NCBI GenBank assembly: GCA_016190985.1
Contig: JACPPI010000006.1
Span: 1 to 64,000, forward strand
DNA from: Opitutia bacterium
GTDB lineage: Bacteria; Verrucomicrobiota; Verrucomicrobiia; Opitutales; Opitutaceae
Direction: 5' to 3'
DNA length: 64,000 nt
The notes beneath the pieces were generated by a model. It did not search any database and had not been told where the DNA came from. It saw only the letters and a program-made list of their open reading frames with translations. Below, piece by piece: positions 1 through 64,000 of this stretch (positions are counted from its first letter, which is position 1; every line of letters begins with the position of its first letter). A program made the translations under genes and the position numbers.

Positions 1-2
1 TC

Positions 3-113
3 GTCGAACACGGCTGGGAGTTGAGCCTCCACGCGACCCGGGCCCTGCGCCGCATGCGCCGCCGGCCGCGGATCATCCGGGCCTGCTGGGTTCAATCTGA
101 GCTTTGCCTTTAA
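3..113 (+). CDS. Possible 3' end of a truncated upstream gene
   Basis: Frame 3 is open from the window edge to a TAA at 111-113. It encodes about 36 residues rich in Arg and Leu, including ELSLHATRALRRMRRRPRII. The composition is coding-like, but the fragment is too short to assign a family. The rest of the stretch up to base 237 shows no supported gene. Confidence 0.3.
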   Translation, partial: VEHGWELSLHATRALRRMRRRPRIIRACWVQSELCL

Positions 114-237
114 CGTCAGGCTATTAGGCGAATCTCAATAGACTATAGGCAGGCAGTGAAACGAATGAGGCTGGGTTGCCTTGGCCTCGGATTGGGCTGA
201 TTGGCTTAAAGCCTACCTCTTACCGCCTATCGCTTTC

Positions 238-1893
238 TCACAGCTCCGTCGCGAAGCGCGGCTCGATGTCCACCGGCAGGTCATTGCACCGGGCGAGGAG
301 CGTCTTCACCTGCGGCCGGATGACGACGAGGCGGTCCATCAGCGCCTTGCCGCGGGCGTAGTCGCCGGTGGCCTGGAGCGTCATGATCTCGGTGGTGAGG
401 CTCGCGACGCCCTGCTTGATCTTCGCGAAGTCCACGGCGAAGCGGCCGTCGGCGGCGATGGTGAAGCCGCCGGTGTCGAGCAGCCAGTTGAGCTGGAGCG
501 CCATGCCCTTGGCGTGGGCGTCGCCCAAGCCGAAGCGCAGCGTGCGGAACGACGAGGCGAGGAAGGTGACATACATCGCCCGCTCCTGCGTCTTGTCCAG
601 GACGCCCTTGTCCATGAGTTGTTGGAGCGCCCAGAGGCCGGAGATGTCGGCCTTGGCCTCCTCAAGGGTGCTGTTGAGCTCCTTGAGCTCGAGGCGGACG
701 GTCGTGGCGCGGCCGTTGACCGTGATCTCCTGCGGCCCGAGGCCGTGCATCAGCTCGTGCATGAGGATGTGGGTGAAGAACGGGTCGAAGGCGACGTAGG
801 GCTGGTCCGCGGCGGCGAGGGTGAGCGACGAGATCGGGACGAGCACGTGGGAGAACTTGGCCTCCTGGTAATTTTTCAGCATGACGCGCTTCGAGCCCTT
901 GGCGGCCACGACGCGCTCGTCGTTGGGCAGGTTGAAGGCGGCGGTCTGGATGCCGCGGTTGCCGTCGCCGGAGTTGAACACGACGTTGACGACGCGGATG
1001 GGGGAGAGGCCGCCGAGCTGGGCGCGGCGGTATTTCGGGTCGATGGGGAGCCGGTCCTCGAGGCCCTGCAGCTCGGCGCTGAAGCGGGCGAGCTTGGCGG
1101 TCTCGGCGGCGTCGTTGAGGCAGATGAAGGCCTCGAAGGCCGCCTTGTAGTTGAACCACTCGTCCTGGTAGGTCTCGTAGGGCCCGATGGTCGGCTCGAT
1201 GGTGGCGTCGAGTTCCATCCAGGCCATGTCGCTGTCGTAATAGTCGTTGGTCAGGAAGCCGCGGGCGCGCTTCTCGAGGAAATTTTTCAGGGTTGGCTGC
1301 GTGGTGGCGGCGGCGGCCTCGCGCAGGAGCTGGGCGGCGGGCAGCAGCTCGCTCTGGTAGGCGATGTTGTAGGGGATGAGGAAGAGGCTGCCGTCGGGCT
1401 TGCGGCGCACGATGGAGAAGAAGCCGGTGGCCTGCTCCTGCTCGGCGGCGGGCAGGGTCTTGATCCAGGTCTCGATCTCCGCGCGGGTGCTGTCGGCGGG
1501 GTAGAAGCTGGCGCCAGGGGGCTTCGGGCCCACGCCGGGCAGGAAGGGCCGGTGCTCGTCGAGGATCGACCACGGGCCCTTGTTGAGCGCGAAGTAGTGG
1601 AGGCGGGCGCGGCCAAGGGGCGTCTCGTCGGTCACGAGCTGCGCGAGCCACGTCTCGTTGAGCGGGGCGACCTGCCGGTAGAAGAGCGCGTCGAAGATCC
1701 GCGCGGCCTCGACCATCTTGGCGAGGGCGAGTTTCTCGTTGGCGGGCAGGGCGGAGGTGTCGACTTTGACGGTGACGGGGGCGAACCGCGCCGTCATGGC
1801 GCGGAGCCCGGCCTCGTCGGGCAGGGGCGCCTCGGCGGCGGCGGCGGGGGCGAACAGGAGGGCGGAGGCGAGGGCGGGGATGATAATTCGCAT
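238..1893 (-). CDS. M49-like (dipeptidyl-peptidase III type) zinc metallopeptidase, exported
   Basis: 551 aa with an N-terminal signal peptide (hydrophobic residues 3-20, likely cleavage after the Ala run). The zinc motif is HELMH at 379-383, followed by GLGP, with a second motif EEAKAD at 411-416. This pair is the hallmark of family M49, whose members remove dipeptides from the N-terminus of short peptides. Most members have a six-residue HExxGH motif. Here it is five residues (HExxH), as reported for some bacterial DPP III enzymes. The signal peptide suggests a periplasmic or surface enzyme. The ATG at 1893 puts the signal peptide at the start. No operon partner is evident, since proA ends 212 bp away in the same direction. 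Family call firm, substrate unknown. Confidence 0.8.
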   Translation of the reverse strand: MRIIIPALASALLFAPAAAAEAPLPDEAGLRAMTARFAPVTVKVDTSALPANEKLALAKMVEAARIFDALFYRQVAPLNETWLAQLVTDETPLGRARLHYFALNKGPWSILDEHRPFLPGVGPKPPGASFYPADSTRAEIETWIKTLPAAEQEQATGFFSIVRRKPDGSLFLIPYNIAYQSELLPAAQLLREAAAATTQPTLKNFLEKRARGFLTNDYYDSDMAWMELDATIEPTIGPYETYQDEWFNYKAAFEAFICLNDAAETAKLARFSAELQGLEDRLPIDPKYRRAQLGGLSPIRVVNVVFNSGDGNRGIQTAAFNLPNDERVVAAKGSKRVMLKNYQEAKFSHVLVPISSLTLAAADQPYVAFDPFFTHILMHELMHGLGPQEITVNGRATTVRLELKELNSTLEEAKADISGLWALQQLMDKGVLDKTQERAMYVTFLASSFRTLRFGLGDAHAKGMALQLNWLLDTGGFTIAADGRFAVDFAKIKQGVASLTTEIMTLQATGDYARGKALMDRLVVIRPQVKTLLARCNDLPVDIEPRFATEL

Positions 1894-1939
1894 CCGGGGA
1901 GAATCGCTCCGGCCCGGGCCCCGGTCAAGAGTGCCTTGT

Positions 1940-2005
1940 GGTGGAGCGCGTTGACCCCAACGCGCTTCGGGCGTCTGAACAACGCTTTGAGGTCAACGCA
2001 TTCTG
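1940..2005. repeat. REP-like inverted repeat, GTGGAGCGCGTTGACCCC family
   Basis: GTGGAGCGCGTTGACCCC followed by CAACGCGC forms a hairpin. A degraded inverted partner (TTGAGGTCAACGC) follows about 25 bases later. The same unit, with a few changes, spans 19192-19269 at the end of cimA. A related family lies at 15459-15516. Confidence 0.6.
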
Positions 2006-2041
2006 CTCCTTGATCTCCCGGTTGGTTCCGCGATGGGCATT

Positions 2042-2074
2042 GGGTTGATGTCAACTATTAGTTGACATCAACCC
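2042..2074. repeat. Perfect 33-bp palindrome with an ATT loop
   Basis: The arms GGGTTGATGTCAACT and AGTTGACATCAACCC are exact reverse complements of 15 bp around a 3-bp loop. The core reads CTATTAG, shared with the palindromes at 8143-8175 and 55795-55819. There is no T-run, so a simple intrinsic terminator is unlikely. It sits between the M49-like gene and the 3' end of proA. Confidence 0.7.
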
Positions 2075-2105
2075 GAGAGGGGCTGGTCGAGAGGCCGGCG
2101 GGAGT

Positions 2106-3389
2106 TCAGGGACGCACCTGCCCGGAGCCGCGGACGACATACTTGTAGGACGTCAGCTCCGCGAGGCCCATCGGCCCGCGGGCGTGGAGCTTGTCGGTGC
2201 TGATACCGATCTCGGCGCCGAAGCCGAATTCGTGGCCGTCGTTGAAGCGGGTCGAGGCGTTCCAGAGCACGACGGCGCTGTCCACGCCGGCGAGGAACTG
2301 CTCCGCCGTGGCGGCGTCGGCCGTCACAATGGTGTCGGTGTGGTGCGAGCCGTGCGCCGTGATGTGCTCGATGGCGGCGGCGCAGTCGTCCACGACCTTC
2401 ACCGCGAGGATGAGGTCGAGGAACTCGGTGCGGAAGTCCGCCTCGACGGCGGTCGAGATGAGAGTTGAGTGTTGTGAGTTGAGAGTGCCCAGAGCCGCGC
2501 GTGAGGCGTCGTCGACACGGAGCCGGACGCCGGCCTGGAGGAGGGCGGCGCCGGCTGGCGGGAGGAACTTTGCGGCGATGTCCTTGTGCACAAGGAGCGT
2601 CTCGGCGGCGTTGCACACGCCGGGACGCGAGACCTTGGCGTTGACGATGATCTTTTCCGCTATCGCGAGATCGGCGGCCTGGTCCACGTAGACGGCGCAG
2701 ATGCCGTCGTAGTGCTTGATGACGGGGATGCGGGCGGTCTGGACGACGGCCTCGATGAGGCCGCGGCCGCCGCGGGGGATGAGCAGGTCGATGACACCGA
2801 CGGCCTCGCCGAGGAGGCGCACGATGTCGCGGTCGGCGACGGGCACGAGCTGCACGGCGTGGGCCGGCAGGCCGGCGGCGGCGAGGCCGCGCGCGAGCGC
2901 GGCGGCAAGGGCGGTGTTGGAACGCAGCGCCTCGGAGCCGCCGCGGAGGATGACCGCGCTGCCGCTCTTGAGGCAGAGCCCGGCGGCATCGACGGTGACG
3001 TTGGGGCGCGACTCGTAGATGAAGCCGATGACGCCGAGTGGCACGCGGACCTTGGCGAACCTGAGGCCGTTGGGCTGCGTCCATTCGCGCAACACTTCGC
3101 CGACCGGGTGGGGGAGCCGGGCGACCTCGCGCAGGCCGGCGGCGCATTTCACCAGGCGCTCCGGCGTGAGCGTGAGCCGGTCGATGAGCGCGGCGGTCTG
3201 GTCGGTCGCCTTGGCAGCGGCGACATCGGCGGCGTTGGCGGTGAGGATGTCGGCTTGGGCCGCGAGCAACTCCTTCGCCATCGCCTCCAGCGCGGCGTCG
3301 ATGCGCGCGGCGGGCGTGCCGACGAGCGTGCGCGCGGCGGCACGGGCCTGGGAGCCGAGCTGGGTGACAATTTGTGCGGGATCGGCCAT
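2106..3389 (-). CDS. proA: Gamma-glutamyl phosphate reductase (proline biosynthesis)
   Basis: 427 aa, normal length. It reduces gamma-glutamyl phosphate to glutamate semialdehyde with NADPH, the second step of proline synthesis in the cytoplasm. The catalytic Cys is C259 in RPGVC (255-259). Other family signatures are IGFIYESRPNVT near 121, LIPRGGRGLI near 203 and the C-terminal KLHARGPMGL. It lies just downstream of proB, which makes the substrate. Residues about 301-313 (GTLNSQHSTLIST) come from a simple-sequence tract of CTCAACTC-like repeats, in a loop that varies between ProA proteins, so activity is probably unaffected. Confidence 0.97.
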   Translation of the reverse strand: MADPAQIVTQLGSQARAAARTLVGTPAARIDAALEAMAKELLAAQADILTANAADVAAAKATDQTAALIDRLTLTPERLVKCAAGLREVARLPHPVGEVLREWTQPNGLRFAKVRVPLGVIGFIYESRPNVTVDAAGLCLKSGSAVILRGGSEALRSNTALAAALARGLAAAGLPAHAVQLVPVADRDIVRLLGEAVGVIDLLIPRGGRGLIEAVVQTARIPVIKHYDGICAVYVDQAADLAIAEKIIVNAKVSRPGVCNAAETLLVHKDIAAKFLPPAGAALLQAGVRLRVDDASRAALGTLNSQHSTLISTAVEADFRTEFLDLILAVKVVDDCAAAIEHITAHGSHHTDTIVTADAATAEQFLAGVDSAVVLWNASTRFNDGHEFGFGAEIGISTDKLHARGPMGLAELTSYKYVVRGSGQVRP

Positions 3390-3404
3390 GTCAGTGATTT
3401 GAGT

Positions 3405-3471
3405 GTGGGAGCGGCTTTATGCCGCGACAAAGTGATGGGTGCAAGCAGTCGGGGCGTGAAGCCCCTCCCAC
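3405..3471. repeat. REP-like pair (GTGGGAGC family) between proB and proA
   Basis: GTGGGAGCGGCTTTATGCCGCGAC at 3405-3428 and GTCGGGGCGTGAAGCCCCTCCCAC at 3448-3471 are two imperfect hairpins in opposite orientation. Other members are at 46427-46494, 50311-50364 and 53739-53785. The head GTGGGAGC with its internal hairpin resembles the well-known Pseudomonas REP sequences. Confidence 0.75.
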
Positions 3472-3475
3472 AGGG

Positions 3476-4240
3476 CTACTTCGCCGGAAAATACGTCCCC
3501 ACCCGCTGGCCGGCGGCGATGCGACCGATGAGTCCGGGCCGGCGGCCGCTGGCGATGACGGCCGGGATGCCGGCCTTCACGGCGAGCTGCGCGGCCTGGA
3601 GCTTGGTGACCATGCCGCCGGTTGAAACATGGCCCTTGTCGGAGCGCACGAGGCCCGCGACCTTGCTGAAATCCTCCACGAGCGGGACGGTGCGGCCCTG
3701 CGAGTCCTGCAGGCCGTCGACGCTGGTGAGGATGATGAGCAGGTCGGCCTCGATGAGGATGGCGACCTCGGCGGAGAGCCGGTCGTTGTCGCCGAAGTTG
3801 AGCTCCTCGACCGCGACGGAGTCGTTCTCATTGATGATGGGGACGACGTGGCCCCGCGCGAGGAGGTGGGCGAGGGTGTTGCGGGCGTTGACGTGGCGGG
3901 TGCGGCTGTCGAGGTCGTTGTGCGTGAGCAGCAGCTGGGCGACGGCGAGCTTCTGCCGGGCGAAGGCGCTGGCGTAGGCGTGCATCAGCTGCGACTGGCC
4001 GACGGCCGCGCAGGCCTGCTTCGCGGCGAGCGATTTCGGCCGGGCCTCGAGGCCGAGGGTGGCGAGCCCGGCGGCGACGGCGCCGCTGGAGACGATGACG
4101 CACTCGTGGCCGGCGCGGACGAGCGCGCCGACCTCGCGGGAGAGGCGGGCGATCTGCGGCCGGCTCAAGCCCACGCCCTGCCGGGTCGAGAGGATGCCGG
4201 AGCCGAACTTGAGGACGATGCGCTGGGGGCGTTTGGCCAT
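3476..4240 (-). CDS. proB: Glutamate 5-kinase, short form without PUA domain
   Basis: 254 aa amino-acid-kinase-fold enzyme that phosphorylates glutamate for ProA. Motifs are KFGSGILS at 11-18, SSGAVAAG at 51-58, the glutamate/Mg site INENDSVAVEELNFGDND at about 136-152, TSVDGL, and the C-terminal STGGMVTKL. E. coli ProB is about 367 aa and carries a C-terminal PUA domain. That domain is absent here, since the protein stops after GTYFPAK. It precedes proA with an 86-bp spacer filled by a REP pair, so they are probably co-transcribed. Confidence 0.95.
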   Translation of the reverse strand: MAKRPQRIVLKFGSGILSTRQGVGLSRPQIARLSREVGALVRAGHECVIVSSGAVAAGLATLGLEARPKSLAAKQACAAVGQSQLMHAYASAFARQKLAVAQLLLTHNDLDSRTRHVNARNTLAHLLARGHVVPIINENDSVAVEELNFGDNDRLSAEVAILIEADLLIILTSVDGLQDSQGRTVPLVEDFSKVAGLVRSDKGHVSTGGMVTKLQAAQLAVKAGIPAVIASGRRPGLIGRIAAGQRVGTYFPAK

Positions 4241-4526
4241 GAATTTCGCAGCGTAGCCGGACCGCCCCGAGCAACAAGCCGGAATCCGCCGCCTCCGCGC
4301 TATGACGCGAATGGGGCAAAAGGCCCGGAGCTATGACACGTCCCCTCCTTGTCTGGCCGGGAGCCGGGGCGTCTTATCCAAACCTGCCATGAAAACGAAC
4401 CGCGCCGCCTGTCCCGTCCAACCACAACGTCGCACCAACGGTGGTGACTACGTGACGGAAGGCATGGCGGATCTGCAACACCCGGTCGCCGGCGCGCTGA
4501 CGCCGGTTCTGTGAAATGGAAGCCTC
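4241..4526. other. Intergenic region between divergent proB and metX
   Basis: 286 bp that should carry promoters for both directions. I searched by eye for a SAM-responsive riboswitch upstream of metX and recognised no conserved core. A short GC hairpin (CGGCG/CGCCG) lies near 4490-4505, and GGAAG at about 4516 can serve as the metX ribosome-binding site. No convincing gene. Confidence 0.4.
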
Positions 4527-5603
4527 ATGCCCACCATCGCCATGCCGACTGTTGCCGCCGAGCCGGGTGTCTTTGATCTGGCCTTGCCCGATCTCGCGCT
4601 TGCGCGCGGGGGCGTAATCCGGTCGCACCGCGCCCGCGGCTGGTGGTGGAGCCGCGCCGGGGACACCCCCGATAAACCGCGCCCGGACATCCCGACCGTG
4701 CTGCTCGTGCACGCGCTGACCGGCAGCGCGGTGGCCGGGGGTCAGGACGGGTGGTGGGCCCCGCTCATCGGCCCGGGCCAGGCGCTCGACCCGGCGCATC
4801 ACCGCATCCTGTGCCTCAACAACCTCGGCTCGTGTTACGGCAGCAGCGGTCCCGGCGTGGCGGGTTTCCCGGCGCACCAGACCGTGGACCTGACCTGCCT
4901 TGATATTTCGCGCGCGATCCTGCTCGCGCTCGACCGGCTCGGCATCGCGCGCGTGCACCTCGCGACCGGCGGCTCGCTGGGCGGCATGGTGACGCTCACA
5001 CTCGCCGCGCTCGCGCCGGAGCGCTTCGAGCGCATCCTGCCCTTCGCCACCAGCCTTTCCGCCAGCGCCTGGGTCGTCGGCTGGAACCACGTCGCGCGCC
5101 AGATCCTGCGGCTGGACCCGGGTTATCCGGACAATGTCGGCCGCGGCCTCGAGATCGCGCGGCAGCTGGCCATCCTCACCTACCGCGCCGAGCCGGGGCT
5201 CGACGCCCGTCAGCCGCGCCCGGCCCCCGGCACCGACGCGGGTTATCCGGTGCAGAGTTATCTCGAGCACCAGGGCCGGAAGCTGCGCCACCGTTTCGCC
5301 GCGCCGGCCTACGAGCTGCAGCTCGCGGCGATGGACCACCACGACCTGCTCCAGCCCTTGCCCGGCGACACGGCGCCCGCCATCAGCCGCGTGCGCGCCT
5401 CGACGCTGGTGGTCGACGTGGACACCGACCAGCTCTTCACCCGCGCGCAGGCCGACGCTTTGACGGCGCAATTGCGCTCGGCCGGCGCCCGGGTCGAACG
5501 CGCGACGGTGGCCAGCATCCACGGCCATGACGCTTTCCTCATCGAGTGGCCCGCCCTCGGACCTCTCTTGACAAAGGCCCTGCATCTGCACGCTCCGGCC
5601 TGA
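4527..5603 (+). CDS. metX: Homoserine O-acetyltransferase
   Basis: 358 aa alpha/beta-hydrolase-fold enzyme that activates homoserine for methionine synthesis. The family signature VHALTGSA lies at 61-68. The nucleophile elbow GGSLGG gives Ser150. The other triad residues are probably Asp301 (DTDQLF) and His334 (HGHDAF). Length is typical. The start at 4527 has GGAAG about 7 bases upstream. Its stop overlaps the thrA start (TGATG), so translation is coupled with the enzyme that supplies homoserine. MetX and succinylating MetA-type activity within this fold are hard to separate by sequence alone, and acetyl-CoA is the default expectation. Confidence 0.93.
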   Translation: MPTIAMPTVAAEPGVFDLALPDLALARGGVIRSHRARGWWWSRAGDTPDKPRPDIPTVLLVHALTGSAVAGGQDGWWAPLIGPGQALDPAHHRILCLNNLGSCYGSSGPGVAGFPAHQTVDLTCLDISRAILLALDRLGIARVHLATGGSLGGMVTLTLAALAPERFERILPFATSLSASAWVVGWNHVARQILRLDPGYPDNVGRGLEIARQLAILTYRAEPGLDARQPRPAPGTDAGYPVQSYLEHQGRKLRHRFAAPAYELQLAAMDHHDLLQPLPGDTAPAISRVRASTLVVDVDTDQLFTRAQADALTAQLRSAGARVERATVASIHGHDAFLIEWPALGPLLTKALHLHAPA

Positions 5604-8092
5604 TGAGTGAACGCTGGCAGGTCTACAAATTCGGCGGCACCTCCGTCGGCACCGTGGGGCGTCTGCCCCAGGTGCTGGAGCTGGTGGCGGCCGCACCGCG
5701 CCCGCTCGCGCTGGTTGTTTCCGCCCCCGGTGACAGCACCGACTGGTTGATCCTGGCCGCCAAGTCCGCCGCCGCCGGCAACATCAGCCAGGCCCGCCGC
5801 GAGCTGGCCCAGGTGCGCGAGCTCGCCACCGCCATCGGCCGCACCGTGCTCAACAGCCAGGGGCAGAAGGGCCTCAGGCACGACCTCGACGACATCCTCA
5901 CCCCGGCGGAACGCCTGCTCTCCGGCATCGAGCTGACCCGCGAGTGCTCGCCGCGCACGCTCGACTCCGTCATCAGCGTCGGCGAGCGCCTCTCCGTGGC
6001 GCTGGTCGCCCGCGCCCTCGCGCAACGCGATGTGCCCGCCATTCCCGTCGACGCCCGGGACTTTGTCGTGACCGACGCGACCTTCGGCGCCGCCACGGTG
6101 GACAAGGCCGAGACCAAGAAAAACTTTGCCGAGGCCGCCAAGAAGTGGACCGGCCACGTGCCCGTTGTCACCGGCTTCATCGGCCGCACGCCGGACGGCC
6201 AGACCACCACGCTCGGCCGCAACGGCTCCGATTACACCGCCACGCTCGTGGCCGGCCTGCTCAAGGCCAGCGCCGTCACCGTCTGGACCGACGTGCTCGG
6301 CGTGATGACCGCCGACCCGGCGCTGGTGCGCGAGGCCACGCCCGTGGACCGGCTCTCCTACGACGAGGCGCTGGAGCTGGCGTATTTCGGCACGCGGATG
6401 TTCCACCCGCGCACCATCATCCCGCTGCGGGAGTGCGGCGCGGCGCTCGTCATCCGCAGCACCACGCAGCCCGACGCCCCCGGCACGCGCATCGACGCGA
6501 CCGGCAATCCCGACCCGAACCGCCCGACCTGTGTGACCAGCCTCGAGCGGCTCGCGCTCATCGGCGTGCAATCCCGCCGCACCGGCCTGGGCCGGCCGCT
6601 CGGCGGCCGCATCCTCGCCGCGCTCAACGAGGCCGGCGTGCGCGTGTGGCTGACCACCGAGTCCACGCTCGGCCAGTCGTTCTCGGTCGTCGTGCCCGGC
6701 CCCGACGAGACCCGGGCCAAGGCCAGCATCGCCGAGGCGCTCGCGCCCGAGTTGGCGCAGGGCGACCTGCGCATCGAGCCCGTGCTCTCGCCGGTTTCGC
6801 TGGTCACGCTCGTGGGCGAGAACATGGCCGGCCGGCCGAATGTCGCCGGCCAGTTCCTCAACTCGATCGGCTCGGCCGGCATCGCCGTGCGCGCCGTGGC
6901 GCAGGGCGCGTCGGCCCGCAGCATCTCCTGCGTGGTCGACGCCGACCAGACCGCCACCGCGGTGCAGACCGTGCACGGCGCGTTCAACCTCGCGCACACC
7001 CAGCTGAGCGTGCTGCTGATCGGCAAGGGCGTCGTGGGCGGCAGCCTGCTCCGGCAGATCGAGCGGCAGAACCAGACGCTCGGCCGCGAGCACGACGTGC
7101 AGGTGCGGCTCGTGGGGCTCGCCTCGAGCCGGGGCGCGTTGTTCGAGGCGGAAGGCCTGCCACCGCTCGAGGCGGGCGCCCGGTTGGACAAGGCGCTGGC
7201 GGCGGGCAAGGCCGCCAAGGATGCCGGCTCCCTGTTGAAGAAACTTTCGCAGCTGCCCAACCCCGTGCTGGTGGACTGCTCGGCCGCGGCCGGCATGGAG
7301 AAGATCTACCGCGCCGCGTTTGCCCACGGCATCAACGTGGTCTCGGCCAACAAGCAGCCGCTCGCGCTGCCGACGGCCGAGCGCACCGCGCTGCTGGGCG
7401 AGGCCCGCAAGCATTTCCGCGCGTATCATTACGAGACGACGGTCGGCGCGGCGCTGCCCGTCATCGAGACCCTCAAAAATCTCGTCCGCACCGGCGACCA
7501 CGTCATCACCATCGAGGGCGCGTTCTCCGGCACGCTCGGATTTCTCTGCGAGCGCCTGGTCCACGGCGACGCGCTGTCGGCCGCCGTGCGCCAGGCCAAG
7601 GAGCTTGGCTACACCGAGCCGCACCCGCGCGACGACCTGTCGGGCCTCGATGTGGCGCGCAAGGCTGTCATCCTCGCCCGCGAACTGGGCCTGCAGTTGG
7701 AGCTGGGCGACGTGGCGCTCGAGCCGTTCGTGCCGGCGGAGAACCTGCGCGAGGACGATCCGGAAAAATTCCTGCAAGCGCTCACCAAGCTCGACGCAGC
7801 GGTCGCGGCGCGCGTCACCGCAAGCAAGGCCCACGGCAAGCTGCCGCGCTACTTGGCCCGCATCACGCCCGGCGCGTCCGGGGCCAAGGTCACGGTCGGT
7901 CCCGTCGAGGTGGACGTGGCGCATCCCGCGTCGTCACTGCGCGGCTCCGAGGCCTTCGTGGCGTTTCATACCGAGCGCTATCGCGAATATCCGCTGGTGG
8001 TGCGCGGGTCGGGTGCGGGCGGGGAAGTGACCGCCGCCGGTGTGCTCGCGGATGTTTTGCGCCTCGCCCAGAACCTGCGCGGCCGGCGGTGA
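5603..8092 (+). CDS. thrA: Bifunctional aspartokinase / homoserine dehydrogenase
   Basis: 829 aa starting at the ATG that overlaps the metX stop. The order is aspartokinase (KFGGTSVG at 9-16, RNGSDYTATL near 212), ACT regulatory region at about 310-460, then homoserine dehydrogenase (nucleotide-binding LIGKGVVGGSLL near 474, SANKQPLALP near 580, catalytic ARELGL segment near 690). It catalyses the first and third steps from aspartate to homoserine, feeding MetX and threonine. ThrA-type fusions are usually feedback-inhibited by threonine through the ACT domains, which is inferred here. A longer in-frame start at 5546 would lie inside metX and is not needed. Confidence 0.96.
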   Translation: MSERWQVYKFGGTSVGTVGRLPQVLELVAAAPRPLALVVSAPGDSTDWLILAAKSAAAGNISQARRELAQVRELATAIGRTVLNSQGQKGLRHDLDDILTPAERLLSGIELTRECSPRTLDSVISVGERLSVALVARALAQRDVPAIPVDARDFVVTDATFGAATVDKAETKKNFAEAAKKWTGHVPVVTGFIGRTPDGQTTTLGRNGSDYTATLVAGLLKASAVTVWTDVLGVMTADPALVREATPVDRLSYDEALELAYFGTRMFHPRTIIPLRECGAALVIRSTTQPDAPGTRIDATGNPDPNRPTCVTSLERLALIGVQSRRTGLGRPLGGRILAALNEAGVRVWLTTESTLGQSFSVVVPGPDETRAKASIAEALAPELAQGDLRIEPVLSPVSLVTLVGENMAGRPNVAGQFLNSIGSAGIAVRAVAQGASARSISCVVDADQTATAVQTVHGAFNLAHTQLSVLLIGKGVVGGSLLRQIERQNQTLGREHDVQVRLVGLASSRGALFEAEGLPPLEAGARLDKALAAGKAAKDAGSLLKKLSQLPNPVLVDCSAAAGMEKIYRAAFAHGINVVSANKQPLALPTAERTALLGEARKHFRAYHYETTVGAALPVIETLKNLVRTGDHVITIEGAFSGTLGFLCERLVHGDALSAAVRQAKELGYTEPHPRDDLSGLDVARKAVILARELGLQLELGDVALEPFVPAENLREDDPEKFLQALTKLDAAVAARVTASKAHGKLPRYLARITPGASGAKVTVGPVEVDVAHPASSLRGSEAFVAFHTERYREYPLVVRGSGAGGEVTAAGVLADVLRLAQNLRGRR

Positions 8093-8142
8093 GATTGTAG
8101 GGCGGGATCGTCGAGCAAGCTTGGATCGGCGCAGGGCCTTTC

Positions 8143-8175
8143 GATAATTTGTAATATAATAGATTACAAATTATC
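8143..8175. repeat. Perfect AT-rich palindrome with 13-bp arms
   Basis: GATAATTTGTAAT and ATTACAAATTATC are exact reverse complements around the loop ATAATAG. Read on the minus strand, the inner 25 bp match the palindrome at 55795-55819 at 23 positions. It could be an operator, a mobile-element remnant or a transcript end for thrA, although no T-run follows. Confidence 0.7.
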
Positions 8176-8235
8176 CCGCTGCTCTCGCTGCCGGAATCAG
8201 CGACGCCGCCCTGCCTGCGCCGTCCTGTCCCGGCC

Positions 8236-8300
8236 GTTGTCATAAATCATAAAACTTAAGTTGACAGCGATTCGGCCGATTAGCAGCTTCTGCGCCTCCG
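8236..8300 (+). promoter_or_regulatory. AT-rich candidate promoter of the ilv-leu cluster
   Basis: An AT-rich island (CATAAATCATAAAACTTAAG) is followed by TTGACA at 8261-8266, a perfect -35 match, just before the leader peptide. No good -10 lies 16-18 bp further on, so the exact promoter is uncertain. The placement is what attenuation control would require. Confidence 0.35.
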
Positions 8301-8301
8301 C

Positions 8302-8406
8302 ATGATCCTCAACGCCGCCCTTATTGCGCTTATTACCGTCGTCCTGGCCCTGCTGGCCACGGACCCGAACACACATGGGCGGCTCGCAACAGCCACAAGC
8401 TCCTAA
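8302..8406 (+). CDS. ilv-type leader peptide (attenuator leader)
   Basis: A 34-codon ORF from ATG 8302 to TAA 8404-8406. It opens MILNAALIALITVVLALL, so about 11 of the first 18 residues are Ile, Leu or Val. A second block is mostly Thr, Ala and Ser. An intrinsic terminator begins 24 bases after its stop, and ilvD begins about 145 bases after it. This is the architecture of E. coli ilvL and leuL: ribosomes stalling at Ile/Leu/Val codons would favour an antiterminator. I recognise it by composition and position, not by homology. No Shine-Dalgarno is visible before the ATG. Confidence 0.7.
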   Translation: MILNAALIALITVVLALLATDPNTHGRLATATSS

Positions 8407-8430
8407 GAGGACAAAAACTCAAAACCGGAA

Positions 8431-8456
8431 GCCGCCCACCCCAGGGCGGCTTTTTT
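8431..8456 (+). terminator. Intrinsic terminator / attenuator before ilvD
   Basis: GCCGCCC at 8431-8437 pairs with GGGCGGC at 8444-8450 around a 6-base loop, followed directly by TTTTTTATTT. It lies just after the leader peptide and before ilvD, as expected for an attenuator controlling the whole ilv-leu cluster. Confidence 0.85.
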
Positions 8457-8550
8457 ATTTCCCACGCCGAAAGCGTATGACGCAGACCTCAACCACCGAT
8501 GCCTCGCCCTGCCTAAAATGTCCCGGCAGCGTGGCCTGATCCTTGCCCCC

Positions 8551-10221
<1,671 letters not shown>

Positions 10222-10254
10222 ACCATCACTCCCACGGACAATTCCAGGAACACC

Positions 10255-12117
10255 ATGAAACTCACCGGCGCAGAAATCATTTGGGAGTGCTTACAGAAGG
10301 AAGGCGTGGACGTAGTCTTCGGTTACCCGGGCGGCGCGATCCTGCCCACCTACGACGCGATGACCAAGTATCCGCAGATCCACCATGTGCTCGTGCGCCA
10401 CGAACAGGGCGCCACCCACATGGCCGACGGTTACGCCCGCGCCAGCGGCCGGGTCGGCGTCGCCATCGCCACCTCCGGCCCCGGCGCGACCAACATGGTC
10501 ACCGGCATCGCCACCGCCATGATGGATTCGTCGCCCATCGTCTGCATCACCGGTCAGGTCGGCTCCAAGGCGATCGGCACCGACGCCTTCCAGGAGACGG
10601 ATGTGACCGGCGTCACGCTGCCGATCACGAAGCACAATTACCTCGTCACCAAACCCGGCGACATCGCGCGCGCCATCCGCGAGGCGTTCTACATCGCGAA
10701 GAGCGGCCGCCCGGGCCCTGTGCTGGTCGACATCACGAAGGACGCGCAGCAGCTCACCGCCGAGTTTGACTGGGAGGCCGCCGCGCCCCGCCTGCCCGGC
10801 TACCGACCGAGCCACCACGCCCCGGCGTCGGAGTTCGCCCGCGCCGCCGAACTGATCAACTTCGCCCAGCGCCCGCTGATCCTCGCCGGGCAGGGCATCA
10901 TCAAGTCCGGCACGACCGACGCGGTGCTCCAGCTCGCCAAGACCGCCGGCATCCCGATCACGACGACGCTCCTCGGCATCGGCGCCATCCCGGCGTCGTC
11001 GGAGTTCAACCTCGGCATGATGGGCATGCACGGCGAGGCCTGGGTCAACCAGGCCATCCAGCAGGCCGACCTGCTCATCGCGCTCGGCATGCGTTTTGAC
11101 GACCGTGTGACCGGCAACCTCAAGACCTACGCCCTCAACGCGAAGAAGATCCACGTCGACATCGACCCGACCGAGATCAACAAGAACGTGCCGGTCGACG
11201 TGGCCCTCATCGGCGATCTCCGCGAGGTGCTGACCGTCATCCAGCCGCTGGTGAGGAAGGCCGCCCACGCCGGGTGGTGGAAGACCATCCAGGGCTTCCG
11301 CGGCGATTCCGCCGTGCGCGACATCCAGAGCCTGCCCGACAGCGGCCATCTCTACGCCGCGCATGTGATCAACGACATCTGGCGCCTCACGCAGAAGCGT
11401 GACACGATTGTCGTGACCGACGTCGGCCAGCACCAGATGTGGGAGGCGCAGTATTTCCGCCACGACAAGCCCCGCTCGCTCATCACCTCGGGCGGCCTCG
11501 GCACAATGGGCTTCGCGCTGCCCGCCGCCATCGGCGCCAAATTCGCCTGCCCGGACAAAGACGTGTGGGTGATCGTCGGCGACGGCGGCTTCCAGATGAC
11601 CTCGTGCGAGCTGGCCACGGCCGAGCAGGAGGGCATCAAGGTCAACGTCGCCATCATCAACAACGCCTTCCTCGGCATGGTGCGCCAGTGGCAGGAGTTC
11701 TTCTACGACAAGCGCTATGCCGCCACGCCGATGACCGGCCCGGATTTCGTGAAGCTCGCCGAGGCCTACCGCCTCACCGGCCTGCGCTGCAACCAGCGCG
11801 CCGGGGTCAAGGCCACGGTCGAGAAGACCCTCGCGGACAAGAAGACCGTCGTCATCGACTTTGTCGTCGAGAAGGAGGACACCGTGTTCCCGATGGTCCC
11901 GGCCGGCGCCGATCTCGACAAGATGATCCGCCGCCCGAAGCAGGACGTGATGCTGGAGTCCGGCTCCGACAAGGACTGGGAGATGCCCGCCGTGACGGTG
12001 GCGGTCGCGCGCAACGGGCACACCAAGGCCTCACCCAGGAAAACCCAAACCGCGAAGGCTTCGCCGAAGCCGAACCGCGCCGTAGCTCCGAAAGGAGCGA
12101 AGGCGGGCCGCCGCTAA
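10255..12117 (+). CDS. ilvB: Acetolactate synthase large subunit
   Basis: 620 aa thiamine-diphosphate enzyme that makes acetolactate or acetohydroxybutyrate from pyruvate. The catalytic Glu is E50 in HEQGATHMADGYAR. The C-terminal ThDP motif starts GDGGFQMTSCELATAEQ and ends about 28 residues later at INN. AGGA lies 6 bases before the ATG. The last ~40 residues form a basic, Ala/Lys/Pro-rich tail not expected in the family. Its DNA contains hairpin units (GTAGCTCCGAAAGGAGC near 12080), suggesting a repeat was captured at the 3' end. The small subunit follows 12 bp downstream. Confidence 0.96.
   Translation: MKLTGAEIIWECLQKEGVDVVFGYPGGAILPTYDAMTKYPQIHHVLVRHEQGATHMADGYARASGRVGVAIATSGPGATNMVTGIATAMMDSSPIVCITGQVGSKAIGTDAFQETDVTGVTLPITKHNYLVTKPGDIARAIREAFYIAKSGRPGPVLVDITKDAQQLTAEFDWEAAAPRLPGYRPSHHAPASEFARAAELINFAQRPLILAGQGIIKSGTTDAVLQLAKTAGIPITTTLLGIGAIPASSEFNLGMMGMHGEAWVNQAIQQADLLIALGMRFDDRVTGNLKTYALNAKKIHVDIDPTEINKNVPVDVALIGDLREVLTVIQPLVRKAAHAGWWKTIQGFRGDSAVRDIQSLPDSGHLYAAHVINDIWRLTQKRDTIVVTDVGQHQMWEAQYFRHDKPRSLITSGGLGTMGFALPAAIGAKFACPDKDVWVIVGDGGFQMTSCELATAEQEGIKVNVAIINNAFLGMVRQWQEFFYDKRYAATPMTGPDFVKLAEAYRLTGLRCNQRAGVKATVEKTLADKKTVVIDFVVEKEDTVFPMVPAGADLDKMIRRPKQDVMLESGSDKDWEMPAVTVAVARNGHTKASPRKTQTAKASPKPNRAVAPKGAKAGRR
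12040..12114. repeat. Palindromic repeat forming the 3' end of ilvB
   Basis: GCGAAGGCTTCGCC is followed by GCCGTAGCTCCGAAAGGAGC and GAAGGCGGGC, nested hairpins typical of dispersed spacer repeats. They lie in frame within the non-conserved IlvB tail. Confidence 0.45.
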
Positions 12118-12129
12118 CCCACCGCTCCC

Positions 12130-12693
12130 ATGGCCAAACATACGCTTATCGCCTACGTCGAGGACGTCCCCGGCGTCCTGAACCGGGTCGCGTCGCTCTT
12201 CCGCCGCCGCAACTTCAACATCGAGTCCCTCACGGTCGGCCGCACCGAGCAGCCGGGCGTGTCGCGCCTCACCGTCGTCGTCGACGCCACCGAGGCCGGC
12301 GCCCGCATCGTCGAGGCCAACCTCTACAAGCTCGTCAACGTCCTCCGCGTCGACGACCTCACCCACAAGCCCTCGCTCTACCGCGAGCTCGGCCTCGTGA
12401 AGGTCCGGGTCACGGCCCGGACCCGGTCCGAGGTGCTGCAGCTGACGGACGTGTTTCGCGCCCGCGTCGTCGACGTGGACGAGGCGACGCTCGTCATCGA
12501 GGTCACCGGCACTCCGGAGAAGATCGGCAAGTTCGAAATGGTGCTTCGCCCCTACGGCATCGTGGAGATCGTGCGCACCGGCGCCGTCGCCATGGCGCGC
12601 GGCCACGAGCCCCTCTCGGCCGCCCCGCCGCTGGTCCCCACCGCCAAGGAAGAGCAGCACCCCGACGCCGCCAGTCTTTCCATGTCCGTCTGA
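12130..12693 (+). CDS. ilvN: Acetolactate synthase regulatory (small) subunit
   Basis: 187 aa. The N-terminal ACT domain (about 3-75) includes YVEDVPGVLNRVASLFRRRN and NIESLTVGRTE, the standard small-subunit signature that binds valine for feedback control. The C-terminal ALS_ss_C-type domain follows. Length is slightly above the ~160-170 aa common for IlvH, with a low-complexity tail. It is adjacent to ilvB and surely forms the holoenzyme with it. A 42-bp AT-rich spacer (CTTAAAAC-like repeats) separates it from ilvC. Confidence 0.95.
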   Translation: MAKHTLIAYVEDVPGVLNRVASLFRRRNFNIESLTVGRTEQPGVSRLTVVVDATEAGARIVEANLYKLVNVLRVDDLTHKPSLYRELGLVKVRVTARTRSEVLQLTDVFRARVVDVDEATLVIEVTGTPEKIGKFEMVLRPYGIVEIVRTGAVAMARGHEPLSAAPPLVPTAKEEQHPDAASLSMSV

Positions 12694-12735
12694 TCCTTAA
12701 AACTTATCACTTAAACCTTAAAACTATTACTCCCC

Positions 12736-13746
12736 ATGGCTAAAATCTACTACGACAAGGACGCGAATCCCGCACTCATCCGCGGCAAGAAAGTCGCCAT
12801 CATCGGCTACGGCTCCCAAGGCCACGCCCACGCGCTCAACCTGAAGGAAAGCGGCGTCAGGGTGCGCGTCGGCCTCGCGCCGACGAGCAAGTCCGCCGCC
12901 AAGGCCAGGAAGGCCGGCCTGACCGTCGCCACCGTCGCCGCCGCCTCGGCCTGGGCCGACGTCATCATGGTGCTCGTGCCGGACCACGTGCAGGCCCGCC
13001 TTTACCGGGAGGAGATCGCGCCGCACCTCACCGCCGGCAAGATGCTGATGTTCGCCCACGGTTTCAACATCCGCTTCAAGGGCATCGTGCCGCCGAAGAA
13101 TGTCGACGTGGCGATGATCGCGCCGAAGTCCCCGGGCCATCGCGTGCGCGAGGTCTTCCAGGAGGGCGGCGGCGTCCCCGGCCTCATCGCCGTGCACCAG
13201 AACGCCACCGGCTCGGCCAAGAAGCTCGCCCTGTCCTACGGCCGCGGCATCGGCTGCACCCGCGCCGGTGTGCTCGAGACCACGTTCACGGAGGAGACCG
13301 AGACCGATCTCTTCGGCGAGCAGGCCGTGCTGTGCGGCGGCTGCGCCGAGCTGGTCAAGGCCGGGTTCAAGACCCTCGTCGACGCGGGCTACCAGCCCGA
13401 GATCGCCTACTTCGAGTGCCTGCACGAGCTGAAGCTCATCGTGGACCTCATGTATCGCGGCGGCCTCAACTACATGCGCTATTCCGTCTCCGACACCGCC
13501 GAGTGGGGCGACTACGTCTCCGGTCCGCGCGTCATCACCAAGAAGACGCAGGCCGAGATGAAACGCATCCTCAAGGACATCCAGTCCGGCAGGTTCGCCC
13601 GGCGCTTCATCGACGAGAACAACAAGCATGGCCGCAAGACCATGACCAAATTCCGCAACCGCGAGCGCGGCCAGCAGATCGAGGTCGTCGGCGCCAGGCT
13701 GCGCGCGATGATGCCGTTCCTCAACCCCGTCGTCATTTCGAAGTGA
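12736..13746 (+). CDS. ilvC: Ketol-acid reductoisomerase (class I)
   Basis: 336 aa, the length of the short class I enzyme. The Rossmann motif [14 protein letters not shown] lies near 24. The metal site [12 protein letters not shown], the segment [18 protein letters not shown] and the C-terminal [10 protein letters not shown] are all conserved. It converts acetolactate or acetohydroxybutyrate to the dihydroxy acids with NADPH, between IlvBN and IlvD. Confidence 0.97.
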
Positions 13747-13752
13747 TGATGA

Positions 13753-13831
13753 GAGGGAGTAAGGGAATGAGGGATGAGCAATAGCCACCCACCTTCATTC
13801 AGCTATTCCCTCACTCCCTAATCCCTCACTC
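13753..13831. repeat. Imperfect inverted repeat in the ilvC-leuA spacer
   Basis: GGGAGTAAGGGAATGAGGGA on the left faces CTATTCCCTCACTCCCTAAT and CCCTCACTCCC on the right, giving a long imperfect hairpin of purine/pyrimidine-biased repeats that ends at the leuA start codon. There is no T-run. It may tune expression inside the operon or simply be a spacer repeat. Confidence 0.45.
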
Positions 13832-13833
13832 CC

Positions 13834-15435
13834 ATGTCCTCCTCATACGTCCGCATCTTCGACACCAGCCTCCGCGACGGCGAGCAGGCGCCGGGCGCGT
13901 CCATGACCTCGGCCGAAAAGCTCGAGGTGGCGCGCTCCCTCGCGCGGCTGGGCGTCGACGTCATCGAGGCCGGCTTCCCGGCCGCCTCGCCCGACGATCT
14001 CGCCGCCGTGCAGTCGATCGCCGCCGAGGTCGGGCGCGTGCCCGTCGAAGGTCGCTTGCAAAGCGATCCGCCGATCATCTGCGGCCTGGCCCGCTGCACC
14101 CGCAGCGACATCGACGCGGCGTGGCAGGGCGTCAGGGGCGCCAAGCACCCGCGCATCCACACCTTCCTCGCGACCAGCGACCTGCACCTCAAGCACAAGC
14201 TCCGCATGTCGCGCGAGGAGATGACCGCCAAAGCCGTCGAGATGGTCGCCTACGCGCGCACGCTGTGCAAGGACGTTGAGTTCTCCCCCGAGGACGCCGG
14301 CCGCAGCGACCCGGAGTTCCTCCACCAGGTGCTCGCGGCCGTCATCAAGGCCGGCGCCACCACGCTCAACATCCCGGACACCGTCGGCTACACCATGCCC
14401 GACGAATTCGGGGCGCTGATCGCGGGCATCATCAGGCACACACCCGGCGCGAAGGACGTGATCATCTCGGTGCATTGCCACGACGACCTCGGGCTCGCCG
14501 TCGCCAACTCGCTCGCGGGCCTCCGTGCGGGTGCACGCCAGGCGGAGGTGACGGTCAATGGCATCGGCGAACGCGCCGGCAACGCCTCGCTCGAGGAGGT
14601 CGTCATGGCCATCCGCACCCGCGGGGCCAAGATCGGCCTCCAGACCGGCGTCGACACCACGCAGCTCTGCCGCATCAGCAAGCTCGTTTCCCGCAGCACC
14701 GGCTATCCCGTGCCGCCCAACAAGGCCGTCGTCGGCGCCAACGCCTTCGCCCACGAGTCAGGCATCCACCAGGACGGCATGATCAAGAACGCCCTGACCT
14801 ACGAGATCATGCGGCCGCAGGATGTCGGCGCGACCCACACCACGCTCGTGCTCGGCAAGCACTCGGGCCGCGCGGCCTTTTCCAAGCGCCTCACCGAGCT
14901 GGGCTACCCGCTCGAGGGCGACGCCCTGCTCAAGGCCTTCAACGAATTCAAGAAACTCGCCGACCGCAAAAAATCCGTGCTCGACGCCGACCTGATCGCG
15001 CTGGCCTCCGACGAGCGCGCCACCGTGCCCGAGTTGTGGGCGTTGGAGCACCTCCAGGTCATGTGCGGCACCGCCGGCCTGCCGACCGCCAGCGTCCGCC
15101 TCCGCGACCCCGATGGCAAGATCCGCAGCCACGCCGCCATCGGCACGGGTCCGGTGGACGCCACCTACAAGGCGATCAACGCCATCGTCGATCTGCCGGT
15201 GGAGCTGCTCGAGTTCGGCATCAACGCCGTGACGGAGGGCGTCGACGCCCTGGCCGAGGCCACGGTCCGCGTGCGCCACGAGGAGCAGCGCTCCGCGCAC
15301 GGCCACGGCGCCGACACCGACATCGTCGTGGCCGCCGCCAAGGCCTACATCGCCTCGCTCAACCATGTGCTCTCGCGCCAGTCCACCGGCCGCGCCCAGC
15401 ACCCGCAGAGCGTCCCGACCGAGGTTTCCCGATGA
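13834..15435 (+). CDS. leuA: 2-isopropylmalate synthase
   Basis: 533 aa. The TIM-barrel catalytic domain has [15 protein letters not shown] near residue 10, the metal-binding HCHDDLG and [14 protein letters not shown]. The C-terminal LeuA dimerisation/allosteric domain (about 380-505) includes [16 protein letters not shown]. It condenses 2-oxoisovalerate with acetyl-CoA, the first step of leucine synthesis, and is normally leucine-inhibited through the C-terminal domain. Length and domain order are those of the usual LeuA. The paralogous cimA lies 2 kb downstream in the same cluster. Confidence 0.95.
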
Positions 15436-15458
15436 ATTTCCCCGGGCAAGTTTCAGCA

Positions 15459-15516
15459 AGGTGGAACGCGGCCTCCGGACGCTTTCTGAGCGCGTCGGGG
15501 ACGCCGCGCTCCACCT
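15459..15516. repeat. Inverted repeat between leuA and leuC
   Basis: AGGTGGAACGCGGCCTCCGG faces AGGTGGAGCGCGGCGTCCCC read from the other strand, separated by about 6 bases. This belongs to the GTGGAGCGCG group of spacer repeats seen at 1940-2005 and 19192-19269. Confidence 0.6.
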
Positions 15517-15532
15517 CAAGCCAGGTTTCCAA

Positions 15533-16942
15533 ATGAGTTCGTCGCCAAAGACCCTTTTCCAGAAAATCTGGGATTCGCACGTCGTCGCCGAGGAGCCCGG
15601 TGCGCCCACCGTGCTCTACATCGACCTGCACCTCGTCCACGAGGTCACGTCGCCACAGGCCTTCTCCGTGCTCAAGGAGCGCGGGCTGAAGGTCCGCCGC
15701 CCCGGGCGCACGGTCGCGACCATGGACCATTCCATCCCGACCAAGGGCGGCTACGAGGCCGCCGACGAGCCGGGCCGCATCCAGTTGCGCCTGCTCGAGT
15801 CCAACGCCCAGGCCAACGGCGTCCGCATCTACGGCCTCGATTCCGTGCAGCGTGGCATCGTGCATGTCATCGGGCCGGAGCAGGGCTTCACCCAGCCGGG
15901 CATGACGATCGTGTGCGGCGACAGCCACACCTCCACCCACGGCGCGTTCGGCTCGCTCGGCTTCGGCATCGGCACGAGCGAGGTCGGCCACGTGCTGGCC
16001 ACGCAGTGCCTCCTGCAGCGCAAACCGAAGACCTGCGAGGTCCGCATCGACGGCGCCCTGCGCCCGGGCGTGACGGCCAAGGACATCATCCTCGCCGTGC
16101 TCGCCCAGATCGGCGTCGGCGGCGGCACCGGCCATGTGTTCGAATACACCGGCGCCGCCATCCGCGCACTCGACATGGAGGGCCGCATGACGGTCTGCAA
16201 CATGTCGATCGAGGGCGGCGCGCGCGCCGGCATGGTCGCGCCCGACGACAAGACCTTCAATTTCGTGAACGGCCGCGAGTTCGCCCCCCAGGGCGCCGCG
16301 TGGGACAAGGCCGTCGCGCACTGGCGCACGCTGCCGACCGACGCCGGCGCGACCTTTGACAAGACGGTCACGCTCGACGCCAGCACGCTGGAGCCGATGG
16401 TCACCTTCGGCACCAATCCCGGCCAGGGCGTCGCCATCACGCAGCCGCTGCCGCAGCCGTCGAGCCTCGCCGACGCCAACGAGCGCGCGGGCCTGGAAAA
16501 ATCGCTCGCCTACATGAAATTCGAGGCCGGCAAGCCGATCCTCGGCCAGCCGGTGGACGTCGTCTTCCTCGGCTCCTGCACCAACTCGCGCATTGGCGAT
16601 CTGCGCGCCGCCGCCGGCCTGCTCAAGGGCCGGAAGGTGGCGAAGAACGTCCGCATGATGGTCGTGCCGGGCTCGCAGTCCGTGAAACTGGCCGCCGAGG
16701 CCGAGGGCCTGGACAAGATCTTCAAGGCGGCCGACGCCGACTGGCGCGAGGCCGGCTGCTCGATGTGCATCGCCATGAACGGCGACCAGCTGTCACCCGG
16801 CCAGCTCGCCGTCTCCACCTCCAACCGCAACTTCGAGGGCCGGCAGGGCAAGGGCGGGCGCACTGTCCTCGCTTCGCCGCTCACCGCGGTGGCGTCGGCT
16901 GTCGCCGGTCGCATCGCCGATCCGCGGCCGCTGATGAGTTGA
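15533..16942 (+). CDS. leuC: 3-isopropylmalate dehydratase large subunit
   Basis: 469 aa from ATG 15533. The open frame upstream only covers the repeat in the spacer. Aconitase-fold enzyme with 4Fe-4S ligands in GSCTNSR and [10 protein letters not shown]. The segments [20 protein letters not shown] and [12 protein letters not shown] are diagnostic. With LeuD it isomerises 2-isopropylmalate to 3-isopropylmalate. In clusters with CimA the same LeuCD pair also processes citramalate. Confidence 0.96.
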
Positions 16943-16949
16943 TCCAACC

Positions 16950-17000
16950 TGTAGGGTCGGCGCTCGCGCCGACCAGGTGGCCGCAAGCGGCCACCCTGCA
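16950..17000. repeat. REP-like pair (TGTAGGGT family) between leuC and leuD
   Basis: TGTAGGGTCGGCGCTCGCGC runs into CGACC, and an inverted partner reads TGCAGGGTGGCCGCTTGCGG from the other strand. Each half is a hairpin. A related single unit occurs at 56750-56775. Confidence 0.65.
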
Positions 17001-17012
17001 AAATACCACACC

Positions 17013-17598
17013 ATGTCCGCTCCCAAATTCTCCACCCTGACTTCCCGTTGCGTCGTGCTGCCCGTGCAGGACGTCGACACCGACCAGATCATCCCCGCCC
17101 GTTTCCTCAAGGTCACGGACAAGCTGGGCCTGGGCGAAAAGCTGTTCTGCGACTGGCGTTATCTGGATGACGGCTCGCCCAACCCGAAATTCGTTCTGAA
17201 CCAGCCCGAGGCCCGGGGGGCGCAGGTGCTCGTCGCCGGCCACAACTTCGGCTGCGGCTCCTCGCGCGAGCACGCGCCGTGGGCCCTCGTCGGCTTCGGC
17301 TTCCAGGCGGTCATCTCCACGATGTTCGCCGACATCTTCAAGGGCAACGCGGTCAAGAACGGCCTGATCCCGGTCGTCATCGAGCCCGCGGCCCACGCCG
17401 CACTGGTCGCCCAGCGGGCCGGGCAACCGGACCTGGAAATCACGATCGACCTGAAGTCGCAGACGGTCAGCTGGCTCGGCCAGATGCCGCTGATGTTCCC
17501 GATCGACCCGTTCTCGCGCACCTGCCTGCTCGAGGGTGTGGACGAGCTGGGCTACCTGCAGAAATTCCAGAAACAGGCGGAAGCCCACGAGGCCGCGC

Positions 17599-17606
<8 letters not shown>
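17013..17606 (+). CDS. leuD: 3-isopropylmalate dehydratase small subunit
   Basis: 197 aa from ATG 17013. The swivelling domain of the isopropylmalate isomerase has QDVDTDQIIPARFLK near 17 and FGCGSSREHAPWAL near 75, both hallmark motifs. It partners LeuC, 70 bp upstream across a REP pair. Its 3' end overlaps the cimA start by 8 nt, so translation is probably coupled. Confidence 0.96.
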
Positions 17607-19251
<1,645 letters not shown>

Positions 19252-19275
19252 GGTCAACGCGCTCGACCCATTGCC

Positions 19276-20343
19276 ATGAAAGCAAGCATCGCACTCACTC
19301 CCGGTGACGGCATCGGCCCCGAGGTGGTCCAGGAGGCCCGCCTCGTGCTGGAGGCCGTCGCCCAACGGCACGGGCACGAATTCAAATTTTCCGAACACCT
19401 GCTCGGTGGCTGTGCCATCGACGCCCGGGGCACGGCCTTGCCGGACGAGACCCTCGCCGCCGCCCGGGCCGCCGATGCCGTTCTGTTGGGCGCCGTGGGC
19501 GGCCCGAAGTGGGATGACCCCCAGGCCAAGGTGCGCCCGGAGCAGGGCCTGCTCGCCATCCGCCAGGCCCTCGGCCTCTACGCCAACGTGCGCCCCGTGC
19601 GGCCGCATCCCGCGCTGGCCAGACTGTCACCGCTCAAGCCCGAGCGCGTGGCCGGCGTGGACTTTGTCGTCATCCGCGAACTGACCGGCGGCCTCTACTT
19701 CGGCACGCCCAAGGGCCGCACCATGACCCCGGAGGGCGAACGCGCCGTGGACACGCTCGTTTATACGGAAGGCGAGATCCGCCGGATCGTGAAGCTCGCC
19801 TTCCAGATGGCGCAGCAGCGCCGCCAGCTGGTCACGTCCGTCGACAAGGCCAACGTGCTCGAGTCGTCCCGCCTCTGGCGCAAGGTCGCCATCGAGATCG
19901 GCAAGCTGTTCCCCGACGTGAAGCTGGAGCACCAGCTCGTCGATTCCTGCGCCATGCGCCTGATCACCCACGCGGCGCACTTCGACGTCATCGTCACCGA
20001 AAACATGTTCGGCGACATCCTGACCGACGAGGCGGCGGTGCTGGCCGGCTCGCTGGGCGTGCTGCCCAGCGCGTCGCTGGGCGGGAGCAGGCTGGGCCTC
20101 TACGAGCCGATCCACGGCTCGGCTCCCGACATCGCGGGCCGGGGCAGCGCCAACCCCGTCGGCACGATCCTGTCGGCCGCAATGCTATTGCGGCACTCGC
20201 TCGGCCTCGAAAAGGAAGCCCGCGAGATCGAGGGCGCCGTCAACCTCGCGCTCGAGGAGGGCAAGCACACCGCCGACCTCGACGCCAAGAATCCCCTGTC
20301 CACCGCCCAGATGGGCGAGGCTGTCCGCGAACGCCTCGCGTAA
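19276..20343 (+). CDS. leuB: 3-isopropylmalate dehydrogenase
   Basis: 355 aa. LTPGDGIGPEVV at the N-terminus, RELTGGLYFG near 134, the metal/substrate site NMFGDILTDEAAVLAGSLG, and GSAPDIAGRGSANPVGTILSA near 277 are classic LeuB. It oxidises and decarboxylates 3-isopropylmalate to 2-oxoisocaproate, and here probably also methylmalate from the citramalate route. It starts 24 bp after cimA. Confidence 0.97.
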   Translation: MKASIALTPGDGIGPEVVQEARLVLEAVAQRHGHEFKFSEHLLGGCAIDARGTALPDETLAAARAADAVLLGAVGGPKWDDPQAKVRPEQGLLAIRQALGLYANVRPVRPHPALARLSPLKPERVAGVDFVVIRELTGGLYFGTPKGRTMTPEGERAVDTLVYTEGEIRRIVKLAFQMAQQRRQLVTSVDKANVLESSRLWRKVAIEIGKLFPDVKLEHQLVDSCAMRLITHAAHFDVIVTENMFGDILTDEAAVLAGSLGVLPSASLGGSRLGLYEPIHGSAPDIAGRGSANPVGTILSAAMLLRHSLGLEKEAREIEGAVNLALEEGKHTADLDAKNPLSTAQMGEAVRERLA

Positions 20344-20368
20344 GAAAACCAACAAACAGACCTTTCCC

Positions 20369-20451
20369 GTCATTCTGAGCGCAGCGAAGAATCCAGCCTG
20401 ACAAACGCCGGCTGGCCCTGCCGCCGGATTCTTCACTGCGTTCAGAATGAC
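20369..20451. repeat. Inverted repeat of the ATTCTGAGCGCAGCGAAGAATC type
   Basis: GTCATTCTGAGCGCAGCGAA with GAATCC on the left faces CGGATTCTTCACTGCGTTCA with GAATGAC on the right, a long imperfect hairpin between leuB and the aminotransferase. A second copy lies at 54778-54858. Elements of this look are scattered in spacers of many bacterial phyla. Confidence 0.7.
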
Positions 20452-20481
20452 AAGCCAAGGTTTCAGTTCATCTCCACCCCC

Positions 20482-21687
20482 ATGAATCCATCATCCGAGC
20501 CGCCGCTCGCCACGACCCGCTTCATCGCGCGGCATGTGGCGGGCCTCCGCCGCTCCGGCATCCGCGATTTCTTCGAGCTGGTCGCCAAGACTGACGGCGT
20601 CATCTCCCTTGGCATCGGCGAACCGGATTTCGACACACCGCAACCGATCCGCGACGCCGTGAAGGCGGCGATGGACATGGGCAAAACCCACTACACCTCC
20701 AACCTCGGCCTGCCCGAGTTGCGCAAGGAGATCTGCCGCTACGTGGAAGGCCATTTCAAGGTCGGCTACCGGCCGGATGACGAGGTGCTCGTGACCGTGG
20801 GTGTGTCCGAGGGGCTGGACCTGGCGCTGCGCTCGCTGCTCAACCCGGGCGACAAGGTGATGTTTCACCAACCCTGCTATGTTTCCTACGCCCCGTCGGT
20901 GGATCTGGTCCACGCGGTCGGCGTGCCGGTGGCAACCCATGCCGGCGACCAGTTCTCGCTCGACGCGCCCGCGTTGGCGGCGGCCTGGCAGCCCGGCTGC
21001 AAGCTGCTCCTGTTGAACCTGCCCTGCAACCCGACCGGCGGGGTGTGCTCGCGCGACCAGCTGGGACGCATCGCAAAGTTCGCCATCGAGAAGGACCTGA
21101 TCGTCGTCAGCGACGAGATCTACTCGGAGCTGGTCTTCGAAGGCGCGCATACGAGCATCGCGAGCCTGCCCGGCATGCGGGAGCGGACGATCCTGCTGCA
21201 CGGTTTCTCGAAGGCGTTTGCGATGACCGGCTTCCGGCTCGGCTACGCCTGCGGCCCGGCGCCGCTGATCGAGGCGATGATGAAGGTGCACCAATACACG
21301 ATGCTCTGCGCCCCGAGCATCAGCCAGGAAGGCGCGCTCGCCGCGCTGCGCCTCGGCGACGACGCCACGAAGTTCATGCGCGACCGCTACCGCGAGCGCC
21401 GCGACCTCTTTGTCCGCCGGATCAACGCCGCCGGATTGCAGTGCCACTCGCCGCGCGGCTCCTTCTACGCGTTTCCCTCGGTGGCGGGCACGGGGCTCGA
21501 CGAGGGCGAGTTCGCCCGGCGCCTGTTGCTGGAGCACAGGGTGGCGGTCGTGCCCGGCACGGCCTTCGGCGACGCCGGCCAGGGCCATGTGCGCGCCTGC
21601 TTCACGGCCAGCGAGGAGAAGCTGATGGCCGCCTGCGACCGGATCGAGCGGTTGCTGAATTCAATCAAGCCGGCAGTGCAGGCCTGA
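20482..21687 (+). CDS. Class I/II PLP aminotransferase
   Basis: 401 aa fold-type I aminotransferase. ISLGIGEPDFDTP at 41-53 is the N-terminal substrate segment. NLPCNPTGG and DEIYSEL bind PLP, and the Schiff-base Lys is K244 in SKAFAMTGFRLGYA. The family includes aspartate, aromatic and alanine/branched-chain aminotransferases. Its place at the end of the ilv-leu cluster suggests it transaminates branched-chain keto acids, but that is inference, as no fold-type IV ilvE is in the window. Confidence 0.88.
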   Translation: MNPSSEPPLATTRFIARHVAGLRRSGIRDFFELVAKTDGVISLGIGEPDFDTPQPIRDAVKAAMDMGKTHYTSNLGLPELRKEICRYVEGHFKVGYRPDDEVLVTVGVSEGLDLALRSLLNPGDKVMFHQPCYVSYAPSVDLVHAVGVPVATHAGDQFSLDAPALAAAWQPGCKLLLLNLPCNPTGGVCSRDQLGRIAKFAIEKDLIVVSDEIYSELVFEGAHTSIASLPGMRERTILLHGFSKAFAMTGFRLGYACGPAPLIEAMMKVHQYTMLCAPSISQEGALAALRLGDDATKFMRDRYRERRDLFVRRINAAGLQCHSPRGSFYAFPSVAGTGLDEGEFARRLLLEHRVAVVPGTAFGDAGQGHVRACFTASEEKLMAACDRIERLLNSIKPAVQA

Positions 21688-21761
21688 AATGAGGTGAAGG
21701 CAAAACGGTCCGCCTCGCCATGAATTATGAGGCCAAACCGGAAGGCGATGCTCGAAACTGG

Positions 21762-21794
21762 AAACACCCGTCCCGAGAGGGGAGCGGGCGTTTA
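21762..21794. terminator. Possible bidirectional terminator between convergent genes
   Basis: ACACCCGTCCCGAGAGGGGA followed by GCGGGCGTTTA forms a GC-rich imperfect hairpin flanked by A's on the left and T's on the right. It lies between the plus-strand aminotransferase and the minus-strand porin, whose 3' ends face each other. Confidence 0.5.
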
Positions 21795-21839
21795 AGAAAC
21801 CGACCGTGGCACGGAGGGAGACCAGAGGGTGAGGCCGCT

Positions 21840-23024
21840 TCAGAAGCTTATGGTCGCATCGACCGCAAAGGTGAGCATCCTCCCATCCTGAGAGTCATTG
21901 AAGGGACGCGTGCCGTTGAGCGAAGCGTCCCAGCGCACCTCGGGCCGAACGACCAGCCCGGCGAGGCCGGTCTTTACCGTCGCCCCGACGGTGAGCGCGC
22001 CATAGGTCGTGGCGCCGCCGCCGACCGTCCGCGGATCGGGCGTGAAGGCGCCGCCGCGCAGAAAACGCATCACGTCGGTGTTGTTGCCAAATTGGGCGGC
22101 GTAGAAACCGTTCTGGTCGCGCCAGATTTCCCCGCGGAAACTGGCGGTCACGGCAGCGGATACCGCATAGGTGAAGTATTGCGCCCAGCCGTAGCCCTTC
22201 GCCCGGGCCAGATCGTCATAGATGTAGTTCAGGTCGGACGTGCTCGTCAGCTGGTCATTGATCCTGCAGATCGCCACGAGAGCGTTCAGGTAGCGGTAGC
22301 GCCTGTTGTCGCCGGGCGTCTCCGGGCCAAAGTGGGTGGTGGCGACCACGGTGAGCCGGCCCCCGGCCAGGTTCAGGAAGCCCAGGCCCCCGTGGAAGGC
22401 GGGCCTGTCGTTGTTGTCCTTCAGGCTGGTGTTCACGCCCCGGGTGACGCCGGCCATCACATCGAGATTTCCCGTGGCATGGATGGTCGCGAGGACGCCG
22501 GAGTGATTGAAGGGAATGCCGAAGTTGAAGCTGTAGGTGTGCGAATAGAAAATGTTGCCGGTGTTGTCGATGACCTCCGCGCCTTCCAGGGTCACGAACT
22601 TGCCGACCTTGACGTCAATTCCGCCCGCGGTGGCCGAAACAGGCAGATGCAGGTTGAGGCAGGCTTCGACAATGTCTGGCTGCAATATTCTTGCGGTGGT
22701 GCGGTCAAGCAAGCCGAGCGAGTGGATGAAACGCGCATCGCTGCCATACAGGCCCTGCAGCTTGAAGCCCCAATCGAAGCCCGTGGCCGCGGGGTCGAGC
22801 GCCCGTTCAGCGGTGAGGACGAATTGGTTCAGCAGCGGCTCGTTCGCGCGATCATCGAACAGGCGGCCAAAATTTTGGCGATCATCGGGGGAGGCGAAGT
22901 TGCCCGTGATCCCAACTTGAACATGGCCGGAATATCTTACGCGGGCGGCGACGGGCGTGGGGGCGGCGGCCGGGAGCGAAGCGCCCGCAATGAGCGCCGC
23001 GAGGACGAGGGTGGTTTTCTTCAT
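21840..23024 (-). CDS. BBP2/OmpL-like outer-membrane beta-barrel porin
   Basis: 394 aa with a signal peptide (MKKTTLVLAALIAGASLPAAA). The mature part has alternating hydrophobic strands, aromatic girdle residues and a terminal Phe (ATISF), as expected of an outer-membrane barrel. LNLHLPVSATAGGIDVKVGKF and the segment around YSHTYSFNFGIPFNHSG resemble the putative porin family BBP2, in which a cargo-free barrel of about 400 residues is usual. Transported solute unknown. A candidate sigma-54 promoter lies 54-71 bp upstream. It is transcribed alone, convergent with the ilv-leu cluster. Confidence 0.75.
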   Translation of the reverse strand: MKKTTLVLAALIAGASLPAAAPTPVAARVRYSGHVQVGITGNFASPDDRQNFGRLFDDRANEPLLNQFVLTAERALDPAATGFDWGFKLQGLYGSDARFIHSLGLLDRTTARILQPDIVEACLNLHLPVSATAGGIDVKVGKFVTLEGAEVIDNTGNIFYSHTYSFNFGIPFNHSGVLATIHATGNLDVMAGVTRGVNTSLKDNNDRPAFHGGLGFLNLAGGRLTVVATTHFGPETPGDNRRYRYLNALVAICRINDQLTSTSDLNYIYDDLARAKGYGWAQYFTYAVSAAVTASFRGEIWRDQNGFYAAQFGNNTDVMRFLRGGAFTPDPRTVGGGATTYGALTVGATVKTGLAGLVVRPEVRWDASLNGTRPFNDSQDGRMLTFAVDATISF

Positions 23025-23077
23025 GATGATTTGGCTTGGTGGCCGGCTGGAACAAGGCAGCCGGTGCCTGAGGGCTT

Positions 23078-23095
23078 AAGCACGGCTCAGGCCAA
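23078..23095 (-). promoter_or_regulatory. Candidate sigma-54 (-24/-12) promoter of the porin gene
   Basis: On the minus strand TTGGCCTGAGCCGTGCTT has GG and GC separated by exactly 10 bases, matching most of the TTGGCAC-N5-TTGC consensus. The predicted start is about 40 nt before the porin ATG. No sigma-54 activator gene is adjacent, so this is a sequence match only. Confidence 0.4.
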
Positions 23096-23184
23096 GTGTG
23101 AGGCTGCGGCCTCCCGGGCGCAGGTATGACACAATCGCCACGACCGGCCTGAAACCGGGCAAAAACACGCCGCCCGCGGGACAC

Positions 23185-23214
23185 AAAAAAGCCGCACCGG
23201 GAAAGGGTGCGGCT
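23185..23214 (-). terminator. Intrinsic terminator at the end of the exb-tonB operon
   Basis: On the minus strand GCCGCACC pairs with GGTGCGGC around a short loop and is followed by TTTTTTG. It begins 16 bp after the stop of the last coiled-coil gene and closes the seven-gene operon. Confidence 0.85.
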
Positions 23215-23229
23215 CGCGGATCGGCCCAG

Positions 23230-23766
23230 TTATTTGGCGGGCGGCGTGAGGGGCGGGGGCGGCGCGGTGGCGATGGAGCTGTCGTTGAGCTTCCGGGCGA
23301 CCATGTCGAACATGCGCTGGATTTCCAGCTCGGCGGTGCGGCGGTTGATCTTGGCCAGCTCCACCTGCTTGGCCAGCTCAAGGGCTTCGCGGGTGAGCCG
23401 CTCCTTGTCGGTGCGGGTCTGCTGCAACGAGGCCTCCAGGTCGGCGGCGTCCTTGTTCAGCTTGGCCGTCTGCGCCGCGTAGTCGTCGGCTTCCCGCTTG
23501 AGGGCGTTCATGGCGTCCTGATAGTCCTTCTCCTTCTTTTCCTCCCTGGCCTTGTCCTCGGCGGCGCGTTTCTCCTGGCGGGCGATGGCCTCGGCCTGGG
23601 CCTTTTCCTCGATCAGCTTCTTGGCGGCATCTTTTTCCCTGGCCTCCTTCTCGATCCTGGCGAGGCGGGTCTCTTCCTTGAGCTTCATCTCGTTGAGGGC
23701 GCCGTTGTAGAAGAAGGCGAAGACGGCCAGCAGGACGGCGGGAACGATCAAATAGGACTTGTTCAT
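23230..23766 (-). CDS. Membrane-anchored coiled-coil protein (last gene of the TonB operon)
   Basis: 178 aa. One N-terminal membrane segment (about 5-21, MNKSYLIVPAVLLAVFAFFY) is followed by a long Glu/Lys/Ala-rich coiled coil (about 25-155) and a Pro-rich tail (APPPPLTPPAK). No catalytic motif. It resembles the neighbouring gene in plan: the same MNK start, the same anchor length, then coiled coil. Probably inner-membrane anchored with the coiled coil in the periplasm, serving as a spacer or scaffold for the ExbBD-TonB complex. Function is inferred from context only. Confidence 0.7.
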   Translation of the reverse strand: MNKSYLIVPAVLLAVFAFFYNGALNEMKLKEETRLARIEKEAREKDAAKKLIEEKAQAEAIARQEKRAAEDKAREEKKEKDYQDAMNALKREADDYAAQTAKLNKDAADLEASLQQTRTDKERLTREALELAKQVELAKINRRTAELEIQRMFDMVARKLNDSSIATAPPPPLTPPAK

Positions 23767-23787
23767 GAGAGTCGGGTGTTTGGTCGG

Positions 23788-24327
23788 TTAGCTCTTCTTG
23801 GCGGCGGCGGCGGCCGCGGCGGCGGCGGCGGCCTTGGCCTTTTCGGCGGCGTCGATCTTTTCGAGCAGGTCGTAGTAATACTTCACATTGGCATCCGCCT
23901 GCTTCACATAGGTCTTGAGGAAGGACAGCTCGTCGGTGTGCTTTTTCTTTTCATCCTCGAGCTTGGTGAAAGTGCCCTTGACCTCGTCGAGATCCTTCTT
24001 GAGGCGGCCGACCTGGTCGCGGGCGCGGTTGCGCTCGTCGTAGGTTTTCTGGCGGCGGTCCTCGGCCTCCTGCCGGGCGGTCTTCTTGGCGTCCTCAAGG
24101 TCGGCCTTGGCCTTGCGCTCGATCTCGCGCTTCTTGGAGGCTTCGACGGCGGCGGCGATGGCGGCGGCGCGGTCGGCGATATCTTTCTCGACCTTGGCCT
24201 TGAGCGCGGCCGCTTCCGTGGCCTTGATCTTGGCCTGCCGTTCCTGGTCGTGCCGGTCGAAGTTGTAATAGAAGGCACCGAAGATGAGGGTGCAGACCAG
24301 CGGGAAGATGATGTAGACTTTGTTCAT
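23788..24327 (-). CDS. Membrane-anchored coiled-coil protein
   Basis: 179 aa. The N-terminal anchor MNKVYIIFPLVCTLIFGAFYY is followed by a highly charged coiled coil (about 30-150) and an unusual run of 11 alanines before the C-terminal KKS. It is paralogous in layout to the next gene downstream (23230-23766). It lies 29 bp after the TPR gene in the exbB operon. TolA also combines an inner-membrane anchor with an Ala/Lys-rich helix, so a TolA-like reach across the periplasm is conceivable, but the C-terminal interaction domain of TolA is missing. Confidence 0.7.
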   Translation of the reverse strand: MNKVYIIFPLVCTLIFGAFYYNFDRHDQERQAKIKATEAAALKAKVEKDIADRAAAIAAAVEASKKREIERKAKADLEDAKKTARQEAEDRRQKTYDERNRARDQVGRLKKDLDEVKGTFTKLEDEKKKHTDELSFLKTYVKQADANVKYYYDLLEKIDAAEKAKAAAAAAAAAAAKKS

Positions 24328-24356
24328 AGGCGGGGGCGTGAGACGTCGTTAAGGGG

Positions 24357-25715
24357 TTACAGTTTGGCTTTCTTCTCCGCGCGTTCCTTGATGGTTTCCT
24401 CGATGGCCTTGATCATGCTCTTGGTCTGGGGATCCTTGGCGCCTTCGGGGGTCTCCAGGGCCTTCTTGGCGGCGTCAAGGGCCTGGTCGAACTTCTTCAG
24501 CTCATACGCGACATAGGCGAGGAACATGTGGGCTTGGTGGGGCTTGCTCAGGCCGCCCTTGTCCACGGCGGCCTGCAGGTGGACCAGGGCGTCCTCGGAT
24601 TTGTCGAGGCCGTGGTAGGCCTGGCCGATGTTGAATTCAAGCTGCCCGGACTTGGGGAACACCTTGGCGGCCGCCTTGAGCACCTCGATGCTCTTCAGCG
24701 GGCGCTCCAGTTGCTGGTAACAGAGGGCATACAGCTCCCAGTTCTTCAGCTCGTTTTCGATCTTGCCGGATTTCAGCCCGCTTTCGAGCAGGTCGGCGGC
24801 CTTCTCAAACTGGCCGAGGTTGAAATAGATGCCGACGAGGTTGTAGTGATACTGGGGCGTGTTCATGTGCCCGTGGGCCTGGGCCCGCTCGATGGTCATG
24901 GCCGCGCGCAGATCCTGGCCGGTGCCGAGGTAGGTGCCGGCCAGCTGCGGGTAGTAGGTCGGGCTTTCGGGCTTCTGCTTGATGAGCAGCTCGAACATCT
25001 CGGCGGTCTCGGTCATGCGGTTCAGCTGCTGCAAGGCCGCCAGCTTGAGCACGTAGAAGGTGTCCTTGGGCCTGATGGCGAGGTGCAGGCCGCGCTCGGT
25101 CTCGTCGAGGGCGCGTTGGATGAGCTTGAGGTCGGGTTTGTTGGGATCAAGGACGGCCCAGGTATAGAGCAGCTGGGAGTAGAGCAGCTGGCCGTCGGCG
25201 GTGGATTGGGGCGTCAGCTTGAGCCACTTCTGCATGTTGCGGTCGGCCTTCTCGAACAGCTTCGCGGCCAGGGCGGGATTCTTCGACTGCACGGCGTCCT
25301 GCACATAGAGCTGGGTCAGGAAGTTGAACAGTTCTCGGGTGACGCGTTCCTCAAAATACGTGGGGGTCTTGGCCTCGGAGAGCGCCAGGGCCTGCTCCAT
25401 CGGCTCGATGGCCTTGGAGAAATCGCCTTTCTGGAAGAGCGTCTGGACCTTGATCTGGTAGAGCGTGGCCGCGTCGTAGCTGTCGAGGGGCACCTTGGCG
25501 AGCTGGGCGTCGAGGATGGCGAGGGCGGCGTCGTAGTTTTTCGCATCCGCGGCGGTCTTGAACTTGGGCAGCGCTTCCTGGGTGGCGTCCGTCAGGGAAT
25601 AGTCCCGGGCGGGCTGCTGGGCGCCGAGCGTCACGGCCAGGGCGGCCGCGCCGAGCAGGGCGAGGACGGGCCGGAGCCGCGGGAACAGGGGTTGCGACAG
25701 GGCGGGCCGGGTCAT
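24357..25715 (-). CDS. Exported TPR-repeat protein of the TonB cluster
   Basis: 452 aa. A signal peptide (hydrophobic stretch about 16-31, ending LGAQQ) is followed by TPR-like helical pairs over residues about 50-440. The clearest are near ALSEAKTPTYFEERV, HYNLVGIYFNLGQFEKAADLL and LEFNIGQAYHGLDKSEDALVHL. It starts at an ATG overlapping the tonB stop (ATGA), so translation is coupled. TPR proteins downstream of tonB are usual in Verrucomicrobiota and Planctomycetes. It probably acts as a periplasmic assembly or adaptor protein, with no enzymatic motif. Confidence 0.8.
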   Translation of the reverse strand: MTRPALSQPLFPRLRPVLALLGAAALAVTLGAQQPARDYSLTDATQEALPKFKTAADAKNYDAALAILDAQLAKVPLDSYDAATLYQIKVQTLFQKGDFSKAIEPMEQALALSEAKTPTYFEERVTRELFNFLTQLYVQDAVQSKNPALAAKLFEKADRNMQKWLKLTPQSTADGQLLYSQLLYTWAVLDPNKPDLKLIQRALDETERGLHLAIRPKDTFYVLKLAALQQLNRMTETAEMFELLIKQKPESPTYYPQLAGTYLGTGQDLRAAMTIERAQAHGHMNTPQYHYNLVGIYFNLGQFEKAADLLESGLKSGKIENELKNWELYALCYQQLERPLKSIEVLKAAAKVFPKSGQLEFNIGQAYHGLDKSEDALVHLQAAVDKGGLSKPHQAHMFLAYVAYELKKFDQALDAAKKALETPEGAKDPQTKSMIKAIEETIKERAEKKAKL

Positions 25716-26371
25716 TTGGCATCCTCCAGATTGAACTCAAGCAGCTGGGAAGCGCGCGTGGAGACGTTCTTGCCGCCCTTGCGGCCGGGCTTGAACTTCC
25801 ATTTCTGCACCGCCTGCAGGGCGGGCACCTCGAACTCGCGGTGCGAGGAGCGCATGACGCGGGTGTCGACGACGTCGCCGGTGGCGTTGATGATGAACTC
25901 CACCAGGACCTCGCCGCTGATGCCGGCGCGGCTCATTTCGTAAGGATACTGCGGCGGGTTCTGGACGCGGCCGACGGGCTTCTGGTCAAGGTTGTTGATG
26001 TCGAAGAGATCCTTGATGCCTTTGCCGAAGTTGGCGCCGGGGGGATTGACCGGGATGTTGATGGCGCCCTTGTTGGCGGTCATGCCCGGGGGCGGGGGCG
26101 GCTGGAGGGGCTGGGTGAAGGCGTTGACCGGCACGACGGTCGGCAGGTCCACGAGGCTCGGCGGGGCCAGCACGTTTTCCATGGGCTGGTCCTGCAGTTC
26201 CTCGACCTTCTCCTCCTTGTCCTCGTCCAGCGGGGGCATTTCCATCTGGATGATCTCCTCCTTGACCGCCGCCTCGCGCTTGGGCGGGGCATTCTTGCCG
26301 GAAAAGGGGTTCAGGGCGAACAGGTGGACGGAGATCGAAACGACCAGGCCGATGATGAGGTCTTTGTTCAT
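25712..26371 (-). CDS. TonB-family energy transducer
   Basis: 219 aa. N-terminal membrane anchor (MNKDLIIGLVVSISVHLFAL) with the SxxxH-like SVH of TonB anchors, a Pro-rich periplasmic linker (about 25-125, including LQPPPPPG), and a C-terminal TonB domain (about 130-215) with PPQYPYEMSRAGISGEVLVEF and VQKWKFKPG. It transmits proton-motive force from ExbBD to outer-membrane receptors. The third gene upstream is exbB. It shares the MNK start with the two coiled-coil proteins of the operon. Confidence 0.9.
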   Translation of the reverse strand: MNKDLIIGLVVSISVHLFALNPFSGKNAPPKREAAVKEEIIQMEMPPLDEDKEEKVEELQDQPMENVLAPPSLVDLPTVVPVNAFTQPLQPPPPPGMTANKGAINIPVNPPGANFGKGIKDLFDINNLDQKPVGRVQNPPQYPYEMSRAGISGEVLVEFIINATGDVVDTRVMRSSHREFEVPALQAVQKWKFKPGRKGGKNVSTRASQLLEFNLEDAK

Positions 26372-26377
26372 GGCGGC

Positions 26378-26821
26378 TTATTTGCCTGTCGGGCGGGTGC
26401 GGGTTTCGACCGAGAATTTGGCGATGCCGGCCTTGCGCACCTCGTCGAGCACCTCGACGGTGGCCCCGAAGCGCGCCTTTTCATCGCCGGCGATCAGGAT
26501 GCGGGCTTCCTTGCCCGCAGCGTCCTGGGTGGACTTGTAGGCCGTGATGCGGCTGGGCAGGTCGGCCATTTCCATGGGGTCGCGATTCCAGAAAAGGGAG
26601 TTGTCGGCCGAAACCTGGATGGTGACGGTCTCATCCTTGTCCGGGGGTGCGGAGGACGGCGGCGCGGGCACCGGCAGGTCGACCGGCAGGGACATGATGC
26701 GGTTCAGCGAAAGGGTGAACAGAACGAAGGTCGCGAGCAGGAAGAAGATGACGTCGATGAGTGGGATGATCTCAATGCGCGCCTTCTTGCGGGCCGGGAT
26801 TTTGATTTTGGTGCCTTCCAT
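26378..26821 (-). CDS. ExbD/TolR biopolymer transport protein (second copy)
   Basis: 147 aa. The single membrane helix (about 18-38) carries the proton-conducting Asp in PLIDVIFFLLATFVLFTLSL, followed by a periplasmic domain ending with VLDEVRKAGI. The membrane segment is nearly identical to the other ExbD of the cluster, while the periplasmic parts diverge. A heteromeric ExbD pair with ExbB is likely. Confidence 0.93.
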   Translation of the reverse strand: MEGTKIKIPARKKARIEIIPLIDVIFFLLATFVLFTLSLNRIMSLPVDLPVPAPPSSAPPDKDETVTIQVSADNSLFWNRDPMEMADLPSRITAYKSTQDAAGKEARILIAGDEKARFGATVEVLDEVRKAGIAKFSVETRTRPTGK

Positions 26822-26882
26822 GGGGTGTGGGCTGCGTTCTGAAAGTTATGACGGGCGGCCGGCGGTTTTCTTAGGCGCGGCT

Positions 26883-27302
26883 TCAGCGCACATGCGTCTC
26901 GATGAACACCCGGTTGAAGCCGGCCTTGCGGGCCTCGTCGACGACGTAGATGGCCTGGGCGAAGAAGGCCCGTTCGTCGCCGTTGATGAGGATGCGGCCG
27001 TCGGGGTTCTCGCGCTTGTATTGCAGCAGGCGCTGCGTGAACTCGTCGAGAGTGATGAGATCCTTGTTCCAGGCCACCGTGCCCTCGTCGGTGACACTGA
27101 TCGTCACCGTGCCGTTGGGGTCGCGGGCCTCGCCGGTCTCCGCCGTGGGGAGCTTGACGCTGATGCCGTTGGACTTGTTCAGCGAGAGGGTGAACAAGAC
27201 GAAGGTCGCGAGCAGAAAGAAGATGACGTCAATGAGAGGGATGATCTCAATGCGCGCCCTTTTGATGCCGCCCGGGCCTGTGCCGCCGCCGCCACCGTGC
27301 AT
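26883..27302 (-). CDS. ExbD/TolR biopolymer transport protein (first copy)
   Basis: 139 aa. A Gly-rich N-terminus (MHGGGGGTGPGG) precedes the helix with PLIDVIFFLLATF, then a periplasmic domain with ILINGDERAFFAQAIYVVDEARKAG. The Asp in the membrane segment is the essential proton-path residue of this family. It lies 45 bp after exbB and 61 bp before the second exbD in one operon. Confidence 0.93.
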   Translation of the reverse strand: MHGGGGGTGPGGIKRARIEIIPLIDVIFFLLATFVLFTLSLNKSNGISVKLPTAETGEARDPNGTVTISVTDEGTVAWNKDLITLDEFTQRLLQYKRENPDGRILINGDERAFFAQAIYVVDEARKAGFNRVFIETHVR

Positions 27303-27347
27303 ACAGTTGGGTGATTAGAGGTTGATCCGCGGGGGAACCGGAGCCGC

Positions 27348-28034
27348 TCAGCGGCTCTTGGCGCCGGCGGCCTTGTTGATGATGATCTCGAGCGAGTTCG
27401 AGGCGTCCTCGATGTCGTGCCGGGCCTCTTCGGAACGGGCGTTGAGATAGTTGAAGGGCAGGAGGCCCATGATGGCGATGGCCAGGCCGCACATGGTGGC
27501 GATGAGCGCCTCGGCGACGCCGCCGGTGATCTTGGTGGCGGCCGAGCCGATGTCGCCGCTGCCGCTGTTCAGCGCGGCGAAGGTGCCCATCATGCCGGTC
27601 ACGGTGCCGAGGAGGCCGAGGAGCGGGGCGGCGGTGATGCAGGTGTCGAGCGTGGGCAGGCCCTGGCTGAAGCGCTGCATCTCCTGGCTGGCGGCGCGGG
27701 TGAACGCGTTGCCGAGGGAGTGCTCCTTGTGGGTGAGGGCGTAGACGAGGATGCGGGCCACGTAGTCCTGGCTCTTCTTGCCCAGCTCGACGGCACCGTC
27801 GACGTCGTTGGTCTCGACCTTCTCGAGCATCTTGTCGACCAGCTCGGGCTCGCGGCGGCGGTTTTCGCGGATGATGAACAGCACGCGCTCGATCGCGACG
27901 GTGATGAGGAGGAACGAGACGACAATGATCGGCCACATGATGGGGCCGCCGTGCTTGAACAGCTCCATGGAGGTCATGGGGCTGCCGTCCGGGTTGGTGA
28001 GCAGGATCGCCAGGGGCAGGGGTGCAGTAATCAT
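27348..28034 (-). CDS. exbB: ExbB/MotA/TolQ-family proton channel
   Basis: 228 aa. Three membrane segments at about 31-53, 131-152 and 170-195. The family core APLLGLLGTVTGMMGTFAAL near 136 and ITGGVAEALIATMCGLAIAI near 168 are typical of ExbB/TolQ. It is the first gene of the seven-gene minus-strand operon, forming the inner-membrane motor with the two ExbD proteins. Whether it serves TonB- or Tol-type work is decided by the tonB downstream. Confidence 0.93.
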   Translation of the reverse strand: MITAPLPLAILLTNPDGSPMTSMELFKHGGPIMWPIIVVSFLLITVAIERVLFIIRENRRREPELVDKMLEKVETNDVDGAVELGKKSQDYVARILVYALTHKEHSLGNAFTRAASQEMQRFSQGLPTLDTCITAAPLLGLLGTVTGMMGTFAALNSGSGDIGSAATKITGGVAEALIATMCGLAIAIMGLLPFNYLNARSEEARHDIEDASNSLEIIINKAAGAKSR

Positions 28035-28288
28035 AGTGCGGGTGGTGTGGTTGGTTTAACCGTGGGTAATAATCCTTAAGGAAAAAAGAAAGCGGTGGGG
28101 GCGGGCGCGGCTCTTTTGTTCAATACGCGTCATCGGCGGCCGCAACGGGCGGGCGAAGTGGGCTGGGAGTGGGGGGGGCGTGCGCAAAGTGACCAAAAAA
28201 CTGTCGGGAAACCGAATGTTGCTGAGATTCACTTTGCACTGTCAATGCGGTTTCTCGCGCCCGCAAAAAATTAATTCAGGTTCAGGAT

Positions 28289-28362
28289 TGGCTGCCCGAC
28301 TAGGACTCGAACCTAGACAGAACGAGTCAGAGTCGTTCGTGCTACCATTACACCATCGGGCA
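28289..28362 (-). tRNA. tRNA-Gln (anticodon CTG)
   Basis: Acceptor TGCCCGA pairs with TCGGGCA. The anticodon arm AACGA/TCGTT has loop CTCTGAC, so the anticodon is CTG. The T-arm TAGG-TTCGAGTC-CTAG is intact and CCA is encoded. The D-arm GGTGTAATGGTAGCAC is typical of tRNA-Gln. Confidence 0.93.
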
Positions 28363-28492
28363 GTGATCAATCTTGTGCGCGCTTCGGGCTACGGGCCGGC
28401 TTGCCGAGTCGTAGCTCGCCGGCCCGCCATTGCCCGCTAAACGCGGGCTTCGGCGCGGCAGGCTTCGTGCCGTTGGCCCGGCGAGCGAAGGC

Positions 28493-28567
28493 TGGAGCCG
28501 GCGATGGGATTCGAACCCGCAACCGCCTGTTTACAAAACAGGTGCTCTACCGTTGAGCTACGCCGGC
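28493..28567 (-). tRNA. tRNA-Thr (anticodon TGT)
   Basis: Acceptor GCCGGCG/CGCCGGC, D-arm TAGCTCAACGGTAGAGC, anticodon arm CCTGT/ACAGG with loop TTTGTAA giving anticodon TGT, T-loop GGTTCGAATCC, encoded CCA. It lies 51 bp downstream of tRNA-Lys. Confidence 0.95.
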
Positions 28568-28618
28568 GAGGCGTTGCTGCGCCCAAACCAACTTGCTGGA
28601 CTGGCAAAAAACGAAATT

Positions 28619-28693
<75 letters not shown>

Positions 28694-28912
28694 AAAAAAC
28701 GAAGGGGCAAAAATTAATATCACGGGTGCCATGTCAACGACATTCCCGACCACGCGGCGCGCGGGCTCTTCACGGTGAAAAGCGACGCAACTTGTCCGCG
28801 TGCAGGAGCCTGCGGCAGGCGGGGTTGGGCGGCGACCGGCGCCCGGTCGCACTTTGTTGGACAAAACTCTTGCCAAGCCCGGGCGCGTGCTCTGTTTTCG
28901 CCCGCTCCATCC

Positions 28913-29110
28913 ATGCAAAAGACCAAAAAGTCCGTTGCCAAGCGCTTCAAGATTTCCGGCACCGGGAAGCTGATTCGCCGCACGCCCGGTTTCCGTCACC
29001 TGCTGGCCGCGAAGAGCACGAAGTCCAAACGCCGTGCCTCCCGCGACAAGCTCGTGGCGCCCGGCCATGCCGCTCCGCTCCTCCGCTGCCTGCCCACCGG
29101 TCTCCGGTGA
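28913..29110 (+). CDS. rpmI: 50S ribosomal protein L35
   Basis: 65 aa from ATG 28913. The sequence opens MQKTKKSVAKRFKISGTGK, rich in Lys and Arg, and includes RRTPGFRHLLAAKSTKSKRR, as in all L35 proteins. It precedes rplT as usual, but infC, commonly next upstream, is not present, and instead there are minus-strand tRNAs. The 219 bp before it include a GC hairpin (GCGACCGG/CCGGTCGC near 28830-28851). Longer upstream starts would add non-L35 residues. Confidence 0.96.
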   Translation: MQKTKKSVAKRFKISGTGKLIRRTPGFRHLLAAKSTKSKRRASRDKLVAPGHAAPLLRCLPTGLR

Positions 29111-29190
29111 GCGGTCGCGCCCAACCATAACTTGCCTGGCGGGTGAATCCCAACGAGACGACCCGCCGGCACTAACACCCACTATATAAC

Positions 29191-29565
29191 ATGGCTCGTG
29201 TCACCAACTCCCCCGCGTCGCGCAAGCGCCGCAAGAAAGTGCTGAAATACGCCAAGGGCTATTTCGGCAACAAATCCAAGCTCTACCGCTACGCCAAGGA
29301 AGCGGTGCAGCACGCCTGGCAATACGCCTACATCGACCGCAAGAAGAAGAAGGCGAACATGCGCGCCCTCTGGATTGTGCGCCTGAACGCCGCCTGCCGC
29401 GAGGCCGGCATCAGCTACAGCCGCTTCATCGAGGGCCTGAAGGCCGCCAACATCCAGCTCGACCGCCGCCAGCTCTCCGAGATCGCGATCGCCGACGCCG
29501 TGGCGTTTGCCGGTCTGATCAAGCAGGCCCAGGCCGCGTTGAAAACCAAGGCCGCCCAGGCCTGA
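29191..29565 (+). CDS. rplT: 50S ribosomal protein L20
   Basis: 124 aa, normal length. MARVTNSPASRKRRKKVLKY, the segment GYFGNKSKLYRYAKEAVQHA and the C-terminal RRQLSEIAIAD are conserved in L20. It binds 23S rRNA early in 50S assembly and in other bacteria represses its own operon. It lies 80 bp after rpmI. Confidence 0.97.
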   Translation: MARVTNSPASRKRRKKVLKYAKGYFGNKSKLYRYAKEAVQHAWQYAYIDRKKKKANMRALWIVRLNAACREAGISYSRFIEGLKAANIQLDRRQLSEIAIADAVAFAGLIKQAQAALKTKAAQA

Positions 29566-29599
29566 GTCGTTCCCGCGGGCCCGGTGCAGGCTCGCCTTC

Positions 29600-29657
29600 T
29601 GGTCCAAGACCATTTTTCTGAAGGACGGGCCTCGCAAGGGTCCGTCCTTTTCTTTTT
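29600..29657 (+). terminator. Tandem terminator-like hairpins before pheS (possible attenuator)
   Basis: TGGTC-CAA-GACCA followed by TTTTT is one small hairpin near 29600-29617. AAGGACGG (29621-29628) pairs with CCGTCCTT (29642-29649) and is followed by TTCTTTTT. The second ends only a few bases before the pheS ATG, so it would have to be read through or opened for pheST expression, as in attenuator-controlled pheST operons. Confidence 0.6.
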
Positions 29658-29662
29658 CCGTC

Positions 29663-30706
29663 ATGCAAGAGACCATCAACGCGATTCTCGCCAAGGCCGC
29701 GGCCGAGCTGCCGACGCTCCGCTCGCGCGCCGACTTCGAGGCGGCCAAGGCCCGCTACGTCGGCCCGCACGGCGAGTTCACCGCGCTGATGAAGCAGATG
29801 GGCGCCGTGCCCAAGGAGCAGCGCCCGACCATGGGCAAGCTCGTCAACGAGGCCAAGGCGCAGTTGCAGGCCCGGCTCGACGCGGCGCTGGCCCGCATCG
29901 CCGACGCCGAGATCACCGCCCAGCTCGGGCCCGCCATCGACCCCACGCTGCCGTCGCCCGACGCCGGCCCGGGCTCGTCGCATCCGCTCACCCTGGTGCG
30001 CGAGGAGATGTGCCGCATCCTGCGCAAGGCCGGCTTCACCGTGGTCGAGGGTCCGGAGGTCGAGACGGAGTATTACTGCTTCGACGCGCTGAACACCCCG
30101 GCCGACCACCCGGCGCGCGATGCGCAGGACACGTTCTATTTTCCTGAACCGGCCCGCTTCGGCAACGTCACCAAGAAGGTGCCCGGCGAGAAATACCTGC
30201 TGCGCACGCACACCTCGTCGGTGCAGATCCGCACCATGCTCAAGGGCGAGCCCCCCATCCGCATCGTCTCGCCCGGGCGCGTCTACCGCCGCGACACCTC
30301 GGACGCGACCCACAGCGCCAATTTCCACCAGATCGAATGTCTCTACGTCGACAAGAACGTCACGGTGCGCGACCTGAAGGCCTTGCTCGACTACATCTTC
30401 GCCGCGCTCCTTGGCAAGGACACGATGACGCGTTTCCGGCCGCACTATTTCGGCTACACCGAGCCGAGCTTCGAGGTGGACCTCTCCGCCCAGCATCTGC
30501 CCAAGGTGAACAAGGACTGGATCGAGATCGGCGGCTGCGGCATGGTCGATCCGGCGGTCTTCGCGGGCGTCGGTTATGACCCGAAGATCTGGAGCGGCTA
30601 CGCCTTCGGCATGGGGCTCGAGCGCCTCGCCATGCTCATGTATGGCATCGATGACATCCGTTACTTCTACCAGAACGACTTGCGGTTCCTGAAGCAGTTT
30701 GCCTGA
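29663..30706 (+). CDS. pheS: Phenylalanyl-tRNA synthetase alpha subunit
   Basis: 347 aa class II synthetase subunit. The N-terminal coiled coil (about 1-90) is followed by the catalytic core: GSSHPLTLVREEMCRIL, motif 2 around FHQIECLYVDKNVT, the FRPHYFGYTEPSFEVD segment that binds Phe, and motif 3 GMGLERLAML. It forms an alpha2-beta2 enzyme with PheT, 10 bp downstream. Confidence 0.97.
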   Translation: MQETINAILAKAAAELPTLRSRADFEAAKARYVGPHGEFTALMKQMGAVPKEQRPTMGKLVNEAKAQLQARLDAALARIADAEITAQLGPAIDPTLPSPDAGPGSSHPLTLVREEMCRILRKAGFTVVEGPEVETEYYCFDALNTPADHPARDAQDTFYFPEPARFGNVTKKVPGEKYLLRTHTSSVQIRTMLKGEPPIRIVSPGRVYRRDTSDATHSANFHQIECLYVDKNVTVRDLKALLDYIFAALLGKDTMTRFRPHYFGYTEPSFEVDLSAQHLPKVNKDWIEIGGCGMVDPAVFAGVGYDPKIWSGYAFGMGLERLAMLMYGIDDIRYFYQNDLRFLKQFA

Positions 30707-30716
30707 GGCCGTCCCG

Positions 30717-33179
30717 ATGAAACTTTCCCGCAACTGGCTCCGGCAATACGTCCGCCTCTACAGCACCACCGAGGAGCTGCAGCGCGCCATCACCTTTCTC
30801 GGTTTTGAGGTCGAGGGTGTGCAGAGCACCGGCCTGCCCCTGCTGCAAAACGTCGTCGTCGGCGAGATCAAGACCCGGGCCCGGCACCCCAACGCGGACA
30901 AGCTCTCGGTCTGCACGGTGGATGTCGGCCCCGCCCACGGCGGCGTGCGCACCATCGTGTGCGGCGCGCACAATTGCGATGCGGGCAACCGCGTGCCGGT
31001 CGCCCTCCCGGGCGCCGTGCTGCCGGGTGACTTCAAGATCAAGTCGTCCAAGATCCGCGGCGAGGCCTCCGACGGCATGATGTGCTCGCCCGACGAGCTC
31101 AGCCTGCCCGGCGGCCACGCCGGCCTGCTCATCCTCGATCCGGCCGCCCCGGTCGGCCAGCCCCTCAACGAGGTCATGCCCGACGGCGACACCGTGTTCG
31201 ACATCGAGGTCACGCCCAACCGCCCCGACGTGCTCTGCCACCTCGGCCTGGCCCGCGAGCTGGCGGCCTGGTTGAAATACGACGTCCGCTTCCCCGAGAT
31301 TAAGTTCAAGGGTCAGTCGAAGACCGCGCCGCAGCCCGATGTCCTCAAGGCCATCCGGGTCGATGCGCCCGAGGATTGCCCGCTGTATGTCGGCATCGCC
31401 GTCTCCGGCGTGAAGGTCGGCCCGAGCCCCGCCTGGATGCAGGAGCGCCTCGCCGCCGTCGGCCTGCGCCCGATCAACAACCTCGTCGACGTCGGCAACT
31501 ACGTGATGCTCGAGCTGGGCCAGCCGCTGCACGTCTTCGACGCGAAGAAGATCGCCGGCCGCTCGATCATCGTGCGCCGCGCCACCGACGGCGAAAAGCT
31601 CCTCACCCTCGACGGGAAGGAGCGCATGCTCAACAGCCGCATGCTCGTCATCGCCGACGAGGCGAAGCCGCTGGTCATCGCCGGCCTCATGGGCGGGCAC
31701 GACGCGGGCGTCGACCCCACCACGACCGACATCGTGCTCGAGGCGGCGTATTTCCGCCCGCAGTCCATCCGGGCGACTTCTCGGCGGCTCGGCCTCGTCT
31801 CCGACTCGTCCTACCGGTTTGAGCGCGGCGTGGACTCGCACGGCACGTCGGAGGCGGCGCGCCGCGCCATCGACCTGATCCTGGAGACCGCCGGGGGCAC
31901 GGTCGTCGGGCCCGTAATGAAAGTGGGCGACGAGCCCCGCTGGTCGCGCGAGATCAATGTCACGCCCGATTACATCCGCGCCAAGGTCGGCTTCGACATC
32001 ACCGACGACGAGATGCGCGACGCCCTCATCGGCCTGCACCTGCCGATCAAGCACGAGCACGAGTCGCCCGCCGGCCTGGAGTGGACCGTGTCCATCCCGA
32101 GCCATCGCCGCGACCTTGAGCGGCCCATCGACCTGGTCGAGGAAGTGCTCCGCATCTACGGCACCGACCGGGTGCCGGCCGCGGTGTGCGCCGGCCCGGC
32201 GCTGGCGGACGGTGACGACGATCCCATCGCCCTCTTCAACCGCCGGGTGACGGAATACCTTGTCGGCCAGCATTTCCACGAGGTGGTCAACTACACGCTG
32301 CGCTCGCACTCGGAGCTGGCCACGTGGGTTTCGGCCGCCGCCGCCCACGAGCTGGCGCTGGCCAATCCGTTTGTGGACGATCAGTCGCACCTGCGGCCGA
32401 CGCTGATCCTGGGCATCCTCGAATCCCTCAAGCTCAACCAGTCGCGCGGGGTTCCCGCCGCGCGCCTGTTCGAGACCGGCCGGGTGTTCATGGAGCTCAG
32501 CGGCACGGTGCACGAGTGCGTGGCGGTCGGGTTCGTGCTTTGCCACAATCCGCAGGACCGCGCCTGGCTGGCGCGGCCCGAGCCCGATTTCTACGCGGTG
32601 AAACGTCACCTCGAGGTTCTCGCGTCGGCGGCCGGGATCGACCTGGCGGCGCAGGAACTCGTGCCGGTGCGCGGCGCCTTCTGGGGCTGGCAGGAAGGCC
32701 ACTCGGCCGCGGCCGGCGAGATGACGGACGGCTGGACCGCGCGCTTCGGCCTGCTGAACCTCGCCATGGTCCGCGCCGCGGGCCTCGAGGGCAAGGTCTG
32801 GGCCGGCACACTGGCGCTGTTGCCGCAGAAACTCGCGGCCCCCGCCGGCCACCGGCGCTACCAGCCGTTCAGCCTGTTCCCCGCCGCCCTGCGCGACCTC
32901 GCGCTGGTCGTCGATGCCGCCCGCCACGCCGACGCGGTGCAGGCGCGCCTGCTGCGGGCCGCGCGCGCCGCGACCGCCGGCGGGGCCTTTGCGGTGGAAC
33001 GGGTCGAGATCTTCGACGTCTACGAGGGCGCGGGCCTGCCCGCGGGCAAGAAGAGCCTGGCCTTCGCCCTGTCGTTCCGCTCCGCAGAGCGCACGCTGAC
33101 GGACGACGAGGTCAACGCCGCCTTCGCAAAGATCCAGCAGGCGGTCGTGGCCGACGGGTCCATTTCTATCCGGGCTTAA
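30717..33179 (+). CDS. pheT: Phenylalanyl-tRNA synthetase beta subunit
   Basis: 820 aa from ATG 30717 (MKLSRNWLRQYV). Domains in order: N-terminal region with an EMAP-type tRNA-binding fold (about 40-160, VVVGEIKTRARHPNADKLSVC), B3/B4 editing domain (about 215-385), B5 (about 410-480), the catalytic-like core, and the C-terminal FDX-ACB domain (about 725-820) that contacts the anticodon. Length and order match the bacterial PheT norm. Confidence 0.96.
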   Translation: MKLSRNWLRQYVRLYSTTEELQRAITFLGFEVEGVQSTGLPLLQNVVVGEIKTRARHPNADKLSVCTVDVGPAHGGVRTIVCGAHNCDAGNRVPVALPGAVLPGDFKIKSSKIRGEASDGMMCSPDELSLPGGHAGLLILDPAAPVGQPLNEVMPDGDTVFDIEVTPNRPDVLCHLGLARELAAWLKYDVRFPEIKFKGQSKTAPQPDVLKAIRVDAPEDCPLYVGIAVSGVKVGPSPAWMQERLAAVGLRPINNLVDVGNYVMLELGQPLHVFDAKKIAGRSIIVRRATDGEKLLTLDGKERMLNSRMLVIADEAKPLVIAGLMGGHDAGVDPTTTDIVLEAAYFRPQSIRATSRRLGLVSDSSYRFERGVDSHGTSEAARRAIDLILETAGGTVVGPVMKVGDEPRWSREINVTPDYIRAKVGFDITDDEMRDALIGLHLPIKHEHESPAGLEWTVSIPSHRRDLERPIDLVEEVLRIYGTDRVPAAVCAGPALADGDDDPIALFNRRVTEYLVGQHFHEVVNYTLRSHSELATWVSAAAAHELALANPFVDDQSHLRPTLILGILESLKLNQSRGVPAARLFETGRVFMELSGTVHECVAVGFVLCHNPQDRAWLARPEPDFYAVKRHLEVLASAAGIDLAAQELVPVRGAFWGWQEGHSAAAGEMTDGWTARFGLLNLAMVRAAGLEGKVWAGTLALLPQKLAAPAGHRRYQPFSLFPAALRDLALVVDAARHADAVQARLLRAARAATAGGAFAVERVEIFDVYEGAGLPAGKKSLAFALSFRSAERTLTDDEVNAAFAKIQQAVVADGSISIRA

Positions 33180-33213
33180 AACCCCGGCGCGGCGGCCTCG
33201 CCATCCGCCAGGT

Positions 33214-33966
33214 TTACTCGGCGAATTTTTCCAGGAAGGACCGCACTTCCACCGGCACGGCCTTGGCGACATTCGGCACGATCAGGCGGAAAAGCTGGCG
33301 CAGCTCCGCGATCTGCGGCGAGGTCGGCCTGGTCCTCGGGTCGGCATGATTGCCGATCTGCAGGCCGGGGGTCTGGGCGCTGCCCCGGATGTGGTAGCCG
33401 TGCGTCACCAGCTCGAAGTGCTGGATCGTCCGGCCGCTTTCATCGCGCCAGATGCTGAGGATAGTCTCGTCCTCCCCGGCGTATTGTTCCTTTTTCAAGC
33501 CGGCCACATCCTGCTTCACATTCGCCACGGGCTCCAGGCCGGCGCCGATGGCGACCGGCTCGACGAGCTGGCGGAAGGCCTTTTGGGCGTGCGCGTCGGG
33601 GAATTTGGCGGCGATGCCGACGGTGGCGTGCTGCGGGCCGGACCAGAAGTGGGCGATGGTGCCGTCGAGCTCGAAGAGACGGTGATCCAGCTCCAGCTTG
33701 AGCCGGCAGTTCTCGCCGCGCTCGCCCATGGCCGCCGGATGCAGGCGCAGGCTGATCCCGGTGGTGGACATGTTCACGATCTGCCCGCCCCAGTCCATGG
33801 CGCGGACATCGTCCGATTTCAGGACGTGCCCCTCGCCGTCGCGGCCGACCAGCGTGACCTTCGCCTTCAGGGGGATTTTCGCGCCGGCAGGGTAGCGCGT
33901 GGCGCCACGCTTGTCGCCCAGGCCGCCGGCACCCTTGAAACTGAGGATCTTTTTGAAAAGCAGCAT
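33214..33966 (-). CDS. PilZ-domain protein (c-di-GMP effector candidate)
   Basis: 250 aa. After MLLFKKILSF the PilZ domain spans about 18-140. The c-di-GMP motifs are the Arg cluster around KRGATRY (19-25) and the (D/N)xSxxG-type NMSTTGIS near 65. A C-terminal helical extension ends LRQLFRLIVPNVAKAVPVEV. The gene lies 53 bp downstream of the GT2 glycosyltransferase in the same direction and is probably the last gene of that operon, linking polymer synthesis to c-di-GMP. A paralogue of the same length and plan is at 42143-42892. Confidence 0.75.
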   Translation of the reverse strand: MLLFKKILSFKGAGGLGDKRGATRYPAGAKIPLKAKVTLVGRDGEGHVLKSDDVRAMDWGGQIVNMSTTGISLRLHPAAMGERGENCRLKLELDHRLFELDGTIAHFWSGPQHATVGIAAKFPDAHAQKAFRQLVEPVAIGAGLEPVANVKQDVAGLKKEQYAGEDETILSIWRDESGRTIQHFELVTHGYHIRGSAQTPGLQIGNHADPRTRPTSPQIAELRQLFRLIVPNVAKAVPVEVRSFLEKFAE

Positions 33967-34019
33967 GGCGCGCTAACTAAAGGGATGAAGCTATCCGGCA
34001 CAAGCCCGGGGTTTGCCGT

Positions 34020-35465
34020 TCAAGCCGGGCCCGCCGGCTGCTTGCGGCCCAACCCCGTTCGGGTCATCTCGCCCCAGCCCTTCTGCTTGCGAAGGAACTG
34101 CCAGATGCCTTCGATGCGCCACAGGATGTTGAGCTGCCGGTAGCCAAAATTCTCCGCAATGGCCCCCAGGGCCAGCAGCGCCATGTCGCGCTTCCGCGTG
34201 GTCCGGAACAGCGCCAGCTCACCCAGCACCAGCGCCAGCATGCTGAGAAACACGCCATAGAGCACCACCACCGCGAAAAACGCCGCCATGAACTTGAAGC
34301 TCAGCAGGCCGCAGATCCAAAAAAGGGGGATCAGCAGCAGCCCGGCCAGATCGAGAAAGGGGCCGAGCAGATCGAAGAGCACGAACAGGGGCAGGCCGAT
34401 GACGCCCATGCGGCCGTGGCGCGGGTTGAAGAGCATGTCGCGGTGCCTCCAGAGCACCTCACACAGGCCTCGCTGCCAGCGGGTGCGCTGCCGGCGCAGG
34501 ACGGCGAGGGTCTCCGGGGCCTCCGTCCAGCACACCGGATCCGGCACAAAGAGGATCTTGTAGTCCGCGCCGCGGGCCTGGAAGAGCCGGTGCAGCTTCA
34601 CAATCAGCTCCATGTCCTCCCCGACGGTGCCGTGGGTGTAACCGCCGGCATCCAGCACGGCGCTGCGCTTGAACAGGCCGAAGGCACCGGAGATGATCGC
34701 CACGGTGTTCATCCGGCTGAGCGAGAGGCGGGCGATGAGAAAGGCGCGCAGGTATTCCACGATCTGGAACAGCGGCAGCAGTTTTCGCGGAGCGCTCTCG
34801 TTGATCACCATGCCGCCATGCACCTCGCAGCCGTTGGCGATGCGGATGGTGCCTCCGACCGCGATGAGCGAGTGGGGCTGCTCGACGAACGGCCGCGCGG
34901 CCTTGAGCAGGGAATTATGGTCAAGCAGCGAGTCGGCGTCCACGCCGCACACCAGCGGATGGCCGGCGTAGTTCATGGCCGCGTTCAGCGCGTCGGACTT
35001 GCCGCCGTTCTCCTTGTCGATGAACAGGAGGTTGGGGTGGTCGCGGTGCCGGTAGACGCCCCGGATGGGCTGGCAGGGCGCGGGATGCGGGCGCCGCAAC
35101 GGCACTCGCTCCAGTTTGAAGGCCTCGATCACGGCGCGCGCCGTGCCGTCTTTCGAGCCGTCGTTGACCACGATTATCTCGTAGCGCGGATAGCGCAGCG
35201 TGAGCAGCGAGCGGATGTTCTGCACGATGGTGCGTTCCTCGTTGCAGGCCGGCACGAGCAGGGAGATGCCCGGGCTGGACTTGGCGCCGATGATCCAGCC
35301 GGCCGGCCCCCGGCGCTCCTCCTTGCGGTTGCGCCGCATTTCCAGGAAAGCCAGCACCGTCTGCCCCGTGTAGAGGCCATACTGCAGCACCGCCAGGCCC
35401 AGCGTGAGCCAGCCGAGGCATGCAGCCGCGGTGAAAACGGCGGCGGGCAGGGGGTCAGCCGGCAT
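34020..35465 (-). CDS. Family 2 processive glycosyltransferase, membrane-embedded
   Basis: 481 aa from ATG 35465, which overlaps the preceding HEAT gene by 11 nt. An N-terminal membrane helix (about 8-40) precedes the GT-A catalytic domain with NDGSKDGT (D102), DADSLL (DAD 176-178), the acceptor-base motif GEDMEL (283-284) and QRTRW (326-330). This D, DxD, ED, QxxRW set is that of cellulose, poly-N-acetylglucosamine and hyaluronan synthases. Several helices follow at the C-terminus (about 350-440). It should polymerise a nucleotide sugar and extrude the chain. The sugar cannot be told from sequence, and no PilZ domain is fused. Confidence 0.9.
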   Translation of the reverse strand: MPADPLPAAVFTAAACLGWLTLGLAVLQYGLYTGQTVLAFLEMRRNRKEERRGPAGWIIGAKSSPGISLLVPACNEERTIVQNIRSLLTLRYPRYEIIVVNDGSKDGTARAVIEAFKLERVPLRRPHPAPCQPIRGVYRHRDHPNLLFIDKENGGKSDALNAAMNYAGHPLVCGVDADSLLDHNSLLKAARPFVEQPHSLIAVGGTIRIANGCEVHGGMVINESAPRKLLPLFQIVEYLRAFLIARLSLSRMNTVAIISGAFGLFKRSAVLDAGGYTHGTVGEDMELIVKLHRLFQARGADYKILFVPDPVCWTEAPETLAVLRRQRTRWQRGLCEVLWRHRDMLFNPRHGRMGVIGLPLFVLFDLLGPFLDLAGLLLIPLFWICGLLSFKFMAAFFAVVVLYGVFLSMLALVLGELALFRTTRKRDMALLALGAIAENFGYRQLNILWRIEGIWQFLRKQKGWGEMTRTGLGRKQPAGPA

Positions 35466-36543
35466 GCGGTCGGTCCTCGGGTTCGTGCAACACCTGCCAG
35501 CCGGCGTCCTCCTCGGATGCGGTGCCGCTGTGCTCCTCCAGCAGCTGGCGGCCGGCGTCGCCGAATTCCAGCAACGCGCGGGCGGCCTGGTAGCGGACCC
35601 ACCAGTCAGGGTCGTCGAGCCGCCGGGCGAGGTTGGGCGGCGTGGAGGGTCCGCCCAGTTTTCCCGCGCAGTGGCAGGCCGCCTGCCGCACATCGGGCGA
35701 TTCGTCCTCCAGGCCTTCATGGACAAAATCACCGACGCGCGGGTCGCCCAGCTCGGCCAGGGCCACCCAGGAGGCCGCGCGCACCCGTGGTGCCGGGGAA
35801 TGACGCAGGGCGGCCAGGGCGTCGAAGGCAGCCAGCACCTGCTTGCGGCCGAGCGCGATGGCCAGCATGCGCCGCCATTCCGGGGGCAGTTGCCCGCCCT
35901 CGAGCCGGGCGATTGCCTCGGGGTGCAGGCGGGCGGGCAATTGGGAGAAGATTTCCGCCAGGCTGAGCGGCGGATCTTGGGGGGAGACGTCCAATTGCTC
36001 CAGCAGTTCGCGCAGGGATGACACCTGGTCCTTGGCCAGGAGCGCGCGCAGCGCCGTCTGCCGCACGCCCCGGTCGCGGTCGTGCCGGGCGGCGTGCAGG
36101 GCGGCGATGCTGGCGGCATCGTCGAAAAAGGCCAATATCTCGCCTGCCGCCTGCCGCTGGGCGGCGGGGCCGCGCGCGAGTTCGATGAAGGCGCGCTCCT
36201 GGAAGCCGGTGCGCTGCAACAGGCGGATCAGGTGCGATTGGTCCCGTCCCTTGGTCTGCTCGATCAGATTGCGCAGCACCCGCAGCAGCAGCCGGCGCTC
36301 CCACCCGGCGAGGGAACCGAACCGATCAATCCCGGGGGTGGGCTGGTAGCCGGAAATTTGGTCCAGCACGAGGCCGGTCAAACGCTCTTCGGCCACCGCC
36401 TCGCGCTTGGCCGACCGGAGCTGGCGGATCCGCACCAGAAAAACCCCGCACCAGATCAGCAGTGCTGCGCCGGCGAGCACATAGCAGGCGTCGACGATGA
36501 TCGTGAGCAGGCCGGCGTCAGAAGCGGGTGGTGCAGCCGGCAT
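35455..36543 (-). CDS. HEAT-repeat protein with N-terminal membrane anchor
   Basis: 362 aa. One membrane helix (about 11-37, TIIVDACYVLAGAALLIWCGVFLV) is followed by HEAT/armadillo-like helical repeats (about 110-345), clear at RVRAASWVALAELGDPRVGDFV, SPDVRQAACHCAGKLG and WWVRYQAARALLEFGDAG. No enzyme motif. It overlaps the barrel gene by 26 nt and the glycosyltransferase by 11 nt, so the three are tightly coupled. It most likely scaffolds the synthase or couples it to the outer-membrane part. Confidence 0.8.
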   Translation of the reverse strand: MPAAPPASDAGLLTIIVDACYVLAGAALLIWCGVFLVRIRQLRSAKREAVAEERLTGLVLDQISGYQPTPGIDRFGSLAGWERRLLLRVLRNLIEQTKGRDQSHLIRLLQRTGFQERAFIELARGPAAQRQAAGEILAFFDDAASIAALHAARHDRDRGVRQTALRALLAKDQVSSLRELLEQLDVSPQDPPLSLAEIFSQLPARLHPEAIARLEGGQLPPEWRRMLAIALGRKQVLAAFDALAALRHSPAPRVRAASWVALAELGDPRVGDFVHEGLEDESPDVRQAACHCAGKLGGPSTPPNLARRLDDPDWWVRYQAARALLEFGDAGRQLLEEHSGTASEEDAGWQVLHEPEDRPHAG

Positions 36544-37843
36544 GGAAGGCGTTGCGGTCCGGCGCGCCGCCGGCCCGCTCGTGGGTCAGGCCAAGACGGA
36601 GCCCGAAGACCGGGGAGAACTCGTAATAGACGTCGGCGAACACCGCCCGCGTGCGTCGCGCCCGGGTGAAGTCGATGACCGTGCTGGCGAGGGACTCGGT
36701 GGTGTCGGCATAGCCGAAGCGCCAGCGCCAGTGGTCCTTCGGTTCGCCCTCAAGCTGAGCCAGCCAACCGTGGGTCCAGCGGGCGCCGAGGTTTCGCGTC
36801 GTCAGCCCTTTCACGGTCACGGCCACATGGTGCGCCGTGTGCTGGGTGACGCCGAGCCAGAGGGAATGCGCTGTGCCGGGCGCGTAGGCGGCGGCGCGGT
36901 AGTCGGCGAGCACCAGGGTGGACGGCAGGGTGGCGCTGCCATCGCGCACCCGCCAGGTGGCGCCGGCGGCGAGCATCTTCTCGGCAAGAAAATCCGCGGA
37001 GGGCGTTGCGCTGAGCCGGGCGTAGGCGGAGAATCCGTCCGAGAAGCGTCGGTCCGCCCCAATGGTGTATTGCACGTCGCTGAGGGCGAAACGGTCGGCC
37101 CACTCCGCGCCGAGAGACACGCCGGTCCTCTTGCTCAGGGCATAGCGCAAGGCGGCATCCCAGTCGCTCCAATCCGCCCGGGCGCCGCCGGCAAAGTTGC
37201 TGTATCTGAAGCCCGCGTCCAGCCGCCAGCGGCCGGCGCGCCGGACGCCGCGCAGGCGCTTTCGGATGTCTTCCGAGGCGGGATCGGTGGCGGCGGCGCG
37301 GGCGTAGAAGCCGCGGGCTTCGTCGAAACGCTCCTGATATCTTTCCACGTCGCCGCGCCCGACCAGGGCATCGGTGTTGCCGGGGGCCCGGGCCAGGATG
37401 CGGTTGAATTCATCCTCGGCCGCGGCGAACTGCCGCCGCCAGGCGAGGACGCGGCCCAGCATGTTTTGGGCGTCGAGATTGTCCGGCTGGCGGGCGAGGA
37501 CGTCGCGGAACACGGCCTCGGCCTGCGCGAGCAGGCCGGACCAAGCGAGCACCCGGCCGTAGCCGAGGCGCAGATCGGTGTCCTGTGGCGCCAGGGCGAG
37601 GCCGCGCCGGAACGTCGCCAGCGCCTCATCGTAGCGCCCCGCCCAGCCCTGCACGGTGCCCAGTTGGTAGAGATGGGCCGGGTTGGCCGGTTCGGCGGCC
37701 ACGAGCGATTGGTAGAGGGTGATCGCCCGCGCATAATCGCCGGCCTGCTTGGCGGTGTAGGCATCCTCAACGGCCGCCGCCGCGCTCCGCCCGGCGAGCA
37801 AGGGCAGGATCGACAGGCAGGCCCAGGCGAGTCGGACGGTCAT
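36518..37843 (-). CDS. TPR plus YaiO-like outer-membrane beta-barrel protein
   Basis: 441 aa. Signal peptide (about 1-23), then TPR repeats (about 25-200: DYARAITLYQSLVAAEPANPAHL, RYDEALATFRRGLALAP, LLAQAEAVFRDVLARQPDN, QFAAAEDEFNRILARAP). A C-terminal barrel of about 230 residues rich in alternating and aromatic positions ends in CTTRF. This is the plan of YaiO and, on a larger scale, of PgaA and BcsC, which guide polysaccharides across the outer membrane. Next to a GT2 synthase it is the likely export pore. Its ATG overlaps the upstream response-regulator stop. Confidence 0.8.
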   Translation of the reverse strand: MTVRLAWACLSILPLLAGRSAAAAVEDAYTAKQAGDYARAITLYQSLVAAEPANPAHLYQLGTVQGWAGRYDEALATFRRGLALAPQDTDLRLGYGRVLAWSGLLAQAEAVFRDVLARQPDNLDAQNMLGRVLAWRRQFAAAEDEFNRILARAPGNTDALVGRGDVERYQERFDEARGFYARAAATDPASEDIRKRLRGVRRAGRWRLDAGFRYSNFAGGARADWSDWDAALRYALSKRTGVSLGAEWADRFALSDVQYTIGADRRFSDGFSAYARLSATPSADFLAEKMLAAGATWRVRDGSATLPSTLVLADYRAAAYAPGTAHSLWLGVTQHTAHHVAVTVKGLTTRNLGARWTHGWLAQLEGEPKDHWRWRFGYADTTESLASTVIDFTRARRTRAVFADVYYEFSPVFGLRLGLTHERAGGAPDRNAFHAGCTTRF

Positions 37844-38256
37844 GGCGGCAGCAGCTTGCGGACCCGCACCACCAGCTCGTCGGGGCTGAAGGGCTTGACC
37901 ATGTAGTCGGCCGCGCCGGCGTTCAGGCAGCGGACGACGTCCTCCTCGTTGTTCTTGCCGGAAAGCATCATGATCGGCACGGCGGCCAGCGTGGCGGTCC
38001 CTTTCAACCGGCGCAGCGTGCTGAAGCCATCCTGGATCGGCATCATGATATCGAGGATGATAAGCGCGGGCGGATGGGCGGTGGCCTGAGCCAGGAGATT
38101 CTCGCCGTTGGCGAAGGCCCCGACCTTGTAGCCCTCCCGCTCCAGCTTGAAGGTGATCAGGCGGCGCGTGACGCTGTCATCCTCCGCCACCAGAATCGAA
38201 ACGGGGGGACCGGCGCCGGCCGGCGATTTCGGGGCGGAGGTGTGGGATGCCGACAT
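37840..38256 (-). CDS. Single-domain response regulator (CheY-like receiver)
   Basis: 138 aa. A receiver domain spans about 19-138 after a Pro/Ala-rich lead. Acidic pocket AEDD (24-27), phospho-acceptor D69 in LIILDIMMP, switch Ser in MLSGKN, and K121 in MVKPFSP. There is no output domain, so it must act by protein contact. It heads the operon with the barrel, HEAT and GT2 genes (4-nt overlap with the barrel gene), suggesting phosphorylation-dependent control of exopolysaccharide export. No cognate kinase is adjacent. Confidence 0.9.
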   Translation of the reverse strand: MSASHTSAPKSPAGAGPPVSILVAEDDSVTRRLITFKLEREGYKVGAFANGENLLAQATAHPPALIILDIMMPIQDGFSTLRRLKGTATLAAVPIMMLSGKNNEEDVVRCLNAGAADYMVKPFSPDELVVRVRKLLPP

Positions 38257-38361
38257 GTCCTTGGTCCGAAGAGCAAATCCTCATGAGGAGGCTTGGTCAG
38301 ATTTTGTCGATTGCATTCCGGCACTTCCACCGCCTGCTTGGCAGGGTCCCTTGGGGCCCAA

Positions 38362-38652
38362 ATGAGCAACAATCCCGATCTTGACCTCGATTATGTGGCG
38401 AATCTCGCCCGCCTTGCCCTGAGCGACACGGAGAAGACTGGGTTCTCCGGGCAGCTCGCGGATATCCTGCGCTACATGGACAAGCTCAGGCAGGTGGACG
38501 TGACAGGGATCGAGCCGATGGCCCACGCCTCGCCGGTTTTCAATGTCTGGGAGGCCGATGTCGCGCGCCCCGGCCTGCCGGTCGAGGCCGCGCTGCGCAA
38601 CGCGCCCGCCCAACGGCAGAACCTGATCGTCGTGCCCAAAGTCGTGGAGTAG
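38362..38652 (+). CDS. gatC: Asp/Glu-tRNA amidotransferase subunit C
   Basis: 96 aa from ATG 38362. LDLDYVANLARLALSDTEKT at the N-terminus, ILRYMDKLRQVDVTGIEPMA and the C-terminal LIVVPKVVE are standard GatC. It stabilises the GatA-GatB complex. It is followed by gatA after 3 bp. It is divergent from the exopolysaccharide operon across 105 bp. Confidence 0.95.
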   Translation: MSNNPDLDLDYVANLARLALSDTEKTGFSGQLADILRYMDKLRQVDVTGIEPMAHASPVFNVWEADVARPGLPVEAALRNAPAQRQNLIVVPKVVE

Positions 38653-38655
38653 CCG

Positions 38656-40125
<1,470 letters not shown>

Positions 40126-40127
40126 CT

Positions 40128-40154
40128 ACACAGAGAACACGGAGGACCACAGAG
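40128..40154. repeat. CACAGAGAACACGGAGG-type repeat, left flank of the GxxExxY gene
   Basis: ACACAGAGAACACGGAGGAC leads into CACAGAG just before the ATG. A matching inverted stretch (GATCTCTGTG ... CCTCCGTGTCCC) lies at 40531-40565 after the gene. Similar material occurs at 48103-48190. Confidence 0.6.
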
Positions 40155-40532
40155 ATGAATACCGAGGTCAATCAACTGACAGAGCAGGTGATCGGAGCTG
40201 CGATTGAGGTTCACCGCGAGCTTGGACCGGGCTTGTTGGAATCCGCTTATCAGCGGGCGCTGGCGCATGAGTTGCGCTTGAGGGGAGTCGCTTTTGAGGA
40301 ACAGAAGTTGTGTCCTGTAATATATAAGGACTTGCTCATCGATGATGCCTACCGGCTGGATTTTTTGGTGAACGGCTTGGTTGTAGTGGAACTGAAGACG
40401 GTGGATGCCTTGCTCGATGTCCATGACGCCCAAGTCCTGACCTACCTGAAGTTCACGGGTTGCCATATCGGGCTCCTTATGAATTTCCGTTCCACTATGC
40501 TGACCAAAGGTCTCCGTCGCTTGGCTCTGTGA
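40155..40532 (+). CDS. GxxExxY family protein
   Basis: 125 aa. The name-giving motif is GPGLLESAY at about 24-32. It is followed by LDFLVNGLVVVELKTVDALL, a PD-(D/E)xK-like core (D, then VVELK), and TYLKFTGCHIGLLMNF. The family (TIGR04256 type) is widespread in high-GC environmental bacteria and of unknown function, with a nuclease-like fold suggested. It sits between gatA and gatB, bounded by inverted repeats, and has lower GC than its neighbours, so it looks like a mobile cassette insertion. Confidence 0.88.
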   Translation: MNTEVNQLTEQVIGAAIEVHRELGPGLLESAYQRALAHELRLRGVAFEEQKLCPVIYKDLLIDDAYRLDFLVNGLVVVELKTVDALLDVHDAQVLTYLKFTGCHIGLLMNFRSTMLTKGLRRLAL

Positions 40533-40565
40533 TCTCTGTGTCACCTCCCTCTGCCTCCGTGTCCC
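40531..40565. repeat. Inverted right flank of the GxxExxY cassette
   Basis: GATCTCTGTGTCACCTCCCT and CTGCCTCCGTGTCCCAC mirror the left flank at 40128-40154 imperfectly. The repeat overlaps the probable gatB start codon. Confidence 0.55.
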
Positions 40566-42040
40566 ACTCTTCTCCCAATTGCGAAGCGGTCATCGGACTT
40601 GAGGTCCACGTGCAGCTCAGGACGGCGTCGAAGATGTTCACGCGTGTCGCCGCCGGCTACGGCGAGCCGGAGAACACGCTGACCGATCCCGTGGTGCTCG
40701 CGCTGCCGGGCGCGCTGCCGGTCTTGAACAAGGAGGCCCTCGACAAGGTCATCAAGGCCGGCCTCATCCTCGGCTGCGCGATCGCGCCGGTCTGCACATG
40801 GGACCGGAAGAACTATTTCTACCCCGACTCCCCGAAAAATTACCAGATCTCGCAATACGACCAGCCCATCTGCACCGGCGGCGCGGTCGAGATCGAGCTG
40901 CCCGGCCCGGCGCGCAACGTCATGGGCGCGCACAGGAGGATCCCACTGACGCGCATCCATCTCGAGGAGGATGTGGGCAAGCTCACGCACGGAGCCACCG
41001 ACTCGCTCGTGGACTGCAACCGGGCCGGCACGCCGCTGATGGAAATCGTCACCGAGCCGGCGCTGCACGGCGCCGACGAGGCTTTCGCCTTTCTCACCGC
41101 GCTGCGCACGGCGATGGTGCAGGGCGGCATCTCCGACTGCGACATGGAGAAGGGCCAGCTCCGCTGCGACGCGAACATCTCCATCCGGCCCGCGGGCGAG
41201 ACGAAGCTCGGCACCAAGGTCGAGCTGAAGAACCTCAACTCCATCTCGTTCGTCCGCGACGGCATCGCCCACGAGATCCGCCGCCAGACCGCCGTCGTCA
41301 CGGGCGGCGGCAGCATCGCGCAGGAGACCCGCCAATACGACGGCGAGGCCGGCACCTCGGCGGCCATGCGCTCGAAGGAAATGGCGCACGACTACCGCTA
41401 TTTTCCCGATCCCGACCTCATGCCGGTGCGGGTGGACGAGGCCTGGCTCGCGGCGATCCGCGCCACCGTGCCCGAGCGCATGTTCGACCGGCAGCGCCGC
41501 TACCTGGAGCAATACCGGCTGCCCTACACGCTCACCTCGGTGCTCGTGCCGCAACTGGCGCTGTGCGCCTTCTTCGAGGAAGCGGCCGCGTTGAGCGGCA
41601 AGCCGCAGGCCGTGGCCAATTGGATCGCCAACGACCTCCAGCGCGAACTCGCGGCGGCTGGTGCGAGAGCCCAGGCGGCGGCGGGCGTGGATCTTGCTGC
41701 GAGCAAGGTCCGCCCCGCACACATCGCCGGCTTGGTCGGGCTGGTGGAGTCCGGCGTCATTTCCAGCAGCATTGCCAAGGAGGTTTTCGTCGAGATGTTC
41801 GCCACGGGCGACCAGGCCGACGCCATCGTGGAGCGCAAGGGCCTCCGTCAATCCACCGACGCCGGCGAGCTGGAGCGCTGGGTGGCCGAAGCCATTGCCG
41901 CGAACCCCAAGGCTGCGGCGGAGTTCAGGTCCGGCAACGAGAAGGCGCTCAACGCCATCAAGGGCGCGGTGATGAAGGCCTCGCAGGGCAGGGCCAACCC
42001 GCAGCAGGTCGACGCCATCGCGCGCAAGCTGATGGGTTGA
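40559..42040 (+). CDS. gatB: Asp/Glu-tRNA amidotransferase subunit B
   Basis: About 493 aa. The conserved protein begins at CEAVIGLEVHVQL, so the start is GTG 40559 or GTG 40538; ATG is absent and no ribosome-binding site is visible, probably because the cassette insertion replaced the original leader. GatB core motifs include YFYPDSPKNYQISQYDQPIC, RIHLEEDVGKLTH and RCDANISIRP. The C-terminal YqeY-like tail domain ends KGAVMKASQGRANPQQVDAI. It recognises and phosphorylates misacylated tRNA for amidation. Confidence 0.93.
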   Translation: MSHSSPNCEAVIGLEVHVQLRTASKMFTRVAAGYGEPENTLTDPVVLALPGALPVLNKEALDKVIKAGLILGCAIAPVCTWDRKNYFYPDSPKNYQISQYDQPICTGGAVEIELPGPARNVMGAHRRIPLTRIHLEEDVGKLTHGATDSLVDCNRAGTPLMEIVTEPALHGADEAFAFLTALRTAMVQGGISDCDMEKGQLRCDANISIRPAGETKLGTKVELKNLNSISFVRDGIAHEIRRQTAVVTGGGSIAQETRQYDGEAGTSAAMRSKEMAHDYRYFPDPDLMPVRVDEAWLAAIRATVPERMFDRQRRYLEQYRLPYTLTSVLVPQLALCAFFEEAAALSGKPQAVANWIANDLQRELAAAGARAQAAAGVDLAASKVRPAHIAGLVGLVESGVISSSIAKEVFVEMFATGDQADAIVERKGLRQSTDAGELERWVAEAIAANPKAAAEFRSGNEKALNAIKGAVMKASQGRANPQQVDAIARKLMG

Positions 42041-42142
42041 ATGAAATTCTCCGGCGTGAGCCTCTCTCGCAACCTTGCACAATGGGCAAAATCGCCTCCC
42101 GCCGGGCGATCGCTTGCGGACAGCCTCCTGCAACCATCCCGT

Positions 42143-42892
42143 TCAGCCCGCGAAGCGCTGCATGAACGCCCGGAAGTCCTCGGGCACCGCCTCGGTGAGG
42201 TTGGGCAGGATCCAGCGGAAGAGCTGGCGGATCTCGTCGTGCGTGCCGCCCGAGGTCTCGAAGACCGGCTGGCCGGTCGCCTCCTCGGTCGCGTCCCGGG
42301 ATTCGAGCGCGTAGGTCTGGTTCCCGCCGGCATCCATGCTGCCGCGGCAGAAGTAGTCCAGCATCCTGAACTCGAAGCTGTGCAGCGGATCGACCGGCGA
42401 CATCGCCAGCTTCACCGTCAGGAGCGAATCCGATTCACCCACAAAGATCCGCTTGAAGAACTGGGGGTCGTCCTGCACGACCCGGTCGATGGCCATCGGC
42501 TGCAGCGACTGGCCGATGACGACCGGCTGGATCAGCTGCATGTAGGATTTCTGGCTTTCAAAATCCTCGAAGACAAAGCCGAGCCCGAGGGCAAACCCGC
42601 CGTCCCGGGCGTCAACGTGGGCGATGCGGGCGTTCAGTTCGATCCGATGCTGTTCCATCTGGAGGTCGGCCCGGAGGTGCATCCCGGCGGGCAGGTCGGG
42701 CTTGTTCCTGACCTGCACGCCGATGCCGTTGCCCGACATGTTCAGGATTTTGGCGGAGGAGTCGCGTCCGCCATAGCGCAGGGTCGCGCGGAGCGGGAAG
42801 CCCGGCCCGGGCACATAGCGCTGGTTCAGCCGCTTTTCGAGCTGCTCGACCTTGGCTTTCTCAAATTTGAAGATGCGCTTGAACAACAGCAC
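42143..42892 (-). CDS. PilZ-domain protein, paralogue of the 33.2-34.0 kb gene
   Basis: 249 aa from GTG 42892 (reads LLFKRIFKFEK after the initiator), chosen because the paralogue begins MLLFKKILSF and everything upstream is compositionally non-coding. The PilZ-like region spans about 20-140 with LNQRYVPG and NMSGNGIGV. The C-terminal part (DEIRQLFRWILPNLTEAVPE) parallels the other copy. The Arg motif is weaker than in the paralogue (QRY instead of KRGATRY), so c-di-GMP binding is less certain. It is convergent with gatB. Confidence 0.65.
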   Translation of the reverse strand: MLLFKRIFKFEKAKVEQLEKRLNQRYVPGPGFPLRATLRYGGRDSSAKILNMSGNGIGVQVRNKPDLPAGMHLRADLQMEQHRIELNARIAHVDARDGGFALGLGFVFEDFESQKSYMQLIQPVVIGQSLQPMAIDRVVQDDPQFFKRIFVGESDSLLTVKLAMSPVDPLHSFEFRMLDYFCRGSMDAGGNQTYALESRDATEEATGQPVFETSGGTHDEIRQLFRWILPNLTEAVPEDFRAFMQRFAG

Positions 42893-43090
42893 GGGACAAG
42901 GAGATAGCACCGGACGCCGACGAGACAAGCTTTGGTCACAGCCTTGCGCCGGGGCGCCTTTGCCGGGCCCTCCGCCCGCCCGCGCCCGAAAGCCCGCGCG
43001 GCCTGACAATCGCCTGACAATGGCCTGACCGGCCGCTGACAACCTCCGCGGCGGTTTGTGCTTTGATGGGAGCGCAATCCCGCAACCAAC

Positions 43091-44443
43091 ATGAAATCAT
43101 CCCACCTCATCCTGCTCCTCGCGGTCGCGCTTTCGGGCGCGACATCGCTTTTCTGCAAATCAGCGGCCGAACAGCCCGTGCGTCTGCGCGTCGATGTCGA
43201 CCGCGGCGTGCTCCCGGCCGGTTCCACCGAGAAGGCCGTCGTCAAGATCGGCCTCGACTGCCTCCGGCTGCCCCCGCGCTCCGCGCGTCCGCCGGTCAAC
43301 CTCGCGCTGGTCATCGACCGCTCCGGCTCGATGAGCGGCGACAAGATCGAGCGGGCCCGCGAGGCGGCCCTGGAACTGGTGCGCCGGCTCGCTCCCGACG
43401 ATGTCATCTCGATCGTCGCCTACGACACCCAGGTCGAGACCCTCGTGCCGGCCCGGCGCGTGGGCAACGCGCGCGGCCTCGAAGCGGCCATCCGCAGCAT
43501 CGAGGCGGCGGGCAACACCGCGCTGCACGGCGGCGTGATGCGCGGGGCCGCCGAGGTGCGCCGGCACATCGAGGACGGCCGCTACGTCAACCGCGTCATC
43601 CTGCTCTCCGACGGCCTGGCCAATGTCGGCCCCAGTTCGCCCGAGGAGCTCGGCCGCCTCGGCCATTCGCTCATGAAGGAGGGCATCTCCGTCACCACCA
43701 TCGGCCTCGGCCTCGGCTTCAACGAGGACCTGATGACCCGCCTCGCCTCGCGCAGCGACGGCAACACCTACTTCGTCGAGAACAGCGACGACTTGCCGGG
43801 CATCTTCAACCAGGAGCTGGGCGACGTGCTCAACGTCGTCGCGCGCCGGGTGGTCATCGAGATCGATTTTCCCGCCGGCGTGCGGCCGGTGAATTTCGTG
43901 GGCCGCGAGGGCAGCATCCGCGGCCAGAAGGCCGAGCTGACGCTCAACCAGCTTTACGGCGGCCAGGAGAAGTTCGCCCTCATCGAGGTCGAGGTTTCGC
44001 CCGAGCAGGCCGGCGCCGAGCGGGAGATCGCCCGCGCGCGCGTCAGCTATGACGACGCGGTCAACCAGCGCGCCGGCAGCGCCACGGCGCAGCGCACCGT
44101 GTCGTTCAGCGCCGACGAGAAGATCGTGGTGAAGTCCGCCGACCACCAGGTGCAGGCCGACTACGCCGCCAATCTCATGGCTCTGGCCAAGGACACCGCC
44201 ATCGCGCTGGTCGACAGCGGCAGGAAATCCGAGGCGGCCGCCCTGCTGCGGCAGCGCGCCGGCGAATTGAAGGAACTGGGCAGCGTCTATGCGAATTCCG
44301 CCGTGTCGGCCGCCGCCTCCGCCGCGGAGCCCGAGGCCGCGCGCCTCGAACGCGACGGGCTCGACAACGCCCGGCGCAAATCCTACCGCACGGACAGCCA
44401 GCAGGTGAAGAACCAGCAGTCCTCCGCCGCCTCCCGCCCGTAA
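43091..44443 (+). CDS. Exported von Willebrand factor A domain protein
   Basis: 450 aa. A signal peptide (about 1-22, or a Cys22 lipid anchor at LFCK) is followed by a VWA domain (about 69-245). The MIDAS metal site is complete: DRSGS at 76-80, T143 in GNTALHGG and D174 in LLSDGLANVG. A beta-rich stretch (about 250-350) and an Ala/Glu/Arg-rich C-terminus follow. VWA domains bind protein partners through a divalent metal. It is followed directly by a sensor kinase, so the pair may sense or manage envelope proteins. Confidence 0.85.
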   Translation: MKSSHLILLLAVALSGATSLFCKSAAEQPVRLRVDVDRGVLPAGSTEKAVVKIGLDCLRLPPRSARPPVNLALVIDRSGSMSGDKIERAREAALELVRRLAPDDVISIVAYDTQVETLVPARRVGNARGLEAAIRSIEAAGNTALHGGVMRGAAEVRRHIEDGRYVNRVILLSDGLANVGPSSPEELGRLGHSLMKEGISVTTIGLGLGFNEDLMTRLASRSDGNTYFVENSDDLPGIFNQELGDVLNVVARRVVIEIDFPAGVRPVNFVGREGSIRGQKAELTLNQLYGGQEKFALIEVEVSPEQAGAEREIARARVSYDDAVNQRAGSATAQRTVSFSADEKIVVKSADHQVQADYAANLMALAKDTAIALVDSGRKSEAAALLRQRAGELKELGSVYANSAVSAAASAAEPEAARLERDGLDNARRKSYRTDSQQVKNQQSSAASRP

Positions 44444-44502
44444 GCCCAGTGCGCCGGCCTTTCGCTGCTTTTCAACCGGCGCAATTCCCCTACCGTGTTC
44501 CC

Positions 44503-46410
44503 GTGTCCCCCGCCTCGCGCCGCATCCTGGTCTACTGGCTGCTGCTGCTCATCCCCGCCCTGGGGGTGGGCTTGGGCGCCATCGTCCTCCTGCGGCGCGA
44601 GCAAGCGCGGCTGGCCGACCGCGCCGCCTATGCCGACGAGGCGCGCCGCGCCGCAGTGACCGCCCGCGTCCGCCTGATCGCCGAAAACGTCGAGCTGCTG
44701 GTGGGCGACGTGGAGAACGGCCTGCTCGATCTGCTCGCCGCCGACCCGGCCGGCGACGCCGACGGGCTGCTCGACCGGCTGGAGAAATCAAATCCGCTCG
44801 TGCGCACCGCCTTCCGGTGCGCGCCCGATGGCGCCGTGCTCCGGCCCGCGCCGGACCAGGCCAACGACGACGGCCGCGGCTTCCTGCGCCGCTTCGGCGC
44901 CCGGCTCCGTGAGTCGCCCCCGTGGCGCAATGCAGCCGCAACCTCGCTGCCAAATTACACGGCGCCGGGGTCGGCGCCGCTCCAGCGCCAGGTCGCCGCG
45001 AAAAAGGAAGCGGATGAATACCGGGCCCGGCAGCAGGTCGCGGCCAATGTCTCCAAGGTGCAAAGCGCCCGGCGCGACGTGCAGGCCCTGGCGAAGAGCA
45101 GTTACGCGGACGCTGCCCGCTCCGAGTCCGGCCGCGCGGCCCCGGACCGGATGTCATCGGGTTCGGTCCTGGAGCGGCCGGGTTCCGGCGTGGCGGCCAG
45201 CGCCCGTCCGGTTGAGCCGCAGGCCGAGGAGCAGGATTACCGGCTGTCGGGCGCGTCCGCCGCCTACTCGGTGGACGACAAGGAGACCCTCAACCTGGGC
45301 GAGCGGCGCGGCTGGCTGCCGCTGCGGGTCGATGGCCGCTTGCATCTGCTCGGCTGGGTCCGGCCGGCGGGCGCGGCCGGCGTGCGCGGCGTGGAGCTGG
45401 AGCTGGCGGCGCTCATCAGCCGGCTGGGCGGGGCCCTGCCGGGCGAGATTTCGGGCGAGGAAGGCTACGCGCTCCGCGACGAGCAGGGCCGCGTGCTGCA
45501 CCAGGCCGGGGCTGTGGCGCGCGCCGCGTCTCCGACCATCACCGTGCCGCTGGCCCAGGATCTCTTGCCGGGCTGGGACGTCGTGGCCTTTGTGCCCGCG
45601 GCCACCGGCGACGGCGCGGAGAATGGCGGTATTTTCCTGGTCAGCTCGCTGCTGGTGGGAATCTTCGTGGCCGCGATCGTCGCGGGCGGCTCATTGCTGC
45701 TCTGGCAGGCGCGGCGCAGCGAGGCCGAGGCGGCGCAAAAGACCTCGTTTGTCGCCAACGTCTCGCACGAGTTCAAGACCCCGCTGACGACGATCCGGCT
45801 CTATGCCGAGCTGCTTGAACAGGGGCGCGTGCGCGACGCGGCGCAAAGCGGCGAATACCTCCGCACCATCGGCCGCGAGACGCAGCGGCTGGCCCGGCTC
45901 GTCGGCAACGCGCTCGATTTCAGCCGGCTGGAGCAGGGCCGGAAAAAATACGCCCGCGAGCCGCTCGACCTGCGCGCCGAGCTGGTCCGCCTGCTCGACA
46001 CGCAGGCGCCGCGCCTGGCCGAGGCGGGGCTGACGCTCAAACGCGATCTGCCCGCCGGGCCTCACGCGGCCACCACCGATCGCGACGCCTTCGAGCAGAT
46101 CGTGCTCAACCTGCTCGACAACGCCGCGAAATACGGCGCGGCCGGCGGCGAGGTGACGGTCGAGCTGGCCGGGCGGCCGGCGGGCGGGGCGGTGGTCCGC
46201 GTGCTGGACCGCGGCCCCGGCGTGCCGCCGGAGCACCGGGACCGCATCTTCGAAAAATTCCACCGGGTGGACGACACCCTCACGGCGGAAAAGACCGGCG
46301 CCGGCCTCGGCCTGAGCATCGCCCGGCAGCTCGCGCGCGGCCTGGGCGGCGAATTGCGCCACTTGCCGCGCGACGGTGGCGGCGCCAGCTTTGTCCTCGA
46401 ACTGCCATGA
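44503..46410 (+). CDS. Sensor histidine kinase with large periplasmic domain
   Basis: 635 aa from GTG 44503. GTG 44449 would add 18 residues. The first membrane helix is at about 7-30, then a long extracytoplasmic region of about 345 residues with no domain I recognise, containing a low-complexity middle (about 155-250). The second helix is at about 376-401. Kinase core: H422 in VSHEFKTPLTTIRLYAE, N-box LNLLDNAAKYG, G1 DRGPGVP, F-box FEKFHR, G2 GAGLGLSIA. No HAMP domain is evident. It is co-directional with the VWA gene upstream and the response regulator downstream. Confidence 0.88.
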   Translation: MSPASRRILVYWLLLLIPALGVGLGAIVLLRREQARLADRAAYADEARRAAVTARVRLIAENVELLVGDVENGLLDLLAADPAGDADGLLDRLEKSNPLVRTAFRCAPDGAVLRPAPDQANDDGRGFLRRFGARLRESPPWRNAAATSLPNYTAPGSAPLQRQVAAKKEADEYRARQQVAANVSKVQSARRDVQALAKSSYADAARSESGRAAPDRMSSGSVLERPGSGVAASARPVEPQAEEQDYRLSGASAAYSVDDKETLNLGERRGWLPLRVDGRLHLLGWVRPAGAAGVRGVELELAALISRLGGALPGEISGEEGYALRDEQGRVLHQAGAVARAASPTITVPLAQDLLPGWDVVAFVPAATGDGAENGGIFLVSSLLVGIFVAAIVAGGSLLLWQARRSEAEAAQKTSFVANVSHEFKTPLTTIRLYAELLEQGRVRDAAQSGEYLRTIGRETQRLARLVGNALDFSRLEQGRKKYAREPLDLRAELVRLLDTQAPRLAEAGLTLKRDLPAGPHAATTDRDAFEQIVLNLLDNAAKYGAAGGEVTVELAGRPAGGAVVRVLDRGPGVPPEHRDRIFEKFHRVDDTLTAEKTGAGLGLSIARQLARGLGGELRHLPRDGGGASFVLELP

Positions 46411-46426
46411 AAGCTATTGACTCATT

Positions 46427-46494
46427 GTGGGTGCGAGCTTGCTCGCGACAAATCGCCCTCCCGTATTGCCTGTCGCGAGCAAGCTCGCTCCCGC
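46427..46494. repeat. REP-like pair (GTGGGAGC family) between kinase and regulator
   Basis: GTGGGTGCGAGCTTGCTCGC followed by GACA, and the inverted TGTCGCGAGCAAGCTCGCTC followed by CCGC, are separated by 20 bp. The unit is nearly identical to the copy at 50311-50364. Confidence 0.75.
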
Positions 46495-46504
46495 ATTCCC
46501 GCAG

Positions 46505-47206
46505 ATGAAAGCCCGCATACTCATCGCCGAGGACGACGCCAACATCCGGCTGGGCCTGATCGCCACGCTGGAAAGCGACGGCTACACGGTCACCGCCGCC
46601 AGCGACGGCGCGCAGGCGCTGAAGCTGTTCCCGCAGGAGAAATTCGACCTTGTGATCCTCGACGTGATGATGCCGCGGCAGAGCGGCTACGATGTCTGCC
46701 GGGCCTTGCGCGGCGGGGGCAGCGCGGTGCCCATCCTGCTGCTCACCGCCAAGGGCGAGGAGATCGACAAGGTGGTCGGGCTCAAGCTCGGGGCCGACGA
46801 CTACGTGCTCAAGCCCTTCGGCGTGCACGAGCTGCTGGCCCGGGTGGAGGCGCTGCTCCGCCGCGCCCGCGCCTCCGGTCCCGCGCTGGCGGCGCCGGAG
46901 CTGCCCCCGGTGTTCCGGCTGGGCCCGGCCGAGATTGACCGGCGCAAGTTCACCGCCACGGTGGCGGGCCGGAGCGCGTCGCTCACCGCGCGGGAGATGA
47001 AGCTCGCCGAGCTGTTCGCCGCCCATCCGGGCGAGGTGCTCGCGCGCGACGCCCTGCTCAACGCCGGGTGGGGCGTGGATTACTTCGGCACCACGCGCAC
47101 GCTCGACCAGCACGTGGCGCAGTTGCGCAAGAAGGTGGAGCCGGCGCCCGACGACCCCCGCGTCATCGTGACGGTGCACGGCATCGGCTACCGCCACGAC
47201 CAATGA
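46505..47206 (+). CDS. OmpR/PhoB-family response regulator
   Basis: 233 aa from ATG 46505 (MKARILIAEDDANIR). The upstream open frame only reads through the REP pair. Receiver domain (about 1-120) with D53 in VILDVMMP, T in LLTAKG and K in VLKPFG. A winged-helix DNA-binding domain (about 135-232) ends VIVTVHGIGYRHDQ. Cognate partner of the kinase encoded just upstream. Targets unknown, though the VWA gene of the same cluster is a natural candidate. Confidence 0.95.
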   Translation: MKARILIAEDDANIRLGLIATLESDGYTVTAASDGAQALKLFPQEKFDLVILDVMMPRQSGYDVCRALRGGGSAVPILLLTAKGEEIDKVVGLKLGADDYVLKPFGVHELLARVEALLRRARASGPALAAPELPPVFRLGPAEIDRRKFTATVAGRSASLTAREMKLAELFAAHPGEVLARDALLNAGWGVDYFGTTRTLDQHVAQLRKKVEPAPDDPRVIVTVHGIGYRHDQ

Positions 47207-47210
47207 TTTT

Positions 47211-47350
47211 TTCGCCACGGATTTCACGGATAAAACCGGATTGGTCAGTTTTCATCCGTGCCCATCAGTTTGCCGCTGCTTTGCGCAGCAAGAACCGCGG
47301 ACAAACACTGGGCTGGCAGTAGCCAGCAACGGTGTGTAATCTGTGGTTAA
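47211..47350. repeat. Spacer repeat with CCACGGATTTCACGGAT-type inverted units
   Basis: CCACGGATTTCACGGAT, TCATCCGTG and TAATCTGTGGTTAA are imperfect inverted pieces of one spacer repeat, with a GC hairpin (TGCTTTGCGCAGCA) between them. It fills the gap before the superoxide dismutase gene, and no gene is visible in it. Confidence 0.45.
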
Positions 47351-47359
47351 AACTCACCC

Positions 47360-48100
<741 letters not shown>

Positions 48101-48102
48101 TT

Positions 48103-48190
48103 TTCAACACGGAGAACGCTGAGGTAGCTGAGGCAGACAGTCTACCAAAGGATCGGCATTTCTCCGCGAACTCCGCGATCTCTGTGTTCA
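48103..48190. repeat. Inverted spacer repeat after the SOD gene
   Basis: AACACGGAGAACGCTGAGGT on the left and the reverse complement of CTCCGCGATCTCTGTGTTC on the right form an imperfect inverted pair, related to the repeats that flank the GxxExxY cassette. Confidence 0.5.
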
Positions 48191-48217
48191 AATGCCTTAG
48201 CCTTGGTGATTCAAATC

Positions 48218-48553
48218 ATGTCGTCGAAAACCTTTGAAGAAATCGGCGGACCCGCCGCGCGGCGCCACCTGTTCCTCTGCACCGGGCCCGACTGCTGCGC
48301 GCCGGAGTCGGGACTGGCCACGTGGGAGCACCTGAAGTCGGAAATGAAGCGCTGCGGCCTGCCGCTGCTGCGCACCAAGGCCGCCTGCTTGCGGATGTGC
48401 TCCGACGGCCCGTGGCTGGTCGTTTATCCCGAGGGCGTGTGGTATGCGCAGGTGACGCCGGAGCGGTTCGACCGCATCCGCCGCGAACACCTCGAAGGCG
48501 GCGTGCCGGTGCAAGAGTGGGTGCGGGCCGTCAACCCGCTTAAACCCGAATGA
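48218..48553 (+). CDS. (2Fe-2S) ferredoxin-like protein, thioredoxin-like fold
   Basis: 111 aa from ATG 48218. Cys residues in LCTGPDCCAP (near 25) and KAACLRMCSDGPWLVVYPEG (near 60) match the thioredoxin-like 2Fe-2S ferredoxins (NuoE/shethna-type). These use a C-x(n)-C ... C-x3-C cluster site, and here the second pair is CLRMC. It is probably a small electron carrier. It follows the SOD gene with a 117-bp spacer, and the physiological partner is unknown. Confidence 0.85.
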   Translation: MSSKTFEEIGGPAARRHLFLCTGPDCCAPESGLATWEHLKSEMKRCGLPLLRTKAACLRMCSDGPWLVVYPEGVWYAQVTPERFDRIRREHLEGGVPVQEWVRAVNPLKPE

Positions 48554-49148
48554 ACCGCTCAGTCCGTCTTGTCTTTTGAAGTCCTGAGCTTGTCGAACGG
48601 GACTAAAATGGAAGCCTAAGCAGGGTTCTTTTCTTGGTCGAACATTGAACCCTCAGAGATCGGCTCTTTCTTCACCACGGTGTCGGATGAAAAGTTACTT
48701 TCCACGGCTCAATGCCAGCTAAACCCGTGATCTCTTTTTGGATTTCTTCGTCGGGCTTGGCCGCCGGATAAAAGTCGTGGACAGGCTTCTCGAAAACTAT
48801 CGTCAGATCGTTGAGCGTCCATTTCCCGTTTCTTCCCATTGGAACGATCGTAGCAACCTTCTCTTTTTCGTTGTTGGGATTCGCTGAGATGAAGATCAGG
48901 CCAATGGCCGTTCCGTTAAAAACCACGCGAGACTTTGATAGGGAGGACATAGACTTTATTCTGCTGATCAGTGTTATTCGCCCAAACCCGAATGAGGGCG
49001 TTTATGGAGTTTCATGGAGGCCATGATTGCCATCAGTGTCCCGAAGGCAATCGGGGAGATTTTCAGTTTGGCCATCGGCGGTGGCGGCACGTTCCCGCTT
49101 AAAGCCAAACTGGGTTTGGCTTTTGCGGGCGGCCCGATCCGCCGGGTT
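48554..49148. other. Low-GC stretch between the ferredoxin and fur genes
   Basis: This region is visibly richer in A and T than its surroundings. Near 48580-48602 it holds TCCTGAGCTTGTCGAACGGG, a common spacer-repeat type. One weak minus-strand ORF (48672-48950) is the only gene candidate. Confidence 0.4.
48672..48950 (-). CDS. Small hypothetical protein in a low-GC patch
   Basis: 92 aa, not recognised. It has GTAIGLIFISANPNNEKEKVA near the start and ends in FHPTPW. No signal peptide, membrane helix or known motif is evident. Base and codon use are more AT-rich than neighbouring genes, consistent with recent acquisition or a decayed fragment. No ribosome-binding site is obvious. It may be an orphan gene or spurious. 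Confidence 0.4.
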   Translation of the reverse strand: MSSLSKSRVVFNGTAIGLIFISANPNNEKEKVATIVPMGRNGKWTLNDLTIVFEKPVHDFYPAAKPDEEIQKEITGLAGIEPWKVTFHPTPW

Positions 49149-49673
49149 TCAGACCCGTTCGCGCGGGAGCGCCGGAGCGACCCGACGGGCGGCGGCGGCC
49201 GTCTGGCACTGGGGGCACACGCCGAAAAATTCCACGACATGGCTGACCTGCGTGTAGCCGCGCGCCGCGAGGAGGCGCTCCGGGCCCTCGATCGGCACGT
49301 AGTCGACGCGTTCCGTGGCGCCGCAGGTCTTGCACACGATGTGGTAGCGTTGCTGCGCGTTGAGGGTGAGTTCGTAGAGGCAGGTGCCGTTGTGCAGGTA
49401 GCTGCGGCGCACCAGCCCGATGCCCTCGAAGGCCGCGAGCGAACGGTAGACGGTGACGAGGTCGCAGGCCTCGGCCCCGACATCCAGGTGGATGCGCTCG
49501 ATGCTGACGGGGCCTTCGTGGCGGTGCAGGGAGGCGATGAGAGCGAGGCGCGGCCGGGTGATGCGCAGACCCCCGGCGCGGATGCGGCGGCGGGCTTCGG
49601 TCACGGCGGCTTCCGTAGCCTCGGGGCTGGAGTGACCGGCCAGGGGGTGGTTGGACTGGGTTGCGGAGATCAT
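49149..49673 (-). CDS. Fur-family metal-dependent transcription regulator
   Basis: 174 aa. N-terminal winged helix (about 25-100) with LRITRPRLALIASLHRHEGPVSIERI and VTVYRSLAAFEGIGLVRR. The C-terminal metal/dimer domain has two zinc-type pairs, CKTCG and CPQCQ. The usual HHDH run of Fur is replaced by QRYHIVC, so the regulatory metal site differs and the sensed signal (Fe, Zn or peroxide) cannot be assigned. It is divergent from the Minf_1886 gene, with 180 bp between. Confidence 0.9.
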   Translation of the reverse strand: MISATQSNHPLAGHSSPEATEAAVTEARRRIRAGGLRITRPRLALIASLHRHEGPVSIERIHLDVGAEACDLVTVYRSLAAFEGIGLVRRSYLHNGTCLYELTLNAQQRYHIVCKTCGATERVDYVPIEGPERLLAARGYTQVSHVVEFFGVCPQCQTAAAARRVAPALPRERV

Positions 49674-49853
49674 GCGGGGTGCGTCACAATCGCAAATTGG
49701 CGGAGAATTGCCAGCGGAAGTTTACCCTAGTCCCTCTGGGGAGGCGCATTTTTTGACGGACGGCGGTTCCGCGCTGACGAGCGCGGCGGAAGGCGCGGGC
49801 CGCTGTGGGGTTGCAGGCCGGTGCGACGTGTGCTACCGGTCGGGTCGTCATTC

Positions 49854-50282
49854 ATGCAAGACTTGGAATTCAGCGAAATCGTCGGGTTGATCTGCAAAGA
49901 GGACACCCGCTTTGACCGCAAGGCCTACAACTTTGTCCGGCAGGCGCTCGACCACACCGTCAAGGAGACGAAGAAGAAGCACCCGGAGCGCACCGGCAAG
50001 TCGCAGCATGTCACCGGCGCCGAGCTGCTGGCCGGCATCCGCGCCCACGCGCTCGACCAATACGGCCCCCTGACCAAGACCGTGCTCAACCAGTGGGGCA
50101 TCACGCGCTGCGGCGATTTCGGCGACATCGTCTTCAATCTGATCGAATACAATGTCTTCAGCAAAACCGAGACCGACCGGCGGGAGGATTTCGCCGACCT
50201 CTACGATTTCGACGAGGCGTTCGTGAAACCCTTCCGGCCCGCCGCGACCCGGCGGCCGCGGAGCCCGGCGGGCGGGCGGTGA
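49854..50282 (+). CDS. Minf_1886 family protein
   Basis: 142 aa from ATG 49854. The sequence FSEIVGLICKEDTRFDRKAY near residue 6, HVTGAELLAGIRAHALDQYGP and WGITRCGDFGDIVFNLIE are the conserved core of this uncharacterised family. It is found mainly in Verrucomicrobiota and Planctomycetota and named after a Methylacidiphilum protein. No catalytic motif or membrane segment is visible. The basic C-terminal tail (TRRPRSPAGGR) is not conserved-looking. Confidence 0.88.
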   Translation: MQDLEFSEIVGLICKEDTRFDRKAYNFVRQALDHTVKETKKKHPERTGKSQHVTGAELLAGIRAHALDQYGPLTKTVLNQWGITRCGDFGDIVFNLIEYNVFSKTETDRREDFADLYDFDEAFVKPFRPAATRRPRSPAGGR

Positions 50283-50310
50283 TGGTTCGCCTTTCTCTTT
50301 GCGTGAAACC

Positions 50311-50364
50311 GTGGGAGCGAGCTTGCTCGCGACACTACACAGTCGCGAGCAAGCTCGCTCCCAC
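50311..50364. repeat. Perfect REP pair (GTGGGAGC family)
   Basis: GTGGGAGCGAGCTTGCTCGC followed by GAC and its exact reverse complement (23-bp arms) are separated by 8 bases. Each arm is itself a hairpin. It is the cleanest copy of the family in the window, between the Minf_1886 and M16 genes. Confidence 0.85.
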
Positions 50365-50426
50365 AAGTATCCAGATAAAGCCGCTCCTGCAGCATTGATG
50401 CCCGGAACCTCCGGCCTTTCCCTTTC

Positions 50427-52985
50427 ATGCCCAAGAAAACCTCCGCCCGCCCCCGCGATCTCGTCCTGCTGGAAAAACTCTGGGCCGAGCCCGTGGAGCG
50501 CTACACGCTGCCCAACGGCCTCATCGTCCTGCTCAAGCGCGACGACTCCGCCCCCGTGTGCTCGGTGCAGGTGTGGGTGAAGACCGGCAGCATCCACGAG
50601 GGCGCGCACCTCGGGGCCGGGCTCTCGCACTACCTCGAGCACATGCTCTTCAAGGGCACGGCGCGCCGCGCCGGCCGGGAAATCTCCGCCACCGTGCAGG
50701 CCCACGGCGGCTACATCAACGCCTACACGACCTTCGACCGCACCGTCTACTACATCGACGTGCCGGCCGAGCACACCGCCGTCGCCATCGACCTCCTCGC
50801 CGACGCCACGCTGCACTCGACCCTGCCCGCCGAGGAGGTGATCAAGGAAAAGGACGTCATCCTGCGCGAGATCGACATGTGCCTCGACGATCCCGACCAG
50901 CGGCTCTCGCAGGCGCTGTTTGAGACCGCCTTCCGCGCGCATCCTTACCGCCAGCCCATCATCGGCCACCGCGACGTGTTTGCCGCCAGCACGCGCGAGG
51001 ACCTGCTGGCCTACTATCGCGCCCGCTACGTGCCGAACAACCTCGTCGTCGTCATCGCCGGCGATTTCGAGCCGGCGGCCACGCGCGCGGCCATCATGGA
51101 GCATTTCGGCAAGGCGCCGCGTGTGCGACTGGCTCCCGTGCTCGTGCCCGACGAGCCCGTGCAACTCTCGCGCCGGGACCAGCATTTGTCCGAGGATGTG
51201 CAGGTGTCGCGTGCCGGCCTCGGCTGGCAGATCCCGGGGCTGACGCATCCCGACGCCCCGGCGCTCGACCTGCTCGCGATGGTGCTCGGCCACGGCGACA
51301 GCTCCATCCTCTGGCAAAGCATCCGCGAAAAAGCCCGGCTCGTGCACAGCATCGACGCCATGTCGTGGTGCCCCGGCACGAGCGGCCTCTTCTACATTTC
51401 CTTTCTCGCCGACCCCGACAAGCGCGCCGCCGCCGAGGCCGCCGTGCTCCGCGAGATTGTTCGTATTGCGAACATTGGCGTCAGCGCGGCGGCCCTCGCC
51501 AAGGCCGTGCGGCAGGCCGTGACCTCCGAGATCAACGGCCGCAAGACGATGTCCGGCCAGGCCTCACGGCTGGGCGCGGGCGAGGTCGTGGTGGGCGACA
51601 TCAACTACACGCGCACCTATTTCGAGCGGCTGTTCGCCCTCACGCCGGCCGACCTGAAGCGCGTGATGCGCACCTACCTCGTGCCGGACAAGCTCACCGC
51701 CGTTTCCTCCAATCCAACCGCGTCCGCACCCGTCGCTGGAGGGTCGAGCTCCCGCGAGACTGCGTCTTTGGACTTCGAGGAGATCACCCTGCCCAACGGC
51801 GCGCGGCTGCTGCTCCAGCCGAACCGGCAGCTGCCCAATCTGCACCTGCGGCTGGCCTTCGCCGGCGGGCCGATGTTCGAGCCGGCGGACCGGCGCGGGC
51901 TGACCTCGCTCTTCGCCACGCTGCTCACGAAGGACACGGCGCGGCGTTCCGCCGAGGAGGTGGCGCAGGCCATCGAGACGGTCGGCGGCAGCTTTCACGA
52001 CTACTCCGGCAACAACAGCTTCGGCCTCGCGGCCGAGGTGCTGCCCGGCGACGCCGGCCTGGCGCTGGAACTGATGGCCGACGCCGTGCTGCGGCCGGCG
52101 TTCAGGCCGGCGCGGCTCGAGGTCGAGCGCGCGTCGGCGCTGGCCGGCCTCAAGGAGAGCCTCGACGACGTCGTCACGGTCGGCCGGAAGGCGATGCGGG
52201 CGAAATTCTTCGGCGCGCATCCCTTCGCCATCGAGAGCGGCGGCGACGAGCCGGGGCTCACAGCCATCGCATTGGCCGACCTGCGCGCCTTGCACCGGCA
52301 GCTGGTGGTGAGCGGCAACGCCGTGCTCGCCGTGTCCGGCGATTTCGACGCGAAGCAACTCGGGCCGAAGCTGAAGGCGTTCCTCGCGAAACTCCCCCAG
52401 GGTCCGGCGGCGAAGGCCGCGGCCCCGCTGCAGGCCAAGGCCGGCGATTTCACCGAGACCCAGCCGCGCCAGCAGGCGATCGTCTTCCAGGCGTTTCCCG
52501 GGCCGGGCCTGCACGCCCGGGACTACGACGTGAGCGAGGTGATGGACGAGCTGTTCAGCGGCATGTCGTCGCACCTGTTCGAGCGCGTGCGCGAGGAGAA
52601 GAGCCTGGCGTATTTCGTCCGCTCCAGCCGCATCGTCGGGCTGGAGACAGGGCTGTTTTATTTCTTCGCCGGCACGAGCCCCGAGCGCCACGGCGAGGTG
52701 ATCGCGGAACTCAACCGGGAGATCGCCCGCGTGCAGGGCGGCGGCGTGAAGCCGGAGGAGCTGGCGCGCTGCCAGACGCGCCTCAAGGCCGCCAAGCGCA
52801 TGGGCCTGCAGACCAACTCCGCGCGGGCCATGCAGACGGCGTTGAACGCCGTCTACGGCCTGCCGGTCAACGACTGGCGGACCTACGATGCGCGCATCGA
52901 CGCCGTCACGCTCGCCGACGCCCAGGCCTTCGCGCAAAGATATTTCCGGCCCGACCGGCGCGTCCAGCTGGTGGTGCGCCCCTGA
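50427..52985 (+). CDS. M16 zinc peptidase, two fused halves
   Basis: 852 aa. The N-terminal half has the inverted zinc motif HYLEH (H68, E71, H72) followed by MLFKGT, with the third ligand Glu probably in KEKDVILREIDM near 149. The C-terminal half (from about 450) repeats the fold (LPNGARLLLQPNRQLPNLHL ... LFATLLTKDT), but its HxxEH is replaced, so it is the catalytically inactive partner. In many bacteria these halves are two separate genes. No signal peptide is evident at the chosen start. Probably a peptide-clearing protease, substrate unknown. Confidence 0.92.
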   Translation: MPKKTSARPRDLVLLEKLWAEPVERYTLPNGLIVLLKRDDSAPVCSVQVWVKTGSIHEGAHLGAGLSHYLEHMLFKGTARRAGREISATVQAHGGYINAYTTFDRTVYYIDVPAEHTAVAIDLLADATLHSTLPAEEVIKEKDVILREIDMCLDDPDQRLSQALFETAFRAHPYRQPIIGHRDVFAASTREDLLAYYRARYVPNNLVVVIAGDFEPAATRAAIMEHFGKAPRVRLAPVLVPDEPVQLSRRDQHLSEDVQVSRAGLGWQIPGLTHPDAPALDLLAMVLGHGDSSILWQSIREKARLVHSIDAMSWCPGTSGLFYISFLADPDKRAAAEAAVLREIVRIANIGVSAAALAKAVRQAVTSEINGRKTMSGQASRLGAGEVVVGDINYTRTYFERLFALTPADLKRVMRTYLVPDKLTAVSSNPTASAPVAGGSSSRETASLDFEEITLPNGARLLLQPNRQLPNLHLRLAFAGGPMFEPADRRGLTSLFATLLTKDTARRSAEEVAQAIETVGGSFHDYSGNNSFGLAAEVLPGDAGLALELMADAVLRPAFRPARLEVERASALAGLKESLDDVVTVGRKAMRAKFFGAHPFAIESGGDEPGLTAIALADLRALHRQLVVSGNAVLAVSGDFDAKQLGPKLKAFLAKLPQGPAAKAAAPLQAKAGDFTETQPRQQAIVFQAFPGPGLHARDYDVSEVMDELFSGMSSHLFERVREEKSLAYFVRSSRIVGLETGLFYFFAGTSPERHGEVIAELNREIARVQGGGVKPEELARCQTRLKAAKRMGLQTNSARAMQTALNAVYGLPVNDWRTYDARIDAVTLADAQAFAQRYFRPDRRVQLVVRP

Positions 52986-53032
52986 GCCGCCGCCCGGCCC
53001 AAAGAAGCGGGAGGCTGTCTGGAGACGGAATC

Positions 53033-53105
53033 CCTGTGGTGGGGCAGCTTGCTTGCACGCGCTCGTCGCCTTCTGGGCGCGACCACGGTCGCTGGCCCAC
53101 CAGCG
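53033..53105. repeat. Degenerate REP-like element after the M16 gene
   Basis: CTTGCTTGCACGCGCTCGTC and GCGCGACCACGGTCGC are eroded versions of the units at 53739-53785. They lie in a 237-bp spacer where I see no gene. Confidence 0.4.
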
Positions 53106-53222
53106 CGCTTTCGGCTAGCCGCCAAACACCTTGCCCAGCGCGGGCAGGGTGAAACCCGCAGACGGAGCCTGGGCGAATCACGGGCTTGCGGCGGCGGAGG
53201 CGGCCCGTAGACTGGCCTTCCC

Positions 53223-53342
53223 ATGAAGACACTCACTCCACTTGTCAGGATCGCGCCGGGTCTGCTGGCGCTTTTGTTTGCTGCAACGACTGGCACGGCT
53301 GCGGAAGGCGCCGCCAAAGACAAGAAGCCCTCCAGGGAATGA
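53223..53342 (+). CDS. Signal-peptide fragment of a frame-split EF-hand protein
   Basis: 39 codons from ATG 53223 to TGA 53340-53342. It encodes a clean signal peptide (MKTLTPLVRI, then APGLLALLFAATTGTAAEGA) and stops after KDKKPSRE. The EF-hand ORF opens in the next frame at ATG 53339, overlapping as ATGA. Together they look like one exported EF-hand protein broken by a frameshift, or two translationally coupled pieces. Confidence 0.55.
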   Translation: MKTLTPLVRIAPGLLALLFAATTGTAAEGAAKDKKPSRE

Positions 53343-53638
53343 TGAAGAAGCATGATGCCGACAAGGACGGCGCGCTCAACGACGCCGAGAAAGCCACCAT
53401 GAAGGCCGACGCCGAGGCCAAGGAGAAGGAAATGAAGGCGGCGGCCCTCGCCAAGTATGACATCAACAAGAACGGCAAGCTGGACGACGACGAGAAGGCC
53501 GCGATGAAGGCGGACAAGGAAGCGGCGCGGGACGCCAAGAAAGCCGAGATGGAAGCCAAGCGCGACGCGAAGAAGGCCGAGCACGACGCCAAGAAAGCGG
53601 AGCACGGCGGCAAGAAGGACGGGAAAGAGAAGCACTGA
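53339..53638 (+). CDS. EF-hand protein body, separated from its signal peptide
   Basis: 99 aa from ATG 53339. Two EF-hand calcium loops are present: DADKDGALNDAE (about 6-17) and DINKNGKLDDDE (about 43-54). A repetitive Lys/Ala/Glu-rich helix follows (DAKKAEMEAKRDAKKAEHD and onward) and ends GKEKH. As written it lacks an export signal, which lies in the other frame just upstream. A single-base error or mutation would restore a secreted protein. An intrinsic terminator follows 26 bp after the stop. Confidence 0.65.
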   Translation: MMKKHDADKDGALNDAEKATMKADAEAKEKEMKAAALAKYDINKNGKLDDDEKAAMKADKEAARDAKKAEMEAKRDAKKAEHDAKKAEHGGKKDGKEKH

Positions 53639-53663
53639 GCCGGCCCCGTCCGGTTTGCCCACG

Positions 53664-53696
53664 AACCCCGGCCATCGCGCCGGGGTTTTGCTTTTT
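53664..53696 (+). terminator. Intrinsic terminator after the EF-hand gene
   Basis: AACCCCGG pairs with CCGGGGTT around a short GC loop, followed by TTGCTTTTT. Position and strand fit the end of the EF-hand transcript. Confidence 0.8.
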
Positions 53697-53738
53697 GGGC
53701 TCAACATTCCCGAGTCTCCACCAAATTGAATTGAACCT

Positions 53739-53785
53739 GTGGGAGCGTGCTTGCACGCGACTGTCGCGACCAAGGTCGCTCCCGC
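53739..53785. repeat. REP-like pair (GTGGGAGC family)
   Basis: GTGGGAGCGTGCTTGCACGC followed by GAC and the inverted TGTCGCGACCAAGGTCGCTC followed by CCGC, almost back to back. It lies in the spacer between the convergent EF-hand and nadK genes. Confidence 0.75.
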
Positions 53786-53868
53786 AAAACCACTCTCCGG
53801 ACCAGCGCGTCCGTGGCCGCATCATTGCGGCGGACCGGCCCGGTCCGCCCTGCCGCAACGCGCGCCGC

Positions 53869-54711
53869 CTATTTCTTCTCCAGCAGGCCGCCGCTCCACT
53901 TGAGCTTGGCGCGCATGACCTCGTAGTGCGAGTAGTCGCGCCGCTGGGCGAGGGCGAGGGTGCGGCCGGAGAGGGAGATCTCCACCGGCGTGCCTTCCGT
54001 CACGACCATGTTGCGCTGGCCGTCCATGGCCACGAGCAGCCGCGAGCCCGCGGTGCGGTTGACGACGGTGAGCTTGATGTCGTCGCGGAAGATGATGGTG
54101 CGGTTGCTGAGGGTGTGCGGGCAGATGGGGGTGAGGGCGATGACGCCGGCCGCCGGGTGCACGATCGGCCCGCCGGCCGCGAGGTTGTAGGCGGTCGAGC
54201 CGGTCGGCGTGGAGAAGATCAGGCCGTCGCAGGTGTATTCCGTGACGAGCTTGTCGTTGGCGAAAACCTCCAGCCGGACGATGCGCGAGGGCTTGGCGTC
54301 CTTGACGAGCACGTCGTTGAGGGCGATGTCGCGGCGGCGCGGCCCGGTCTTGCAGTCAAGCAGGGCGCGTTGCGCCAGCCGGTAGTCGCCCTCGAGCAGC
54401 GCGGCGAACTGCGCGCGGGCCTCGTCGGCCGAGAAGGTGGTGAGGAAGCCGAGGCTGCCCTGGTTGACGCCGATGACCGGGATGTCCGCCGCCGCCGCGC
54501 CGCGCACGGCGCCGAGCAGGGTGCCGTCGCCGCCGATGACGCAGCAGGCGTCGCAATCCTTGAAGTAGCCGCGCGGGAGCTTGCGGTCGCCGGAGAGCTT
54601 GAGTTTCTTCGCCCCGCCGAGCCGCGCGATCTCCAGCAGTTCCTGGGCAAGCTCGGCGGCGCCCGGTTTCTCCGAGTTGTAGACAAAGGCCAGTTTGCGG
54701 AAGGGCGGCAT
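53869..54711 (-). CDS. nadK: NAD kinase
   Basis: 280 aa from ATG 54711. The family signature GGDGTLLG (60-67) is followed by NQGSLGFLTTF, the acidic LNDVLVK and the C-terminal GLIFSTPTGSTAYNLAAGGP. It phosphorylates NAD to NADP in the cytoplasm. It is downstream of tlyA on the same strand, a pairing common in many bacteria. Confidence 0.96.
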   Translation of the reverse strand: MPPFRKLAFVYNSEKPGAAELAQELLEIARLGGAKKLKLSGDRKLPRGYFKDCDACCVIGGDGTLLGAVRGAAAADIPVIGVNQGSLGFLTTFSADEARAQFAALLEGDYRLAQRALLDCKTGPRRRDIALNDVLVKDAKPSRIVRLEVFANDKLVTEYTCDGLIFSTPTGSTAYNLAAGGPIVHPAAGVIALTPICPHTLSNRTIIFRDDIKLTVVNRTAGSRLLVAMDGQRNMVVTEGTPVEISLSGRTLALAQRRDYSHYEVMRAKLKWSGGLLEKK

Positions 54712-54721
54712 GGGGTTTTGC

Positions 54722-54750
54722 CCACTAATGCACACTAATGGCCACTAATG
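54722..54750. repeat. Short direct repeats CACTAATG
   Basis: Three tandem CACTAATG units at roughly 10-bp spacing lie just upstream of nadK. Their function is unknown. Confidence 0.5.
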
Positions 54751-54777
54751 TCGAATTCAGATTGCCCCACGCATGTG

Positions 54778-54858
54778 CCATTCTGCGCGCAGCGAAGAAT
54801 CCAGAACGATTCGGGCCGGCGGTCATGCCGCTGGATTCTTCGCTGCGCTCAGAATGAC
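54778..54858. repeat. Inverted repeat of the ATTCTGAGCGCAGCGAAGAATC type, second copy
   Basis: CCATTCTGCGCGCAGCGAAG with AATCCAG faces CTGGATTCTTCGCTGCGCTC with AGAATGAC. It is closely similar to 20369-20451 and lies between tlyA and nadK. Confidence 0.7.
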
Positions 54859-54869
54859 CGAAATGATTG

Positions 54870-55619
54870 TTACTTCCGCAGCAGCCCGAGCAGGAACTCG
54901 CGGTTGCCGTCGGCGCCGTGCACCGGGCAGTCCATCTCGCCGATGAGCGCGGCGCCGGACAGCTCGCGGAGCGCGAAATCGCGCACCTCGGCCCGCACGC
55001 GGTGGCGCACGGTGTCGTCGCGGATGACGCCCTCGCCCTTGTCCACCTCGGTCTTGCCGGCTTCGAACTGGGGCTTGACCAGCGCGACGAGCCGTCCGCC
55101 GGGCGCGAGAAAAGGCCACACGGCGGGCAGGACGCTTTTCAGCGAGATGAACGACAGGTCCATGACGATGAGATCGTAGGCGGCGCGGGGCAGGGCGCCG
55201 GGCACGAGGTGGCGGGCGTTGGTCTTTTCGAGATTGGCCACGCGCGGGTCGCGGCGGATCTTCTCGTGCAACTGGCCGTGGCCGACATCCACGCAGGTGG
55301 CGGAGGCGGCGCCCGCCTGCAACGCGCAGTCGGTGAAGCCGCCGGTCGAGGCGCCGACATCGAGCACGTGCGCGCCGGCCAGGGGGACGGGAAATTTTTC
55401 CAGAAAGGCGGCGAGCTTGTCGCCGCCGCGGCTGACGAAGCGCGGCGGCTGGTCGACGCTCAGATCGTAGTCGGCCGGGTATTCCTTGCCGGGCTTGTCG
55501 AGCCGCTCGGTGCCGTGGCGCACGCGGCCGCTCATGATGAGCGCCTTGGCCTGGGCGCGGGTCGGCGCGAGGCCGCGGGCCACCAGCAGTTCGTCGAGGC
55601 GTTGCTTGGATCCGGGCAT
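54870..55619 (-). CDS. tlyA: TlyA-family rRNA methyltransferase / hemolysin-like
   Basis: 249 aa from ATG 55619. N-terminal S4 RNA-binding domain (about 5-60: [22 protein letters not shown]), then an FtsJ/RrmJ-type methyltransferase. SAM motif [14 protein letters not shown] starts at D87, with catalytic-type [18 protein letters not shown] and [11 protein letters not shown]. TlyA proteins 2'-O-methylate ribosomal RNA. The hemolysin label is historical. An in-frame ATG 13 codons upstream is possible, but [12 protein letters not shown] is the usual start. Confidence 0.94.
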
Positions 55620-55794
55620 GGAGCCAGAAAAGCCCGCCGCCGCCGTCCGTCCATGCATAAATCACCGGCGAGTTCCTCAAGGGCGCATCTCAGTTTCTGG
55701 CAGCCCCGAGGGAGCCCTGTGAGGGGGAAACCCGACTGACTACTCTGATTTTGCAAAAAAATGAGATGCGCCCGTTCCTCAACCCACCGCGGTT

Positions 55795-55819
55795 ATTTGT
55801 AATCTATTGGATTACAAAT
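55795..55819. repeat. Palindrome ATTTGTAATC/GATTACAAAT overlapping the fpg stop
   Basis: 10-bp perfect arms around TATTG. 23 of 25 positions match the minus-strand reading of 8147-8171. The fpg stop codon TAA lies inside it (55812-55814). Confidence 0.7.
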
Positions 55820-56678
55820 TAAGGAGGCGGGTGCCAGGCGGAACGATGGTGGCTCGGCGTAGCCTCTGCCGGGCGGGCGACCAGCACGTGGTGCGGCCGC
55901 CGATCTCGGCGCGGGCCAGCGGCTTTTTCGTGCGGGGGCAGCGTCCGCCGTCCTCCCAGCGGTGGTTGAAGAGCCACGAGCGTGGCATGAAGGCGTTCAG
56001 CGCCGGGGGCATCGGGCCGCCGACGCCGGCGTTGTATTTCAAGGCGCCGCGGCAGACGAAGCGGCATTCGCGGTGGAGCGTCCGCACCTCGGCGGCGGAG
56101 AGCGAGCCGGCCGGGCGCGCGGGGTGGAGCGCCGCGCGCCAGAGAATCTCGTCGGCCATCCAGTTGCCGATGCCGGGGAACCGCTCCTGCAGCAGCAGCA
56201 CGGCCTTGAGCGGGGCGCGGGCGCGGCGTTTCAGAAAAAGCGCGACGGCCTCGATGGAGAACGCCTCCGACAGGATCGCCGGCGCGATATCCGTCCACCA
56301 CGCGGGCGGCTTCGGCCCGGTCGCGAAAAGCACGCGGCCGAACATGCGCGAGTCGTTGAAGACCAGCTGCCGCTGCTTCTGCACGAGCACGAAGTGATCG
56401 TGCTTGGTTGCCGCGTGATCCGGGGCTTCGGTCCGCAGCTCGCCGCTCATGCCGAGATGGATGCCGAGCCACGCGCCGCCCGAAAAACGAAACAGCATCT
56501 GCTTCGCCGCGGCCTCGGAGCCGAGCAGGGTGGCGCCGGTCAGTTTCCTCCGGAGCTGCGCCGTGCGGCAGTCGCGGAAGACCTGTTTGCCCTCGTGCAA
56601 CCGCACGGCGAGCACCTTGGCGCCATGGCCGGCGCTCCAGCGGCGGCGAAAGAACTCAACCTCGGCCAGTTCGGGCAT
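55812..56678 (-). CDS. Fpg/Nei-family DNA glycosylase with degenerate zinc finger
   Basis: 288 aa from ATG 56678 (MPELAEVEFF). Catalytic Pro-Glu N-terminus, K59 in the AAAKQMLF beta-hairpin, a helix-two-turn-helix at about 169-189 (GIGNWMADEILWRAALHP), and a C-terminal finger with Arg in GGRTTCW. Normal Fpg has four Cys in the finger. Here only C247 and C265 remain in recognisable positions, with H239 nearby and SPAR where CxxC would be. Zinc binding is doubtful or rearranged. The stop lies in a palindromic repeat, so the last ~13 residues may be acquired. It should excise oxidised bases. Confidence 0.87.
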   Translation of the reverse strand: MPELAEVEFFRRRWSAGHGAKVLAVRLHEGKQVFRDCRTAQLRRKLTGATLLGSEAAAKQMLFRFSGGAWLGIHLGMSGELRTEAPDHAATKHDHFVLVQKQRQLVFNDSRMFGRVLFATGPKPPAWWTDIAPAILSEAFSIEAVALFLKRRARAPLKAVLLLQERFPGIGNWMADEILWRAALHPARPAGSLSAAEVRTLHRECRFVCRGALKYNAGVGGPMPPALNAFMPRSWLFNHRWEDGGRCPRTKKPLARAEIGGRTTCWSPARQRLRRATIVPPGTRLLNL

Positions 56679-56749
56679 GTCAGTCTTGGAATGCGCAGGT
56701 TGCGAGCTCTTGTCGGGCCATAGCGCTTGGGCGACGGCCGATGCTCGCA

Positions 56750-56775
56750 ACGTGGCGCGCAAGCGCGCCACCTAC
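56750..56775. repeat. Single TGTAGG-family hairpin between the M24 and fpg genes
   Basis: Read on the minus strand, TGTAGGTGGCGCGCTTGCGC followed by GCCACG is the same type as the halves at 16950-17000. Confidence 0.55.
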
Positions 56776-56792
56776 ATGGACCGGAGGAAGTC

Positions 56793-57929
56793 TCACCGGA
56801 TCTCCCAGTTGCAGGGGTGCCGGGAAAGCGCCTTGGTGCCGGTGGCGGTGACCTGCACGACATCCTCCCAGCGGCAGCCGCCGAGGCCGGGATAATAGAG
56901 GCCGGGCTCGACGGTCAGCACCGAGCCGAGCTTGAGCGGATACGGCACCGTGGGCGACATGCGGCCGGGGTCGTGCACGGCGAGACCGAGGCCGTGGCCG
57001 GTGCCGTGGAAGAAACCCACGGAAGCGTTCTGGGTGCGCTTGGTCTCGTAGCCGGACTCGGTGAAGAAATCGGCGCAGGCGGCGTGCACGCTGCGTCCGT
57101 CCACGCCGGCGCGCATGGCCCGGAGGGCGCGCTTCTGGGCCTCGCGCACGGTGGCGACGAGCCGGCGCTGCACCTCGCGCGGCCGGCCCTTGAGGTAGGT
57201 GCGGGTCATGTCGCCGAAGTAACCGGTCTTCACGACACGCGGGAAGATGTCGATGATGATAAGCTCGTGCGGGCGGAGCGGGCCCGAGCCGCGCTCGTGC
57301 GGGTCGCAGGCCTGGTCGCCGCCGGCGACGATGGTGTCCTGCGCGTTGCCGCCCTGCTCGTTGATGGCGGTGTCGATGGCGAAACGCAGGCGCTCGGAGG
57401 TGAGCGGCTGGCCCTGATAAAGGAGGGTGCGGCCCTTGATCCGCGCCGCCCGCAGGGTTTTTTCCGCGACGGTGTAGCCGACGGAGCAGAGGCGGTTGCC
57501 TTCGCGGATGCACTCCGCCTCCCACCTCGACTTGATCTCGCGCTCGGGAAACAGCAGGCCGTCGGCGAACTTCAGCCGGAGGCCCAGTTTGGTCAGTTGG
57601 AGGTAGAGCGCGGCCGGAAAATCGTCCGCCACCCGGAAGGCGCGCTGGCCGTAGGCGCGGGCGAGGGTGGCGATGACCTCGGGGACGCCGGCCTTGGCGC
57701 CGTAGCGCTGCCGGGCCTTGTCCAGCCAGGGCTCCTGCGGAAGGACGACGTCGAAGGCGCCCGTGCGCTTGACGCGGCCGAACTCCAACGCGCGCTGCGC
57801 CGTGATCTTTTTGCCCCGTGCGCCGAAAGCGATGAAGGGGTCGTGCACCTCGACGCGGCCGAAATAGAGCATGTCGGCGCTGGTGTGGGTGTCGGTGTAG
57901 AGGAGCGGGGGGAGGGTGGGGCGGGGCAC
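56793..57929 (-). CDS. M24-family metallopeptidase (Xaa-Pro aminopeptidase type)
   Basis: 378 aa. The N-terminal creatinase-like domain (about 1-150) is followed by a pita-bread catalytic domain. Metal ligands are visible as Asp in IIIDIFPRVV, Asp in GDMTRTYLKG, His in GTGHGLGLAVHD, Glu in TVEPGLYYPGLGG and Glu in RWEDVVQV. All five are present, so it should be active on Xaa-Pro N-termini. It is the first of four minus-strand genes (M24, fpg, tlyA, nadK), and gaps of 100-200 bp filled with repeats argue against a tight operon. Confidence 0.92.
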   Translation of the reverse strand: MPRPTLPPLLYTDTHTSADMLYFGRVEVHDPFIAFGARGKKITAQRALEFGRVKRTGAFDVVLPQEPWLDKARQRYGAKAGVPEVIATLARAYGQRAFRVADDFPAALYLQLTKLGLRLKFADGLLFPEREIKSRWEAECIREGNRLCSVGYTVAEKTLRAARIKGRTLLYQGQPLTSERLRFAIDTAINEQGGNAQDTIVAGGDQACDPHERGSGPLRPHELIIIDIFPRVVKTGYFGDMTRTYLKGRPREVQRRLVATVREAQKRALRAMRAGVDGRSVHAACADFFTESGYETKRTQNASVGFFHGTGHGLGLAVHDPGRMSPTVPYPLKLGSVLTVEPGLYYPGLGGCRWEDVVQVTATGTKALSRHPCNWEIR

Positions 57930-57991
57930 GTGAGTGTTGGGTTGAGTTGTGACCGGCCAGCATTAGCTAGTAATCGCACCAAAACGCAAAA

Positions 57992-58504
57992 ATGATTTCC
58001 CGCCGCTTGCCGCCCTTGCTCGCCTTGTTCGCCCTGCTCACCGCCTGCGGCGGTTCCGAGGCGGCGAAGGACGCCGCGCCCAAGACGGTGGACGACCGGT
58101 TCCCGGTCCGGATCGGCGAGCGCACGGTGCAGATGCAGGTCGCGGCGCTGCCCGCCGAGCTGCAAAAGGGGCTGATGTTCCGGAAGACCATGGGCGAAGA
58201 CCAGGGCATGCTCTTCGTGTTCACCACGCCGCAGCCGCAGGGCTTTTATATGCGCAACACTACGCTGCCGCTCGACATCGGCTACTTCGGGCCGGATGGC
58301 GAACTGAAGGAGATTTACCCGATGTATCCGCTCGACGAGCGGACGGTGAAATCGCGCAGCCGCCAGATCCAGTTCTGCCTGGAGATGAACCAGGGCTGGT
58401 ATGCCCGCAACGGCGTGCAGCCCGGGGCGCGGCTCGACCTCAAGGCCGTGGCGGCGGCGCTGAAGGCGCGCGGGCTCAAGCCCGAGGCGGCGGGCCTGAA
58501 ATAA
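57992..58504 (+). CDS. DUF192-domain lipoprotein
   Basis: 170 aa. Lipoprotein signal with lipobox LTAC (lipid-anchored Cys19) followed by GGSEAA. The DUF192 core (about 40-150) has ALPAELQKGLMFRKTMGEDQGMLFVF and MRNTTLPLDIGYFGPDGELKEI. The family has a compact beta fold and no assigned biochemistry. It is divergent from the M24 gene across 62 bp. Confidence 0.92.
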   Translation: MISRRLPPLLALFALLTACGGSEAAKDAAPKTVDDRFPVRIGERTVQMQVAALPAELQKGLMFRKTMGEDQGMLFVFTTPQPQGFYMRNTTLPLDIGYFGPDGELKEIYPMYPLDERTVKSRSRQIQFCLEMNQGWYARNGVQPGARLDLKAVAAALKARGLKPEAAGLK

Positions 58505-58585
58505 GTTTGCTGGCCTCCACCCGCCGTCACCAACCTCCCCGGCTAACACCAGCCGATCCTACGGCGAATACTTCAACCTCACGCC

Positions 58586-59068
58586 ATGCGCACTCCGTTT
58601 GTCCGTCCTTTCTTCGCCAAATTCTTCTACTGGTATGCGGGGATCAGCACCGCTCTGAGCGTGTTGGTCCTGTTGTTTTTTCCGGCCATCCTCCGGGCGC
58701 TAGTCGGGCCCGAACTCGGCCAATACTTCAATGCAATGTCCGGCGTCATGATTCTCGTCATGCTGGCTTCAGGCCTGGCAGTCGCCGCCAGCGGCTACGT
58801 CATCGAATTGATCGCCAAGATCGAGTGGAACACCCGGCCGAATGCCGGCGGGTCAGGGCAGGTCCTGGCCCCGGCTTCCGGCCCGGCCGGCTCCATCGAC
58901 AGCCGGCAGTATTTTCTGAGCGAAAAAGGCCGGGTGACCGGACCGTTAAACGCAGCGGAATTGCTGACGCTTTATCGTGACGGCAAGATATCGATCGCCG
59001 CGCAGATTTCGGTCGAGGAGAGCGGCCAGCGCCGCCTGCTGAAAAATCTGTCCGAAATCGGCCTGTAG
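58586..59068 (+). CDS. Two-helix membrane protein with C-terminal GYF_2 (DUF4339) domain
   Basis: 160 aa. Two membrane helices (about 15-37 and 48-76) are followed by a short linker and a GYF_2-type domain (about 107-155): QYFLSEKGRVTGPLNAAELL, then LYRDGKISIAAQISVEESG. In this family the Tyr/Gly-Pro pattern marks a peptide-binding module of unknown partner. It lies 81 bp after the DUF192 gene. Confidence 0.8.
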   Translation: MRTPFVRPFFAKFFYWYAGISTALSVLVLLFFPAILRALVGPELGQYFNAMSGVMILVMLASGLAVAASGYVIELIAKIEWNTRPNAGGSGQVLAPASGPAGSIDSRQYFLSEKGRVTGPLNAAELLTLYRDGKISIAAQISVEESGQRRLLKNLSEIGL

Positions 59069-59126
59069 CCCGCCACCTCCGCGCTTGCGGCGGCGGCTCC
59101 CGCCCGCTCTGCTTCGCCCATCCCCC

Positions 59127-62100
59127 ATGCCGAATCCGGAGCAAGTCGCGCAATTCATCGACCAGTGGTCGAAGGTGACTGCTTCCGAACGCTCCACGGC
59201 GCAATCCTTCCTCAACGAGCTGTGCGACCTCATCGGCGCGCCCCGTCCCACGGCCACGGCTGACTACCAGTTCGAGCTGCCCGTCCCCTACACGCCGCCG
59301 GCCGGCAAGAAGACGACCAAATACATCGATCTCTACAAACGCGGCTGCTTCGTCCTCGAAGCCAAGAAATACACCGACCGGCCGGCCGAGCCCACCGAAC
59401 TGGCGCTGGCGCTCGACGACGGCCCGGCGCGCCGGACCGGAGTCACCCGCGGCACAGGCCAATGGGACGCCGCGATGCAGAAGGCCTTCGAACAGGCCGA
59501 GTGGTATGCCCATCACCTGCCCGGCGACGAGCCCAGCCCGCCCTTCCTCCTCGTGGTCGATGTCGGCCACGTCATCGAGCTCTACGCTGATTTCTCGGGG
59601 CGCAGCCGGAACTACACCGCTTATCCCGACCCCACGTCGCACCGCATCCCGCTGGCCGCGCTCGCCAAGTCCGAGGAGCGCGAGCGCCTGCGCATCCTTT
59701 TCACCGACCCGGCCCAGCTCGACCCCAGCCAGCACGCCGCCGCCGTCACCCGCGAGATCGCCGGCCACCTCGCCACCCTCGCCAAGTCCCTCGAAAAAGC
59801 CGGGCATCCGCCCAAGCTCGTGGCCGAGTTCCTGTGTCGCTGCCTCTTCTGCATGTTCGCCGAGGATGTCGGCCTCCTTCCGTCCAAGTCCTTCCGCAAC
59901 TTCCTCGAATCCTTCCGCCAGAACACCGGCTCCTTTGTCCCGCTGATGGAGGCCCTGTTCCGCGAGATGGACAAGGGCGCCTCGGTCTCGACCATGCTCC
60001 GGCAGAAACTGCTCCGCTTCAACGGTGGGCTCTTCCGTGAGCAGACCGTCCTCCCGGTGAACGACACCCAGCTCGGTCTCCTCATCGCGGCCGCCAAGTG
60101 CGACTGGCACCTGGTCGAGCCCGCCATTTTCGGCACGCTGCTGGAGCGCGCTCTCAGCGACACCGAGCGCGGCAAGCTCGGCGCGCACTTCACCCCGCGC
60201 GCCTACGTCGAGCGCCTCGTGCTCCCCACCGTCATCGACCCCCTGCGCGAGGACTGGCGCGCGGCCCGGGACGAGGCCGTGACCCTCGCCAACCGCGACG
60301 ATCTGGCGGCCGCCCGCAAGGTTGTCCGCGCCTTCCACGACAAACTCTGCGCCGTGCGGGTGCTCGATCCGGCCTGCGGCTCCGGCAATTTCCTCTACGT
60401 CACCCTCGATCACCTCAAGCGCCTGGAGGGCGAGGTGCTCGAGCTCCTGCGCCGCTTCGGCGGCACGAAGGACCCCGACCCCACGGTGGACCCGCACCAG
60501 CTCCTCGGGCTGGAGCTCAACGAGCGGGCCGTGCCCATCGCCGAGCTCGTGCTCTGGATCGGCTACCTGCAATGGCATTTCCGCGTCCACGGCAAAGTGC
60601 TGCCGGCCGAGCCTGTGCTGAAGGAGTTCAAGAACATCCAGCACGCCGACGCCGTGCTCGCCTACGACGGCCACCCAAAGGGCATCACGGGCAAGATGGC
60701 CGAGGCCAATCCGAAGCTACCCGGTCTGCCCGACAACTGGCGGCAAAAGGTCGCCGCACACACCGGCGCCATCTTCGTCTGGGATCGCAAGTCCATGAAG
60801 GACGACCCGGCCACGGGCCGTAAGGTGCCCGACGAGACCCGCTCGATCCAGCTCTTCGCCTACCAGAATCCCCGGCCCGCCGGGTGGCCCAAGGCCGATT
60901 TCATCGTCGGCAACCCGCCCTTTTTGGGGAAAGGAAAACTACGCGAAGACCTGGGCGACGGCTACGCCGAAACGCTCCGCTCCGTCTATCCCGACGTGCC
61001 CGAGAGCGCCGACTTCGTGATGTATTGGTGGCACAAGGCGGCGGAACTCGTCGCCGCCGGCAAGGTCCGCCGCTTCGGCTTCATCACCACCAACAGCCTC
61101 ACCCAGACTTTCGCCCGCCGTGTCGTGCAGCGCGCCCTCGATCGCGACGTGGGCCTCGTCTTCGCCGTGCCCGACCACCCGTGGGTGGACACGGCCGACG
61201 GTGCGGCCGTGCGCATCGCCATGACCACGGCCGAAAAAGGCGCGCAGTCCGGTCAGCTTCTTCATGTTACCGATGAGAAAACATCAGCCGATGGCTCCGC
61301 TGAGATTATCCTCTCATCGGAATTTGGGCGAATAAATGCTGACATAAGCATCGGCACTAATCTCAGCGCCGCGATTACACTAAAAGCAAATGAAGGAATC
61401 ACCTCTATGGGTGTTATGCTTGCGGGCTCGGGTTTCATTCTCAGCCCCGAGGAAGCCGAGAACTTATCGAAGCTAGAATCCAATGCAATCGGGGTAGTTG
61501 TTCATAGGTATCGAAACGGGAAAGATCTGACTGATCAGCCAAGACGCGCATTCGTGATCGATTTTTGTGGACTGACCGCCGACGAAGCGCGGCGTAAATA
61601 TCCAAAGACCTTTGAAATCGTAGCGTCTCGTGTTAAGCCAGAGCGCGATGGTAACCGCGACTCACAGTTTCGAGAGAAATGGTGGCTCTTTGGCCGTGTT
61701 AGGCCAGAATTCCGTGCGCTCACCAAAGGGCTTAAGCGTTACGCCGTCACAGTCGAAACCTCAAAGCATCGCCACTTTCAGTTTCTTGAGACAGGTATTC
61801 TGCCAGATCATCGGTTGATCGCCTTCGGCACCGATGATGCCTTTCACCTCGGTGTATTGAGTAGCCGCATTCATGTGGGATTCGCACTTTCAGCGGGTGG
61901 CACCCTTGAAGATCGACCAGTTTACAACAAGTCCCGCTGCTTTGATCCGTTCCCGTTTCCCGACTGCACGGAGAAGCAGAAGGCCAAGATCCGGAAGCTG
62001 GCCGAGGAACTCGACGCCCACCGCAAGCGCGCGCAGCAGAAGCACGGCCTCGGCCTGACCGACATCTACAACGTGCTGGAGAAGATGCGGGGTGGAGAAA

Positions 62101-62600
62101 CTCTTTCGGCCAAAGACAAGGCGGTGCACGACGCCGCGCTTGTCGCCACCCTCAAGCAACTGCACAACGACCTCGACCTCGCCGTGGCCGAGGCCTATGG
62201 CTGGCCCTGGCCGATGAGTGACACCGAGATTCTCAAACGCGTGGTCGAGCTCAACGCCGCCCGCGCGGCCGAGGAGAAATCGGGCTCCATCCGTTGGCTG
62301 CGGCCCGACTATCAGGCCAAGGGCGAATTGATGCTGGAAGGCGGCACGGCGCCCCAGAAGTCGGGGCCTAAAGCCCCTCCCACCAAGAAAGCCGGCAAGC
62401 TCGCCTGGCCGGCGAAGCCCGCCGACCGGACGGTGGCCGTGGAGGCTGCGCTCGCCCAGGCCGAGGAGCCGCAGACGGCGGCCGGGCTCACCAGGCAATT
62501 CTCCCGCGCCAAGACAGCCGACATGCAGGAAATCCTCGACACCCTCTGCGCCCTCGGCCGCGTCCGCCCCGGCGACAAGGCCGGCACCTACGTGCGGTGA
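59127..62600 (+). CDS. MmeI-like (type IIL) fused restriction-modification enzyme
   Basis: 1157 aa from ATG 59127. N-terminal nuclease motif D68-x9-E78-x-K80 (IDLYKRGCFVLEAKK), matching the D-x9-ExK spacing of MmeI. A helical connector (about 200-390) precedes the gamma-class N6-adenine methyltransferase with SAM motif DPACGSGNF (414-422) and catalytic NPPF (596-599). The target-recognition domain is about 710-930, then a C-terminal helical part with Arg/Lys-rich tail. One protein both methylates and cuts. The TRD-encoding DNA (61250-61930) is clearly poorer in G+C than the rest, pointing to exchange of specificity. A REP-like half unit is embedded near the C-terminus (62358-62385). Confidence 0.9.
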   Translation: MPNPEQVAQFIDQWSKVTASERSTAQSFLNELCDLIGAPRPTATADYQFELPVPYTPPAGKKTTKYIDLYKRGCFVLEAKKYTDRPAEPTELALALDDGPARRTGVTRGTGQWDAAMQKAFEQAEWYAHHLPGDEPSPPFLLVVDVGHVIELYADFSGRSRNYTAYPDPTSHRIPLAALAKSEERERLRILFTDPAQLDPSQHAAAVTREIAGHLATLAKSLEKAGHPPKLVAEFLCRCLFCMFAEDVGLLPSKSFRNFLESFRQNTGSFVPLMEALFREMDKGASVSTMLRQKLLRFNGGLFREQTVLPVNDTQLGLLIAAAKCDWHLVEPAIFGTLLERALSDTERGKLGAHFTPRAYVERLVLPTVIDPLREDWRAARDEAVTLANRDDLAAARKVVRAFHDKLCAVRVLDPACGSGNFLYVTLDHLKRLEGEVLELLRRFGGTKDPDPTVDPHQLLGLELNERAVPIAELVLWIGYLQWHFRVHGKVLPAEPVLKEFKNIQHADAVLAYDGHPKGITGKMAEANPKLPGLPDNWRQKVAAHTGAIFVWDRKSMKDDPATGRKVPDETRSIQLFAYQNPRPAGWPKADFIVGNPPFLGKGKLREDLGDGYAETLRSVYPDVPESADFVMYWWHKAAELVAAGKVRRFGFITTNSLTQTFARRVVQRALDRDVGLVFAVPDHPWVDTADGAAVRIAMTTAEKGAQSGQLLHVTDEKTSADGSAEIILSSEFGRINADISIGTNLSAAITLKANEGITSMGVMLAGSGFILSPEEAENLSKLESNAIGVVVHRYRNGKDLTDQPRRAFVIDFCGLTADEARRKYPKTFEIVASRVKPERDGNRDSQFREKWWLFGRVRPEFRALTKGLKRYAVTVETSKHRHFQFLETGILPDHRLIAFGTDDAFHLGVLSSRIHVGFALSAGGTLEDRPVYNKSRCFDPFPFPDCTEKQKAKIRKLAEELDAHRKRAQQKHGLGLTDIYNVLEKMRGGETLSAKDKAVHDAALVATLKQLHNDLDLAVAEAYGWPWPMSDTEILKRVVELNAARAAEEKSGSIRWLRPDYQAKGELMLEGGTAPQKSGPKAPPTKKAGKLAWPAKPADRTVAVEAALAQAEEPQTAAGLTRQFSRAKTADMQEILDTLCALGRVRPGDKAGTYVR
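62358..62385. repeat. REP-like half unit inside the MmeI-like coding region
   Basis: AGTCGGGGCCTAAAGCCCCT followed by CCCACC matches the half unit AGTCGGGGCGTGAAGCCCCT at 3447-3466 and its following CCCAC. In frame it encodes KSGPKAPPTK near the C-terminus of the enzyme. Confidence 0.6.
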
Positions 62601-62665
62601 TTCGGGCACGAATGAGGGTTGCCTACGAGAGGTGGTCTTCAGCATTCTGCCGGTGATTCAAGCCC

Positions 62666-63133
62666 ATGTCCCTCTCGCAAGCCGAATCCACCCGCCTGCT
62701 TGAAATGCCCAAGGAGTTTGAGCCTTCGGTCGTGGTTGTGGAGTTTCCCCGGATCCAGGCGTTCACGGCGGAATACATTCTGAACGGCATCGGGACGCGG
62801 GAGCAGTTCATCCTCGATTTGGACCGTGGGAATAAAAAACGGGCGCGGCTCAAGTTTCAGACCCGCGCCAGAAAGATCTATGTGCTGGCCCGGATCGATA
62901 TCGAGGGTCGGCCCCACCGGAATCCACCGGATGCGCCCCACCGCCCCGGCGAGAGATTTACCAGCACGCATCTTCACCTCTACCATGATGGATTTGGCGA
63001 CCGGGTGGCCTATCTCCCTTCCGATTTGCCGGCCTTTGTCGTCCCGGTCGACGGGACCGACGATTCATGGCTGGTCTCATTCCTGAAATTCTGCAATGTG
63101 CGAGACGTGCCGCCGATCCAGACTGAAATCTAG
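62666..63133 (+). CDS. DUF6978-family protein
   Basis: 155 aa, no signal peptide or membrane helix. EFEPSVVVVEFPRIQAFTAEY near 17, GTREQFILDLDRGNKKRARLKF near 43, and THLHLYHDGFGDRVAYLPSDLPAF near 100 match what I recall of the uncharacterised DUF6978 family. It is usually next to a DUF1828 protein, as here (2-bp gap). Co-occurrence with a restriction enzyme suggests a defence or toxin-antitoxin-like role, which is inference. Confidence 0.7.
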   Translation: MSLSQAESTRLLEMPKEFEPSVVVVEFPRIQAFTAEYILNGIGTREQFILDLDRGNKKRARLKFQTRARKIYVLARIDIEGRPHRNPPDAPHRPGERFTSTHLHLYHDGFGDRVAYLPSDLPAFVVPVDGTDDSWLVSFLKFCNVRDVPPIQTEI

Positions 63134-63135
63134 CC

Positions 63136-63912
63136 ATGCTTGCGATTGAAGGAAAACGCCTGATAGCCGACTACCTGGCCTGGTTGAAGGAGGGATTCCA
63201 CACCGAGGAATCGCCGGACCATGTGGTCATTTCCACGCCCTTTCTTGATCCGCATAATGACGAGGTGCAGATTTTTGTTGAGAGGAAGGGCGACAACCTG
63301 CGATTGAGCGATGACGGCTACACCATGGCTGACCTGAGCGACATGGGGTTGGATGTGAATACCGACAAACGCGGGGCGCATGTCCGCCAAATCCTGAACG
63401 GATTTGGGGTGCATCTGGACAAAAGCGGCGAACTTGCCGTCACGGCCACCCCCCGGGATTTCCCCCAAAAAAAGCACAACCTGATGCAGGCCATGCTGGC
63501 GATGCATGACCTTGCGGTTATGGGGCAGTCTCATGTGGCACAGTTTTTTGAAGAGGACGTGGCGGCCTATTTGCGGGAGCGCGGGGTTTCCTTTTTCCGC
63601 AATCTGAAGCTGTCGGGTCGGAGCGGATTTGATCATCACTTCGACTTCGGCTTTTCTGCCACCAATCGGCGCCCAGAGTCGATAATGCAGGCGGTGAATT
63701 CCCTGTCAAGGGAGCTGGCCACATCAGTGGCATTTGCGGTCAACGATGTGCGGCTGCAGCGAGGGGCGGATGCCATCCAAGCTTACGCGATAGTTAATGA
63801 TCGGGATGTTAAACCTGCACTCGACTACATAGATGCACTCAAAGCGTATGGCATCAGCGTTCATACTTGGAGTAACCGTGAGGCGCTGTTGCCGGCGTTT
63901 GGCCAGAATTGA
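63136..63912 (+). CDS. DUF1828/DUF1829 domain protein
   Basis: 258 aa. The N-terminal DUF1828 part (about 25-115) includes STPFLDPHNDEVQIFVERKGDNLRLSDDGYT, then DMGLDVNTDKR. The C-terminal DUF1829 part (about 150-255) includes DFGFSATNRRPESIMQAVNS and VNDRDVKPALDYI. Biochemistry unknown. It starts 2 bp after the DUF6978 gene and is probably co-translated. Base composition is nearer half G+C, lower than the core genes. Confidence 0.8.
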   Translation: MLAIEGKRLIADYLAWLKEGFHTEESPDHVVISTPFLDPHNDEVQIFVERKGDNLRLSDDGYTMADLSDMGLDVNTDKRGAHVRQILNGFGVHLDKSGELAVTATPRDFPQKKHNLMQAMLAMHDLAVMGQSHVAQFFEEDVAAYLRERGVSFFRNLKLSGRSGFDHHFDFGFSATNRRPESIMQAVNSLSRELATSVAFAVNDVRLQRGADAIQAYAIVNDRDVKPALDYIDALKAYGISVHTWSNREALLPAFGQN

Positions 63913-64000
63913 ACGGCCTCTGGGCACTGGGGGATTCGGATCTCGTCAGGGCAAGATTCCGCTTGCGACACCCCCGGGGTGTGCCGTTCATTACCCGCAA

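Follow-up and report, generated by a model that had tools for sequence, protein, structure and literature searches.

The locus in front of ilvD in this Opitutaceae genome raises the question of what decides whether transcription enters the isoleucine, leucine and valine genes that follow. In the window, meaning the whole analysed stretch of 64,000 nucleotides, a sequence-only reading had described an Ile/Leu/Val-rich open reading frame (ORF) of 34 codons, then a GC hairpin with a T6 tract and then ilvD, and both the coordinates and the description proved correct. The leader is best explained, with high probability, as a ribosome-mediated transcription attenuator, by which the bacterium very probably raises its branched-chain amino acid genes when Ile, Leu or Val is short; both the termination and the amino acid response at the leader are what we infer from its sequence. 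This leader represents a well-conserved candidate attenuator, placed in Opitutaceae ahead of a branched-chain pathway that is nearly complete, and similar layouts occur in Holophagae and some Anaerolineae.

The genes concerned form a cluster of ten co-directional ilv, leu and cimA genes on the + strand, which begins with ilvD and ends at 21687. Successively these are: ilvD (dihydroxy-acid dehydratase, 8551-10221, above the TIGR00110 cut-off), ilvB (acetolactate synthase large subunit, 10255-12117, TIGR00118), ilvN (acetolactate synthase small subunit, 12130-12693, TIGR00119), ilvC (ketol-acid reductoisomerase, 12736-13746, TIGR00465), leuA (2-isopropylmalate synthase, 13834-15435, TIGR00973), leuC (15536-16942, TIGR00170), leuD (17010-17606, TIGR00171), cimA (citramalate synthase, 17599-19251, TIGR00977, 678.9 bits against a cut-off of 450), leuB (19276-20343, TIGR00169) and a pyridoxal-phosphate aminotransferase gene of no named family (20482-21687). 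The start codons of ilvD, leuC, leuD and cimA were chosen in the analysis. A curated NCBIfam cut-off is passed by nine of the ten genes, the exception being the aminotransferase, which reached none among the best 25 of its 69 matches, those listed being below cut-off. The intergenic distances range from -8 to 138 nt, and all ten genes are presumably co-transcribed; one promoter-like match (12718-12746) overlaps the start of ilvC, one being found and 1.2 expected. The products of the cluster make Ile, Leu and Val, the same three amino acids that are encoded by the leader codons.

Upstream of the cluster lies an aspartokinase-homoserine dehydrogenase gene of the same direction, ending at 8092. 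In three loci of the same genus (L219, L220 and L221) the order is aspartokinase gene, ilvD, ilvB, ilvN, ilvC, leuA, cimA, leuB and aminotransferase. The genes leuC and leuD, located in the window between leuA and cimA (15536-17606), were not found in the corresponding stretches of these three loci, nor in that of the sister genus (L222), and thus seem to have been added in the window's cluster. An AT-rich palindrome of 33 bp (GATAATTTGTAAT..ATTACAAATTATC, 8143-8175) lies amid the GC-rich region behind the aspartokinase gene. It occurs at four places in its own genome, with flanks that are unlike by eye, and was seen in none of the other loci fetched by the time of the scan outside the same place; it is perhaps a small repeat element.

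The leader ORF (8302-8406, + strand, translation MILNAALIALITVVLALLATDPNTHGRLATATSS*) has no Shine-Dalgarno sequence and ranks first in Ile/Leu/Val density of 518 ORFs, these being all ATG-started frames with a length of 15-60 codons that the two strands of the whole window contain. Its putative control codons are codons 7-18 (8320-8355), CTT ATT GCG CTT ATT ACC GTC GTC CTG GCC CTG CTG, whose Ile/Leu/Val class is kept between loci. The leader is 32-34 codons long in 25/25 loci of the group, a set from which eight duplicates of others are excluded. Among these loci ATT accounts for 60 of the 71 leader Ile codons, compared with 3.2% of Ile codons in the ten window genes and 124/793 in ilvD across these 25 loci; in three of them (L010, L012 and L013) ATT is not rare, because ilvD itself writes about half of its Ile in this way. 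Upstream of the antiterminator arm described below, the share of GC-ending codons is 0.82 for the other leader codons versus 0.11 for Ile. Rare Ile codons fit a stalling sensor; alternatively, ATT may keep the RNA unfolded.

The conservation of this arrangement was assessed by a layout scan with three elements: (i) an ORF dense in Ile, Leu and Val; (ii) no more than 60 nt further on, a GC hairpin with a minimum of 7 pairs, followed by a T-rich tail; (iii) a position within 300 nt upstream of ilvD. Loci with less than 150 nt upstream and near-duplicates were excluded, misses were kept in the counts, and the locus sets were taken from searches as the best 30 matches at most per search. The layout is present in 20/20 loci of clade A, to which the window belongs, in 5/5 of clade B and in 2/2 of the sister genus. 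Attenuation, as stated beforehand, would have been refuted if the small ORF or the hairpin were not conserved; both are kept in 27/27 loci of two Opitutaceae groups, which, together with an antiterminator present as sequence, supports the original reading of ribosome stalling. Shuffled copies of these 27 loci never gave the layout (0/540; 0/400, 0/100 and 0/40 for the three sets), and shuffles of all scanned loci gave it in 2/3020 cases, both among the other named loci. At the ilvD of other Opitutales, which is 46-49% identical, the layout was found in 0/10 loci.

The putative intrinsic terminator (8427-8456, + strand), identified by hairpin scan and folding, consists of a stem 8427-8437/8444-8454, with the letters GGAAGCCGCCC-ACCCCA-GGGCGGCTTTT over 8427-8454, and of a T6 tract at 8451-8456. 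With 11 pairs, 7 of them G-C, it is the best of four terminator-like matches on the + strand between 1000 and 20999; the remaining three have 5 pairs each, two lying within the upstream gene and one (18123-18135) within the cluster. Its predicted folding energy is -20.1 kcal/mol (z -4.15), and the leader as a whole (8296-8458) folds with z -3.54. In the group alignment 98.4% of cells are paired, and one pair shows A-U to G-C changes.

A hairpin of this kind might be a mere terminator of the aspartokinase-homoserine dehydrogenase gene, next to which the short ORF would be incidental. That gene does run in the same direction, and terminator-like hairpins as such are about as frequent as in shuffles, 13 being found on both strands against 10.6 expected, so that a hairpin alone is not rare. 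Yet the hairpin is placed 335 nt past the gene end, behind a TTGAC box conserved in 25/25 loci and behind the leader ORF, which itself contains the competing arm and keeps its length and content between loci; a terminator serving only the upstream gene is consequently very unlikely.

The competing arm is what turns the terminator into a candidate attenuator. The 5' arm of the predicted antiterminator (TGGGCGGCT, 8376-8384) lies within the leader ORF at codons 25-28 and is complementary at 9/9 positions to the 3' arm (AGCCGCCCA, 8430-8438), which overlaps the 5' arm of the terminator. The antiterminator 5' arm repeats the terminator 3' arm, hence the two structures exclude each other. Folded alone, the region 8376-8442 gives -22.1 kcal/mol, and 7 of 300 shuffles formed a duplex as low as that of the window. 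The motif GGGCGGC of the 5' arm is present in 25/25 group loci.

Covariation of an antiterminator in relatives had been proposed as a check on attenuation, and its outcome is divided: the arm is indeed present and the differing arms of other lineages still pair, though not all significantly, but no covariation was found in the group, where 7 of the 9 pairs never vary and none is changed on both sides. Covariation is uninformative here because the arms are nearly invariant. In seven loci of other lineages an arm of different sequence still pairs with the terminator of its locus, and 0-9 of 300 shuffles gave a duplex as low: L112, of the same family and located before ilvB; L079 and L154, of the same order as L064; L183 and L192, of the Geothrix class; L208 and L209, from the search of that class. 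The duplex was not significant in L064, L187, L197, L200, L201, L202 and L203, and all these results come from 22 hand-picked cases, which are not an unbiased sample. The combined arm-and-terminator pattern occurs once in the window's own genome, at the ilvD leader; a reversed control pattern also gave one match, so this count says little.

Two further pairings were identified upstream of the arm. A hairpin of the pause type within the control codons (8341-8349 with 8355-8364, + strand) shows 95.0% of cells paired and three double-sided pair changes, a covariation reached by 1 of 500 shuffles. A protector (1:2) helix (8336-8340 with 8378-8382, + strand), predicted by RNAalifold, is paired in 98.9% of cells, without double changes, and would hold the antiterminator arm. 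As predicted from the sequence, these two elements complete the 1:2/2:3/3:4 plan of an attenuator. Two other candidates were rejected. A small protector hairpin (8381-8384/8392-8395) pairs in 20/20 clade A loci, is missing in clade B and receives no weight in the fold model; a 1:2 pair between 8314-8320 and 8377-8383 is strong in the window, but by eye several relatives have it weakened or interrupted.

Leaders of the T-box and riboswitch type are also known to place competing hairpins in front of amino acid genes, as described in an excerpt of PMC2965389, and the choice of hairpin might accordingly be made by a T-box, a riboswitch or an RNA-binding protein, and not by the ribosome. To this we assign very little probability: no Rfam 15 family matched the leader at its gathering score, there being weak matches only, at E up to 10, of which the best has 20.4 bits against 55, and the switch region is nearly all coding, with conserved Ile/Leu/Val codons. 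Least probable of all is a functional small hydrophobic membrane protein next to a separate terminator, for the Ile/Leu/Val/Ala run could, judging by its composition, span a membrane and substitutions are somewhat more frequent in third codon positions (27/21/33), but the most fixed part of the ORF is GGG CGG CTC, the antiterminator arm, identical at the DNA level in 20/20 clade A loci, clades A and B share only the Ile/Leu/Val character and the arm, and Ile is written with the rare ATT.

Under ribosome-mediated attenuation, the RNA would start near 8296 and a ribosome would load on the leader ORF without a Shine-Dalgarno sequence. Under a shortage of charged Ile, Leu or Val tRNA, this ribosome would stall at codons 7-18 and open the protector, leaving 8376-8384 free to pair with 8430-8438; the antiterminator would then form and the polymerase would continue into ilvD and the rest of the cluster. 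With sufficient amino acids, the ribosome would run over the arm (codons 23-33) or the protector would re-form; with the arm blocked, the terminator would fold and transcription would stop at about 8456.

The proposed sequence of events was compared with an equilibrium model in which the ribosome masks the 15 nt before and the 16 nt after the P site and the RNA ends at 8440. For the window, the antiterminator has a probability of 0.63-1.00 when the A site is placed at codons 7-20, falling to 0.00 at those codons tested from 23 to 33. A ribosome on the stop codon leaves the arm free, and the antiterminator reaches 0.99. Classical leaders terminate when untranslated; in the model without a ribosome, the upstream pairing occupies the arm (1.00) at RNA end 8425 and the antiterminator has 0.87 at 8440. 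Once the RNA end reaches 8458 the terminator wins in every modelled state (0.93-1.00), so that the antiterminator would have to act kinetically.

The stop codon is where the two clades part. The ribosome at the stop codon leaves the arm unmasked in 20/20 clade A loci, the window included, and masks it in 5/5 clade B loci; the distance from arm to stop is 20 nt in all 20 of the former and 11-14 nt in all five of the latter. According to the mask model, the geometry of clade B is the textbook one, from which clade A departs. Since the arm is unmasked at the stop in clade A, termination under rich conditions must there rest on a moving ribosome, on a protector that opens slowly or on crowding by a ribosome within the antiterminator loop, and any choice among these three routes would be inferential. 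By placing the stop codon differently, clades A and B offer a natural experiment that bears on whether the terminating ribosome plays a part.

The start of the leader is a second peculiarity. The probable -35 element of its promoter is TTGACA (8261-8266, + strand), whose TTGAC is present in 25/25 loci and whose role is deduced from the sequence, and a possible -10 element is CAGCTT (8284-8289, + strand) at a spacing of 17 nt, CA-nnT-like in most clade A loci and a weak match to the consensus. The RNA would accordingly start about 3-14 nt before the leader ATG across loci, and about 5 nt before it in the window. In all 25 leaders the 20 nt preceding the ATG are free of AGGA, GGAG and GAGG. Such a Shine-Dalgarno motif is also missing from 7 of 8 other gene starts checked in the window, so initiation without it may be usual there. 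The ilvBNC leader peptide of Corynebacterium glutamicum is reportedly formed without a ribosome binding site, going by the title of a study by Morbach from 2000. Upstream of the TTGAC box, TGTCATAA is found at 8238-8265; GTCATAA occurs no more than 40 nt upstream of TTGAC in 14/25 loci, the spaced motif is found once in the genome, and 8238-8265 is a possible candidate operator.

Between the terminator and ilvD a second short ORF of 20 residues (8477-8539, + strand) has been identified, and an ORF is found at this place in 27/27 loci. Its end lies 10-13 nt ahead of ilvD in 18/20 clade A loci, the exceptions being L004, where it overlaps the ilvD start, and L019, where it ends 32 nt before; in clade B it overlaps the ilvD start in 3/5 loci, which are those with the ilvD start located. 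This is possibly a reinitiation ORF. Its coding signal is weak (distinct bases minus one of 23/24/32 for the three codon positions in 14 loci), and the ORF is therefore a lead only. Excerpts of PMC4833913 describe short ORFs with a peak 10-11 bp before genes, connected with reinitiation from leader to structural gene; the second ORF resembles this peak in its distance to the gene but would sit behind a transcription attenuator. Within it there is a candidate hairpin (CTGCCG..CGGCAG) that by eye seems to covary in L010, L012 and L013.

The proposed mechanism is classical, and its variant features are the initiation and the stop-codon geometry. The ilv and leu leaders of Escherichia coli contain multi-amino-acid or Leu control codons, a terminator and an antiterminator; the window has the same parts in different sequences. 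A leader-peptide attenuator before ilvD has been described for the ilvDBNCleuABCDilvA operon of Staphylococcus aureus (PMC5794164). According to excerpts of that source, the likeness covers a leader peptide rich in branched-chain amino acids and a terminator before the ilvD of an ilv-leu operon, with stalling proposed to favour the antiterminator. The S. aureus peptide, however, is leucine-rich, its predicted antiterminator pairs with the poly-U tail and leaves the terminator stem intact, and CodY adds control, whereas in the window, which belongs to another phylum, the antiterminator arm takes the 5' arm of the terminator. The ilvBNC attenuator of C. glutamicum likewise comprises terminator, antiterminator and anti-antiterminator hairpins, as excerpts of PMC11857589 state, but it precedes ilvB, has other sequences and was tested by mutation, while that of the window is predicted from sequence. 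A search of the open-access literature, which lacks most subscription journals, returned no description of an attenuator of such kind in Verrucomicrobiota or Opitutaceae, Chloroflexi or Acidobacteria, publications on ilvD and those phyla being judged by title.

Of 288 genomes sampled from the phylum, eight have an ilvD match with an E value of 1e-180 or better: the window's genus accounts for four (its own genome included), the sister genus for two, and the remaining two are distant (53% identity); the layout is found in 0/2 of the distant loci. The layout also precedes ilvD in 6/9 named Holophagae, 12/19 loci of the Geothrix class search and 3/3 of an Anaerolineae subset, in 2/55 other named loci and in 0/26 loci from the order of L064 with another ilvD type. 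The ilvD and ilvB of the group (8551-12117 in the window) are about 63-70% identical to those of Holophagae and the Anaerolineae subset. The ilvB matches of other Opitutales are 40-46% identical, except for G029 with 75%; ilvB was found in 25/27 genomes by a relaxed search and in 1/27 by a stricter one. In an ilvD tree of 160 rows, some of which are the same gene repeated and whose +ATT labels were assigned per group and not per locus, the Opitutaceae group and the Holophagae clade are sisters (local support 0.82), and the other Opitutales lie far from this group. That ilvD and ilvB are closer to those of Holophagae and certain Anaerolineae than to those of most other Opitutales suggests, from sequence comparison, a horizontal transfer. 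The leaders of the Opitutaceae, Holophagae, Geothrix class and Anaerolineae groups look unlike each other, hence the switch may either have travelled with the genes or have arisen again.

A tentative joint reading, to which we give a rather low probability, would combine these observations in a two-stage leader. In it, a stalling ORF that is nearly leaderless and lacks a Shine-Dalgarno sequence sets termination, in the window's clade by the 1:2 protector or a moving ribosome and not by a ribosome parked at the stop, and the second short ORF delivers reinitiating ribosomes to ilvD, also without a Shine-Dalgarno sequence; the regulated module may have passed from one phylum to another.

Comparable leaders were also observed before ilvB. 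Four loci of other Opitutales (L142, L148, L150 and L151) have a leader ORF with a valine run and a strong terminator before another ilvB, and 0-4 of 300 shuffles were as low as their antiterminator duplexes. In another genus of the window's family (L112), an Ile/Leu/Val leader and a terminator precede an ilvB that is 75% identical to that of the window.
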